From NCBI GenBank assembly GCA_025617745.1, contig CM046858.1, positions 34,914,598 to 34,978,597 on the forward strand: DNA of 64,000 nt, in the 5' to 3' direction. Each line of letters starts with the position of its first letter. The stretch's first letter is position 1. Of this stretch, positions 1 to 64,000 are shown in pieces. Position numbers and translations under genes: made by a program. This DNA is from Heliocidaris erythrogramma (Eukaryota; Echinodermata; Echinoidea; Camarodonta; Echinometridae). The notes under the pieces were generated by a model that was given only the letters and a program-made list of their open reading frames with translations, was not told the DNA's origin and did no database searches.

Positions 1-173
1 AAACAAGTTTGATCATACATGTATCAATAATATGAAATTTGGCGACTCTGAGCTTTACCTCACAAGCACCTCTCTCAATTGGTCTTTACTATTAAAAATG
101 ATTTTTTTTTTGTTCTTGATGAAGAAAAAGATCTTTCTCCATAAAGAGTGTTATAAAAATGTTTATCATGGTA
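1..173. other. Intergenic sequence, nothing recognised
   Basis: AT-rich sequence without a convincing coding frame on either strand. The short T-run near 107-117 is the only structure seen. Confidence 0.5.
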
Positions 174-346
174 GAGTGGAAACTCAGTATAAAGAGGTCT
201 GATACAACAATATTCCTGATATAACAAGGCAATATTTTGTTCTCAACTCTTTATATTCTTTTTTTTTTAAACTGATATAACGAGATTCTGGATTTAACCA
301 GGTAATTTTAATAGTCCCAAGGACCTCGTTATACTAAGTTTCCACC
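174..346. mobile_element. Short TA-flanked MITE (pogo/Tc1-like)
   Basis: Terminal inverted repeats of about 25 bp are visible: the left end reads GTGGAAACTCAGTATAAAGA and the right end, reverse complemented, reads GTGGAAACTTAGTATAACGA. Both ends are bordered by TA, the target duplication of the Tc1/mariner/pogo superfamily. At 173 bp it cannot encode a transposase. Assignment to the pogo branch is inferred from the GTATAACGAGGTC-type terminus. Confidence 0.6.
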
Positions 347-420
347 GTATATTTAATATTGATTTTTGTTACCACCCTGAATGTAGTGAAAATGTAACGG
401 GCAATTTTCAACCTACAACC

Positions 421-447
421 TCCCCCCCCCCCCCCCCCCCCCCCCCC
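421..447. repeat. Poly-C run (about 26 C)
   Basis: Near-pure cytosine homopolymer, one of more than twenty C or G runs of 10 or more bases in the window. Confidence 0.95.
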
Positions 448-547
448 TCCTTCGGCAGGAAAAAGGGGTATACATCACAGGTACAGGTTGATTCCTACTT
501 CTCTACCTTATACATGTAGTTCATTTGACAGAAAATCTGTTTTCCAA

Positions 548-912
548 TGATTCCCTCTCTCTCTTTCACCATTTCTTCTCTTGTGCTTTCCCTCCCTTTC
601 TCCCTCTTTATGCCCAAAATTCTCCACTTACACACATCTTCCCTCAACTTTTTATCTCTTTTTTCCCCCAATGATTCCCTCTCTCTCTATTTCTCCCCTT
701 GTGCTTTCCCTCCATTTCTCCCTCTTTATGCCCAAAATTCTCCACTTTCACACATCTTCCCTCAACTTTTTTATCTCTCCCCTTTTCCCCCAGTGATTCC
801 CTCTCTTTTTCACTATTTCTTCTCTTGTGCTTTCTGTCTCCCTTTCTCCTTCTTTTTGCCCAATATTCTCCAATTACACACATCTCCTCTCAACTTTTTA
901 TCTCTCTTTTTT
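548..912. repeat. Tandem repeat, ~123-bp pyrimidine-rich unit, 3 copies
   Basis: The block starting TGATTCCCTCTCT recurs at 548, 672 and 794, a period of 122-124 bp. Each unit carries TTTATGCCCAAAATTCTCC and ACACACATCTTCCCTCAAC with scattered substitutions. The long open frames across it (for example 547-1011) are low-complexity by-products of the repeat, not genes. Confidence 0.85.
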
Positions 913-2558
913 TTTCTTTTTCCATTCTGCCAGTTGTTGGTTTTGATCTCATTCCCGCACTCATACCTTTCTTTTCAATTGTTAGTTTCATTCACGACAA
1001 GCCTTGCATAGTAAATGTGTTTGAGCTCTTCCAGAGATGACAAAAATATTCAATTGATTTGAAATATATTATTACTTCTGGAAAAATGTAGATATAGATG
1101 TTGTATCCAGGAAATGGTTGTCTTACAATTTAACATCAAAAATTCAATAGAATGCCCACCCCCCCCCCCCCCAAAAAAAAAATAACAAAACAAAACAAAC
1201 AAAACTGATTAGCTTCCAAAGTGTGTTTCATTAACAAATTAAACAACAAATGTCATAAAAAATAACAGTCCTCATATGCCATTAACAATAGAGTTATCAT
1301 TCTTGACTGAGATACATGCATCTCTACAACATCAATTACAAAAAATGCTCTGGGCAAATACTTAGATGTGAACTCGGTTACCCAATTCCAATTTTATTTC
1401 TGGCAGTGAAAATGAATATTCAAAATAAGCCTCCTAGACTCCTCTTTTCCTCTGATACTTGAAGCAAAAACAGCAATAAAATTTTTGCCACATTGTCACA
1501 GTGTAGCACACCCTCATGTAATAAACCCAACTTTCAGGGAAACTGATATCCATGTATAGGAATTAAATATCATGAAAAGATAGACTGAACAATGACGTAC
1601 TAGCATTTTTAACATTTCTTATAAACAGTTATATACATGATAAATGTATATGCTATCTCAGCGTTATCAAGTTAACAACTAGACCAACATATATAAGTAC
1701 ATAATAATAAATACAACAATAAATCAAATGAAAGAAGAAAAAAAAATCTGTAGAAAAAATAATGTCAATTTGAAAAGAAATATGATGTGAAGCAACAATA
1801 ATGATGATCACATGAATGACCCGATTAAATAAAAGATGTTTGCCAGTCATTGAATATTTAATATTTTTTTCTTTCAAATAATGACTTTGTGTAAATGCTT
1901 ACACTGATGGAACAACAGTTCTGATACATAAATATTTTTAAAATGTTCAATTCTACTATCACCTTTGCATAATGTTGAGATTTGTGCATGTCATATCCAA
2001 GCCCCAATAAAAAAAAATATGAGAATAATAGTTGCATAGCTTAAATTAAAGTTCCACAGAGCTGCCCTCCCTTTTGATTTTTTTTGCAAAGGTTAAAAAA
2101 ATATATATACATACAGTAAACTTTGAAAAGAAAATACCCTAAAGAGGTAAAATGCAGGGAATATTTCCAATTTAAAAAAAATATCTTTGAAAATCTATCT
2201 TAGAACAGTAATAAAAATCTCAGTAATAAGGTGGAAGTAAAACATATATTTTTCTGTAAACATAGATCTTGACAAGGTGGGGGAAAAGATAACAGCAAAA
2301 TTGTATGTAGGTCTACGCCTCTTCAAAGCCCCTGTTCTGTTCTGATCCAGGATTGAGTAAAAGAGGGGGCACAAAAATGAAAGTTTGTCAAAAGGTAGAC
2401 CCGTATTTTTCTGGTCTCGCCAGCTTCTCGAAAAGTCGCTCAATGAGGGGGGGGGGGGGGCAAAAAAAGAAATTCGCCAAACCTTCAAAAATCGCTCAGT
2501 AAGGGGTTATTGGGGTCCAGTTTCCCCTCCATAATTCCCTGACAAGCAACAAAAAAAA
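913..2558. other. Intergenic sequence without a recognised gene
   Basis: AT-rich non-coding sequence. It contains a C-run joined to an A-run at about 1157-1183 and a G-run at about 2449-2461. The short frames on both strands have no recognisable domain. Confidence 0.5.
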
Positions 2559-3756
2559 TCATACTTCTCTTCCAAAAGGGGGTGGGGGGACCGGGCCGGC
2601 TGTGCCCCCTGGATCCGCCAATGGTTCTGATGGAAATGCTGCACGGATTCTTGTCACGGCACAAGATGGGAGAGGAACACGTCCTGCCCTGCCTGGCTTT
2701 CCTATAAAAGATTTTTTTTTAAAGAGTATAAAGGAAACTATGATTAGACAACTTCAAAACAATGCACAGTGTAGTCTATGATGTAGGTGATAGTGAGGTA
2801 ACTTTTACTTTGAACTTCACAAATAAACAATAGAAGATAATCTTCCTCTATTTACATTAAGGCTAAAACATTATTTTCTTTTATAGAATATCGTAATATT
2901 AATTTCATAAGGAGCCAAATTGGCATTTTGCATCCAAACTGCTTTATATAATACAGGAATACTGCAGTAAGGATTAAAACAAAAAATATGGTGTACTCAC
3001 TGATTTTCAGTTGCATCCTGCCTTGCCTGTCCGCCATACTGCTGTCGATACAAATAGTAAGCAGTTTCCATCACATACCGCTCCATGCAGACACACTGGA
3101 TGAAACCCTGGGTGGAGAAGAAGAAGAAGAAGAAGAAGAAGAAGAAGATCATATCTATTGTCAACTATAACGGTACCTACACTTACTTAGTGTAGCAGCA
3201 CAAAGAAAACAAGCAAGATAACAGGAGAGCTAAGAGTTTTCTGGATATCAATGTTAGAATTTACTAGAATCAAACGCTACCACCCCATGCACCAGTAAAA
3301 CTGCCCAAGCGCAAGCCCAGGCAGGGTCAGCAGGCGAACAACCAAACGGCGCGGCGTGTACCCCGGCCGCACATCGAGCTCACTGCCTCGATCAGCGAAG
3401 TATCAGCTCAGCCTCTCGGGCAATTTGCAAGCGTAAACAAGATTCATAATACGTGGATATGCGTGAATTAAACTTTAATCGGTAATTTATTATCAAAAAA
3501 TAATTACCAGTTGTTATTCCCAAGTCTCCCGTCGATATCCTCTCCGTTATTAAAATCAGGGACGTCTCTGTCATCATCAGAATCTTGCCCAGAATCCGAC
3601 ATGTCTGGCTCAAACATAGTATACGGCCGGGCCCCTAATTCCTCTTCAATTTCTTCTGGGACTTGATGCTCCAAATCAGATATATCTGATCCTGAATAAG
3701 TGTCCTGGCTGAAGAAGATGATGCCATCGTTGATGTATGATTTTGTCTTTAAAAAG
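2559..3756 (-). pseudogene. P2X7-intracellular-domain-like gene, three exon-like blocks (remnant or incomplete)
   Basis: Three minus-strand blocks resemble the cysteine-rich C-terminal domain shared by vertebrate P2X7 and many invertebrate single-domain proteins. Block A (3756-3508) stays open for about 83 codons. It has the family's N-terminal PYTMFEPD motif followed by an acidic Ser/Asp stretch and GRLGNNNW, and it ends at a donor CTG|GTAATT. Block B (3107-3001) lies between a polypyrimidine-AG acceptor and the donor CA|GTGAGT and encodes METAYYLYRQQYG, matching the family's WVLETAYNQYVQQYG region. Block C (2701-2559) follows an AG acceptor and encodes RVPLPSCAVTRIRAAFPSE, matching the family's terminal IPACVVNxIRNxFPSE segment; it then runs into a dispersed repeat before a stop. 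The CxCGxC zinc-binding exon expected between A and B and the AYRQFxRW exon expected between B and C were not found, and the splice phases of the three blocks do not fit one another without them. I therefore call it a decayed copy, though small missed exons are possible. Confidence 0.6.
3114..3148. repeat. GAA trinucleotide microsatellite
   Basis: About eleven GAA units. On the minus strand it forms the CTT-rich polypyrimidine tract just upstream of the putative acceptor of the P2X7-like middle exon. Confidence 0.9.
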
Positions 3757-3873
3757 CTAAAATGAAGTGCTGAAATGGCACGAAGTCGAAGGGATCTACA
3801 CGAAGCTCAATAGCCATAACACACACACATCGATACTCGATCCAGCTTGTGTGTGAGTCGAGCGTTCTGTGGG

Positions 3874-3891
3874 TGACGTCACATGACGTCA
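3874..3891. promoter_or_regulatory. Two perfect CRE/ATF palindromes (TGACGTCA)
   Basis: TGACGTCA occurs at 3874-3881 and 3884-3891, spaced by one helical turn. They lie about 120 bp upstream of the first recognisable block of the minus-strand P2X7-like gene, so a promoter role is possible. Similar GATGACGTCA motifs occur in a degenerate repeat at 37.8-38.5 kb, so they may only be part of repeat sequence. Confidence 0.4.
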
Positions 3892-4098
3892 TCGATCGCT
3901 GGACCGATTTTCCAAAATTTTTAGGGGCGTTCCCAGTTATTTTTTTATTTTCAAGGTTACAGATTAATGAATGGAATTCAGGTAATATGATTGACAGATC
4001 TGGATTCACAGTAGAAAAGTCTATTAAATGAAGTTCCTTTGTAATTCCATAAAAGGGGCGCTTTAAGTAGTTATCATGAAGTTTCAGACCGTATGAAC

Positions 4099-5373
4099 GG
4101 ACTCGTAGTTTCGAAACTTAAAGGTTACTTGTAGTTCTAGAACCGCAAGCGATCATCTTGGTTAAAGCCGAAACCACGAGCAGTGGGTTGTCCTACGTCC
4201 CAGTTTCAGATCATGTGAACAGAATAAACTTTAAGTTTCGCAAGCTTGTAGTTACCGATGACCTCGCTGTTCATGTTAAACTTCCGGGTCATACCTTCGC
4301 GCGAATTATGAACACAGAGTCTGTATCACAGAACTTCGTCTTTAGGAGTTCTGTGGTCCGTATGTATACTATACACACAACGGTAGTATCTACTTCTGGG
4401 GTTTCAGTTCGTTGTTTAGGACGAGGTGTGAACCCTCGTTGCGGTTAGAGAGTCGTGGTTTCGTTACTTAAAGGAGAATTAACCTCAAAATATAGATGTG
4501 CTTATATTCATAGATGTAATCTATTCCTTCTTGTTGCCCTACGTAGTTTAGCATTTAAATATACGAGATGGGTATAATCAAGATTTTCTTAGCAAAATGT
4601 ATCGTCTGCTAGAGATACCTGGGGGCTGCCATTTTCTTGATGTGTACATAAAGATATTTTTAATCCGAATGAAAAATTGTCTTTCTTCCTGATACAAAAT
4701 CCCATTTGAGATTTTAAATATTTAACAGATATATTCTTTGAAAATTATTATTTTACTAAATATAAATCTATTTTCGTGATACTATGACGTACGCGACGGA
4801 GCAAATTAATTCAAATTTATGGATGATAACTTTCCCGAGCGTCAATCATGTCAATAGTGACAAACTATGCATTCACCTGCTTTGAGATAATGGACTTCAA
4901 TAGTCAGAATGCGCGTTGTATAAATTATGTTCTGCTCTGCCAGGCAAGCCCAAGAAATCGATTTCTATTTAGCAAAACCAGAGTATTTACAAAGAAATCT
5001 ATGAATTTCAAATTTTAGAATATATTTATACACCTGTTATGTATTTTCCATCATATATGGGGATTTTTTGCAATGAAGAGAAGCAATTTAGCTCTAGGAT
5101 TAAAAATATCTTCTTGACCGGAACGGTTTCCAATGATTCATGTACAACTCCATTTCATCAAGAAAATGGCAGCCCCCATGTAAAGTGTTAGCAGATGATA
5201 CCGTGTGCCCGAATGTTTTGATTTAAACCCTTTTTTGATATTTCTTTTCTAAAGTGATACATGCAGGCCAATGATTAAGAATATATTACACATTTGAACA
5301 TAAGTACATTTGTATTCTGGGGTTAATTCTCCTTTAAAGTTTCGCTAACTTAACGTTTCGAAACCACAAGTCC
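4099..5373. mobile_element. Non-autonomous TIR DNA element, interrupted by a MITE
   Basis: Ends are an imperfect 19-bp inverted pair: GGACTCGTAGTTTCGAAAC at the left and, reverse complemented, GGACTTGTGGTTTCGAAAC at the right. The interior holds no transposase. A TTAA-flanked MITE sits inside. The right edge abuts the start of the segmental duplication at about 5390. Superfamily not recognised. Confidence 0.45.
4472..5333. mobile_element. TTAA-flanked MITE with long inverted repeats
   Basis: TTAA stands at 4468-4471 and 5334-5337. The inner ends are inverted copies beginning AGGAGAATTAACC. The inverted similarity continues inwards, with TGCCATTTTCTTGATG near 4627 opposite CATCAAGAAAATGGCA near 5156. 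There is no coding capacity. TTAA target duplication is typical of piggyBac-type elements, but the termini do not start with the usual CCC, so this assignment is an inference. Confidence 0.6.
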
Positions 5374-5821
5374 CGCGTGAACGTAGCTCGTGATGTTGTT
5401 TGAGAGGTTCATGATTAAAAAAGACGAGGTCGCAATGCTTCTTTTGGCAGGCTATGATTTATTGCAGGGTCCATGTTGGTGAATAATATCCCCAATCTTG
5501 TACAAAGTACCAACTTAATCACCATCAAAACAGTTATAGAGAGGCACTTCTTGAAACACTTCGACACGAAACTTGCAAACCTTTATTCCTCATTGAAATG
5601 TACCAGTGTTATTTCTCTTTAGAAAGTTCATAATTGAGAACGGCATTACATGTATAAAGCTATGCAATATTACTCGTTATTGAAAGAAAATATAAAAATA
5701 AGTTTTAATGGTTCGGCATGTGCCGTCTTTGAACCCTACCACCCCCCCCCCCCCCCAAAAAAAAGGGGTGTTGGCCGAGTTAAATATGTTGATCTAAGCA
5801 ACACCACTGAATATAGTATTC

Positions 5822-5999
5822 ATCCCCCTGTTCAGACGCTATTCAGTTTATACCGAAACTCGATAAAGAAACGACGTATAAAGAATCATCGTATAGCTAA
5901 CGGGTCGTTCAGACGCATATTGCGACCGTCGTGAAAAAGGTGGTATAGATGCGCAGTTTCCCACTGCGCGTGTTGTTATGATCACGAGGTATCCGCTAG

Positions 6000-6031
<32 letters not shown>

Positions 6032-6298
6032 TGCCTGGATTTCCTCTTCCACCTTTCACGCGCGCTCCCGTTACGCCCCGCCCAGTTATACCGTTCTATG
6101 GTCGCCATACGTTCAGACGGACACGGAACAGTGATTCTTTATCGAGTTCTAGTTCGAAACGATGCTCTGACCCTCGTTTCGCTATACGTCGTTTCGTTAG
6201 TCAGCGTTCAGACGCAAAATTTCATCGTATAGCTATACCGTTCTAGTATAGCTATACCGTTTTGGTATAGATTTTAAGCGTCTGAACACCCTGTATGT
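5822..6298. mobile_element. ~475-bp TIR insertion, absent from the paralogous copy
   Basis: GTTCAGACGCT near the left end faces AGCGTCTGAAC at the right end. The paralogous stretch near 45645 is uninterrupted, which gives an empty site. The element contains a run of about 31 C at 6001-6031 and repeated TATAGCTATACCGTT motifs. Superfamily unknown; no coding frame. Confidence 0.6.
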
Positions 6299-6744
6299 AA
6301 CTAAACACCTGCAGCACATTTGTAAGTTCCCTGACAAGCTTTATTACCTGGGAAATACATATAAAGTATAAACTCGTCTCAAAATCCAGGGAGTTTCGCA
6401 ACTTCTGACCAGTGTGAGCACTACAAGTACAAGTTGAGAGTACCTGGGAATACATGTAAGTACCCATATATCAAAACAAATATGAAATCACTTTTCATAG
6501 GAGTGCACTCAAAATAGTGGTGTGCTGAAAAAGGGTGCTGCGCGAGGAGTTGCACCTGCCATAATAAATTTATCACTTAAATTGCTATTTTGACAAGAGT
6601 TTTTGTAATGCAGAAGAAATTCGTGCTAAAAACAAGTGTTGAGTCAAAATGGACTGATAAGGCCAATGAATCAACACCTGAAGAGCTCATATAATTTGCA
6701 TATTGTTTGAAAAAACACATATTTCTGTTATCGGTTACATGTCG

Positions 6745-6945
6745 TTTTTAACCGACGGTTCGTAATTCCGAAAAGTCATGTAGGGTTCTATTGTATTTTC
6801 GGAATTACGAACCTTCGGAATAACGAACCTTCAGAGTATTGCATCAAATGTTCTGAATTATGAACCCTCTGCTATGGGAAATTTGTGTCTCGGAATTATA
6901 CGAACCTTCGGAATTATGAACCTTCGGAAAAAACGTGTACCTTTT
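6745..6945. repeat. TTCGGAATTAYGAACC minisatellite, copy 1
   Basis: Short alternating inverted and direct units of the form TTCGGAATTACGAACC and GGTTCGTAATTCCGAA, with variants GAATTATGAACC and GGAATAACGAACC. The same family appears at 44160-44590, downstream of the TLR gene. Confidence 0.8.
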
Positions 6946-7804
6946 TTTAGTAGGTCTACCGTTAGTGTAAAGTTAATAGCACATTTTGGTGCTGTAACAA
7001 GTAGCACCTCCACTGGTAGTAGCTGTAGTAGCAACATGTGTGCTGTCTCGATGCGAGCACCCGAAAAGGTGCTGCCTATAGCTCTCCAGGTGCTAAAAAC
7101 AGCACTTCAGTTTTTACAGTTGTTTTGAGCATTTCTTCTGCACCATGAAGTCTTTTGTCAGAAATTGCATTTAATAAGCTGAATTTCGCATGGCTGGTGG
7201 AACTCCTTGTGCAGCACCTGTTTTTAGCACTTTCGTTTTTAGTGTATATTAGAAATAAGTAATCTATACAAATGTTTAACACTATGCTTTTATGGTTAAT
7301 AAATTTTATTGTAAAGTACGCTGCTGTTATGTTTTCTTTGATGTGTGTAATTCCAACCCTAAACGATGATAAGGATTGGAATATATTTTAGTCTGATTGA
7401 ATTATTGGGTTTATTTTAAGGCTAAGCAGAAACTGTTTAAATTGTATCATTCACACTATCAGTGCAGCCTTTATAACAAGATATTCTGTGAGGAACATGA
7501 ACAATATCGAAATAACATTTGAGGCAAGGGCTAAATCTAATATATAGTCTTAATTCTTTTACACTGTATTTGTGTGCTTCTGATTTTACCTTAAACATGT
7601 TAGAGAAAACATTTTCGAAGTTAATTAGTGACATCTCAAAAAGGAGTTTTATGTATATTCAAAATTCATTAAATGATGGTTCCTTGGTTTTGAAAGTTTT
7701 TCGAGGGTTTGCTTATAAAACTTGTCTGATATTTTGAGAGTTTTCTGCAGTGGTTTAATATTTTCTTAAAACCATGTATTTCAAAAGTAAATATATTTGA
7801 AATT

Positions 7805-7829
7805 CCCCCCCCCCCCCAAAAAAAAAAAA
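7805..7829. repeat. C-run joined to A-run, absent from the paralogue
   Basis: About 13 C followed directly by about 12 A. The equivalent place in the right duplication copy (about 47520) has ordinary sequence, so the run arose, or was lost, after the duplication. Confidence 0.8.
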
Positions 7830-8040
7830 GGATTTTGCAAAATTTTCTTTTCCTCATACGTTCCCTTCTAGTTCCTCTTGTTAAGAAGGAAACATGAATG
7901 AAATTTGTCCAAATCATTTCCAAATTTGATTTCAGAAGAAATACGTGGTACTTTTGGCTTCCTCCTAGAATCTTTGAAGACTGTATGTCAAATACTTGTA
8001 AAGGCTTATCGCGTCCACAACCCCCCACGTTCCCCAGTCC

Positions 8041-8599
8041 TGGATTAGAAATTGCCGCGTATACTTTGGGCTGTCTCTTTGTGACTTATTTTTAATATGA
8101 ATGCCGATATTAAGTTAATGACAATTGGTAAATAATGGCTTCCCTTTTATCCTGTGTCTAAGAGACGACGAAACATATTCTGTACAATTATTGGAAGTAT
8201 GTTTATATATACGAAACGTATACACTAAATTGTATGATACACAAGTATGAAAGTAGTCTAATAATCTAATCGACTGGGTATGCTATCAAAAGTTATGTGT
8301 CTTGTTATACTGAAGAAGTCTTATGGTTGAAAGGCAATTACACCTTTGCAACAAGTTGGTTTGTGTGAAAGCAGACAATTAATAAGAGAAACGGGATCAT
8401 GAAAGTTTGAAAGAAATCGGACAAAGAATAAGAAGGTTATGAATGTTTGAAAAATGAGATCACTATACATCTATACGAATCTGTAATTTCTTGAATCGAT
8501 TGCGACGTATTCTCCGTATTCTCTGATTAAATGAAATCAGAATATTTTACTCAACATTGTATTCTATATAGTATTAGGTGAGAACTCTATTTTTTTCCC
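8041..8599. other. Non-coding sequence with a dispersed repeat
   Basis: A block around 8390-8530 containing AATCGGACAAAGAATAAGA and TGAATCGATTGCGACGT recurs near 38885-39020. No gene was recognised. Confidence 0.5.
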
Positions 8600-9900
8600 T
8601 AACAGCTTACCTAAACTAACCGAAAACCAAAAAAATCACTGTGAAAAAAAGATAAATCAAGGAGATTGTATTGGAATTCTAAATTGAATAAATCGCCTGG
8701 AAATGACGGATTGATTTTTCAGTTCTATCACATTTTGGCAGGTAATCGGTGACTTAGTCGCTGATGCATTTAATGATATTGTAAAATATAAAGAATTGTC
8801 GCCATCTCTGAATCAAGCAATGATTACCCTCATACATAAAGAAGGTAAAGACCCAACGCTTATTAGTAATTATAGACCTATTTCCCTACTCAATGTAGAT
8901 TACAAAAATACTTAGATACTCTCTAAGAGAATAAAAACTATTCTGAGTAAAGTTGTGTCAGTTGATTGAGTAGGTTATTTAAATGATAGAAACATTGGCG
9001 AAGCCGTCACAATGTCACAATTAATGACATGAGATTTCACACATTATATTTTAGTAAACCAGGGTATTTATTAGCAATTGACTTCGAAAAGGCTTTCGAT
9101 TCAGTGTCACGTGTTTTTATTCAAAACGTATTAAACTCATTTGGTTTGACCGATATTCAGTCAATGGGTTAAAATACTTTATATTAATGCACAGAGCTGT
9201 GTCTTTAATGGAGGGTCATCAACCGGTTATTTCAAAGTCGAACGGGGGCTAAGGCAAGGAGACCCCTGTCTCCATACCTCTTTATATTGTGTATAGAGTG
9301 CCTTACTTATTGCATTCGAAACGATAATTTGGTAAAGGGTATTTGCTTTGGCGAAACGGAAATAAAGCAAATTCTTTACGCTGATGATATGACAATATTT
9401 GTCCAAGATTTAGACTCGATACATAGACTGGAGGTCATCCTAGAGAATTTTAGAAAAATATCTGGACTAAAGATGAATAAGAATAAAACATTCATTTTGC
9501 CACTTTTTGTTATGGTACAGAGGGTAATGTGGATCAAAAGACGCGTAACTGGAGATCACAAGGTAAAATGGAAAAAAAAATACTTTAAATTTCTCCTCAG
9601 ACCATACGGTGGTAATTTAATTTTTATTGCAACTTTTCGCCTGATATGATCAATATAAAACTACCAAAATATTATCAGGAAATGCTTAGTATTTGGTTTG
9701 ATATGAATGTGTTTATTAAAAAGGATATAAGTTTTAAAAGAAACGAAATTTTCTTTAACAACAGATATATTCAGAAGAAAGGAAAACCATATTTTCATGA
9801 AAATCTTTTCCTTAAAAATACATTTAAATTGCATCATATTACAGATGAAGAATGGGCACCTACAAAAGGGTGAAAAAATTGAAAATTGAGATTCTTCTGA

Positions 9901-9931
<31 letters not shown>

Positions 9932-10025
9932 GTATTTTCTTTTCACTTTTGTAACAACAGAATGTCTTGTTTTGTTTTACGCCATGTTCACTGTTAACAA
10001 AATAAAGATCATTTATGTTATACCA
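8600..10025 (+). mobile_element. Tx1/L1-clade LINE, 5'-truncated and decayed
   Basis: Conceptual translation gives reverse-transcriptase landmarks in order: a KSPGNDGL-type motif (about 8690), LNQAMITLIHKEGKDP then SNYRPISLLN (about 8810-8895), a FDSVSRVF-like motif (about 9095), RQGDP with LSPYL-like residues (about 9255-9280), and the catalytic YADDMTIF (about 9377). C-terminal Tx1/L1-type sequence with NNRYIQKKGKPYFHENLF lies at about 9760. The frame is broken many times, so it is inactive. A T-run lies at about 9900-9923 and an AATAAAG near 10000. It was inserted into the left segmental-duplication copy: removing it together with the adjacent GGGCACTT repeat brings the left spacer to about the same length as the right one. 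Confidence 0.8.
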
Positions 10026-10149
10026 TAGGGACGTTGCGCTTCAACCATTCTTGTTTATGCACTGTTCCTGCTATGCATATTTCAATGTAACTCACTGAAT
10101 TTTATTATTTGTGAATGACTATATTCCTTGGTGAAAATAAAACAAACAA

Positions 10150-10405
10150 ACAATAGTATACTCAGAAGGGAAAACTGCACTATTATAACAGAAAATGGCC
10201 ACTAATCAGACGAAAACAAGGGCTCTTATCAGATAAATGGGCCCCGTAGTCTGTGGTTGAAAAGGGCACGAATAACAATATGAAAAGGGCACTTATTAGA
10301 ACTAAAACAAGGGTCTTCTAGGGAGAAAAGTGGGCACTATCAGCTATGAAAATGGGCACTTTTGGGGTACTGGAAAAAGTGGGGGGCACTGTGCCCCCCC
10401 CCCCC
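10150..10405. repeat. GGGCACTTAT-type minisatellite, copy 1
   Basis: Irregular units containing AAAAGGGCACTTATTAGA and related phrases, ending with GGGGTACTGGAAAAAGTG and GGCACTGTGCCCC followed by a C-run. The same terminal phrase ends the array at 53480-54080. Confidence 0.75.
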
Positions 10406-10429
10406 CCCCGCGAGCGCTTTCTCTGCTAT

Positions 10430-10790
10430 GTAACTAGGAGAGGGGAGAAAATGGTAAAAGGAAAAGAGGTTAAGAGAAAGATAGTGGATGTTCCATAGAA
10501 CAAATTGGTAAAAGGGAAAGATATCGAGAGAAAGAGAAAGATAACTGGGAGAGGGTGAGAAAAATGGTAAAAGGGAGGGAGATCGAGAGAAAGAGGAGAG
10601 ACAGAGAGAGAGAGAAGAGAGAAATTAGGATTAAAAAATGCTGGAGAGGGAAAGTGAGGTGATGAGACAGTGAAGATTTTTTAGGAAAAACATTATATAA
10701 ACGATGAGAGGGAGAGAACGAAAAAGAAAAAAAGACTAGCGTTGTTAAACTCCTTTTAGGTAGATGAAAGCATATCTTCATAGAAACAAA
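10430..10790. repeat. Purine-rich low-complexity tract
   Basis: GAGA- and GGAAAG-rich sequence followed by an ACTC-TTTAGGT...ATATCTTC block, matched at 48600-48905. This suggests the segmental duplication reaches this far. Open frames here are compositional. Confidence 0.6.
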
Positions 10791-11290
10791 TGGCGGAATT
10801 GCAACACAACTCAGGACTCCTCATAAATTATTCTTGATAATGTTTTACGAGATAACCCGATGCTGTGGGATATCAACATAAAGAGGTTAGCTAGCTAGGG
10901 AGGCACATGTTCCTAATCGAATGACGGAAAGGGGAAAGGAGATTGTGGATTCTGAAAATTGGATTACAACAAAACTTCGGAATAAACGTGATAAAGAACC
11001 TTTGGGAAAAGGACAAGAAACTCAAAATGCAATGTGCGCTGTTAAAGATTGCAAGAGTTGCAACCAGGTTTACTTTTCAAAGCACTTTAAAATAACTAAA
11101 TTTGTACTATACAGAACAACGATATATTGTTACGCTCATTATTCCCAACTATGGTTGAATCAATTTAGTATTCATTACGTGAATTCGTGAAATAAAGTTT
11201 CATGATACATACCTCAGGGACGTCGATCCATTTTTCGGATTGAGGGGGAAAGACAGCCTATAACGTAACGATGTTCATTTCACACTCAAT
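10791..11290. other. Intergenic sequence
   Basis: A frame at 10921-11190 (89 codons) has no recognisable domain and no supporting context. Nothing else was identified. Confidence 0.4.
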
Positions 11291-11307
11291 TCCATCATCA
11301 TAGCATT

Positions 11308-11392
11308 GATAAAGATGATGATGATGATACTGATGATAATGAAGGTGATGATATTTCTGATATTGATGATGATGATAATAATAATGATAATC

Positions 11393-11436
<44 letters not shown>

Positions 11437-11442
11437 TATAAT
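11308..11442. repeat. GAT/AAT trinucleotide microsatellite
   Basis: A degenerate GAT-rich part passes into a pure AAT run of more than ten units. The poly-Tyr and poly-Ile frames across it are artefacts. Confidence 0.95.
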
Positions 11443-11514
11443 AACAATATAGTAGACCAGCCAAGATGATTTTCTTTTTACTTTGGACGCCATTTTGGGG
11501 TAATGCTTGGCATC

Positions 11515-12780
11515 CATGCTTAAACTCTTGTAAAAATATTGAGGGGTAAGGTACGGGCGAATGCCACGCTCATTTTTGCCTAAAAATGCCATTTTTGGCC
11601 CAACATTTGAAAGAATGTCAAAAATCACGATTTTTAATTTTTTGCCCTAATATATAAAGCCTGATAAAGACTTTTCAAGTGATGTCAGTTTCATTTCGAG
11701 TTTGAAGTTATAAATCCGATTAATATACATTTGAAAGTTGGATATTACACACACATGTATGGCGCAATGAAACATAAAACTGTGATTTACTCAAAATAAT
11801 AGGTTGTGAAAACTAACAATATTTCAAATAATTTTTACCCAACATAAATTTGTCAATTTAAACGATTTTCTTGATTAAACATATAATGCATATTGTCATG
11901 TCACACACAAAAAAGAAATTATCCGAGAAGGCGATAGAAAACTCATTTTATGTTATCCCGAATGGAATGATGTATTTTTACTCCATGCGCATTTTGAATG
12001 AAAAACCAGCGGTGGAAAAACACTATTTGAATACACATCTAGACTTCTTGAATATACATAAGGCAATTACCCCATGTATTATCGGTATCCCCTTAAAAAG
12101 AATCTTGAATAAAGTTTTTCTGTTAGATATGGGACCATTAACTATCAAAATATGCTTCTTTGCCCTAAATTAAGAGGTGGGCGTGACCACAAGGGCTATA
12201 ACCATGGCAAAGGATCAGTTACAGTAGAATTTCAGAAAATGTCATGTGTTCATGATTTAGAAAGTACAAAAACTTATTGTAACATTAAAAGATGATGTAT
12301 CAAATACTTTCTCAATTGATTAAAACCCAAATGAGAGTGATGAAAAGTCTCCATCATGTTTGAAAATGGCTGTTTCTATGGAAATAGTAAGAAAAAAAAA
12401 TGATATTTGAGCAAAAAATCCTTGCTGCTACTGAAAAAAAGAAGTAAATATGAATATTGTACAAGATTGTACAAGATTATCTTCTCTTTTACAGTTATTA
12501 TAATTTGTAAAGGGGTGATATATGTGACCACTACATGTTAGGCCGTTACCATGGTAAGAAATATATTCATTGTATTTCTAATAAAATACAGAACTATAGT
12601 TTTTTTTCAACATGAAATAATAGTAAACATCTAATAATTTGTCGCCTGTTTGATTATATTCACAACTTTAGTTTGGAACAGAGCTAAATTTGATTTATCA
12701 AAAAAAAATGTTGCCATGGAAACGGAATGTTAATGAAGATGACATATTTCAACTAAAAAAAAGAAATGTAACTAACCAAC
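11515..12780 (+). repeat. Outer arm (left) of the large inverted repeat, with X-box monomers
   Basis: It matches the reverse complement of 34395-35455 through almost its whole length. Shared stretches include GAAAGTTGGATATTACACAC, ATACACATCTAGACTTCTTG and TTTGCCCTAAATTAAGAGGT. X-box-like motifs are spaced about 165-175 bp apart, with the best at 12545 (GTTACCATGGTAAG) and 12710 (GTTGCCATGGAAAC) and weaker ones near 12205 and 12371. No gene was recognised; the frame at 11871-12173 lies inside the repeat. Confidence 0.8.
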
Positions 12781-12865
12781 AAATAGAAAATATATAGCAA
12801 CCAGATTAACAAACACCCTCGGTAATTAGAATCTACTCGTCGGCTGTGAATGTGACCATTATATA

Positions 12866-12894
12866 ATACTATATATATATATATATATATATAT
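12866..12894. repeat. TA dinucleotide microsatellite
   Basis: About 13 uninterrupted TA units. Confidence 0.9.
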
Positions 12895-12938
12895 ACTAAC
12901 ATGATGATATTTCATAACCGCGTGTTGGAAAAGCATGA

Positions 12939-13155
12939 AGAGAGATACAATTAATGAATTCCAGAGAAGACATTGGTAATGCATTGAATTCCAACTTTTT
13001 TATTTATTTTCACCAATTAATGAATTCCAGAGAAGACATTGGTAATGCATTGAATTTCAACTTTTATATTTATTTTATTGGTGAAAATGAATATAAAAGC
13101 TGGAATTCAATGCATTACCAATGTCTTCTCTGGAATTCATTAATTGTATCTCTCT
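12939..13155. repeat. 217-bp hairpin element with an internal 66-bp duplication
   Basis: The arm starting AGAGAGATACAATTAATGAA at 12939 is inverted at the right end, finishing at 13155. The stem is about 55 bp and nearly perfect. A second copy of the left-arm core, TGAATTCCAGAGAAGACATT, begins at 13021, 66 bp after the first (12955), so the left arm is doubled and the right arm is single. This suggests a palindromic MITE that then suffered a slippage or template switch. Confidence 0.8.
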
Positions 13156-13345
13156 ATATATATACTATGTATACTATTTACTAAAAAGTAAAGGCTTATA
13201 CAAAAAGTGGTGTTGTCTTTCAACCAGAATTTCTATTTACATGTACTTGATTCAAATGTTGATACAGAAGATTTTTGTCCCTTTACAAAATTGATGATAC
13301 CAAAATTTTTGCATTGAACATGATGACAAGACCTGTTACTTGATT

Positions 13346-13781
13346 CATTCAAAATTTTATTTATTTATTTATTTATTTGAACTTATTCATACAAGGATAA
13401 AAACCTAATATAAAATTGTTTTGCATCATGGTCCTGATGTAAAAGGAATAAACGATAAGGTACAGCATAAAATGATAAGAAAATACATAATATAGGCACA
13501 TAACAAGTACAAGCAACAATAATAAATTTCAAAAATAACCAACTGAGTATATTATGTAATGCAAAGCCTAATGTGGAATGTGGATAATATCCTTGTACTA
13601 ATGAGACTACGAGATAAAAAAAACAAAAACAAAACAAAAAACACAAAAAAATGACCAGTATTAAAAAAATATCCCATACATAGTTCTTTGTTCTTTGTGG
13701 ATTGTCATCTAAAAGAAGAGCCTTAAAAAGTCAAAGTACTTTTGAAATTTATTTTTGAAAGTCACACAAAGATCATATACA
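13346..13781 (-). mobile_element. Possible LINE 3' end (minus strand)
   Basis: An (ATTT)n microsatellite at 13356-13380 is followed by 400 bp of A-rich sequence resembling the 3' untranslated region of CR1/L2-like LINEs, which end in short tandem repeats. No coding part remains. The Tc1-like element begins directly after it. Confidence 0.3.
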
Positions 13782-13783
13782 TA

Positions 13784-15896
13784 CAGTTAACAACAAAATT
13801 ATTCATACCCCTTGGAAAATACTAGTTTTTTGCATTTTTCCTAAAAATGAATGGTTAAATGAAGTTACTTGCACATCACTTGAATACATTTAGTTATCAT
13901 CTGCAAATGAATGCCATTTCCGGTTTCACCTCATTTGAATAACAATAGAAAAGGTGAGTTATCCAAACTGGGCGATGTTCAAAATTATTCATACCCTTGG
14001 TGATTTATTGACTTTGTCAATCAGTATGAATCCGATCCTTGTGATTAATGCTTGTAATTCACTTTATTTTAATACACCGTCACAAGGTTTCCGGAGGGGT
14101 CTCTGCTGGGATATCAGGCCAGTACCTGTTCTCCAATGGCTCAATCTCCTTGAGGATGTGTCCACACATGCCTTCACCTGACCTTCAGGGAGTTCATTAG
14201 ATTTCGTGTCCTACAGGTGATGCAGTTATCGACTTCATGATGACAGGACTATGATATTGAAATTTTCGGTCATTTATTCCATGCATTTTGATGAAAATTC
14301 TGTATCTACTTATGAAGCAAAGCACCATTCCTGAAGAGCCCTTCCCTTTTGCACTGCCTGTGGGAGGGTTCACCTTTATTCACTGGCCCCATTCTTAATC
14401 AGAGTGCTCAGGAAGGCCATGTTGGTGATATTAAAGTCATTGCATGACTCTAACGTCAGGTCACCATGAATAACAGTATGTAACCTTTGAGTACCATACA
14501 CATCCCACATTGACTGTTACTGTATATCAATCTTCATATGGTATATTCTTTGTATCTTTGGTATGAAAGCTACAATCCTTGATATCAAAATGAATGTAAA
14601 CCAAATTTATACCATATGCCCTCCATGTTACCAGCTGCAGTGCACTGGAACATAAAGATCAGTATTTTAAGCTTCACTAGAGTACCCACTTGCAGGTGTC
14701 CATATCAAAAATGTGTCAATCAGTGTAACTGAATAAACTGATAAAATTGGCACCATCCAACCTTTAGACAACTACCATGGCCTCCCTAAACATTCTTAAT
14801 AATAATGGAACAAAAGTATCAGGAAATACCTTCCCTTGACAGTGCAACAGTGAATGCCTCTAGGGAAGTCTCTCCAGGAAGAGTGCTAAATGTTTCAACT
14901 TAGATACAGAATTGTCATTAAAATGTAAGGAATATTAACGAAAATATCAATATCATAGTCCTATCCTCATGACGTCTAAAACTACACCACCTGCAAACAC
15001 AAAATCTGCTTTAAATCCATCAAATCCCCTGAAAACCAGGTGATGGCATGTGTGGACAACATCCTCAAGGAGATTGGGCCATTGGAGACCAGGTATTGGC
15101 CTGATATCTCAGTAGAGACCTCCAGAAGCATTGTGACAGTGTGAAGAAAGTGTTACGAGATTTTTCAAAAGGGTGCACCGGTGACATCGGATTCTTACGA
15201 AGAGGAAAAAGCAATCCGGGTGGGGTGAAAATTATCATGAAAGACTGGATAGACCCAGGGGCGTTGCTAGGTCTTTCTGAGTGGGTGGGGGGGGGGGGGG
15301 GTGTCGAGACCACTAATTTACCGACGAGCCTGAGTTACCGATAAACCTTTGGGGGGCAGGTGCAGAAGCCAGTAATAGAATTGTCATTAAAATGTAAGGA
15401 ATATTAACGAAAATATCAATATCATAGTCCTATCCTCATGACGTCTAAAACTACACCACCTGCAAACACAAAATCTGCTTTAAATCCATCAAATCCCCTG
15501 AAAACCAGGTGATGGCATGTGTGGACAACATCCTCAAGGAGATTGGGCCATTGGAGACCAGGTATTGGCCTGATATCTCAGTAGAGACCTCCAGAAGCAT
15601 TGTGACAGCGTGAAGAAAGTGTTACGAGCATTAATCACAAGGACTGGATTCATACTGATTGACAAAGTCAATAGATCACCAAGGGTATGAATAATTTTGA
15701 ACATCACCCAGTTTGGATAAGTCACCTTTTCTATTGTTATGCAAATGAGGTGAAACCAGAAACAGCATTCATTTGCAGACGATAACTAAATGTATTCAAG
15801 TGATGTGCAAATTAAATTCAGTTAACCATTCATTTTTAGGAAAAATGCAAAAAACTAGAATTTTCCAAGGGGTATGAATAATTTTGTTGTTAACTG
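13784..15896. mobile_element. Tc1-like non-autonomous element, copy 1, IR/DR type
   Basis: TA precedes CAGTTAACAACAAAATTATT at the left end and follows its inverted copy at the right end, giving a TA target duplication. The inverted repeats run for about 430 bp. Within each, the AAAATTATTCATACC motif occurs twice, at the tip (13795) and 186 bp further in (13981); this is the two-direct-repeat layout of Sleeping Beauty-type Tc1 elements. No transposase frame remains; the recurrent short frame beginning MSYPNWAMFK lies inside the repeat and is not a gene. The right half is doubled around a captured 216-bp segment. A second copy lies at 27238-30410. Confidence 0.85.
14908..15628. repeat. Internal duplication with captured neighbour DNA (copy 1)
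   Basis: 14908-15160 is repeated as 15377-15628 at an offset of 469 bp. Between them, 15161-15376 is not transposon sequence but a near-identical copy of 16636-16846, a dispersed repeat about 1.5 kb downstream. Both junctions share a few bases with the donor: GA on the left, AGAATT on the right. Confidence 0.85.
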
Positions 15897-16554
15897 TACA
15901 TACATATATCAGTGGTATTCATTGAGGTTAGCTGGAAACTAAACCTGAGCCGTGGAACGGGGGTGGGGGCTGCAGCCCCCCCCCCCCCCCCCGGCCCACT
16001 TATTTTGAGTAGACACATCTATAAAACCTCGGAAAAAAGGTTAGGAAATTTTCATTGAGTGAAATCAGATCAGCCCCCCTCCCCCGCCCCACTTTCAAAA
16101 ACTCTCTGCGGCCCCTGCTATATGTAATCCAAAATTTAGTTTTGATGTAGAGTGTAGCGTACTTAAAATCATGAGTTAGCAACTAATCAATATTGGTCAC
16201 AGACCAGGGCGGCAAAGCGTCTCGTGTTGAGAGGAGGGAGAGGGGGGGGGGGGGGGTAAGGTAGGTACCGGCAGAAAAAAAGAGAACTTCTGTCAGAAAG
16301 GGAGCACGCACAATGGGGCATTAATATAAAATGCACTTTCTAGGGAAAAGGGGAACGCATAGATGGAAACATTAAAGTGAATACATAAGTTTTAGACTTT
16401 ATAAATTATACCCCTACATTTTGAATCCATTTTCAGGAATCCTCTTTGTTTCTCTCTTTACATAATAGTGTGCAGTTGAGTATGAGGGTCTGTGATGGTC
16501 TGTATATTCATTTTCCGAGCGAGTAATATAGAGCTGGCTGTGACATCCAGTGGT
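15897..16554. other. Non-coding sequence with C and G runs
   Basis: A C-run lies at about 15979-15992 and a G-run at about 16242-16256. Nothing else was recognised. Confidence 0.5.
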
Positions 16555-16852
16555 GAATCCAGGGGGCCTTTTTGGGACTTCGAGACTTCGGCCCCCCTTT
16601 TGAAAAATCCTGGATCCACCGCGGTGGATCCAGGATTTTTCAAAAGGGTGCACCGGTGACATCGGATTCTTACGAAGAGGAAAAAACAATCCGGGTGGGT
16701 GAAAATTATCATGAAAGACTGGATAGACCCAGGGGCGTTGCTAGGCCTTTCTGAGTGGGTGGGGGGGGGGGGTGTCGAGACCACTAATTTACCGACGAGC
16801 CTGAGTTACCGATAAACCTTGGGGGGCAGGTGCAGAAGCCAGTAATAGAATT
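16555..16852. repeat. Dispersed GGATCCAGGATTTTTCA repeat with perfect palindrome
   Basis: This is the donor-like copy of the segment captured in Tc1-like copy 1. It contains a perfect 54-bp palindrome at 16595-16648 centred on CCGCGG, and a G-run at about 16760-16772. Related phrases (GGATCC with GGGGG, or GAAAAATCCTGGCTACGCC) occur near 2600, 52600 and 55345. Confidence 0.75.
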
Positions 16853-16959
16853 TTTTTCTCAATCAGTGTCAACCGTGACTCTATCTTCATTTAACAAATC
16901 TAATTCGAAGAATTTTTTTTCTTGCAGATTTCTATTTGTAATTAAAGCAACGCTTATTC

Positions 16960-17830
16960 CATTTCGGCGAGCGAGCGTTACGAGCGAGCAAAAATTTGTA
17001 TGCTTATCATTTTATATTGAACATGTTGAATAGCATCTTCCCGCCTACCATCACTTATTAATCAAATGAGTGTTTATTCCATATTCGCGATCGAGCGCCC
17101 TTTTAACGTTCTATTTTCAATGGGCAGTAAAAAAAGGAGTGTTGTGGCTGCTGGGCGGGGCGGGCTCAATAGTATTTAAGGGAATGTTAATTTTTGACTG
17201 GGCGAGTGAGCATAGAGAGCGAGCGAAAAAAATGACACTTCTTTTTTGACAATAATTTTTTACAGCATAAACGAGATCTTTTTGTGCGAAGCGGGGCGGG
17301 CTAAATCGTATTCATTAAGGGAATGCTAATTTTATTTTGGTGAGCGAGTGTAGCGAGCGAGCTAATTTTTTTGTTGTTGTAATGATTGGTAGCATAAACG
17401 GGATCTTCTTGCTTCGCTGGTGCAATCGAATTTAAGAGAATGTAAATTTTATTTAAACTGTTTTTATTATAGTAATTGGTAGCATAAACAGGATCTTCTT
17501 GCTACGAAGCGGGGAAGGCACAATCATAATTATTCAGTAAGGGAATGTTAATTTTATATAGGTGAGCGAGCTAAAAAAAAATTTTTTACAATGATTGCAA
17601 GCATAAACGGGATCTTCTTGCTACGAAGCGGGGCGGGCACAATCGTATATTAAGGGAACGTTAATTTCATTTTTGCGAGCGAGCGTAGCGAGGAATAAAA
17701 ATAACAAACACTTCTCTTTTGATAATAATTGATAGGGAAAAAATGGGTATTCTAGCTGCGAGCGGGGCGGGCAGAGCTGTTCAATTTATTAATTTCTTTT
17801 TGGCAAGCGAGGTAATAAGAATAACACCTC
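16960..17830. repeat. GCGAGCGAGC tandem array, ~120-bp units, left part
   Basis: Degenerate units repeat at 98-137 bp. Each has GGCGAGCGAGCGTAGCGAGC, then an A/T stretch, AGCATAAACGGGATCTTCTT, GCTACGAAGCGGGGCGGGC and TTAAGGGAATGTTAATTTTA. The array resumes at 19085 after a LINE insertion. Confidence 0.8.
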
Positions 17831-17834
17831 TCTT

Positions 17835-19085
17835 TTAATAATAATAATAATAATAATAATTATTATTATTGTTATTGTTATAATAATAATAATGATAATA
17901 ATAATAATGATAATAATATAGCATAGCGCATATCACAGTACGTCCCTATGCGCTGTAAGTTACCAGTTAACACTGGAATTTATTTATAAAAAAGTAATGT
18001 GTAACGTGCCTTAAAGTTGTCAGCGGTATCACAGTTTCTGATATTTTCTGGCAATTTGTTCCAAAGTTCTGCTGATGCAACCTGAAAAGAGCGTGACCCA
18101 TAAAATTTTGTATTAATTATTAGGCACCGCAAAACCACCAAAAGGTCGCCAGATATGATATTTTAGTTAAGTTCTGATTCTGAAAGAGGAGATTCACAGC
18201 TTTAAAATGATATATAACTCATTAGCAGGTTCCTAACTAACTGTACAAAGAGTAGAATGCACAGTCCCTCATAATGTTACTTCTGAGAAATAAGGGTTTG
18301 AAGTTTGCAGTCTATTGAAGCACTCTGACTTGCAAGGTGTTGTGCTAAGGTGACAAAAGGAGGATTGGAACTCAATGAAAATTTCTATGAAGGGATTATC
18401 AGATTGTCCTAAAACTTGGCATTCTAATTAGTCATCTCCTGTTCATTATAGTGGGCAAGTATCAACGCAAGAACTTACTTTGTTTAAAAGTTATGGGAGA
18501 TCAAAATGAGACAAGTATTCAGGGTCGTAAAAAAGAAAAGTAATACCACAAAATCCAGAGAAGACACACATAAGTCAATACAAAACTGTCAAAAATATAA
18601 CCCAATATAATATTAGATTGTTTGGTGCCTCCAAATTTTTTACATTACTTAGAAAAAAGGTAAATCTTTCAGGAAATACCCAAGACTAAAGTTTGACCAT
18701 GCCAACCAAAAACACATTGATTGAGCTCTAACTGAAAATCACACAGTGCGACTTTTTGGTGGTTTTGTGGTGCCTGGTCACTTTTATTTGTGGAATTATT
18801 GTGAGAAAGGACTTTTGGAAAGATTTGAGATTTCTGTGTGGTATGTATTGGATAAGTAATTCAGTCAAATATGTAGGAGCCAATCCTTTGAGGCACTTAA
18901 ACGTTAAGACAAGGATCTTAAACTCGATTCTAGCACGAACAGGTGACCAGTGTAGTTTCTTCAAAATAAGTGTACTTTCTTCAAAATAAGAGAGATAGAT
19001 TCACTCGAACGGGACTTAACAAGCCGTGCAGCAGAATTTTGGATTCTTTGGATTCGGTTCAGTTGAGTTTCAGGTAGATTGTAGA
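17835..19085 (-). mobile_element. CR1/L2-like LINE fragment (C-terminal end)
   Basis: Minus-strand translation gives LPETQLNRIQRIQNSAARLV followed by LHWSPVRARIEFKILVLTFK and GLAPTYLTELL (19085-18800). This is the conserved region after the reverse transcriptase in CR1/L2/Jockey-group LINEs. There is one small duplication-type frameshift near 18970, where the AGTGTACTTTCTTCAAAAT segment is doubled. The 3' end is marked by an (AAT)n/(ATT)n microsatellite at 17838-17895. The LINE interrupts the GCGAGCGAGC array. Confidence 0.75.
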
Positions 19086-19460
19086 GAAGAGCATTACAAT
19101 TTTGATAATAATTTGTAGCATAGACGGGGTCTTCTTGCTGCGGGGCGGGGCGGACGCAAACAAATTGAAGGAGATATGTATTTCATTTTGGCGAGCAAAG
19201 GTAAAATTAGGCTTTTAATTCAGATTGAAAAGCATCTGCATATATATACCCCGCCTTTTATTAATCACAAATATAAATTATCACACAAGCATTATTTCAT
19301 ATTGGCGAGCGAGGTAGCGAGCGATCGAAATTTTAGGTATGTCATTTCATATTGAAAAATATCTGCCTGCCTACCACACCTTTTGAAATTTCTCGAACAT
19401 TTTATTTAATGGGTCTACTGGTGAGAAAGTGAAGCGAGCGAGCTCAAAACTTAGACCCTG
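19085..19460. repeat. GCGAGCGAGC tandem array, right part
   Basis: Continuation of the array seen at 16960-17830, with AGCATAGACGGGGTCTTCTT, a CGGGGCGGGGCGGAC block and GGCGAGCGAGGTAGCGAGCG. A C-run follows at about 19508-19523. Confidence 0.75.
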
Positions 19461-19689
19461 AGTAACCAACATAGAAACAGAAAAAATAAAATTCCTCCCG
19501 ACCCCCTCCCCCCCCCCCCCCCCAATATGCTTCTGCATGATCCCGTCTCGGCACTTCCCGAAATGCTAGGGTGGACCTACTCCGTCAAACTTGTAATTCT
19601 TAATTATATGGTTTGTCAGTTTTCTGTTCATTTATCAAAACATTATTACATTTAAATTCATTCCTTCATTATTTGTTAGATTACTTTAT

Positions 19690-20100
19690 TTCAAGATGAT
19701 GTACCCTCAAAACCAAACATTGTTCTTGTGGTCAAAATGCCATGTATGGGAGGAGGCAGAGGGAGCTTTGGGGATGATAGAAAACAAAGTTTGTGTTTGA
19801 CGAACAAAAGCTGAAACATTATTCCGGAGTTTCGGAGCAGCGTACACGAAAGCCCTATCACCAAGAGTAATCTTTGATCTGCCATGCAGATGGATGTTTT
19901 AATAACGTGCGGTCTTCAGAACTTCGCAAAAGAATATGATTTAGACGAGGATGTCAATTCAACAAGTTCCTGAATGTACAGCGGTGCCATACCATGAATC
20001 GCCTTATAAGTTATTAAAAGAGTTTTTAAAATGATTCTTTGTCTTACAGGTAACCAGTGTAGGTCGCGTAGCAATGGACTACAATGAGAGTATCGAGGGG
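19690..20100 (-). mobile_element. CR1/L2-like LINE C-terminal fragment
   Basis: Minus-strand translation gives LLRDLHWLPVRQRIILKTLL, ITYKAIHGMAPLYIQELVEL and then, after a stop, TLGDRAFVYAAPKLRNNV. These are the conserved post-RT blocks of CR1/L2-group LINEs. The coding frame is broken. Confidence 0.75.
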
Positions 20101-20144
20101 AATTACAGACCAGTCTGGCGCATGCATTTTGAACTCTCTGTAAT

Positions 20145-20300
20145 TACCCACGCCGATGTAATCGGCAGGGTTATGTAAAGGGCTCCGTATGTTTGTTTTT
20201 TACCCACGCCGATGAAATCGGCAGGGTTATGTAAAGGGCTCCGTATGTTTGTTTTTTTGTTTGTTTGTTTGTTTGTTTGTTTGTTTGTTTGTTTGTTTGT
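20145..20300. repeat. 56-bp direct repeat and (GTTT)n microsatellite
   Basis: The unit TACCCACGCCGATG...CGTATGTTTGTTTTTT starts at 20145 and again at 20201. It is followed by about a dozen GTTT units at 20245-20300. Confidence 0.9.
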
Positions 20301-21711
20301 GTACAAGATAACAAGAGAACGGGTGAACGGATTTGCACCAAATTTTCAGGGAATGTTCAGAAAGTGACAGGAAAGAATCGATTAGATTTTGGTGATGATT
20401 GGTTGACCCCTGCACATTCTGTGTGACCTTGAAGTTTTGACCCTGTAGTAAAGTATAGGAACTTCAGTTCAGATAGTGACAGGAAAGAAACTAGAAAGAT
20501 TGATGACCCCAAACTTCGCCTGCAGATGCAGAAATATTTTGGCCAATCAAAACACTCATTACTTCGTCTCACCAAAAGTCTATTTCAGGTTTATGAATTT
20601 TAGAAGACTTTTAGACCCATTATTTGCCATTTCACTTCAAATCCGTACGAGCCTGCAATGAATATTCAAAGCCAACGTATCCCAGCAACAAGGGATTGCG
20701 CGCGATACCTTTTTTAACTACAAATTCATTTAGATTCAGGCTACCCTACCCCTACGGCTTCTCCTCTATTTCTTATCTTCTGTGCATTTCTGTTTATTTT
20801 CCCCTGTTCTTTCCACTTTGTTGTGGAAGTTTTTGTGATTTATTTTATCCTGGTGGACGTGTAGTACGTGATTTTAATTGTTTTCGGTGAAAATCTGGTG
20901 AGTTTGTTCGACGTGAGTGAGTCTATCGCACTCGCGAGCGTTCGCGTGTGTTGATCTGAGTGAGTGGGCTGTGTAGCTAGCTGTACGTACATAACTATAC
21001 ACAGCGCTGTCGCGAAGTGACGGCGATCTGGTCGGGCTAGGGAGTACATAACCCCAGGGAGTACAGTGCCTGTGCCTTACTGACTGTAGTAGGATTGAAC
21101 TTTTTTCTTTGGGTTATAACGGTCCTGTCATTTGAGATTTGAGTTAGTTTATAACTCATTTATGTCTGTTTGAGTGGATTTCGTAGTTGTAAAATATATA
21201 CAAACACTGTATTTCTTTTTAATTTGTGTGGATTTGCAAAATTTGGTGGCTGATCGAGGTTCGCCGAATACATGCACGCCAGTATCCACTTTGACTTTGT
21301 TGATGGTGGTGACTGAGCTGAGTGAGTAAGCTCTGTGCCTCGCATGCATTTTGAAGTCGAGATCCAACTTATTTTGTCGTCATATTTATTTTATCCAAGC
21401 CCGATGAAAAAAAAACAACAACCCCAATTGCAATGTAATTTAAAGATAGAACATGAATACATTTACTAACACTTACATGACTGAACACTGAATACAAATT
21501 GCTAACATTTTTTTTCTCACCACGCCACGCTCTCTGACATGTCTAATCAATTACTTTTAGGGGAGGGATGTTTCAATAATAAAATATCTTTTTCAGAAGA
21601 ATTTTTTCAAGGGTGGGGACACACAAAGCTATGACCTGGATATGGCAAAATTTATTGGGGGGGGGGGGGGAGGAGATGTGCCTCTTGTTATCCCCTTTGA
21701 ATGGCTACTGC
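20301..21711. other. Non-coding sequence with a CpG-richer stretch
   Basis: 20690-21070 is richer in CG dinucleotides (for example ATCGCACTCGCGAGCGTTCGC) and contains a donor-like CTG|GTGAGT near 20896. It could be a non-coding first exon or a repeat promoter, but nothing ties it to a gene. A G-run lies at about 21657-21671. Confidence 0.35.
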
Positions 21712-23345
21712 TTACAAAAATAATCGCAACAAAACAAAACCTATTGGGTTAAGGCGTGGGTCTGCCGCCTTTGACGGCCTTTCTAGTTTGCTTATTTGAT
21801 AATCTGGTAAACCTAGCAGTAAACTGTTACAATAATCTAGCCTACTCGTAACAAATGCATGAATGATCTTTTCAGTGCTTTGACGTGTGAGGTATTTTCG
21901 AATGTGTCTTATGTTAAACAATTGATAAAAGAATTCTTGCAAACGTTGGAGATGTGTCTTTCAAATCTAAGGTGTGTGTCAAACCAAACTCCTAAGTTCT
22001 TAGCATGATCAGAAGGGAATATCTAGGCATTAACCACTTTAATATTCTCTGTGTGTAACTTTGAAACTTGCTGTGGAGTGCCACATATCAAAAACTCTGT
22101 TTTCTTATCATTAAGTAATAGATGACGGGATAGTAGCCATTTGTAAATGTGTGAGATACATTCGTCAAAACTGACACACAATGATCTTCATTTATCATAT
22201 TGGGTGCAAAAGATATATACAATTGTGTGTCATCAGCATAAGTGTGACACTGAACTTCTGGAAAGTTCGACCGAATCTCGTGAACTAGTCCACTAGCATA
22301 CAGTGTGAAAAGGAGTGGACCCAAACAAGAGCCTTGTGGTACTCCAAACAGTAAATCAAACTCCCTAGACGGGAGACACCATCCACTTCAACCCTCAGTT
22401 TCCTATCTTCTAGATACGACTTTAACCATGATAACGCCCCATCTGTTATTCCAAACCGAGTTTCAAGATTGTCCTCCAAAATTTCGTGTTTGTTGGTGCA
22501 GTAGTATTACAAAGACAACCTGCTGCTTATTCATTAACAAAAGCAGGTCATTTTTAGCCTAAAAATAAGGCGGTTTCTGTACTATGGTGTTTTCTATATG
22601 CTGACTGTAAAGGTGGCAGAAGATCATTGTTGGAAAGATGTTTTTGAAGTTGATTCCACACTGCAACTGCAACTAGCTTAGAAACATATTGCAAGTTACT
22701 CACAGGTCTTAAATTCGTAAATTGCAAATCAGCACCAGGTTTTTTCATTAGCGGCTTAACTATTGCCAATTTCCAATGTGAATGAAACTGTTCATGTACA
22801 AGAGAGAAATTTAAAAGTTTAGTTAAACAAGGTAACAAAATATCGATACAATCTACAACCAAATTGGTAGGGACAGGATCCAAAGAACAGGACTTTTTGT
22901 TTGACTTGATGACCATCTTTCTAACATCACTTTCAGACAATGGAGAAAATTGTGAATATTGTCAGATATCTTCTGTTAAAATAATGAACCCAGATCATTT
23001 ACAAACGTTCCTGTGTCTATATGTGGTGGGACATTGAGTGTAGATTTCTTCATATTAAGGAAAGATTTTGTAGCACCAAACAATTTTTTCTGGTCAGTAC
23101 TGTTCTCATTTATGTATTCATTATAATACTCATGACGAGCTCGATTCATTAAAGGCAAAGCCTCATTGAGTATATCCTTATAATCATCATGATCTTTTTC
23201 ATCTTCTTCTCAGCTTTACGTCTCCTACGCTTTATCTGTCTAATTTCTTCATTAAACCAAGGTGTCTTTGGTTTCAAACGCACATACTTTGTTACAAGAG
23301 GTGCATGCTCATTAACCCTCTTAATACTTAAGTCTTCTCATCCCA
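21712..23345 (-). mobile_element. CR1/L2-like LINE, copy A (RT region), decayed
   Basis: Minus-strand blocks in order from 23345 down: an HEYYNEYINENSTDQKKLFG linker, KSCSLDPVPTNLV (about 22880), LMKKPGADLQFTNLRPVSNL, LQSAYRKHHSTETALF, an [18 protein letters not shown] block, FGVPQG-type residues, the catalytic [14 protein letters not shown] (about 22230), and HAFVTSRLDYCNSLLLGLP (about 21840). This is the RT core of a CR1/L2-group LINE. It carries several frame breaks, including a deletion of about 20 bp relative to copy B near 22493. The part 22171-22951 is about 97 percent identical to the piece inside the second Tc1-like element. Confidence 0.85.
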
Positions 23346-24436
23346 AGAGTATAGAATTCCAAAACATATAACATTTTTCCAATTAAAGTTAATGATAACT
23401 TACATAATAAAGATGAAATAAATGTTTGCTTTTGCACAACAAATCAATGATACATTACACATCATCAGTGAATATTGTTGTTTACTTTATCCCTTTCTGA
23501 TACGATGTTCCACCTCCCGGAGATTGACCCATTGCATTCACATGACTTTATATTCCTTTTTCAAGAGGAAAATAATATGTTTGTGGAACCCACAGCAAAT
23601 TTATAATGAACCATGATATATATAAATGTTATAATGTTCATAAATCATATAACATTTTTCCAATTAAAGATAATGATAACTTATATAATAAAGATGAAAT
23701 AAAGTTTTGCTTTTGCACAACAAATCAATAAAACCCCAAGATATCAAAGATATTTTTAACCATTGATATAATTATTATGATTTTTTAACCATTGATATAT
23801 TATGCAATATTGCAAATTGTAACTTACATTTTCGGTTCAATCTGATTCAGCATTATTTAAATAATGTTAAAGTATAGAGTTAAAAAATGATGATTAATAT
23901 CCTTGAATAATTTTGCAGAATGAGTACAATAATTTCATTTGTAGACTTTTATTTTTTTTTTTTTTACCTTGATGTATTAGTGTGCTTTAATAGTATTTCG
24001 TTGCTCTGATAATAAGCTCCACATTAGCATCAACCTGCATACATGTTAAAAGAGAGGTTTTTAATCATCCACAAGTTCTGTGTCTCTGACAGTGAAGGCC
24101 CGATCAGACCATGGAGGTACTATAGTACATCCTTGATCAGACTTCATCGATGTTCACTAATATAAAAATATTGCATGTGCATGGTCTATCATGCACTATA
24201 CTGGATTATGTGCACGACAGATACTAAATTATCCCGAGTGCAGTTTTTTTTTTTTTTTTGTATAATTATAGACCGGCAGGAGGGATAATTTTGTATTTGG
24301 AGTTCATATAGTCCGGTAATGGTGCATAAATAGAACATGCACTGCAAATAGACCCCTGGATCTATAGCTGTTATTGTTTATTAGGGCCGGGCCCTAGGTC
24401 TAGTACGGGATTCCCCGTGCAAAAATCAAAGTTATT
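23346..24436. other. AT-rich sequence with a ~85-bp direct repeat
   Basis: ACATTTTTCCAATTAAAG...GCACAACAAATCAAT occurs at about 23371 and again at about 23652. The rest is AT-rich with T-runs. No gene was recognised. Confidence 0.5.
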
Positions 24437-25700
24437 AGTCCATGGGCCAGTAACCGAAAAGGTCCCCCCCCCCTTAGGCAAACTTTTAAATAATGTTTTT
24501 CTGTTAGCTAGGACCCTCAGCTATCAGGGGGGCGTTTCATGAAAGGACTTGTCAGATATTTTATCCGACAAATTTGCTCTCAGCCAATTAGATGCAAGGA
24601 TTTCAGTAGCTTATAACAGTTGTCGGATAAAATATCAGACAACTTCCTTTCATGAAACGCTCCCCGGAATCTGCTTGTTTGCCATAAAGTTGGTGGTGGG
24701 TGTGGCCACCAGGGCCGTTACCATGGTAACGGATCAAGAAAAATATGAATTTTAGGAAAGGTCATATAATTCCAATTCACGCATCTAAAAATACTTGGTG
24801 AGCATCCTGATATATGTATTTTAAGGTGCCCAATCGATTTCGATTGCAACCATAATCAGAGCCATTTAAAGTCATGGGCGTGTCAAAAAATGACCGTTAC
24901 TATGGAACCGGTACCATAAAAAGCGGGTATTTTTGACAACTTTCTAAACTTATAAATATAAAATAGCCAAAAAGGTGTATGCACAAGCCTAAAGTATGTT
25001 TTCCTATTAGATAGGACCCTGAGCTATCAAAATGTACAGTTGGTGGTGGGTGTGGCCTGTAGGACAGTTACTATGGTAACACATCAAAAATAATGGATGC
25101 TTAGAAAATACTGCATCTTTGTAATTCAATAGCTATAAAAATATGGTAAGTATCCCATTATGTGTATTTCAAGCTGCCTGATAGATTGCAATCACAATCT
25201 GAGCCATTTAAAGTCATGGGCGTGTCAAAAAAGGCCGTTGCTATGGAAACTGTCCAACAAAAAGCTGTTATTTGTGAAAATATCTATAACTAACCATTAC
25301 AAAATAGAAAGAAAAAGGTGTCTGCACAGTCTTTCATAATGTTTTTATATTTTTTTTATATATATTTGTCATTTAGCAGTATAAAATATATGGTAAGGCC
25401 TCTAATATATGTATTTCAAGCTGCCCCACTTATTCCAACCACAATCTGAGTCAGTTGAAGTCATGAGCGTGTAAAAAAAGGCCGTTGCTATGGAAACTGT
25501 CCCTCAAAATACTGATTTGTGGAAAATATCTATGATTTATTAATACAAAATAGAAAACAACTGTCTGCACAATCTTAAATCATATTTTTCTGTTAGCTAG
25601 GACCTTCAGCTCTCATATTCTTCTTATTTCACATAAAGTTGGTCGTGGGCGTGACCACTAGGGTTGTTACCATGGTAACACACCAAGGAATTGAATTTTA
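24437..25700 (+). repeat. Inner arm (left) of the inverted repeat: X-box monomer array
   Basis: Tandem ~175-bp monomers each carry an X-box-like palindrome: 24717 (GTTACCATGGTAAC), 24895, 25067, 25237, 25484 and 25666, spaced 178, 172, 170, 247 and 182 bp. Next to each motif lies a GGC..GTGGCC or GGGCGTGTC block. The arm is the reverse complement of 31910-33150; the stretch 25484-25690 looks about 93 percent identical to its partner. It begins at ATAGTCCATGGGCCA-like sequence and a C-run ending CCCCTTAGGCA, mirrored at the right arm's outer edge. Confidence 0.85.
24529..24666. mobile_element. GGGGCGTTTCATGAAA MITE
   Basis: Inverted ends GGGGCGTTTCATGAAAGGAC and GTCGGATAAAATATC/GATATTTTATCCGAC, with the core CTCAGCCAATTAGATGCAAG. 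It interrupts an X-box monomer. A second, more diverged member lies at 49785-49918. Confidence 0.75.
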
Positions 25701-26686
25701 ATATGGCACGAAAAAGAGACATGATAACGAAGCTTTTCGACCTGCACTCATCAGGTTACCACGCAGGTATATAACAAATTACTTGAAATCAACTATATTA
25801 TACTCGATGAACCCGGACGCAACCCAGACGCCGTAATTTTAGAACAATCGCAAAGCTTGGACGAACTCCTTTTGTCTGCAGAGAAGGGGTTCGTGCGATT
25901 GAATGTAGGCGGCTTCCAGAAAGCGTAAATGCGCTGGAGTTCTGGCCCGGGACATAATTGAGAATTGATCGTCGGTATAGCTTAGTGCGCAAGCTGGATT
26001 GTTCCGCAAATGGAGACCAATCGCTGAATCGCATTTGGCTATCTTTGGTCTGTTAGCGTGCATTTCAGATTTGCAGGCACGGACGGGCTGCGTGCGCTGA
26101 TTGGTTGTACGGTTCCGAATAGTCGAGGGGACGTGTTGTTTAATGCGATCAGCCAACCGCTGAGAAGTACGGCCCACGTACCTGGCATCGCACCGGCACT
26201 GAAATTGGTAAATAACATTACTCAAGTGGGGGGAGGGTAGTACATCCTTGCTAGTTGACGGTAGCATCCTGTTTGTAGAAAACACAATGCGTGTCGAAAC
26301 CGCGTAATAGCAACGCGACACTGCGTGTTTGATCTGACTGGCGTATTTGTCAGATACCTTACCCCTCCAGGGTAGTTTGAGATATATGGGGCATTTGGCA
26401 GGTCCAAATCTGGTGTCAGATTTGGAATTGTGCCACCAGCGTCCGTGCCAGAAGTCCAGCGCATTTACGCTTTCTGTGCAGACAAAAGGAGTTCGTCCAA
26501 GCTTTGCGATTGTTCTGAAATTACGACGTCTGGGTTGCGTCCGGGTTCATCGAGTATAATATAGTTGATTTCAAGTAATTTGTTATATACCTGCATGATA
26601 ACCTGATGAGTGCAGGTAGAAAGCTTCGTGATCATGTCTCTTTCTCGTGCCATATTGAAATTTTGTAGTACCAAGAAATTGTTTGT
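25701..26686 (-). mobile_element. Penelope-like retroelement (GIY-YIG end), 5'-truncated with an inverted 5' copy
   Basis: A 13-bp target duplication, GAATTGAATTTTA, flanks the insertion (25688-25700 and 26687-26699) within the X-box arm. A minus-strand frame (26321-25839, 160 codons) encodes PSPHLSNVIYQFQCRCDARY, then VGRTSQRLADRIKQH. This is the GIY-YIG endonuclease core with the paired cysteines seen in Penelope-like elements. The N-terminal reverse transcriptase is missing, as expected for 5' truncation. About 180 bp of the element's 3' end (25701-25880) recur inverted at 26475-26655. Terminal repeats in either orientation are a known feature of Penelope-like insertions. The inverted ends could be misread as the TIRs of a DNA transposon. 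Confidence 0.75.
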
Positions 26687-26745
26687 GAATTGAATTTTAG
26701 AAAATACTATATATCTGTAATTCAACATCACAAAACAATTGTAAT

Positions 26746-27237
26746 TATTTTTATAAAGTTAATTACTGACTGCACTGCTAACTGCAATTAATGTGTCGGT
26801 ATTGAGTTCACGGTCATCTGTGAAATGATAAGTGAGGTAAAGTGTCCACACCCAGTTGACATGAGTGAGAGCTACATGTTTTCCACTTACTCTCTGCAAG
26901 GACTTCTATAAATGGATGCCATTAGTAATCAGAAGTTAGAGAGCATCCTTTGGATAGAGGTACAGAACATTTTCAGCAGAATTCCTCTTGCAGCAACACC
27001 CGCTACTTTGGATGAGGTTGAGGATTACCCATCAATCAGAGTTATCATGCAGAACAGATACAATAAGGCATTGACAGACTTCAGAACTACATACCAAGCT
27101 ATACTATGTAAACTTGAATTCCCTGTAGGGTGAAGTGAGGATTCACTCATCTTCATCCTAACCATAGAGACATTACTCAAGTATTGCAAAAAATGTATTC
27201 TCTTCTAACATCGTGCTGGAGTTATAGATGACACTTA
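26746..27237. other. Spacer between inverted-repeat arms, left part
   Basis: A plus-strand frame at 26912-27133 (73 codons, MDAISNQKLESILW...) has ordinary amino-acid composition but no recognised domain or partner exon. I do not assign a function. Confidence 0.3.
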
Positions 27238-27371
27238 CAGTTAACAACAAAATTATTCATACCCCTTGGAAAATTATAGTTTTTTGCATTTTTCCTAAAA
27301 ATGAATGGTTAAATGAAGTTACTTGCACATCACTTGAATACATTTAGTTATCATCTGCAAATGAATGCCGT

Positions 27372-29598
27372 TTCCGGTTTCACCTCATTTGCATAACAAT
27401 AGAAAAGGTGAGTTATCCAAACTGGGCGATGTTCAAAATTATTCATACCCTTGGTGATTTATTGACTTTGTCAATCAGTATGAATCCGATCCTTGTGATT
27501 AATGCTTGTAATTCACTTTATTTTAATACACCGTCACAAGGCTTCCGGAGGGGTCTCTGCTGGGATATCAGGCCAGTACCTGTTCTCCAATGGCTCAATC
27601 TCCTTGAGGATGTGTCCACACATGCCTTCACCTGACCTTCAGGGAGTTCATTAGATTTCGTGTCCTACAGGTGATGCAGTTATCGACTTCATGATGACAG
27701 GACTATGATTTTGAAATTTTCGGTCATTTATTCCATGCATTTTAATGAAAATTCTGTATCTACTTATGAAGCAAAGCACCATTGCTGAAGAGCCCTTCCC
27801 TTTTGCACTGCCTGTGGGAGGGTTCACCTTTATTCATTGGCCCCATTCTTCATCAGAGTGCTCAGGAAGGCCATGTTGGTGATATTAAAGTCATTGCATG
27901 ACTCTAACGTCAGGTCACTATGAATAACAGTATGTAACCTTTGAGTACCATACACATCCCACATTGACTGTTACTGTATATCAATCTTCATATGGTATAG
28001 TCTTTGTATCTTTGGTATGAAAGCTACAATCCTTGATATCAAAATGAATGTAAACCAAATTTATACCATATGCCCTCCATGCCCTCCATGTACTGACACA
28101 CAATGATCTTCATTTATCATATTGGGTGCAAAGGATATATACAATTGTGTGTCATCAGCATAAGTGTGACACTGAACTTCTGGAAAGTTCGACCGAATCT
28201 CGTGAACTAGTCCACTAGCATACAGTGTGAAAAGGAGTGGACCCAAACAAGAGCCTTGTGGTACTCCAAACCGTAAATTAAACTCCCTAGACGAGACACC
28301 ATCCACTTCAACCCTCAGTTTCTTATCTTCTAGGTACGACTTTAACCGTGATAACGCCCCATCTGTTATTCCAAACCGAGTTTCAAGATTGTCTTCCAAA
28401 ATTTCGTGTTTGATTAAGTCGAAAGCTGCACTCATGTGCAGTAGTATTACAAAGACAACCTGCTGCTTATTCATTGACAAAAGCAGGTCATTTTTAGCCT
28501 AAAAATAAGGCGGTTTCTGTACTATGGTGTTTTCTATATGCTGACTGTAAAGGTGGCAGAAGATCATTGTTGGAAAGATGTTTTTGAAGTTGATACCCTA
28601 CTGCAACTTCAACTAGCTTAGAAACATATTACAAATTACTCACAGGTCTTAAATTCGTAAATTGCAAATCAGCACCAGGTTTTTTCATTAGCGGCTTAAC
28701 TATTGCCAATTTCCAATGTGAATGAAACTGTTCATGTACAAGAGAGAAATTTAAAAGTTTAGTTAAAATAGGTAACAAAATATCGATACAATCTACAACC
28801 AAATTGGCAGGGACAGGATCCAAAGAACAGGACTTTTCGTTTGACTTGATGACCATCTTTCTAACATCACCTTCAGACAATGGAGAAAATTCCGGTTTCA
28901 CCTCATTTGCATAACAATAGAAAAGGTGCGTTATCCAAACTGGGCGATGTTCAAAATTATTCATACCCTTGGTGATTTATTGACTTTGTCAATCAGTATG
29001 AATCCGATCCTTGTGATTAATGCTTGTAATTCACTTTATATTAATACACCGTCACAAGGCTTCCGGAGGGGTCTCTGCTGGGATATCAGACCAGTACCTG
29101 TTCTCCAATGGCTCAATCTCCTTGAGGATGTGTCCACACATGCCTTCACCTGACCTTCAGGGAGTTCATTAGATTTCGTGTCCTACAGGTGATGCAGTTA
29201 TCGACTTCCTGATGACAGGACTATGATTTTGAAATTTTCGGTCATTTATTCCATGCATTTTAATGAAAATTCTGTATCTACTTATGAAGCAAAGCACCAT
29301 TGCTGAAGAGCCCTTCCCTTTTGCACTGCCTGTGGGAGGGTTCACCTTTATTCATTGGCCCCATTCTTCATCAGAGTGCTCAGGAAGGCCATGTTGGTGA
29401 TATTAAAGTCATTGCATGACTCTAACGTCAGGTCACTATGAATAACAGTATGTAACCTTTGGGTACCATACACATCCCACATTGACTGTTACTGTATATC
29501 AATCTTCATATGGTATAGTCTTTGTATCTTTGGTATGAAAGCTACAATCCTTGATATCAAAATGAATGTAAACCAAATTTATACCATATGCCCTCCAT
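27372..29598. repeat. Internal duplication bracketing a captured LINE piece (copy 2)
   Basis: 27372-28080 is repeated as 28890-29598 at an offset of 1518 bp, nearly identical. Between them lies 28093-28889, which is LINE sequence. The right junction shares TT with the LINE; at the left junction the phrase GCCCTCCAT is doubled. Confidence 0.85.
28093..28889 (-). mobile_element. CR1/L2-like LINE fragment, copy B
   Basis: It covers the RT region from KSCSLDPVPANLV to the catalytic [14 protein letters not shown] and lies in the same orientation as 22171-22951, at about 97 percent identity. It lacks target-site duplications or a 3' tail of its own, so it did not arrive by ordinary LINE integration. 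Its limits coincide with the transposon duplication. Confidence 0.85.
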
Positions 29599-30410
29599 GT
29601 TACCAGCTGCAGTGCACAAAATGCTACCACTTTGACAGTGCACTGGAACATAAAGATCAGTATTTTAAGCTTCACTAGAGTACCCACTTGCAGGTGTCCA
29701 TATCAAAAATGTGTCAATCAGTGTAACTGAATAAACTGATAAAATTGGCACCATCCAACCTTTAGACAACTACCATGGCCTCCCTAAACATTCTTAATAA
29801 TAATGGAACAAAAGTATCAGGAAATACCTTCCCTTGACAGTGCCTCTAGGGAAGTCTCTCCAGGAAGAGTGCTTTGTTTCAACTTAGATACAGAATTGTC
29901 ATTAAAATGTAAGGAATATTAACGAAAATATCAATATCATAGTCCTATCCTCATGACGTCTAAAACTACACCACCTGCAAACACAAAATCTGCTTTAAAT
30001 CCATCGAATCCCCTGAAGACCAGGTGATGGCATGTGTGGACAACATCCTCAAGGAGATTGGGCCATTGGAGACCAGGTATTGGCCTGATATCTCAGTAGA
30101 GACCTCCAGAAGCATTGTGACAGTGCGAAGAAAGTGTTACGAGCATTAATCACAAGGACTGGATTCATACTGATTGACAAAGTCAATAGATCACCAAGGG
30201 TATGAATAATTTTGAACATCCCCCAGTTTGGATAATTCACCTTTTCTATTGTTATGCAAATGAGGTGAAACCAGAAACAGCATTCATTTGCAGATGATAA
30301 CTAAATGTATTCAAGTGATGTGCAATTAAATTCAGTTAACCATTCATTTTTAGGAAAAATGCAAAAAACTATAATTTTCCAAGGGGTATGAATAATTTTG
30401 TTGTTAACTG

Positions 30411-31029
30411 TATATCTCCATCCTTAGTTCTGACTTTATTCTGCCAAACCAAACCGAGGGAGATTGGATAATCTCCTCACCATGACCTTCTTAGCCTTCA
30501 AGCCAGATAAGAGTGCCTCACATATAAGACTTGTAAGAATCTCCAGGCAGGTAACAGCACTTCAGTCCTGGACTTGATCTATGATGAGGCACCCAAAAGT
30601 TTAATTCTTTGGCCCTGTTTCTGATGAAGTCCAAATCCTAGACCACCTTGGTCATGCTGTTAATCCTTAATGAACATGCAGATTTCTTATGGGTAGGATT
30701 AGGGGGAAAATGCTAAATTCTATTCCAATCTCCTCAGATTTATTTCAAGTAGACAGGTTTAGCTACAGACCAACACGTTTATCATCTTATGAATACATTA
30801 GGTTCTGTGACTGAGGTGAATCCATCTATTAAGCCTCCATTGCATTCCTCCCTCTTAACGCCAAGGCATAGAGGTGGAAGCATAGAGGTGGAGGCATAAC
30901 TACTCAAGTACAGCTAACCAGTTAAGATCAGCTGTTGTTACTGCAACGGTCCCACACATGGACACCCACATCTTGCCCGGAGCTATCCAAACACGGAGAA
31001 CAGTTAAACAATGTCTTTGCAACATAATT
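30411..31029. other. Spacer between inverted-repeat arms, right part
   Basis: Non-repetitive sequence; no coding frame or motif was recognised. Confidence 0.4.
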
Positions 31030-31909
31030 GCTGCTGTGTAATAACAAAAATCTGTCACCTTTTTAAAGAAATTGCTCAGGTTTCATAACTACCATGGCAA
31101 CAACCCTGTTTTAACATTACTATGGCCTTAAGTGATTCGGATTATGACTGTAATAAGGCAGTTTATGATATGTATATCAAGACCAATATTTTGTGTTTTC
31201 TATTGTTAAAACAGAATATATATGCCATTTTCAAACAACTTCCAATATGTTGATGGTGCGTTGCCATTGTAATGGGGCTGGTGCTCACACCCACGATATC
31301 GGCGTCAGTTTGAGACCAAACGGATAATAAGAATTATAATCTTTTTACCTGACTGTGACCTTGAAAGCACACCAAAAAATTGCACTCAAAAGAGCTGCTT
31401 GAAATGGATGTAATGCCTACTAAACATTTTCACGTTGTTGAATCATTATTTTATTTATTATTTATTTATTATTATTATCTTATTACCATGGTAACAGCCC
31501 GAGTGGTCGCCCGACATCCACCTTTGTGGCAGTCAGGGAGGATATGATATCCAGGGTCCTAGCTGACGTACAGGGGGAAAAACATCATTTCAGGTTGTGC
31601 AGACACTTACTTTATAAAGTGCATTGGATAGTTACAGATTTTTTCACTAATATTTATTAATTCACCATAACGTTTCTATAGCAACAACCATGTTTTGACA
31701 TGACGGTGACTTCCAATGACTCAGATTTAGCTGACAGATAAACATCATTTTAGGCTGTACATACACTTGTTCTTTGTTTTGTGTTGAATAGTTACAGAAA
31801 TATTCAATTTTTATCATACTGGTTCTATAGCAACAGCTATGTTTTGACATGACAGTGACTTCCAATGTCCCTGATTCTACTTGCAATCAAAACAAAAAAA
31901 ATATATGTA
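31030..31909 (-). repeat. Diverged X-box monomers
   Basis: Older-looking monomers continue the array inwards, with motifs at 31088 (ACTACCATGGCAAC), 31482 (ATTACCATGGTAAC), 31672 (GTTTCTATAGCAAC) and 31821. Their spacing is less regular than in 31983-33061. Confidence 0.65.
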
Positions 31910-33150
31910 GATGGTTACAATTTGTTTTTGTGATATTGAATTACAGATATATGTTATTTTCTAAAATTCCATTCCTTGGTGTGTTACCATGGTAACAACC
32001 CTAGTGGTCACGCCCACTACCAACTTTATGTAAAATAGGAAGAATATGAGAGCTGAGGGTCCTAGCTAACAGGAAAACATGATTTAAGATTGTGCAGACA
32101 GTTGTTTTCTATTTTGTATTGATAAATCATAGATATTTTCCACAAATATCAGCATTTTGTGGGACCGTTTCCATAGCAACGGCCCTTTTTTACACGCCCA
32201 TGACTTCAAATTACTCAGATTGTGGTTGGAATCAGTGGGGCAGCTTGAAATACATATATTAGAGTCCTTACCATGTATATTTTATGCTGCTAAATGACAA
32301 ATATACGCTATTTTCTAATTTCCAGTATTTTGTTATGTTACCATACTAACGGCCCCAGCGGCCATGCCCACCATGAACTCTATGGAAAACAGGCAGATTA
32401 TGAGAGCTGAGGGTCCTAGCTAACAGAAAAACATGATTTAAGATTGTGCAGACAGTTGTTTTCTATTTTGTATTGATAAATCATAGATATTTTCCACAAA
32501 TATCAGCATTTTGTGGGATCGTTTCCATAGCAACGGCCCTTTTTTACACGCCCATGACTTCAATGACTCAGATTGTGGTTGGAATCAGTGGGGCAGCTTG
32601 AAATACATATATTAGAGGCCTTACCATGTATTTGATGCTGTTAAATGACAAATATACGGTATTTTCTAAATTCCAGTATTTCGTTATGTGTTACCATGGT
32701 AACGGCCCTAGCGGCCACGCCCACCATGAACTCTATGGCAAACAGGCAGATTATGAGAGCTGAGGGTCCTAGCTAACAGAAAAACATGAATAAGATTGTG
32801 TAGACACCTCTCTGTCTATTTTATACTGATAAGTTTAGATATTTTTCCAAAATATAAACTTTTTATGGTACCGTTTCCATAGTAACGGCCATTTTTTGAC
32901 ATGACCGTGACTTCAAATGACCTAGATTTTTATTTCAATCATTCAGGAAACTCAAAATACATATATTTAGATGCTTACCAGTTATTTTTCACATTTCTGA
33001 ATTAGAAATATTAGGTATTTTAGTAAATTCCTATATTTCCTTGATGCGTTGCCATGGTAACGGCTCTGGTGGCCACACCCACCACTAACTCTATGGCAAA
33101 CAGGCAGATTCACAAAAAAAATTGTGCCTAAGGGGGGGGGGGGGGGGTCT
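31910..33150 (-). repeat. Inner arm (right): regular X-box monomer array
   Basis: X-box-like motifs lie at 31983, 32167, 32337, 32521, 32690, 32873 and 33048, spaced 184, 170, 184, 169, 183 and 175 bp. Two monomer types alternate. One has GTTACCATGGTAAC followed by GGCC and CACGCCCAC; the other has GTTTCCATAGCAAC followed by GGCC and ACACGCCCATGAC. Together they form a ~355-bp higher-order unit repeated three times. The arm ends at GTGCCTAAG and a G-run of about 17. Confidence 0.9.
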
Positions 33151-33168
33151 ACGTTGGCCCATAGACTA

Positions 33169-33192
33169 TATAGTGCACGATCGTGCACTATA
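33169..33192. repeat. Perfect 24-bp palindrome
   Basis: TATAGTGCACGATCGTGCAC plus its last four bases is self-complementary about 33180/33181. It lies at the outer edge of the right X-box arm. Confidence 0.85.
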
Positions 33193-33691
33193 AAAAATGT
33201 TATGCGCGTCATGTGATGCAAATCAAACAAATCACAGCGCGTATTATACATACACTATTTTGTTATAAATAGTGTATTATACACTAATCGGTTATAGGGA
33301 ATTGGTATGTGACTGGCCCATCCATTCTGGAAACATACATGCAGGCAAGTTTTCTTAATACCGGTATTCAATATGATTATGATACATTATCAATACCTTG
33401 GCGAGTCCGACTTCCGATTGGTCGACCAAAGGATCCATGGAGACAAACTTTTGATGGGGTGGGCACTAATATCTTTATAGCTCAAAATCAGCTTTAGAGT
33501 ATTTAAAGTTTGTGAGTGAAAAAGAATGTTGACATGGTTTAGTCAAAACACTTCTAATATCTAGAAAGATTTGAGTTGAAAGCTCAGATTATATATATTA
33601 AGAATCTAACATTTGCTTGTATGTTGTTCAAATAAGGAATGTGTGGTAATTTTCAAATTCAAATAGTTTGTGATGTGAAACTCATGATTAA

Positions 33692-34308
33692 CCATGACAA
33701 CCATGACTCCCCAAAACCTGAGTTGAATCAAAAGAGTAAAATTCCCCCCCCCCCCCCAAAAAAAAAAAAAAAGAAGTAGAAAATGCAAAAAAATCATTAA
33801 AATCGGATTAAAAGATGAGAATTTATGGCATTTCAATGTTTTGCATTGTTTCATGAAACAGTGACATGCATAACATGGGCTGTATGCAAATTATTGAGCG
33901 GATGATGTCATAAGCTCACTTTTCCTTTTCTATTTCATTATATGAAATTTCAAATATTTCAATTTTCTGCTCCAAGAATATTAGTTTTGACTCCTCATGG
34001 AATTTGCAAGATCATCGTTATTATAACTTATAATCAAATAATACAATGAAGAGAATCTTTATACACATCTGTGAAAAAATTGAAATGTTTGAAATTTCAA
34101 ATAAGAGATTACAAAAGGAGAGTGAGCTTATGACATCACTACTTTACATACAGCCCATGTTATCCATATCACTGTTTCACGAAACTATGCAAAACTTCAA
34201 AATGTCGAAGCTTTCTTATTCTTATCCGATTTTGATTTTTTTCTGTTTTGTTTATTTAATTTTACTCTCTTGATTCAACTCAACTCATTATTTGGGTGGA
34301 CTTGGCCT
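33692..34308. mobile_element. TTAA-bordered hairpin MITE
   Basis: Two arms of about 290 bp face each other around 33995. The left arm (GAGTTGAATCAAAAGAGTAA, ATAACATGGGCTGTATG, GATGTCATAAGCTCAC) recurs inverted on the right with moderate divergence. TTAA stands at 33688 and 34309. The left arm has gained a C-run/A-run at 33744-33770 that the right arm lacks. Confidence 0.65.
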
Positions 34309-34394
34309 TTAAGGCAAACAAGCTGATTCTCATAGCTACGGGAAGAAATGATATGTTTAATTTGATATTGTTCTAATTCTGTTTAACATTTATT

Positions 34395-35455
34395 TTGTAT
34401 TGATTGTTTACATTTCTTTTTTGTTGAAAGATTTCATCTTCATTAACATTCTTTTTCCATTGAAACAGCTTTTTTATAAATCAAATTTAGCTCTACTCCA
34501 ATTAACTAATTTTTTGAATATTATCAAACAGATGTCAAAATTATTAGTTGTTTGCCATTATTTCATGTTGAAAACAACCATAGCATTTTATTAGAAATAC
34601 AATACAATAAATATATCTGTTACCATGGTAACGGCCTGCACATGTAGTGGTCACATCCATCACCCCTCTACTGAAACAAATTATGATAACTGAGTGTCCA
34701 GTAAAAGAGAAAATAATCATGTACAATGTAGCATCAAGGGATTTTTGCTTAAATATCATTTTTTACTGTTTCCATGGAAACAGCCATTTTCAAACATGAG
34801 GGACACTTTTTATAACTCTTATTTTGGTTTTAGTCAATTGAGAAATTTTTGATAGATTATTTTAAAATGTTACAATGTGTTTTTGTACTTTCTTAATCAC
34901 AAATACATGACATTTTCTGAAATTCTACTGTTCTTGATTCGTTGCCATGGTAATAGCTCTTGTGGTCACGCCAACCTCTTAATTTAGGGCAAAGAAGGAT
35001 ACTTTGATAGCTAATGGTCCCATCTAACAGAAAAACTTAACTTAAGATTCTTTCTAAGGGGATGGGTACATTTCAGTTTGTGGCCCATGGACTATACTGA
35101 TAATACATGGGATAATTGCCTTATGTACACTCAAGAAGTCTAGATGTGTATTCAAATAGTGTTTCTCATTCAAAAACTTTGAAATATTGGTAGTTTTCGC
35201 AAACTATTATTTTGAGTAAATCACAGTTTTATGTATCATTATGCCATACACGTGTGTGTAATATCCAACTTTCAAATGTATATTAATCAGGTTTATAACT
35301 TCAAACTCGAAATAAAACTGGTATCACCTGAAAATTCTTTATCAGGTATTTCATATTAGGTCAAATTATTAAAAATCGTGATTTTTTACCTTCTTTCAAA
35401 TGTGCGTGGCATCCGCCCATACCTTAATCCTCAGTATTTTTGCAAGAGTTTGCAA
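34395..35455 (-). repeat. Outer arm (right) of the large inverted repeat
   Basis: Reverse complement of 11515-12780 at roughly 80-85 percent identity by eye. X-box-like motifs lie at 34619 (GTTACCATGGTAAC), 34768 (GTTTCCATGGAAAC) and 34941 (GTTGCCATGGTAAT). The terminal part contains AAATCACAGTTTTATGTATC and the AAACTCTTGCAAAAATACTG end shared with the left arm. Confidence 0.8.
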
Positions 35456-36216
35456 GACCTAAGGAATATACGTTTCGGTTCTCAAAAATAATATTGCTAT
35501 TATGAGTACAGTTACATGATTATATATTTAGTCAAAATCACAACACAAATTTGAATTTGAATCATTTTACTCAACATTTTCTATTGTTATCAAAAGCGCA
35601 TTATTTCATGCAACAGAAGATTTTTGCTTTGTTGTATAGTGATACCATTCATCTCACAGCCTATACTATTCTAATGTAGTCTCTCACTGTAAAAAAAATA
35701 ACTGTGAAACTACAGGTTTTATGGCCTTTGAAATTACAAGTTATTGCCATTATCTCAATTTTACAGTCTTTTTCCTGTAAAACAACAGCAAGTTTATTTT
35801 ACATGTACTGTGGAAAACGGACATTCCCGGTATCCTGACTACCAGGAAATTTCCCGTGAAAAAAACGGCTAATTTGAAATAAGTCTAACATTTATAAGAA
35901 AGAATTAAACGGATAAATGAATTTAAAAAGTACAACTTGGTACAGGTGAACGATATAGAAACCAATTAATAAATAAATTAAAAAATGAATAAATCACTGG
36001 CGTAGACAGGGGGCAGGGGGCAGGGGGCACTGGCCCCCCTATTCAGCCAATTAAAAAAAATAAAGGGAGAGCGAAAAGCGGGGGAATGGAGAGAAAAAGG
36101 CCTATATACGATATCATGAACAGTAAATGGAATTTAACATCACATGCAAAACGACGAAATGATGGAAAAATATACTATAGCCGCAAATTGAGGAAGGAAG
36201 ATATAAACAAAGTTTA
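35456..36216. other. Non-coding sequence with a dispersed CTGGCGTAGACAGGGGGCA repeat
   Basis: The repeat at 35997-36110 contains CTGGCGTAGACAGGGGGCA, GGCCCCCC and a purine-rich AAAGCGGGGGAA stretch. Relatives lie at 51172-51280 and, inverted, at 49270-49390. No gene was recognised. Confidence 0.6.
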
Positions 36217-36663
36217 GGTTTTCCCGCCCAATTTCGTCAAAAATGCATCCGATTTAACAATGCAATCATTCAATTTCGAGCGAATTTGAATGATCATCGA
36301 GATCAACATTCAAAAAGCTAACTAGTTCATTCAATTTAATTTCATTAGCATGCGATTTCATAATTTTCTCAAATAAACGTGTAAGAAGCGCGTTCAAATT
36401 AAAAATGAACGTAAAATACATTCAAATTCGCACCTGCTCTGCCCTGATGAACGTTTGAGAATTAAAATTCACGAATAGGCAAGCATTTTCAGCATTTGGG
36501 CAGTGTTTTTCGTTACTGCTTATGTTCTTTGTAATCTGCATTTGTTAATTATGCAAACTTTATTTACCTTGAAATGTGACATTTGCCTTATATTGATCTT
36601 TCTCATTCCTCTGTCAAACCGTCATCGAAACAACAACTCCACTTTCATAATTATACATACAAT

Positions 36664-36955
36664 CAGGCCCCTGGGAACGATTTTGTTACTAGGGGTGCTG
36701 TGAGCAGATTTTTTTTTTGTATCCAGGATTTTGTGATATTCACAAAATTTTCTGACAAGCAAAAAAAAAAGTCCTCAACGTTTTGGGGTGTCTTTTTAAG
36801 TCCAAAAATCTTTGACAAGCAAGCAAAAAAAAGTCATAAGCATTTTGCTGGCTACAGCACCCCGCATCCTCTGCCTTCTAGGGGGTGATGTGCACCCCCT
36901 CCAAAAATTCTGGGGGTGCTGCACACCCCCAGCACCCCCGCCTCCCAGGGGCCTG
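36664..36955. mobile_element. hAT-like MITE nested in the TIR element
   Basis: Ends CAGGCCCCTGGGA and, inverted, TCCCAGGGGCCTG. An 8-bp flank, CATACAAT on the left and TATACAAT on the right (one mismatch), fits the 8-bp target duplication of hAT elements. The interior is A-rich with GGGTGCTG phrases. Confidence 0.65.
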
Positions 36956-36979
36956 TATACAATTCATTTATGCACGACT

Positions 36980-37123
36980 ATGGTGGCGGCTCGAGGAGAT
37001 TACATGAATATCTCGAATACGGACAGAATTAGGTTGGCTGAAGCATTCGACAACAAGCAAGACTACCTAGAACTCGCAGACGCTCTAGGAATAAGCATGA
37101 AATATGATAAAAATAAACTTTGA
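36980..37123 (+). pseudogene. Short frame resembling a transposase helix-turn-helix
   Basis: A 47-codon plus-strand frame contains NTDRIRLAEAFDNKQDYLEL followed by ADALGISMKYD. This resembles the first helix-turn-helix of Tc1/mariner-type transposases (R.RLA.AF......A..LGIS). It lies inside the 36217-37547 element, directly after the hAT-like insert. No DDE domain follows. The resemblance is by pattern only. Confidence 0.35.
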
Positions 37124-37547
37124 AAATGAAAGTTTGAAAAAATGATAAGGAAATTATATAATCAAAAACAGTGAAAAGGGGTGCATATGACGTGAAAAAA
37201 TGAGGTAAGAATTACATAGAACAACAGAACTTGTTTATGTTAATTGAATTCGAACGTTCAAAGTGCGAAGGTGTGTGCCTATAAATGAAATTGAAATTGG
37301 TATTTGGGACGAAATTGAACGTCTATCCAGCTGGCGCCAAATTGAATGACAACTTTGCTTCGTTGAATTGAATGAATTTCTCTCTAAATTGAATGAAATA
37401 AAATTTAAAAGGAATGATATAAAACTAAATTTAATGCTCAAAGAATGAAAATGAACCATGAGAGCAGAGAGTTGACGAAAATCGTTCGAACTTGAACGCC
37501 TATTCATGAATTCAAATGCAACTCTGATGAAATTGGGCGGGAAAACC

Positions 37548-39270
37548 TATAATAGAAAAAATAAACACTGATAAAAGATGGAAAAAGTAGATAAAAGTCT
37601 CTTTTTGAACTTTCATTGCAACATTTTGGCATCACCCTAATATCTGATTAAAAAGTGGAGAGGTATTTAAAACAGTCCATAGTCTCAGCTACAACATACT
37701 AAAATCTGGGAGAAAATTGATCCAAAACGACCGAGATACTGCTCATAGACCAATTTAATGTGCATACATAATTGGACAGAAATTTACCTTCCATAGGCAT
37801 AATAAGCAAATACGGAAAAATTCTGATATATCATGTTTAATCGAAAAATTTTCACTATGATGACGTCATCAAGATGAAAAAATACGCTGCACTTAAGTTG
37901 TAGAGAATTGTATCAGCTACAACATATCAAAATCCTGAAGGAAATTGACACCCTATGATTGAAATATTCTCATATGAATATACAAATATATAACGTCATT
38001 TTTTCAAAATTATTTTTTCAGTTCATATGCCAATATGATGACGTCACAACATCCGATTGGCCAAAATTATACATGAATTTACACTCACAACTAACATGCT
38101 TTCAGAATCTGTAATGAAATTTGGGGGTCAATGGCGATTCTTACGAGATATGGTGGATTCGAGATGTTTTTATCACTTTTTACATTATTTTGCCCATCGA
38201 CGCGCGCGCGAATTTTTAAGTTTGACGCGCCCGTTACGGTACGTCGAGAACATATAGGTCGAGAATGACTAATAGTTGGAAATTGTCCAGAATAGTATCA
38301 GGAACCCAAACCATGTAAAAAAACGGCATGTCTACGTTCTGTAGTGCTGCGCACGCGGACGTCTACGGGCGGAAATTTTGAAAGGCTCAAAATAGCCTGA
38401 AATGTGTGCAAAATAAATTTGAGACGATTTTGAGAATTTTTCATTGATAAAATTGTTTGCAATGAAATTAACTTTCATGGAGATATACAATAAGATTTTC
38501 AAAAATTATTACAAAATGTCGCCTGGATGACGTCACGATGACCTAATGATCTTGAAATCCTTTTTGGAACTTGATCTCATAGGGCTGACGAAAAATTGAA
38601 GAAAATTAAACGTCGGTATTTTGAGATATCTTGGACACAAAGAAGTGGGGGGAATAAAAATAAAGAAATAATAGTAACAATAATGAAGAAAAATCTGACG
38701 AAATTAAAAGTTGATCTGTCGATACCGACAGACCACCTAAAAGAACCCTGAACAATTATGAAAATTTCAACTTTGCATTGAATTATATATGTTCAGAATG
38801 TTTTTTAACGGCGTCATTTGACATGAAGGTAAAGTACCCTTCGTGATTCTTTTAACGCAACACAACCTTAGTAACAATTAGTTGAATTTATAAAAGAAAC
38901 ACGATGGTGAAAGCTTGAATGGAATCGGACAAAGGATAAGAAAGTTATAAATGCTTTTAAAATGAGATCCTTACATTTGTTCGAATCTCAAATTGGCAAT
39001 TTGGTGAATCGATTGTGACGTCACGGTATTTATCGTTACATTTATTCCATATTATACCATTTATTGTACACATGCAATATCATTGTTGATAGCTGTTACA
39101 GGTCTTCCAAAGGCCAAAACATCCCACTGAAATAGACATTTTGACAAATTGGCATTTTATTCATTTTGTGTGTTTGAGCAAATGGGAGAGATGCCCGCAG
39201 CTACATCACTATTGACTGTTCCGATTTGGCCAGTTTGAAATCCCCATAGCTATACCCTCACTGGCCATAA
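37548..39270. repeat. Degenerate dispersed repeats with GATGACGTCA motifs
   Basis: GATGACGTCA occurs near 37859, 38037 and 38525. AGCTACAACATAYYAAAAT phrases recur near 37687 and 37915. 38885-39020 matches the repeat at 8390-8530. No gene was recognised; the motif content may confer CRE-like sites but no context supports function. Confidence 0.5.
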
Positions 39271-39368
39271 GCAGGGGCGTAGATAGCGGGGATGGGGTAT
39301 ACATCCCCCAACTTTTCAGGTGGGGGATGGTGTGTACAAACATCCCCAGGTTTCACCCCCCCCCCCCC

Positions 39369-39396
<28 letters not shown>
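39271..39396. repeat. Dispersed GGGGCGTAGATAG repeat with C-run/A-run
   Basis: GCAGGGGCGTAGATAGCGGG starts a GGGGATG-rich unit that ends in about 14 C followed by more than 25 A. Confidence 0.7.
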
Positions 39397-39400
<4 letters not shown>

Positions 39401-40650
39401 GGAAGGTATGCATTTATATTATGTTGTAGATGAATATAATTCGATATATTATATTTATTAATATCATTCAAATTAATGTATTCTTTATCTCAATATAGAT
39501 ATTATTTATATATGTACAATACTGTAGATTTATATTAATTTATTGATATATATCTATAATTCTGATTTTCCCTGATATATTGTTACACTACTAAAAAGTG
39601 AAACCATCTACTATAAATTATACAACATGGGTGTTGATCTTGGAGGAATATGGAGGTATTTTTATTTTAAAAAAATAAGTGGGGGTGACCTGTGTTACCA
39701 TCCCCTCAATATATTTTGAGGTGATTTTTTTCAAAGCCATAATGCAGAAAAAATAATTAGATTAAAAGTACAGGTAATTCTTCTCGATTTAGAGGGTTCA
39801 GTCTGCAATTTTCTTTTATAATGCAATTTTACCCACTCATGTTATCAGTAATATTAACAATTTTCAAAATTGAAATGAAAATGCTTCTTTTCAGGTGTGA
39901 TTAGTGCCCCCTTTTACCTCTCATAACTACCTTTCTACCCTTTCTACACATTCATTTATTTTTCTATAAGTGTCCCTTTCCCCATGATAAGCACCACGTT
40001 TCCCTTTTCCATAACATGTGCCCCTAATCCAAAGTGAGTTAGAGCCAATATTCCCAAATGCTCGCTCGCTACGTTCGCTACTATTAAAGGTATATAGCTT
40101 ATAAAAAATAATATTTAATTGTGAAATTTTACAAATGAAGCTCCATCAGAATTGGGTTTCCCCGCTTTTATATTACAATGTAATTGCGACCCCACAAATT
40201 GTTAAATATTGTTTGCTCGCTCGCTCGGTATTCAAATCATACTACAAAACTGCAAAGCATGATGCTAAAATGTATCTTGGACATGTAAAGAGAAAAAACA
40301 TATATATGTGTACACACCCTATACAACCCTACACTATAGGTGTGAGGGTATGTGTGTGTGTGTGAGGGTGTGTGTGTATGTGTATATATATTGATATGGT
40401 CCTTGAGGGAAATCATACCCCCTACTTATGAGGACCTGACTACGCCAATGTGTGCTGTACATGCCCGTTCCATCCGTCCCATCTCTTGCAGCAACGGACC
40501 CTGCAGGACGAAAACGACCAAGTACAGGTATACATGCAGGAGAAAACGCACAACCATAGGAAAAGGGCCAGATCTCGCTATCCGTTTCTGGCGAGAAAAA
40601 AAATTATGCATGCAGCAGAAAGTTTCTAGCCGCCTTGACGGAAATCAGGC
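39397..40650. other. AT-rich intergenic sequence
   Basis: 39900-40035 contains AGTGCCCC/TAAGTGTCCC phrases, an inverted relative of the GGGCACTTAT minisatellite, and GCTCGCTCGCT phrases related to the GCGAGCGAGC array follow. A TG-rich microsatellite lies at 40340-40390. Frames here show no domain. Confidence 0.5.
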
Positions 40651-41236
40651 CTGACGATGAACGTCAGTCGAAAGAATAAAAACGACATGAAACGCCTTTT
40701 AACGGTTATTAACGGATGCCAAAAATTGATATTCGATATTTTTATTTCTCAATCTTAACACATGAACTATGGGGAAGTAGTTACCGGTGTGTGCGTCCAT
40801 GAGAGCCATGCACGCTCAGCCCTCTAGCGTTCCAGCCTCAACAAATTATTTAAATAATCAGGGCTTCCCATCCGAAACATGATCTCTGTCATTGGTCAAA
40901 ACATGGTGATAAATAAGAATTCTACGGGGAGAGCGGAGCGGACTGCATTCGCTACAATAACAAAGTATTATAATTTCACATCGCGTATTCACAGCTCACA
41001 ACAACGCCGACCGTCGCCAGTAAAGGGTACTATTTCGTTTTGCTTCTCTTGAGGGCCCGTCACATTTGTCAGTATCGGAGAAGACTGACCTACCACAAAG
41101 ATTTCATACTCCTTTTTATCGTTGTGGGAGAAATGTGTACATCCCTTTAGCTTGTGTTAACTCAAATTCAATACAGATCGATACCCATACGTAAGCGGGT
41201 GCTTCTTTCTTTCAACAAAAGTAAGAAGTCGACACA
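40651..41236 (+). promoter_or_regulatory. Upstream region of the TLR gene
   Basis: This 586-bp stretch is free of the obvious repeats found elsewhere and should hold the 5' untranslated region and promoter. I see no clear TATA box and no consensus kappa-B decamer; GGGCTTCCC at about 40861 is only a weak approximation. The bases before the start codon, GACACA then ATGG, give an acceptable initiation context. Confidence 0.4.
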
Positions 41237-43909
41237 ATGGCATCTAAATATCGCTTAATCCTGACCCCATTGGTCATTGCTTGTCTTCTCGTAGCCTTGT
41301 CCATTCAGGTATTACACGGGCATAATCAAGATTCAGGCATCACATCCTTTAGATTAGAGAAGGACGGTCCTTTTCATGAATGTCATCTGAGCTATGAACG
41401 GAAGATGGCTAATTGCAAGAGAATGGGCCTTGATACGGTTCCCCAGAATCTCTCTGAGGATACAATGGTTTTTTACTTGGGCATTAACAATATCACTACT
41501 CTCTTGAACTCGTCGTTTAAAGCATACCCTCTAATCACCTACTTAGATATTTCCGCCAACGACATACGTGTGATAGAGGCGGCTGCTTTTTATCCTCTTA
41601 AGGATTTAAGGCGCTTAGATTTGGCTTTCAACTCTCACTTGGTGCTTCCACAGAGAGTTTTCATGATGTCTACAAAGCTATATATTCTCGAGTTGCCGGA
41701 AACAAATCTAAAAATATTCCCCAACGACACTCTAAAATGGAGTCCAGACATTCATGTTTTACATCTGGAAGTAAACCAGCTCTCCTTCATTAACATAAGT
41801 TCTTGTGCCAACCCAGACGAAGTATCTATGGTCGGTAATCAGATAGAACATCTTACAGCGGAATATTTCACCTTTGTGTGCAGCGCTAATTTTCTGAATC
41901 TAATGAACAACCCAATTCGATCTGTTGATCCCAATGTGATCGCATCATTAAATGTTCGCTCCTTGTGTCTAGGTGGCTACCCTCTGAGCTACGAGGTGTT
42001 ACGGAACATCGTCGTCGGAATCTCAAGGTCTGGGATCAAACATCTGTCAATTATTCATGGCTCTGTGGGTTCATTTCCGAAAGGTTTATTTGATCCACTT
42101 CGCGAATATTCTCTCTCTGGTCTTGTCTTCAGCATCAACCGTCTGAGTAATCTCCAGCCTTTCGTCTTCTCGAATTTGACAAAAGTCAAAAAATTAAGTT
42201 TCACTAATAACTATCTCCCTATTGACAGAATTCAACCAGACTTTTTTGAGGGCATGGAGGCATTAAGAAAACTGATAGTAAGTAGCAATCACATAAGACA
42301 TATAAATCCGTTTAATCGGCCTTGGACAGTAGACTTAGTTGAGTTTGGTTTATCCGGTAATCTTTTGACAGAAATTTCCAAATCTACATTTCTCGGTTTG
42401 GGAAATTTAACCTTTTTAGACTTGAGCTACAATGGATACCTTTCTGTCTTTGAGCTAACGGCATTTACGGGACTTGATAATATTCAAAGGATCGACTTAT
42501 CCGGAAGTGGTGTAACTGTTTTGCTATTGGACGCCCCAATATTAGGATCCCTTTCCCTGAACCATCTGTATTCAGATTTGCTTCCCTTACGGCCAGGAAA
42601 ATCCTTTAACCATTCAAGGTCTCTTGTTTATTTAGAAATGAAAGAGTCTAAGCTTCAAATATTTAATCTGTGGAATGCAACTGTAAACGTTTCTCTATTC
42701 GACGGATTATTCAATCTCAATCATTTGGACTTGAGTAATAATCCCTCCCTTAGTGTGGAAAGTCATATACCGCCTGGGATATTTCAGCAACTCTCTGCTT
42801 TACAGGAGCTCAGTCTAGACTCATGCGATATTGCAAACCTTCATCCACTTATCTTCATTGGTTTGGAATCGCTCCAGAAGTTGAGCTTGAAATGGAATAA
42901 TATTCAGAGCCTTCATGGTGATTTACTGACAGTGTTGGGTCACTTACAAAGTATCAGCTTGGACGAAAACCGTATCGCGTACCTGGAAGAGACAATGTTT
43001 TCAAATAACGAGAAACTGACGAATGTTTCCTTAGCCAACAACAAATTGACAGGGCTTAATGAAAGCACTTTCAAGCCTGTCTTTTCCGCAATTTCATCAC
43101 TTGATCTATCAATGAATCCAATTAACTGTAACTGCGACCTAAAGTGGCTGCTGGACTGGCTAAGTGGACCTATACACCTGATTGACAAGGAGAGAACTAT
43201 CTGTTCGTCATCATCTTTACAGCCTCTCCGCGAAAAGCCTCTGCTTGATTTTCATCCAAACGAACTGTGTCAGATCCGAATCGGTCTCTTCTGTCTGATT
43301 CCCGTTGCCTTCATTTGTTTGGTTGTCATCATCGTGCTCGTCTATCACAACCGATGGCAATTGAGGTACAAACTCTTTCTCTTGAAACTGGCCACACTTG
43401 GATACAAAGAGATACGAGACGCTCGGGACCACAATGACTACCAGTTCGACGTGAACATCATCTTCTATGACGATGACGAACAATGGATTCGCGAACATCT
43501 TCGACCGGCTCTTGAAGAACACCTTCCACAGTTTCAGAGGAACGTCTTTGGCGACGAGGACCTTGTGCTTGGTATGCACTATTTGGATTCCGTTGACTAC
43601 GTGGTGAGCCATAGTTATAAGACCATCATGGTGCTCAGCAGAGCCGCTGTGCGCGACCGCTGGTTCATACTCAAGTTCCGTACGGCCATGGACCATGTGA
43701 GTGATACTCTGACCGAGTTCGTCGTTGTGGTCTTTCTTGAAGACATCCCAGACGATGAGATGCCTTTTTTGGCGAGGTTATATCTCAGAGACGGCAGACC
43801 CTATATTCACTGGACTGAGGACGTGAGAGAACAAGACTATTTCTGGGATGAATTGACCAAAAATCTGTCCATTAATCTGAAGACCAATGACTTGATCCCA
43901 AACGAGTAA
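41237..43909 (+). CDS. Toll-like receptor, intronless, complete
   Basis: A single open frame of 890 codons. Residues 1-28 form a signal peptide with a hydrophobic core (LTPLVIACLLVALSIQV). Cysteines at 49 and 60 form an N-terminal cap, and roughly 70-620 is a run of leucine-rich repeats with LxxLxLxxN cores and many N-glycosylation sequons. A C-terminal cap with the NCNCDLKW motif starts near 628 and runs to about 677. A single membrane helix (IGLFCLIPVAFICLVVIIVL) lies at about 681-703. The cytoplasmic TIR domain covers about 737-880: box 1 is FDVNIIFYDDDEQW and box 3 is YFWDEL near 868. Length, single-exon structure and one C-terminal cap match the main expanded TLR class of sea urchins. 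The product should sense microbial or endogenous ligands at a membrane and recruit TIR adaptors such as MyD88. In box 2 the usual RDxxPG reads EDLVLG (about 774-779), lacking the BB-loop proline. The specific subfamily is unknown. Confidence 0.97.
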   Translation: MASKYRLILTPLVIACLLVALSIQVLHGHNQDSGITSFRLEKDGPFHECHLSYERKMANCKRMGLDTVPQNLSEDTMVFYLGINNITTLLNSSFKAYPLITYLDISANDIRVIEAAAFYPLKDLRRLDLAFNSHLVLPQRVFMMSTKLYILELPETNLKIFPNDTLKWSPDIHVLHLEVNQLSFINISSCANPDEVSMVGNQIEHLTAEYFTFVCSANFLNLMNNPIRSVDPNVIASLNVRSLCLGGYPLSYEVLRNIVVGISRSGIKHLSIIHGSVGSFPKGLFDPLREYSLSGLVFSINRLSNLQPFVFSNLTKVKKLSFTNNYLPIDRIQPDFFEGMEALRKLIVSSNHIRHINPFNRPWTVDLVEFGLSGNLLTEISKSTFLGLGNLTFLDLSYNGYLSVFELTAFTGLDNIQRIDLSGSGVTVLLLDAPILGSLSLNHLYSDLLPLRPGKSFNHSRSLVYLEMKESKLQIFNLWNATVNVSLFDGLFNLNHLDLSNNPSLSVESHIPPGIFQQLSALQELSLDSCDIANLHPLIFIGLESLQKLSLKWNNIQSLHGDLLTVLGHLQSISLDENRIAYLEETMFSNNEKLTNVSLANNKLTGLNESTFKPVFSAISSLDLSMNPINCNCDLKWLLDWLSGPIHLIDKERTICSSSSLQPLREKPLLDFHPNELCQIRIGLFCLIPVAFICLVVIIVLVYHNRWQLRYKLFLLKLATLGYKEIRDARDHNDYQFDVNIIFYDDDEQWIREHLRPALEEHLPQFQRNVFGDEDLVLGMHYLDSVDYVVSHSYKTIMVLSRAAVRDRWFILKFRTAMDHVSDTLTEFVVVVFLEDIPDDEMPFLARLYLRDGRPYIHWTEDVREQDYFWDELTKNLSINLKTNDLIPNE

Positions 43910-44159
43910 GGTATTAAAATGCACATTCGTACTATTAATACTATCAATCAAATGCACAAAAGACAATCTCATCGGGTTTTGTCTTCGATAAGCTAGACGT
44001 CGTACTTGGCTATATTGCTGTCACATAACTTTTTTCATTCTAAACGACTTTCGGACTTTCCGATCACCTTATGTGAAATATGACATGACTGTAAATGAAT
44101 CACAACTTATCTGCTTATTATGAATCTTTCAAAATTATAACAAATTTCTTTGTAGGTTG
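43910..44159. other. TLR 3' flank
   Basis: Likely 3' untranslated region. No clear AATAAA was found within the first 250 bp, so the transcript end is undetermined. Confidence 0.4.
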
Positions 44160-44590
44160 AATTCCAGGTTACATGTCGTTTATCCGAAGGTTCGGATTTC
44201 TGAATGTTCATAATTCCGATAGGTTCGTTATTCCGAAGGCTCGTTACTCCTAACGTCCGTAATTTCGAAGGTTCGTTTTTCCGAAAATGAAAGAGGGTTC
44301 ATAATTCCGCTCGTGTTGGTCCCCCTCCCTCCTTTAAAGTTACCCTATTTCATTTTCGGAATTACGAACCCTATTTCATTTTCGGAATTACGAACCCAAT
44401 TTCTTTTTTTGGAATTATGAACCCTTTTTTATTCTCGGAAATACGAACCTTCGGAATTATGAACCCTTTTTTATTCTCGGAAATATGAACCTTCGAAGAT
44501 ATGAACCCTAATTCATCTTCGGAATTATGAGCCTTCGGATAAACGAACCTTCGGAATAATGCATCAAATGCCTCGAATTCCTAACGTTGT
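44160..44590. repeat. TTCGGAATTAYGAACC minisatellite, copy 2
   Basis: More than fifteen short units alternate in strand: GGTTCGTTATTCCGAA-like units first, then TTCGGAATTACGAACC and TTCGGAATTATGAACC units with CCCTWTTTCATT spacers. The block as a whole can fold into hairpins because unit orientation flips near 44310. It lies 250 bp after the TLR stop codon and could be transcribed in its 3' region. Confidence 0.85.
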
Positions 44591-45169
44591 CGATTTGTAA
44601 ATCAGTGTGCATGTAAAGTTGTGGTCAAAAGTTGCGGTACACCCTTGATTTTTCTGATGAGCTTTTACTTCAATATGTGTATTTCCAATAATGAGCTTGT
44701 CTGAGTTCTCATAATCATTGTAACCGGTTTTATACAATATAAAACAAGTACAACAATATGCCGAAAGATTTGTTTACAAATTAAAAAAGTATAGAATAGT
44801 TTGATACTGTAAAGTGTATTTTTCTTATGTTGTGATAATTTATAGGCTCACACTCATGTATACATTAAATATCCCACAAATTTACCACATCTTATTTGGG
44901 GTTACTGTCTGTTACATTCAGTATATATACCGCGTTACATAATTTGTTCTGGTAGAATGTAACATGAAATATCCATCTAGTATTCTTGCAGCAACGATCC
45001 AAAGAAGTTCCTTTTCCATCCATTTTAACTCGTCCCATATTATAGGGTTCAGGTATGGAAACTCATCTTCCATATGCTTTGATTTCATGTTATATCGCAA
45101 TGTTTCAGTAGCCCCTTATCTTGCATAATGCGTAGCTTGACTGTATTTGTATTTCAGTGATTTTTACAG
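44591..45169. other. Intergenic sequence
   Basis: AT-rich, no recognised gene or repeat. Confidence 0.4.
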
Positions 45170-47860
45170 TGATGTTGTTTGAGAGGTTCCATGATTAGAC
45201 ATGGTCGCAGTGCTTGTTTTGGCACGATATAATTTATTTTAGGATCCATGTTCAACTTGGTGAAGAATATAATTAATATTGTACAAAGTACCAAATTAAT
45301 CACCATCGAAACAGTTTTGGAGAGTTTAGTTTGTTTCCCTCAACCGTGCTTGGCAGTAATAAAAGAAGCAAGAGGCACTTGTTGACACATTTCGACACGA
45401 AACGTACAAGCTTGTATTCCTCAGTGAAATGTACAGTGTTCATCCTCTAAAATAAATAGTGCATACTTGAGAACAGTGTTACATGTAAGCTATGCATCAG
45501 TTACCTGTTGTTGAAAGAGAATATAAAAAATAAGTTGAAGAAATGCCAATGGTTGGGCGTCTTTGAACCATAACCCAACCCAAATGTTTGTGTTGGACGA
45601 GTTGAATAAGAAGATCTAAGCAACGTCACTGAATACAGTATTCTTTCAAAACCCCTGCAGCACGTTTTATGAATTCCCAGACAAGCTTTGTTACCTGGGA
45701 AATACACAGTGAAGTAAAAACTTGTCTCAAAATCCAGGGAGTATCGAAACTACTGATCAGCGTGAGCACTGTATATATAAGTATAATAAATTGAAAGTAC
45801 GTGAGAATATAATGTAAGTACCAAGACAACAAAACAAATATGAAAGCACCCTTCATACATGTCATAGGAGTACACTCAAAACACTCAAGTGCTATAAAGA
45901 AAGAAAAGAAAAAAAACAGGCGCTGCTCAAGGAGTTGCACCTGCCATCCCATGATAAATGTAGAACTTAAAGTGCTATTTTGACAAGAGTTTTTATGGTG
46001 AAGAAGTTCGTGCTTAAAACAAGTGCTGAGTCAAATGAATCCATGATGCCAGAAAATCAACACCTGAAGAGCTCTTGCGATTTTACATATCATTTGTATT
46101 ATTATTGTTTGAAGAAAAACACATTTCTAAGGATTTTGTCTATTTAAGGTGATATTGGCAATTGTCAATGAGTTTGTTATTATTTATAATTTACGATCTT
46201 ATGATTTACTAACCACTTTTAAAAGTACTTCATCCCTTTTGCAGACATTGCACAGGTTTTACATCCCGTATATACTGCAGGCTCTATAACTCCTTTGTAA
46301 GAAATGAAATTCACACTCATTTCGGCTGAGGAAGCTATTCAGAAATCAACGCAATTATAAGGGTCAGAAATATTTTTTTTTATATACGCAATTTTTTTCG
46401 ACTGGAAAAAAATTAAGTTTTACAATTTTGGTATTATTACTTATTAAGTAAAAAATCTCCGCCACTGACAAATTATAATCCTTTTAACAACCGCACAAAG
46501 TTTTCTCATTATTTTTGTTTGTGATTTATCGCATACTCGCACAACTTCAAAATTTAGGGCTGCAAAAGCGGTGAAGTACCTTTAATCATAACAAAAAAAG
46601 AATATAATTAATATATGAATTTCATCTAATGCGCACTGTATCAAGAACTCCTCTGTCTGTTTATCAGTAGGCCTACAATTTAGCGTAAAATTACAACAAG
46701 TATCACTCTTACTGGTGTTGGAATAGCACTGTGTCCCAATGCAAGCACCCAAAAAGTGCTGCGTATAGCCCTCCAAGTGTTAAAAACAGCACTTCAGTTC
46801 TTGTTGTTTTGAGCATTGTTTATGCACCACGAAGTCTTTTGTCAGAAACTGCATTTAATAAGCTAAATTTTGCACTGCTGGTGGAACTCCTTGAGCAGCA
46901 CCTATTTTTTTAGCACTTTATTATTTTTTTTTCTAATGTAGGAATTAGATTTACGTAATCTATACAAATGTTTAGCACTATATGCTTTTATGGTTAATAA
47001 ATTTTATTGTAAAGTACGTTGATGTTTGTTATGTTTTCTTTGCAGTGTGTAATTCCAACCTAATATGATGATAAGGATTGCAATGAAATTTTAGTCTGAA
47101 TGAATAATTAGGTATAGATTAAGGCTATGCAGAAACTGTTTAAATATTTTGATTCACACTATCAGTGCAGCCTTTATAACAAAATGTTTGTGAGGAACAT
47201 GACCTATATCGAAATAACATTTTAGGCAGTGGCCAAATCTAATAGTAGTCCTGAATTCTTTTACGCTGTGCTTATAATCTCACATTAAATATGTTAGAGA
47301 AAACATTTTCGAAGTTAATTAGTGACATCTCAAAAATGAGTTTTGTGTATATTCCAAATGTATTAGATAATGTTTGCTTGGATTTGAAAGTTTCTCTATC
47401 TAGGGTGAGCTTATAAACTTGTGTGATATTTTGAAAGTCTTCTGCTGTAGTTTAGTATATTCTTAAATCCATGTATATTTCATGTATTTCAAGATATATG
47501 TCAAAATAAGTGTGTTTTTTAAATTACTATATACTAAGGATTTTTTGCACAATTTTCTTTTCCTCAAACGTTGGTTTCTAGTTCCTCTTGTTGAAAAGGA
47601 AAAGGTAAAAACGGGCATGAAACTTGTCCTAATCATCTCGAAGTTTGATTCCGAAAGACATCAAGTTCCCTGATCATGGTACTTTGGGCCATGGAAGGGG
47701 GAGGGGCTATTCAGTGCGGTGGGAGTGGGGGTATGGTTGGGACGTGCTCCTCCCGCCCCCCCCCCCCCCCCCCCACGGAAATTTCGAAGACTGTATAACA
47801 AATAATGGCTTGTCGCACATGCAAATGTATATACACACAATTGTATGTAGGTGAAAGTCA
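45170..47860. repeat. Segmental duplication, right copy
   Basis: Direct paralogue of 5390-8040, beginning at GTGATGTTGTTTGAGAGGTT. It lacks the 475-bp TIR insertion present at 5822-6298 in the other copy and has its own unrelated insertion at about 46140-46660. A C-run of about 18 at 47757-47774 is also private to this copy. Similarity continues to about 48905 through the purine-rich tract. The TLR gene lies between the two copies. Confidence 0.8.
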
Positions 47861-48999
47861 TGACAGAAAAAAAATATAAATCGTGTTTTTTTTTCAGTAG
47901 AACTGTAAATTTCGATCTCTTGCTTTGAAATTAAACACGATTGGAACCACTCTCGAAAAATTAACACAGAGCAATTTTGAAATATTACGTAATCTGAACT
48001 TGATTTCTATGGGATGTATGATAATTTATTGGCATTGCCCTTCACTTAATGTCTTTCCAATCGTGTTATTATTAGAATAGGAATGCTATTTTTCACGTAA
48101 AAATGTTTTGTAAAAAGAATAAAATATTACAAACCAAATTAAGGTGTACGATTGTGCTTGTCTCTGTAATGTCGTGGGATAGGCCCCAAATATGAATACA
48201 CCTAACAATCATGTAGGTATATTTTCAGAACGAGGGAGAAAGGGGTGGAATGACCTCGTCGAACCCAGGGAATCCGGGCAATTTAAACCTGAGGAAGCGG
48301 CGACTGAACTGGTTCCCTCTATAAAGTCTGAAGAAATTTTGAACATTTGAAATTTTTGAGAACGTGAAAATGTGGGGAAAAAAATTCCTTCTCGAACAAA
48401 ATGTCTACCTTCAACCCTGGACTAATAAACATTTAACAGGAATCCTAACTTTTAACCTAACCTAATATGAACTATACGTCTCTTTCCCTAGACCTTTGTC
48501 TAAATAACGTCTGATTTAAATGTGGCCGAAGCAAAGGTTAATGTCGGGATAACGTAAATTAGCATTTCGTTTGCTTCACTTTCGAAGCGAACTTGAAAGA
48601 GGAGAGGTGTTGAGTGAAAGGTTTGTCTTTCTCCATAAGATGAAGGGAGACTTGGGAGAGAGAGAAAGAATGTATTAGGAAAGAGATAGTCAAGAGAGAA
48701 AGGGAAAGATAATTTGAAGAGAGAGGAGGAGGTTGAGAAGAGAGGAAGGGAGACAGAGATGGTGGAGAGGGTAAGACAGGGAGAGAAATTTAAAAAAAAA
48801 ACATAAATAATAACTTTGGTAAGATTTGGTCACATTGTGAAACTCTTTAGGTCAGTCAACGTATAGAATGATTATATCTTCTAAATAAATGTCGGTATTG
48901 TCACATAATTTATTAACCTTTATAATTGTTTTTTAGGCGGAAAGTTATTTCGACGTCAGGATTGCTTTTCAGTTATTTGGACGTAATACTGGACTGTAA
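47861..48999. other. Non-coding sequence with a purine-rich tract
   Basis: 48640-48790 is GAGA-rich and followed by AAACTCTTTAGGT and ATATCTTC phrases, which match 10430-10790. No gene was recognised. Confidence 0.5.
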
Positions 49000-49420
49000 C
49001 AGGGATGGGTGCAAGGAGGGGGGAGTTTCCCCCCTTCCCGCGCGAAGCGCGAAAGCTCTGACGTTTTAGCAAATTTCAGAGAAAGATTACGGCTTGTAGC
49101 AAACATTTTTTTAGGCGGAAAGTTAGATCGACGCCCGGACTACTTTTAAATTATTTGGACGCAACATTTCACTGTATGTAACAGGGATGGGTGCAAGGAG
49201 ATGAGAGATATTTCCCCCTTCCCGCTTTAACTTTGACGTTTTAGCAAATTTTGAGAGAGAGATAACGGCTTGTAGCGCCTCATTATAGGGCTTTTTCTCT
49301 CACTTCCCCCGCTTTTTCGCTCTCGCTTTTTTTTTTTTAGTGGCTGAATAGGGGGGCATGGCCCCCTGTGCCCCCTGTCTACGGTAAAGAGAATATGCCT
49401 AAAAATCTTGCGAGCGAGCA
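49000..49420. repeat. Inverted relatives of the 51.2-52.5 kb repeat family
   Basis: CAGGGATGGGTGCAAGGAG occurs twice (about 48999 and 49182) with AGCTCTGACGTTTTAGCAAA and TTTAGGCGGAAAGTTA. It ends with GGCCCCCTGTGCCCCCTGTC, the inverse of the start of the block at 51172. Confidence 0.7.
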
Positions 49421-49784
49421 AAAGTTTTGACACTATTTGTAGTGAAAATGTACAGAAATTATCATTTGGCTATAAAACTACCCAAATATGAGGACATTAA
49501 ATTTTCAAATGAAGGTATATAGTACCTTTCTTAACGCCTCTTAATTACCAGCTTATCCACGGTTACATGAAGCAGCTAGGGAAAATTACAGAAGCGAAAT
49601 TGAAGTCTGATCGTGTAATACCTATTGTATTTCATTATTTGGAAGTTTCATTTCCCAAGTTTTGCATCACTTTTCCTTATTTTATTTTACTTTTACACCA
49701 AGGAGAGGCGGAGGCGGAGGGGTATGGGCCGGGATAATTAATTTATAGCCTACTTGACGACTTGACGACCCCTTGAATCCTGGG

Positions 49785-49918
49785 CCCTATATTTCATAGC
49801 TTGTTATCACTGACCAGTTACAATAACTGTTATAAGCTACTGAAATCCTTGCATTGATTGGCTGAGAGCAAATTCGTCGGTAAAATCACCGAAGACACTT
49901 AGTGAAACGCCCCCAGAT
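49785..49918. mobile_element. GTTTCA-type MITE, diverged member
   Basis: On the minus strand it reads GGGGGCGTTTCACTAAG, then TTTGCTCTCAGCCAATCAAT and AAGGATTTCAGTAGCTTATA, matching the MITE at 24529-24666. Confidence 0.65.
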
Positions 49919-50027
49919 CCCATGGACAAGGCAAAACTGTTGTCGGTTCGTGGTATATGGTGTGGTATATAGTCAATTTTGACTAAGTATTATCACCATC
50001 GGTTGTTTTTGTTCCACACAGACTTAA

Positions 50028-50577
50028 AGGCATTGGCTACCTTTGTGAGCAGCTGATTTAAAAAATTCTCAAACCAAGATGAAACATGTGTATGAGTACA
50101 TGTATTAGTACTCAAAAACCCTGAAAACAACCATTATTTGGAATGAAAAGCTGTAACTACAACGCAAACCACGACTTTATAATTTGGCGTCTTCCAGACG
50201 TTTTAATAAGAGACCGTTACTCTCGAGTTCGGAAAATAAGTTGTCTGGCTCCCTATGCGTTGAGATCGGGTGCATTTTTTTCGGAGAACATGACGAGACT
50301 GTCAATCTACTCGCATTCAACATGTATTATTCGCACGCTACAAAAATTGCATAAATCGCTATTCAATATAAATTCAAACTCCAAGAACCTACCGTTAAAA
50401 TGATAGATTTTCTTTCCAAACATTGACTTAGATTTTCACTGTTTTAAAATACTTCCCAAAGGTATTATGACTTGAGACTCTCATAGCCATATTTTAAAAC
50501 TATAACTCACATTTTATACAAATTTCAAGTAACAGAATGAGATATTTTTAAATTCCTAACAATGCTAGCCAATGCCT
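50028..50577. mobile_element. TTAA-flanked MITE
   Basis: TTAA at 50024-50027 and 50578-50581 borders inverted ends AGGCATTGGCTA and TAGCCAATGCCT. There is no transposase; the frame at 50143-50403 lacks a domain. It shares TTAA flanks and an AGG start with the element at 4472-5333. Confidence 0.75.
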
Positions 50578-50581
50578 TTAA

Positions 50582-51171
50582 ATCAAAACAAAAATAAATT
50601 TGACTTATTTTTCTTAATAGCTTTTATTTTATTATAGTCCTATAAATATTTGTTTTAAAGATGAAGTAGTCCTGTCGGTTCGTACAAAGGTTTCTGGGAA
50701 ACAAAAAAAGTCTTTGTCTCTCGGGTGCAGACAGGCCGGGGGCTCCCATTAACTCAAGGCTCGAAAAAGAAATTGGTTTCGCTCTATCTCGCATCTCTGT
50801 CAAAAGGAAATGAATAAACATGACGACTGCATTTATTATCAAGAGTTTCTTCAATTTTAATTGTTTTTGTTGCCCTCCCCCCCCCCCCAAAAAAAAAAAA
50901 AAAGTTTTACTGAGTTTCAGGGGTTATTTATAGACCTTAATATTTGGGAAACAATAATAAAGAAGAAACAATAGAAGTAAACTTCGGGGATCGAGGGCCA
51001 TGTCAAGATATCCCCAGCTAAGAAATTCGATCGAAATCATAATGATGAAATCTTCAGGTTGTCAAGAATAACCTTTGTTTAAAGGTATGCATAAAATTTG
51101 CATACATTACCGAAGCGGTCTATTGGTAAAGTTTGATCTTGTATACATAAGAATTGTGTTTATGAGCACTG
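50582..51171. other. Intergenic sequence with C-run/A-run
   Basis: About 13 C followed by about 14 A at 50876-50902. No gene was recognised. Confidence 0.5.
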
Positions 51172-52480
51172 GCGTAGACAGGGGGCACCGGGGGGCAATG
51201 CCCCCTCCCCCCACATATTCGGCCACTAAAAAAAAAGAAGCGAGAGCGAAAAAGCGGGGAAGTGAGAGAAAAGGCCTACAAGGCGCTATACAAGCCGTTA
51301 TCTTTATCTCAAAATTTGCTAAAACGTCAAAGTTTTAGGGGAAATAACTCTCCTCTCCCTGCACCCACCCCTGTGACGTACAGTGAAATTTTTCGTCCAA
51401 ATAATAATTTATTGAAAAGCAGTCAGGGTGTCGAACTATAACTTCCACCTTAACAAATTTGAAAAAAACGTCAGAGCTTCGCGCGGGAAGGGGGAAATTC
51501 CCCCCTCCTAGGCCCTGCACCCATCCCTGTTGCAGTGCAGTATTACGTCCGAATAACTGAAAAGCAGTCTGGACGTCGAAATAGCTTTCCGCCTAAAGAA
51601 AGGTGCGACGAGCCGTTATTTCTCTCAGATTTGCTATAAAACGTCAGAGCTTTCGCGCATTGCGCGGAAGGGGTAAAACTTGAAATTTTTCGTCCAAATA
51701 ATTTATTGAAAAGCAGTCAGGGTGTCGAACTATAACTTTCCACTTGAACAAATTTGAAAAGCAGTCTGGACGTCGAAATAGCTTTCCGCCTAAAGAAAGG
51801 TGCGACGAGCCGTTATTTCTCTCAGATTTGCTATAAAACGTCAGAGCTTTCGCGCATTGCGCGGAAGGGGTAAAACTTGAAATTTTTCGTCCAAATAATA
51901 ATTTATTGAAAAGCAGTCAGGGTGTCGAACTATAACTTTCCACCTTAACAAATTTGATAAAACGTCAGAGCTTCGCGCGGGAAGGGGGAAATTCCCCCTC
52001 CTAGGCCATGCACCCATCCCTGTTGCAGTGCAGTATTATGTCCAAATAACTGAAAGCAGTCTGGACGTCGAAAGAGCTTTCCGCTTAAAGAAAGGTGCGA
52101 CGAGCCGTTATTTCTCTCAGATTTGCTATAAAACGTCAGAGCTTTCGCGCATTGCGCGGAAGGGGTAAAACTTGAAATTTTTCGTCCAAATAATAATTTA
52201 TTGAAAAGCAGTCAGGGTGTCGAACTATAACTTTCCACCTTAACAAATTTGATAAAACGTCAGAGCTTCGCGCGGGAAGGGGGAAATTCCCCCCTCCTAG
52301 GCCCTGCACCCATCCCTGTTGCAGTGCAGTATTACGTCCAAATAACTGAAAAGCAGTCTGGACGTCGAAATAGCTTTCCGCCTAAAGAAAGGTGCGACGA
52401 GCCGTTATTTCTCTCAGATTTGCTATAAAACGTCAGAGCTTTCGCGCATTGCGCGGAAGGGGTAAAACTTTCCCCTCCCT
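51172..52480. repeat. Tandem array, ~295-bp units
   Basis: CGCATTGCGCGGAAGGGGTA occurs at about 51655, 51856, 52148 and 52446, spacings of 201, 292 and 298 bp; the 201-bp unit has an internal deletion of about 95 bp. Each full unit alternates two related half-units, one with TAAAACGTCAGAGCTTTCGC and one with AACGTCAGAGCTTCGCGCGG followed by CTAGGCCCTGCACCCATCCC. The array opens with the dispersed CTGGCGTAGACAGGGGGCA sequence. Confidence 0.85.
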
Positions 52481-53460
52481 ACACCCACCCCCTTCGGGAG
52501 CACGCTTTGCGTGCTCATCACCAATTTCGCACTCTTCGCGCGCTCACAACCGCCCCCTAAAATGAAATCCTGGCCATGTGGTTGGATCCTTTACGTCTGC
52601 CCCCCCCCCCCCTATTGAAAAATCCTGGCTACGCCTGTGGTTATTACGAATAGACAACAAAGATCATCAAATTTTATGTAGGCCTATTTCTTCAATATAC
52701 TCACACGACCATAATCATGAAGAAAGAAAACCTAGCTGTGATTATTCCGAAAAAAAGAACAGCAAATATCACTTTTGTAATTTTTCAACATAGTCACATG
52801 ACCAATTTAACAACTTTTAGAAAATCCAAATAAAGAATAAATGATTTCAAGACTTAAAAAATATTAAACTTCCGTCTACAATTATTTTGATGACTACAAT
52901 GATGAATTTCAAATGAATTCTATCACGACACTCTCATCATCAAAGACGACATCTTTCTCCAGCACGACTTTTTAGCGAATGTCGTGAGCGGTGTGTATTG
53001 GTTTTTAACCGTTTGTCGTGTAGCATGTCATGCTGTCGTGTCGTTTGTCGTGTGTCGTGTTCGGTGTGAATCCGCCTTAAAGACCTCAGCCTGACCCAAA
53101 ACAACCATATATTGACGTAAAGCTTAGTAAACAAAGAATATAATTACCCTGGTTATTCATAAATTTTCGTCTCCGTTTATCCATAAAAAAATTAAAAAAT
53201 TTTGGTCCGCCCCCTCCCTATGGCGTAACACTGCAGGGGGTCGCTAGACGTGTGACGACATGTCATGTATACAGCTCCGAGTGCGTCTACACGATATGTC
53301 GTCATCAAATTTTCACCCCCCGCAAAGTAGCGTTCCTCAGAGACGGGGCCCAAACCACCGGGGCTCAACATTCGGGACGCTGTTACTCATTCCACAGGAA
53401 ACGGAATCTCATGAAGTTGGTTTCAATTTGTTCAGAAAATATATAGCTCCCCGTGGATGA
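52481..53460. other. Non-coding sequence with dispersed repeats
   Basis: A C-run at about 52600 is followed by GAAAAATCCTGGCTACGCC, a dispersed repeat phrase. 52975-53075 is rich in GTCGTGT units. No gene was recognised. Confidence 0.5.
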
Positions 53461-53479
53461 ATAAAGGGTATATTTCAAA

Positions 53480-54080
53480 ATTCGGTCAGGCTGAGGTCTT
53501 TAAACGGAAAATGGGCACCAATCAGAGGAAAACAGGGACACTTGTTGGATTTCAAAGGGGACACTTATCTGAGCTTAAAAGGGGCACTTATCAGAAGGTG
53601 AAAAGGGCACCTATTAGAAAGAAGAAGGGGCAGTCATTCAAAGAAAAGGGTTACTTATCAGAGGTGAAAGGGCACTTCTAAGAAGGGAAAATTGTACTAT
53701 TAGAATGGAAAATGGGTATTAATCAGACGAAAAACAAAAGCACAGATTTCAAAAGGGGCAGTAATGTCTGAAGTTAAAGGGGGCACTTATCAGAAGGTGA
53801 AAAGGGCACTTATCAGAAGTGAAAACGGGCACTTATCACTAGGAAAAATTGCACTATTAGAACGGGAAATGGACATTAATTAGACGGAAAAGGGGCAATT
53901 ATTAGATTTCATAAGGGGCAGTAATGTCTGGTGTTAAAGGGGGCACCTATCAGAAGGTAAAATGGCACTTATTAGAAAGAAAAAGGGGCACTATGCGAAG
54001 AAAAGGAGGCACTTATCAGCTTTGAAAAGGGGCACATTTGGGGTACCTGAAAAAGTGTGGGGCACTGTGCCCCCCCCCCT
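53480..54080. repeat. GGGGCACTTATCAGA minisatellite, copy 2
   Basis: About twenty irregular units of 25-35 bp such as AAAGGGGGCACTTATCAGAA. It ends with GGGGTACCTGAAAAAGTG, GGCACTGTGCCCC and a C-run, the same end as at 10366-10405. The lysine-rich frame across it is an artefact. Confidence 0.85.
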
Positions 54081-54119
54081 TCACTCTGGGAGCGCCGCCT
54101 CTGTTCATTTTTACCTCAA

Positions 54120-55060
54120 TAATGGGCGTCCGGCATTCGGGGGAGTCTGGCGGGCACAACCAACCTTTCTCGCTAATGTAGCTCTCTCATTTATTTTATT
54201 TTTTATTTCTTTTTCATTTTATTCTTATGAGCGTTTCGCACTTTGGAGCGTCTGGCGGCCACAACACACCACTCAAAACATCTGTCAAGGTTCATTTATG
54301 ATACGGGGTTTATTTCTCAATATTTTTCAACAGGTTTCATCTTGTTACTTTTCCGGCCAATCTAGCTTTTTTATCTTATTTAATTTCCAAAATTTTAAAT
54401 CAATTTCGGGGGTTTGACATTTGGGGGCGTCTGGTGGGCACAACCCACCTCTCAGAATGTCTTGCAGTGGTTATTCATAGTTCAGAAATTACACTCAATA
54501 ATTTTTACCACTTTTCATGATCGAGTTATTTCTCTCCCTAATCTAGTTGTTTAATTCATTTATTTTTTCTGTAGGTTATGGGCGTCTGGCATTTGGGACA
54601 TCTGGCGGGCACAACAAATCTCTAAAAATTTCAAGCAGGGTTAATTCATGATTGAAGGAGTTATATTTTATATTCTCCACCACGTGCCATCAAATTAATT
54701 CTCTCGCCAACCTAGCCCTTTTATTTTATTTATTCATCATTACCATGCTCTAATAATGGGCATTTTGCATTTAGGGGCGTCCGTGCGGGAACAACCATCC
54801 CTTAAAATATTTGGTAGTGATCATTCATGATATAGGGTATTACTCTATCGTTTGTTCACTAGCTTTCACCCTTACTTTTCTCGCCAGTCTATATGAGTTA
54901 TTTCTTTCTTCCTTTTTGAAAAATCAATTATGGGCATCTGGCGTTCGGGGCGTCTGGCGGGCACAACCTACGGCTCAATTTATCTGGTAGTAGTCATTCA
55001 TGATACAGAGTGTTATGCTCTACATTTCCAGCAGTTTTCACCTAGTCACCTTTTACGCTA
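54120..55060. repeat. Degenerate ~174-bp tandem array, about six units
   Basis: Units begin with ATGGGCGTCTGGCATTTGGG and GTCTGGCGGGCACAAC at about 54122, 54234, 54406, 54578, 54755 and 54929. Spacing is 172-177 bp except the first (112). Each unit also has TTCATTCATGATA in its middle and CTCGCCAATCTAG near its end. Confidence 0.8.
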
Positions 55061-57097
55061 CGCTATAGCTATAGCTCCAGTGGCGTAATGAGCCAAAAAA
55101 AATTGAGCCGTAAGAATTGAAATATTTTCTAAATCTATAGGAACGCAATACAAGCTATACTCGGATCTCAGTCTTTTGAAGGGGGATACATCCCTGCCCC
55201 TCCCACAAATAATAAAACATTGCATTTTGCTATATATCATGAAAATGTCACACGTCTTATCAATGCCCTGTATTGGGAGGTCGCTACGAGCTAGAAAATT
55301 TACGTTTAGTAGTTTGAAACTTTGTACTTAAGACCATTTGCGGATCCAGGGGGGCACTTCCGGCCCGTTGTCCCCCTTTTGGAAGAGTATGCATTTTGAC
55401 CATAGACATAGTGGACCCCAAACCCCCCCCCCCCCCCCCCCCCACAGCGAATTTTGAAGGTCTCGCGAAAAAAGTCTGCGCTTAATATCCACATTTTCTC
55501 TCTTTAAGGGGACAGGCAGCTCAAATCGTCATTATGACAATGTTTTGCGGCTTTCAATTTTCGGGGAACGATTCTTCCCTGCCTATGTAATAATACCTGT
55601 TTACAGATTTCTTTTTTTAATTTCAAATATATTAAACGAGGGAGCTGAGTGAGAACATTTTCCATTTTTAATAGTGAAACTTTGCATTCAGAGCTTAAAT
55701 AGTGTGCTGTAGCCTTACCTCACTCTTTACTATATATTTGTTATGTTTTCCAAATTTCCTGGGGACATGTCACTCAGTCCACCCCCCCCCCCCCCCGAAT
55801 TGCGCGCCTGCTTGCTGTATTATTTCACATTAGATTTCACACATCTTCCCTATGTTTTGAAAGATATTATGATTTCCTATCCCATAATAAGAAAATCATG
55901 ATAAAACAAAGAAATTTTCCATGCAAAATATAAGCACAAAATGTATTATGGAAGGGGAGATACTAAGACAATTCAGACATTTATATGTTTTAAAAGAAGT
56001 CCTCAAGTTTGTTTTCTAGCCAGGGATAAATAAAAGGAATGTGTTTTCTCTTTTTTTCTGTTTTAATCCCTATTCTTTCTTTCCTTTTCCTTTTTTTTTG
56101 TTCTGGAAACTTTTTTTCGGGGGATTGCCCTCGCTGCCCCCCCCCCCCCTGTATATATTATAATAGGTTTGGGTTGTTCATTGATGAACTCACTGATATC
56201 TAGACCGATGGCTGAGACTAGCATTCTTACTTATGGCATCTTAGAATTTATAAAATTGAGAACTCGAGGATGCTTTTGCGATGTTCGAATCTACATTTGT
56301 AAATAAGAGGATACCATAATCATGGTAACTGACTAATTACGGAAAGAAGACCAAAATCGTGTACAATTTAGATAAAATGATTAAATTAAGATATCTTATG
56401 ACCCAATTCTTAATAATCATTTATAAAAAATACATTTAATATCATCTATATCAAAGCATTGCATGAAACGGGAAAATATAGGGAAAATACATGATAAATT
56501 GTGGTCGTTTACATTGGTCTGTATACAGTCTGTTCCGTTTTCGACGCTTTTTCTATGGTAAACCGACGATGGTCTTTTTAATATTAATCTCATTTACTTT
56601 TTTGGGGTCAAGAAGTCATATAAGAACATATTGTCCGTCTGTAAAATATTATGAAAAACATTAATAAAACTATTTGATAAGAGAATGATAAAGGAATGTG
56701 TTTGGAGATCAGGAAATAAATTTTCTCTTAACTTGCATTTTTCATTTTTCGCAGCCCATATAGTCTAAGTAAAAGCTGGCTTGTGATGGCGTTCTGAAAA
56801 GATATGACAGGTTTGGAGTACCGATACCGGTACCGACAAGTCACTTGTCAGGGAAGTTGTCGGTGATCTTCGCAAAATATGTCGCTTGATCTTCTTTTTT
56901 TTTCTTTTAGTTTTTATTAATCAAAATTAGGAAAAAACCATTACGAAACTATTTACATAATTGCACAAAGCAGCATATAAAAGGTAAAGAAAAGTAAATT
57001 TATTATTCATTAAAATCAATTCTCCACTTTTTGAAATGTAAAGAAAGCTTTTTTTTCTTAGCTATAATTATATATAAAATGTTCTAAATCCTTGCTA
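55061..57097. other. Intergenic sequence
   Basis: C-runs lie at about 55424-55443, 55781-55796 and 56138-56149; GGATCCAGGGGGGCAC at 55342 is a dispersed-repeat phrase. Otherwise AT-rich without a recognised gene. Confidence 0.5.
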
Positions 57098-58556
57098 TAT
57101 GAATGAATGAATGAATTTTATTTCATAATACTGCAGAAATCTGCCATGAAACATTACAATTGGTGAGCATACATCGTTCAAAATTTCTAAACTATCATAA
57201 TCAATAACAATTCCAATGTACATGTACATACAGTCAAAAGTGGAAAATTTACATTAGTCAATAGAAAAAAAAGCAGTATCATGGGAGAACCTAAGGAAAA
57301 GCACAGCTTGTTAAAACTAGGTTCCCCAATAACAGAGAGAATTAAGAAATACATTTATGCAATTATGTATACATATAGTAGTAAAGAGACGAGACAAGAC
57401 GTGTGTAAAAGGGGGAAAAACAACAACAATACACACACAAACATTGCTAAAACATCAAAATAAAATAAGCATACTATGAACTAGTATACTAGCAGCTAAT
57501 GTCAGCCTATTGGGTTTATATAGTAGTAGAAAAACCAGATCTATACACATGTATGTGTATGAAGTATGATTAAAAAGATGTCTTGAAGGATAGATTTTGT
57601 ATGTTCTCTTTAGACACAGGCAGAAAACCAAATACTGTACAGTTGTTATGGACTTATACACTGTAAGAGCTAATTTGATAATGTTTAAGATTTCTTCTAA
57701 AAGATTTAAGAGAGGTAGCTTGCTTTAGATTTGAATCAAGATGATTCCAATAGAAGGGCCCAGTGTAGATTAATGTTTTCTGCGCAAACTGAGTACGAAG
57801 AAGTGGTAAATGAAAGAAAGATGATTGTCGTGTAGAATGCCTATGTATTCCATCATTCGTTTTAAACATTGATTGTAAAACCTGAGGCAATTCGTGAATT
57901 CGTGCTTGATACATTAAACTGCCTAACTGGTAATAAAACAAATCGTTTAGTCTCAACGCTTTATTTTCAAAGAATAATATTTTAGACGGAGCTAGTCTAG
58001 GCCTTTTCAAAATTATTCTCATCACCCGTTTTTGTATAACTGAGAGTCTATCCAACTGATACTTAGTACAGTTGCCCCAAGCTAGAATGCCATAATTTAT
58101 GTAGGGTAGAACCAAGGTGGAATACAACAAGAGTAATACATGAGAGGGAAACAAATATTTCAATTTGTTTATAATACCAACATTTCAAGAGAGTAATTTG
58201 TTTAGATACACAGTTTGCGGTTTCCAAGATAACTTATTATCAATAAGTAAACCAAGAAACTTTAACTCCTCGACCACTTTAATTGTGGTGTTTTTAAGTA
58301 ATACATTACCATCCAGAGATGTGATTGAGTTACTAAATAACATACAACGAGTTTTCTCCAAATTGAGAGCTAGTCTATTGGCACATACCCAATCATGCAC
58401 AACACTGAGCTCCTTATTAGTTCGTTCCAGGAGTAACTTGGGATCTTTGTTAGAAAGAAATACATTCGAATCATCAGCAAATAGTATGAATGATAACACA
58501 CTGGAAGCATTATGAAAGTCATTTATATATAAAATAAACAACAACAAAAGAGCCAA
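57098..58556 (-). mobile_element. CR1/Jockey-group LINE, 3' half
   Basis: The minus strand encodes LFILYINDFHN and the catalytic LFADDSNVFLSN (about 58480), then FLGLLIDNKLSWKPQT (about 58240) in one frame. A second long frame (58163-57654) has TLVLPYINYGILAWGNCTKY and FYWNHLDSNLKQATSLKSFR, the thumb and post-RT region. The frame breaks near 58180, so it is inactive. A 3' untranslated part of about 550 bp ends in an (ATTC)n microsatellite at 57103-57120, the usual kind of 3' end in this group. The N-terminal part is missing. Confidence 0.85.
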
Positions 58557-58559
58557 AAA

Positions 58560-58945
58560 CCCTCAACTTATTAGGGGATTTACCTTGGAATTTACTAACA
58601 TAAATGAATACTTTAACATAAGAAATATAAGTTAAAACTATATCATCTTGTATACAAAACATTTTTTTGAAAATTGGAAGGCTGGATAAGCTTTTCATCT
58701 TTTGCATTGGTAATCTTAATTACTTCATTCCAAATAGGTAACACTCTGGGACATACCAAAAAATATGAATAGGTGTTTCAGGATCTTTAGAGCAAAATGA
58801 GCAAAGAGGGGAGTTCTTTCTTTTAATTTTGAACAAGAAGACATTGAAGGCAATTGTCCTATGAAATATTTTGAAATAAAATGCACGTAGTCGAGAATCT
58901 ATGGTATACATTTGAAATTGGACAAATGAGATTTCTCCCAATTTA
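58560..58945 (-). mobile_element. Tx1/L1-clade LINE, C-terminal end
   Basis: The minus strand encodes FYFKIFHRTIAFNVFLFKIK and NSPLCSFCSKDPETPIHIFW, then YISYVKVFIYVSKFQGKSPN. This is the C-terminal cysteine-bearing region of Tx1/L1 ORF2, with frame breaks. Its 3' side meets the CR1-like LINE at about 58557. Confidence 0.8.
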
Positions 58946-59029
58946 TATCATCAGGCAATCAGAAAGGTTCCTTTAAAAAAACTGATTTTTCGGGAATGCA
59001 TTCTTCAAAGATAATAGAGTATGATGATT

Positions 59030-59830
59030 TAAACTTTCTTGCTTTGCTTTATAATTTCTTCAAAAATATCCACATAATCCATCTAGCCAAGGGGAAGGAA
59101 TATTCTTTAATGATAAAGTTAAATTGAAAAACATAAATTTGTCGCTCATTGAAAAGATATGTGCATGTGATAAAAACATTGTTATTACCACAGTTAGGAC
59201 CTACTCTATCTCTTTTCTGTTCTGCGTATAAAAATACCTTATCATTTTTGTAAAGACCTCAACAAAGTGTTTATTAAATTCATTTGAAATGGGGAAACAG
59301 ATTTTATTAGGAATTATTTTTGTAATAATTATGACAATTGTGGTCTTCGTATGATCGATTCATATATGCGTTCTCTTTGGCACAAAAAATGTCTTGGGTC
59401 AAACTCCTGTTGACGATACTTATGATAGTATATGGAAGACTATTGAAATATCTGCACTCGAGCGGTTTAATGATAGGAAAGATCTTTTATGGAAGTCTTA
59501 TGCTCCTGAAAATGTTTTGTGTTCTTTGGGATCTACCCAAATTGCTGACTCTTTAAGAACTTGGTACATTTTTAGGGATAAAATATCACTGAAAGAGTTT
59601 AAATGATTTCCTGTATTTAGGACGGTCCCAGGTTACTGGTTTAATCGTAATATGAGATCAAAATAAAAAAAAAAATCTTTTATGAAGGCTGGCTTAAAAA
59701 AGGAATTGTCTTTGTAAAAGATCTCCTTAATCCGCCGCCCCCTGATTATAAAATTTTTGAAGAGCTTGTTCTGGATTTTGATATTTCGGCCAATGGAAGA
59801 AGAAAATACAATTTCTGAGATGTCGCTGAT
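59030..59830 (+). mobile_element. Tx1/L1-clade LINE, inverted upstream part
   Basis: Plus-strand translation gives LNKVFIKFIWNGETDFIRNY (about 59262), then CGLRMIDSY, ISALERFNDRKDLLWKSYAP and WLKKGIVFVKDLLNP. This is the ORF2 region that normally lies directly upstream of the C-terminal block now found inverted at 58560-58945. Several frame breaks are present. Confidence 0.75.
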
Positions 59831-60808
59831 CTTGTCGTTATTATGACTTGAACTTTTGAACACCTTTTGGCCCGGGGGGCATATAAAGGCTTAACATAAA
59901 CAATATAACGTATGTACAAAAGAACATATTAAAATGTCAATAATCATCAACAAAGCAACGAGTGAAATTACAGTACATTAGTTTAAATAATCGATCTGCA
60001 TCTGGGCAAGAATCGCAAGTACATTTACATGCTATAAAATACCGTAGTTTAGATATACTTTTAAATATCTTTGGTCCCCCGAAAGGAGGAATATTGGATT
60101 TGAACATGGGTAATAAAAACCTGTGTACGAGAAACAGTTTAGCATACATGTAAACAGTTAAAGATATTAACTGTAATATACAATCATGAAATACAACGCA
60201 GTACATAAAATCGAACACAATAGGCCTAAATGTACAGCGTGTAAGCACGGTTTGGTGAAACGACCCATTTCAGCATGCTAGTATAATTTGAGGAGATGAT
60301 TTTATTTTGTTTATTTTATTTTGTTTATTATGATTAGTATTTGATTATTATGGGATTAAAAATCGATAAGGCAATTTTATTTTTTTTTCAAAAATGTTTT
60401 TCACCATATCTATAATATATTTTAAAAATATAAACTGATAATATCATATTGGGATGTAGATATTGCACTAAAAGTCTGAAGCTGTTCTATTAACAGTACA
60501 AATGCTCATCGAATGCTCGTATAGTTCGTGTATGAGTGCTCAAGCGCAAAGTCAAGGAGGCTGAGGAGAGGGGGGAGAGGTAATTTCTAATTTCCACACC
60601 TTTTGTTAAGCATGATGCTTACATTATTGTAAATTTGTGTAACTTAATATACTCTAAAATGACAAATTTCAATGCATAACTAAGTTATTTCCCTGGGTCG
60701 TTAGGCCACTCATTTTTTTTTGGTGATGTTATCGCGAATATCGGCTAGGGCCTAGATCTGTGTATGTAGCAAACACCAAATTCAAGGTGTCGGACTGTAT
60801 TGTAGTTT
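59831..60808. other. AT-rich intergenic sequence
   Basis: A minus-strand frame at 60248-59937 (103 codons) has no recognised domain. Nothing else was identified. Confidence 0.35.
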
Positions 60809-62194
60809 TGTATGATGGGGTGACCATATTTCGCGCACATTCAAATTTTTATTAGAAATGTGATATTCGATACTTGATTTCTTATATTCTACAATAATTT
60901 ATTTATAAAGTTTTATACCAAACGGAAAGCAAAATTCTGGACTGAAACTTGATTCAACAAGAACATTAATCGACAAAGAATTTCGGAAATATTGCGATCT
61001 CAAAACCCAGTGTCGGATCGCAATTAACACACTGAAAAAAAAAAGGCATAAAAACCACGAGACCTAAGTTCGCGCACGTAAATTAACATCTAAGTTATCC
61101 AACGTAGCGGTCCAGCAAAGGGAAGAAAATTGCATCATTTGTAAGACAAAATATCATACAATCATTTGGTATCACGTTTTACCCACACCACGAACAGAAT
61201 AGTGGTCATATTGACCACTACGAATACAAAATGCAAAAATAGTTGGTATTTTCTGTCGCGTGTAGTAAAGGTATGGGGGGAAAATAAGATAAATATTTTA
61301 AATACTTGCTGTCAAATTCAGCCCTTAAAAATCTCACTCCTACCTCAAATGGCCGTTAGAAAGAACTTTTGATATTTTCAGCAAAATCCAAAGTCAAAAT
61401 CTTGTCCAAAACCGGAGAAATCCCCGCCGATTTGTTTCGCGATCGCGTGTTGTTTACATACTGCCGATGTCTTAGACTAAAATCGGCCAATAAAATTTTT
61501 GTCCACGAAGAAACTCGGGATCGCAAGCGCACATCGATCTTTACGATCGCGCACACAGAAAATCGGGACTTTCCGTGTATGCCACATAGGGACCGAATTT
61601 TTAAGGACAAAACTCTTTTGGGGAGATGTCAGCGCCCGCGGCGACCAGGAAATGTACACAATGACTCCGATAGCTCGTTTCGCGAGAATCAACAGTAAAT
61701 TACGGATTTGATTTTTGGAAATATCTTTTCCAACATCGGTGAGTTGAATTTATTGTATTTCTTGGATATTTAGTGGTCGGTTTTTGTAAATTAAATGCCG
61801 ATTTTGAGTGAATGTTTGTGACTTTTGTGCAGTGGTGTTTTAAAAAGTTGAGGTGTATGACTGCCTACATTATACACACGAAGTATAGGAATGTAGCTAT
61901 GAGTGGTTATACCTACAACTTTGATGACATCTTCTATCAAAATGAGGATTTTTGGACCGTTGTCGGTAACTTCATATTTTTCGGAAACTGACGCAAAAAG
62001 TAGCAAAATTGCCGATATTTTGTCAATATCTTCATAATTTCTCACCCAACTTAAAAGAAAATATAGTCCATATGTAATTTTAGCTTCCTCTATCTAATGG
62101 CGCTATCAGATTTTCGAAATCTTTTGTAGTTTTTTAGATATTGCCCTGTGCGCGAACTTAGGTCATGCGCGAAATATGGTCACACCACCATACA
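60809..62194. mobile_element. TIR element of unknown superfamily, ~1.4 kb
   Basis: TGACCATATTTCGCGCA near the left end faces TGCGCGAAATATGGTCA at the right end, preceded by TGTATGATGGGG and TGTATGGTGGTG respectively. An inner inverted pair, ACCTAAGTTCGCGCAC (61061) and GTGCGCGAACTTAGGT (62148), shows longer arms with insertions. 61369-61698 is open in several frames but shows no domain I recognise. Confidence 0.6.
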
Positions 62195-62204
62195 TGTAAT
62201 GATG

Positions 62205-62582
62205 TATGATGGGGGACCTAAAGCTACGCACTTTGTTTTCAGCAGCTAAAAGGTCACATACATCACTGGCTTGTCACCAATTTCATTCCATATCCAGATT
62301 CTGGATATTCTAAAGTTGATTTGTGGAGAAAATTACGATGGGTGAATGTCAATAATGCACGTTTTCAGGTCGATATCAATGCCGATGACGATGTCAAATT
62401 TTGTTCGTAAAAATGAAGGGGTCCTAAAGCTACGCACATGCAATAAATGAATGCAAATCTTGATATTGAAATTGACTGTGTGTATCGCGTGTGTGTTTTA
62501 GCCTGATTTGAACGCGTTGCATTGCGCGTGTATGTGATTTGTATGGTGCGTAGCTTTAGGACCCGCGTAGCTTTAGGACCCC
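62205..62582. mobile_element. Cluster of CCTAAAGCTACGCAC inverted repeats (MITE-like)
   Basis: GGGGTCCTAAAGCTACGCAC (62418) is matched inverted by GTGCGTAGCTTTAGGACCC and again by GCGTAGCTTTAGGACCCC (62547-62582), so the right end is doubled. A further left-type end, GACCTAAAGCTACGCAC, lies at 62215. Superfamily unknown. Confidence 0.65.
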
Positions 62583-63523
62583 TTGCCATATATTATTGGA
62601 TTTTTTTCATTGAGCTGATGCCGAGGCTGATCCTAAGCCGGCTTAGCCAAAGGGATTAAACTGACAGGACTTTGGTAGGTTAATTTAATTGGCCATAATG
62701 AGAAGGATTTGTAAATGGGGATTATTGTGGGCAACCCTTTGCCTAGACAGCTGAAAACCGTCTGTTTCGGAGGAGTCTTTAACATTTTCTTATTTTTACC
62801 TTCTCCTCCTACACAGACGGCTACCCAACCTTCCCGGTATACATGTATAAGGGGATCTTATAATACATGGCCTATGAGCAAATCCCCCCAAAAAGGGGGA
62901 TCTGATTTTCCATCCCTATAAGCCATCCCCTTTCTCTAAAAATTCACATAGATGGTGCTAGTGTTCTCATATTTCAATAAATAATAAATAAACCCGAAAA
63001 ATATACAGATAATTAACAAAATTTGGGACTTACTCTGGTTTGAACTCAAGCTTCGCACTGACTGAGTATTCGCTGCTTGATTTACTACATAACCTCTATA
63101 CGTATCCGACTAGGCCTACTTCCGGGTCATGTGATTATATGGCTGTCAGCGACTCGCTACTGACGTGCAACTTTCATGCTTCAAATGATCAGATTCGTGT
63201 ACCAGACGAGGGATTTGGTGTAAGAAATTTATTCAAGCCTATTATATTACCGTTGTTCTCCTTCTGAGTTGTTTATTTTAATAAAATAATGAATTATTAT
63301 TGGAAAATGAAAAATTCGTTTCTAGTCCTTAGTCCCTGGTACAGAGTGAGAGACGAACTTCAGTCTATGTAAGGAGGTGTAGTGAAGCAAAACGTAGTCC
63401 AGTGGAACACCCGACGAACAGAGACTGAAGCTTTCGGTCTACCCTTTGCCCTACCAGACCCTGGCTGTGGCTGTGCAAGGACACATTGACTGTGATTGAC
63501 ATAGTCATAGCAATTAGCATAAA
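62583..63523. other. Intergenic sequence
   Basis: No gene or structured repeat was recognised. Frames at 62715-62921 and 63040-63267 have no domain. Confidence 0.4.
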
Positions 63524-63992
63524 GAGCGTGTTTCTACAGAAAGCCAAAATACAGGGTGATACACGGTGATGCGAGGAGTTCTCTCTCAGTAGAAACAGAT
63601 CGGGTAGTGGGTGATGCGCGGTGATGCGAGGTAAGCCGTCGTCCACCTTTTGAGGTAGTTGATGCGGGGTGATACGAGGTGTTCTCTCTCAGTAGAAACA
63701 GTTCGTGTTACGATTTACGGGTTGTACCGGAAGTCTTGCATTGGAGGTCACGAACCACGCGCGCTTTATTCAGATATCGTCACATGCATGCCCAGCGCCG
63801 TAGTATTTAGTACAGCAGTACCTGGCTTTCTTCCATAATTTAGTATTTTTTCGTGAAATCATGACTAATTCCGGCAAGAGTGTTTACTGGACAACGGAAA
63901 TGCAGAAGTGTTTGATAACCAAGTGGCAGGAAATGATAGTGAAGGGGATTTTGGACGTATCACCTCGCAAATGCTCTCTCAATAGAAACACG
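63524..63992. mobile_element. Possible TIR element with GTTTCTACTGAGAGAG ends
   Basis: AGCGTGTTTCTAC at 63524 faces GTTTCTATTGAGAGAGC (reverse complement of 63961-63985) at the right. Two further internal copies of CTCTCTCAGTAGAAACAG stand at about 63580 and 63684, with GGTGATGCGAGG phrases. It resembles PIF/Harbinger-type termini by pattern only; no clear target duplication was seen. Confidence 0.35.
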
Positions 63993-64000
63993 CTAAGTTG
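63861..64000 (+). CDS. Possible Myb/SANT-like protein start, cut by window end
   Basis: Open from ATG at 63861 to the window edge. It begins MTNSGKSVYWTTEMQKCLIT, with KWQEM following. The WT..M..CLI..WQE pattern resembles the first helix of Myb/SANT-like DNA-binding domains found in Harbinger-type accessory proteins. The frame continues through the repeat end at 63961-63992, which weakens the case. Only the first 46 codons are visible. Confidence 0.25.
   Translation, partial: MTNSGKSVYWTTEMQKCLITKWQEMIVKGILDVSPRKCSLNRNTLS

Follow-up and report, generated by a model that had tools for sequence, protein, structure and literature searches.

The window, that is, the whole 64-kb stretch of DNA analysed here, carries a foldback-like DNA transposon, designated family 1, together with an insert in its left end and an older relative (Table 1). 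The sequence-only reading had described two clusters of RFX-type palindromes in this stretch, at 24717-25679 and 31088-33061, as arrays in a mobile repeat. The mobility has stood, while the picture of free arrays has not: the two clusters mirror each other, and both are ends of a single element, the transposon, whose terminal inverted arrays they form.

Table 1. Elements, terminal arrays and exact RFX-type motifs in the window
Feature	Position	Strand	Remark
Family 1 foldback-like DNA transposon, outward-facing terminal inverted arrays	about 24437..33167	.	termini AGTCCATGGGCC / GGCCCATAGACT
Left terminal array, 6 motif-bearing monomers	24437..25694	-	inverted likeness to right array
Right terminal array with 12 motif slots; alternation of two types within a 354-bp unit	31088..33167	+	
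Insert with GIY-YIG open frame within left array	25694..26686	-	ORF 25839-26546, GIY-YIG E 7.7e-05
Older relative, left array, 4 motif slots	12015..12795	-	inverted partner of 34388-35167
Older relative, right array, 4 motif slots	34388..35093	+	terminus GGCCCATGGACT at 35082-35093
Perfect RFX-type palindrome GTTACCATGGTAAC	24717..24730	.	outermost left monomer; exact match
Motif GTTACCATAGTAAC	25067..25080	-	exact match
Motif GTTTCCATAGCAAC	25237..25250	-	exact match
Motif GTTTCCATAGCAAC	25484..25497	-	exact match
Perfect palindrome GTTACCATGGTAAC	25666..25679	.	exact match
Perfect palindrome GTTACCATGGTAAC	31983..31996	.	exact match
Motif GTTTCCATAGCAAC, B-type monomer	32167..32180	+	exact match
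Motif GTTTCCATAGCAAC, B-type monomer	32521..32534	+	exact match
Perfect palindrome GTTACCATGGTAAC	32690..32703	.	exact match
Motif GTTTCCATAGTAAC, B-type monomer	32873..32886	+	exact match
Motif GTTGCCATGGTAAC	33048..33061	+	outermost right monomer; exact match

A foldback-like element and its relatives

Stretches of the two arrays can be aligned with each other in inverted orientation, at identities of 68-94%; 25361-25700 matches 32305-31962 at 93.6%. The right array runs through its motif slots into a G-run and then the terminus. The left one is interrupted by the GIY-YIG insert, which we take to be Penelope-like; array likeness resumes at 26687, and a remnant of the array lies at 26687-26744. 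The arrangement recurs in the genome. Among the first 100 of 665 monomer-pattern matches, with same-strand matches within 1 kb merged to one array before counting, all 17 array pairs less than 10 kb apart are inverted and none has the same orientation, at a median distance of 5195 bp. Since the arrays among these matches occur as inverted pairs, a stand-alone satellite array was rejected. Inverted termini AGTCYATGGGCC / GGCCCATRGACT are seen in family 1, and in the window TAT is a possible target-site duplication; no transposase was found among the four window open frames scanned. The two arrays of the older relative align inverted at 76.4% over 838 bp, and their likeness continues outside the arrays (11603-11828 against 35403-35178, 89.8%).

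Family 1 thus has the long terminal inverted repeats of tandem sub-repeats by which foldback elements are recognized. Long inverted repeats containing sub-repeats are also known from the TU elements of sea urchins, the sub-repeats of which differ in length from those of family 1. The closest parallel in plan is with the Tetris, Galileo and Foldback transposons of Drosophila (PMC4079207; see also PMC3573991 and PMC4168063), which, in the available text of these papers, share with family 1 terminal inverted repeats built of tandem monomers and a variable array length. The monomers are about 220 bp long in Tetris and about 170-184 bp in the best family 1 array, and family 1 differs from all three in its two alternating monomer types, in the RFX-type motif in each slot and in the termini AGTCYATGGGCC.

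The motif and its proposed reader

The exact motif, GTTNCCATRGNAAC, gives 22 strand-matches in the window, or 14 distinct sites, as against an average of 0.02 in dinucleotide shuffles (n=100); eleven of the sites are listed in Table 1, and the others start at 12710, 34619 and 34768. When up to two mismatches are allowed, there are 53 strand-matches, with a mean of 10.3 and a maximum of 20 in the shuffles. The earlier count of more than twenty motifs is therefore right for inexact matches, since the four clusters hold 21 sites at one mismatch or fewer and 25 at two or fewer (better strand counted), and too high for the 14 exact ones. The reported spacings of 184, 170, 184, 169, 183 and 175 bp in the best array (31983 to 33048) were reproduced, as was the alternation of two monomer types in a unit of about 355 bp, for which TRF gives 354 bp; over the whole window the within-cluster spacing runs from 149 to 247 bp, the best array being the more regular. 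In the whole genome the exact motif has 16,399 matches on the plus strand and 16,345 on the minus strand; the reversed-read control pattern has only 79 and 71.

RFX is a switch protein for cilia genes. Published RFX sites follow GTNRCCN{0-3}RGYAAC, with a palindromic X box GTTGCCATGGCAAC, and a second consensus, from the fly, is GYTRYYN{1-3}RRHRAC; as far as the available text of this source goes, the motif matches the published consensus and the palindromic X box, as had been proposed (PMC3414849). Among the 32 motif slots studied, 9 fit the strict human consensus and 18 the fly consensus, and 14 fit neither, with one slot that is out of register scored as a miss; one shuffled window gave 0 and 0. 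The A-type motif is an exact fit to the RFX dimer consensus, including the 2-bp centre. Several perfect palindromes had also been claimed, and there are indeed six among the 32. The symmetry is frequently broken in B-type monomers, and at two of its seven base pairs complementarity is kept in just 15 and 16 of the 32 slots. A hairpin or cruciform as the main function was rejected on these grounds: pairing at these two positions is often lost while the X-box fit is often retained, which favours a protein site. The host, a sea urchin as its bindin shows, would appear to have an RFX protein able to read the motif. Its RFX domain exons give 12 genome matches, 4 of them with internal stops. In one exon the DNA-binding domain is nearly the same as that of human RFX1 (1dp7 chain P), 56 of 61 residues being identical when counted by eye.

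Two HINE-like families with the same motif

The motif is found again in two more families, 2 and 3, with repeats of about 160 bp, where it lies in central repeats. Family 3 has the structure of a HINE (a non-autonomous Helentron). Inspected by eye, it has a 5' subTIR with a complementary IR and a 3' subTIR followed by a palindrome, the latter short and imperfect. All 11 aligned copies have the 5' end, in some cases altered, and 9 of the 11 have the 3' end, which is partial in one further copy and absent from another; the family 3 copies L016 and L019 share flanks and are not independent. In family 2, also by eye, 3 of 7 rows show the 5' end and 5 of 7 the region of the 3' end; the others are truncated or divergent. 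As candidates for an autonomous Helentron partner with the same ends, there are 103 genome matches to Helitron_like_N, in open frames of up to 4199 aa; at two of the matches the frame stays open through the 2.5 kb upstream. Not every array of this kind has the motif. The proposition that each array of about 150 bp bears it is false, as motif-free TRF rows exist (L011 3240-3601, L022 3989-4501, L033 1305-1731 and L034 23-599). On contig 1, 14 of the first 30 motif loci lie outside both tandem families 2 and 3.

Two conserved sequence boxes are known from the bivalve satellite family BIV160/Cg170. The plan of family 3, and partly that of family 2, is the one described for the HINEs Cg_HINE, pearl/CvA and DINE-1: 5' subTIR with complementary IR, central repeats of about 160 bp, 3' subTIR and a short palindrome. 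The GGTC-type microsatellite of family 3 also resembles the GTCY of the oyster HINE, and the RFX-type palindrome of the family 2 and 3 monomers is not mentioned in the available text on HINEs (PMC7492417, PMC4067079). In the clam element DTC84 a palindrome close to the repeat junction is conserved, and CvA has a microsatellite-like segment in its place (PMC5139131, as far as its available text goes). In sea urchins, the Tsp transposons of Strongylocentrotus purpuratus are a DINE-1-like mobile family (Cohen 1985, as cited in PMC4067079). It is worth stressing that family 1 itself is not a HINE: in place of subTIR/hairpin ends and one central array, it has two inverted terminal arrays.

That all the motif families form a single family was considered and rejected, because a distant likeness, in the same orientation, is clear only between families 2 and 3. 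Their anchored score is 23.0, where 60 shuffles gave a mean of 3.5 (sd 2.5) and no more than 10.0, and their local score was equalled by 1 of 200 shuffles; for family 1 against families 2 and 3, the best local score was equalled by 18 of 200 shuffles and no anchored score exceeded the null maximum. The consensus strings for this comparison, as for the left-array evidence and the family 2/3 ranking below, come from monomers chosen by the motif. Outside the motif, neither family 2 nor family 3 appears clearly to resemble family 1.

This bears on who reads the motif. The palindrome could be bound by a protein of the elements themselves, a transposase or a replication protein, the tandem copies boosting transposition and the likeness to RFX sites being coincidental. 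The arrays of family 1 are terminal inverted repeats, the usual place of transposase sites, and repeated sites of this kind at foldback ends would likewise preserve the palindrome; tandem THAP recognition sites have been proposed to raise the transposition efficiency of foldback elements such as Galileo and Tetris (PMC4079207, in its available text). However, the same 14 bp lie in central repeats of the HINE-like families, whose ends differ and which have no other likeness to family 1, so that two different transposition machines would need a common site, and the match of the A-type motif to the RFX dimer consensus extends to the centre. We regard this explanation as unlikely.

Motif retention and what may maintain it

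When the 32 monomer slots are compared, identity is 0.77 in the motif window and 0.52 in the remainder, and the motif window ranks 1st of 138; one slot (near 12200, minus strand) is out of register and was scored against the motif, here and in the following search. An ascertainment-matched search gave 1.09 mismatches at 12 positions for the motif and a mean of 3.82 (minimum 3.00) for 111 control offsets. In 72 family 1 monomers (from 79 with sequence among the first 100 places listed, 7 length variants being excluded), changes are seen at 3 of 864 sites of the motif and at 37 of 2598 non-CpG sites elsewhere (p 0.009); without the CpG edges the figure for the motif is 2 of 770 (p 0.006), both p values counting related copies as independent. 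CpG sites mutate fastest, with 27 of 394 changed.

The young family 3 behaves differently. Of 2963 monomers, 2592 (87.5%) still have the motif, a lower share than the 3207 of 3515 (91.2%) that keep a CpG-free control stretch (Fisher p about 1e-6, kin copies taken as independent). The inside of the motif is CpG-free, but at its edge bases CpG arises in family 3, as it does in some of family 1; 10 of 15 non-exact family 3 centres (first 100 rows) differ only at the motif edges. Much of the deficit is change at these two edge bases, where CpG decays, and the inside has 6 changes per 1000 sites, about the 7 per 1000 implied by the control. With one ascertained exact monomer per locus excluded, the family 3 motif ranks 139th among 148 windows and the family 2 motif 23rd among 147. 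The suggestion that the motif is better kept than its monomer consequently holds for the diverged monomers of the window family, fails for family 3, and so cannot stand for every family; for family 2 the picture is not clear.

These rates could also come from a neutral relic of a founding monomer, its apparent conservation being due to gene conversion, to a slowly changing CpG-free inside or to shared descent. The family 3 motif, no better kept than its control and with an inside that changes about as fast, and the fast change of CpG sites would be expected of such a relic. The family 1 motif nevertheless beats all 111 control offsets, although its consensus has just one CpG apart from those in the motif or at its edges. 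Nor would gene conversion leave only 14 bp untouched, and the motif is present again in families otherwise without likeness. We find a relic improbable.

Selection seems instead to act on the spreading elements and not on settled copies, because the motif is best kept across slots and not in young family 3. A transposase site is also compatible with this pattern, the motif being kept among monomers and not in settled copies. For a use by the host, in which some arrays would be kept as RFX-driven enhancers, as an RFX sink or as nucleosome-phasing elements, it gives little comfort: settled family 3 copies show no protection of the motif, and hence no support for a host-level sink or enhancer role of the bulk copies. 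Nor is nucleosome phasing supported, as the spacing differs between families and there is no common phase: motifs lie 169-184 bp apart in the best array of the window, while the distance is mostly 153-162 bp for family 2 and 157-166 bp for family 3. Among sea urchin repeats, the Spec-gene RSR repeats of 150-200 bp are enhancers that work by way of transcription-factor sites, in their case for another factor, Otx. The site numbers genome-wide are large, and single exaptations are plausible, given that in worms genes are rewired by heat-shock sites that Helitrons carry (PMC6927752, in its available text). As an explanation of the arrays, we consider host use very improbable.

We give an even chance to the reading that host RFX binds the palindromes in the foldback arrays of family 1 and that the element benefits. 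Dimers of host RFX would occupy the palindromes, and arrays of such strong sites would most likely activate element transcription or open chromatin in RFX-expressing cells, which would include germ cells becoming flagellated sperm. Copies with good RFX sites would produce more offspring copies, and for this reason the motif would be maintained during the spread of the element and decay neutrally after a copy settles. The wider proposal, that unrelated foldback and Helentron-derived HINE transposons have independently gained or kept arrays of perfect RFX sites and that the cilia/sperm switch drives their spread, is more tentative, and we hold it possible but rather doubtful.

RFX-type sites in a mobile element have precedent in pig SINEs, which amplified binding sites of three RFX family members (PMC10471783). 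These are mammalian retrotransposons, for which the available text gives no arrays, palindromes, foldback or Helitron link, unlike families 1-3. Caenorhabditis Helitrons with heat shock elements likewise spread the sites of one host factor, HSF-1, for which, according to the available text, occupancy and gene induction were demonstrated (PMC6927752); the evidence for the sea urchin arrays is from sequence. Among the open-access titles and abstracts listed for RFX and transposable elements, none connects RFX with Helitrons, with foldback elements or with satellite arrays.

If RFX binds, these families would be a clear case of distinct types of mobile element exploiting one regulator of cilia and sperm. 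Most of the more than 16,000 high-affinity RFX-type sites of the genome would then be transposon-made, and they could act as a sink for RFX or wire neighbouring genes into the cilia programme. Two testable questions follow: whether transposons prefer transcription factors relevant to the germline, and whether a regulator's own network is diluted or extended by a flood of perfect sites. Should the reader be a protein other than RFX, a 14-bp site kept in otherwise dissimilar elements would still point to a common host factor.

An RFX-type palindrome and the host RFX exons

The 14-bp palindrome of the RFX X-box type is a real and abundant feature of this genome. The window holds 14 exact sites (22 strand-hits) against the 0.02 expected from shuffled sequence, and 53 strand-hits against 10.3 expected when up to two mismatches are allowed. 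Over 1.064 Gb in 26 contigs the motif matches 16,399 times on the plus strand and 16,345 times on the minus strand, compared with 79 and 71 matches for the reversed pattern; since CATGG-centred sites match on both strands, there must be at least 16,399 distinct sites genome-wide. The motif spacings and the alternating two-monomer unit described in the sequence-only reading were confirmed, the unit measuring 354 bp.

The human RFX consensus is GTNRCCN{0-3}RGYAAC, and those of the fly are GTTGCCATGGCAAC and GYTRYYN(1-3)RRHRAC (PMC3414849); a 14-nucleotide inverted-repeat motif came from Rfx2 mutant testis and ChIP data (PMC4498915). We studied 32 motif-bearing monomer positions, or slots, of family 1, the repeat family of the window itself. 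Nine of the 32 fit the human consensus, 18 fit the fly consensus and 14 fit neither, while 6 are perfect palindromes. In the B-type monomers, which alternate with the palindromic A-type, the palindrome is broken at two inner pairs, often with the fly consensus retained. The host genome has 12 matches to RFX domain exons, and one exon is identical to human RFX1 in 56 of 61 residues. The structure entry for human RFX1, 1dp7, was reportedly solved on exactly this palindrome.

The genome also contains a Pfam Bindin match (E 2.1e-68) that was absent from all 14 control genomes. Bindin is an echinoid sperm protein, and its presence identifies the host as a sea urchin.

A foldback-like element in the window

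The first reading treated clusters 1 and 2 as free arrays, a framing that could not be upheld: the RFX-type sites lie in arrays that form the ends of a foldback-like transposon. A degenerate A-type monomer pattern gave 297 and 368 matches genome-wide, and the first 100 of these (contigs 1-3) were reduced to 80 arrays by merging same-strand matches within 1 kb. Among neighbouring arrays less than 10 kb apart, 17 pairs were inverted and none had the same orientation; the order was minus then plus in 17 of 17, with a median gap of 5195 bp, and 34 of the 80 arrays belong to such pairs. In the 11 pairs with letters printed on both sides, the T3 monomer variant occurs in one array and T1 or T2 in the other, as judged by eye, and the arrays of the window match this pattern. 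The same kind of right terminus is found in four further copies, where the flank differs immediately beyond it. The inverted pairing, the split of monomer variants and the termini together make it most likely that clusters 1 and 2 are both ends of a single element of ~8.7 kb. A motif-free 112-bp family-1 query found 1413 candidate places; scoring covered the best 40, and all but one of the 41 listed matches have 98-100% identity, which suggests that part of family 1 spread recently.

Features of the window
Feature	Position	Observation
Cluster 1	24717-25679	T3 at 24717 (minus)
Cluster 2	31088-33061	T1/T2 at 32337-32690 (plus)
Left end of element	24437	starts AGTCCATGGGCC
Right end of element	33167	stops GGCCCATAGACT
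Hairpin-type insert in left end	arms about 24524-24571, 24620-24668	24528-24621 is 85% alike to 49825-49914
GIY-YIG insert in left array (element interior)	about 25694-26686	open frame of 235 aa; 25694-25885 recurs inverted at 26472-26662 (94.8%)
Repeated open-frame fragments	22554-22961, 27348-28976, 28845-30300	both orientations, inside and outside element
Reverse-transcriptase match	28061-28498	among the repeated open frames; such fragments lie in element interior
Older inverted pair of clusters	12.0-12.8 kb, 34.4-35.1 kb	76% over 838 bp
Extent of inverted likeness	11603-12795, 34388-35403	~22 kb apart; 90% over 226 bp past array termini
Toll-like receptor type gene	41225-43909 (+)	894-aa open frame in one exon; leucine-rich repeats, TIR domain
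Tandem arrays	51558-52470, 53554-54035	197/295-bp units (about 97% matches) and 23-bp units; unrelated to motif

The likeness of the older inverted pair runs past the array termini, and the region may therefore lie inside an inverted unit that is larger and older.

The same motif in Helentron-like families

Classed by eye, the first 30 motif loci on contig 1 comprise 6 of family 2, 10 of family 3, none of family 1 and 14 of neither family 2 nor family 3; these 14 are single motifs, some within other repeats. Motifs are mostly 153-162 bp apart in family 2 and 157-166 bp in family 3. Family 3 has a 5' end of TATACCCCCGCCAAACGAAGTTTGAAGGGGGTATA plus a GGTC-type microsatellite in 11 of 11 aligned copies (some changed). 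Its 3' end, which stops at CTAGTT, combines GGCGGGGGTAT and a short, imperfect palindrome in 9 of the 11, counting two copies, L016 and L019, that have common flanks. Family 2 is partly of the same build, with the 5' end present in 3 and the 3' end in 5 of its 7 rows. The build of family 3 is that of HINEs, the non-autonomous Helentrons, as described for oyster and fly (PMC7492417, PMC4067079). The two families are distantly related to each other, and sequence comparison found no clear likeness of either to family 1 outside the motif.

Autonomous Helentron-type Rep domains gave 103 matches, with open frames up to 4199 aa. By our own count 37 of the 103 lie in open frames of at least 3000 aa, which suggests recent activity of autonomous Helentrons in this sea urchin. 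Among the genomic pieces read, single motifs with common flanks (pairs L014 and L018, L017 and L020, L009:3642 and L032:4410) represent other, non-tandem repeats carrying the motif or a near match. A 169-bp tandem array without the motif (L005:1168-4024, 17 copies, 94% matches) adjoins a family-3 element.

Conservation of the motif and its likely user

The claim that the motif is better kept than the surrounding monomer holds for the family-1 slots and fails for family 3. Across the 32 slots the motif has an identity of 0.77, against 0.52 elsewhere in the monomer, and ranks first of 138 windows. In a fairer comparison, where every control 14-mer was likewise allowed its best match within 12 bp, the motif averaged 1.09 mismatches and the 111 control offsets at least 3.00 (mean 3.82); one mismatch or fewer was found in 72% of slots for the motif, and no control exceeded 25%. 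Over 72 printed family-1 monomers there are 3 changes in 864 motif sites against 37 in 2598 at other non-CpG sites (p 0.009), or 2 in 770 without the motif's CpG edges (p 0.006), p values that count related copies as independent; CpG sites outside the motif show 27 changes in 394.

Family 3 has no such excess. Its motif, with flanks fixed and centre free, is retained in 2592 of 2963 monomers (87.5%), less than a CpG-free adjacent stretch (3207 of 3515, 91.2%; p about 1e-6). In 85 of the first 100 rows the motif is exact; 10 of the other 15 are altered solely at an outermost base, and these edge bases form CpG with the flanks. Inside the motif there are 6 changes in 1000 sites, against the ~7 implied for the control, and the deficit is thus largely CpG decay. 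When one ascertained monomer was left out at each locus, the rank of the motif was 139 of 148 windows in family 3; in family 2 it was 23 of 147. Neither the conservation in family 3 nor the motif spacing lends support to a host-level role as RFX sink, enhancer or nucleosome-phasing element.

The main rival explanation takes the motif as a transposase site, and tandem THAP sites have been proposed as an aid to foldback elements (PMC4079207). The identical 14 bp, however, recur in HINE-like families having other ends, which makes a host factor likelier. RFX sites in a mobile element are already reported from pig SINEs (PMC10471783); no link of RFX with Helitrons, foldback elements or satellite arrays was found among the titles and abstracts listed from an open-access library. 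In this genome RFX-type sites are shared by foldback terminal arrays and HINE-like families that are otherwise unlike. It is possible that single arrays have been exapted by the host, as shown for Helitron-borne heat-shock elements in worms (PMC6927752).

The excess in family 1 and its absence in family 3 can be read as selection on the elements while they multiply, followed by neutral decay of the motif once inserted. Host RFX would bind the motif arrays, this binding would affect the transcription or chromatin of the element, and elements so bound would gain an advantage in the germline.
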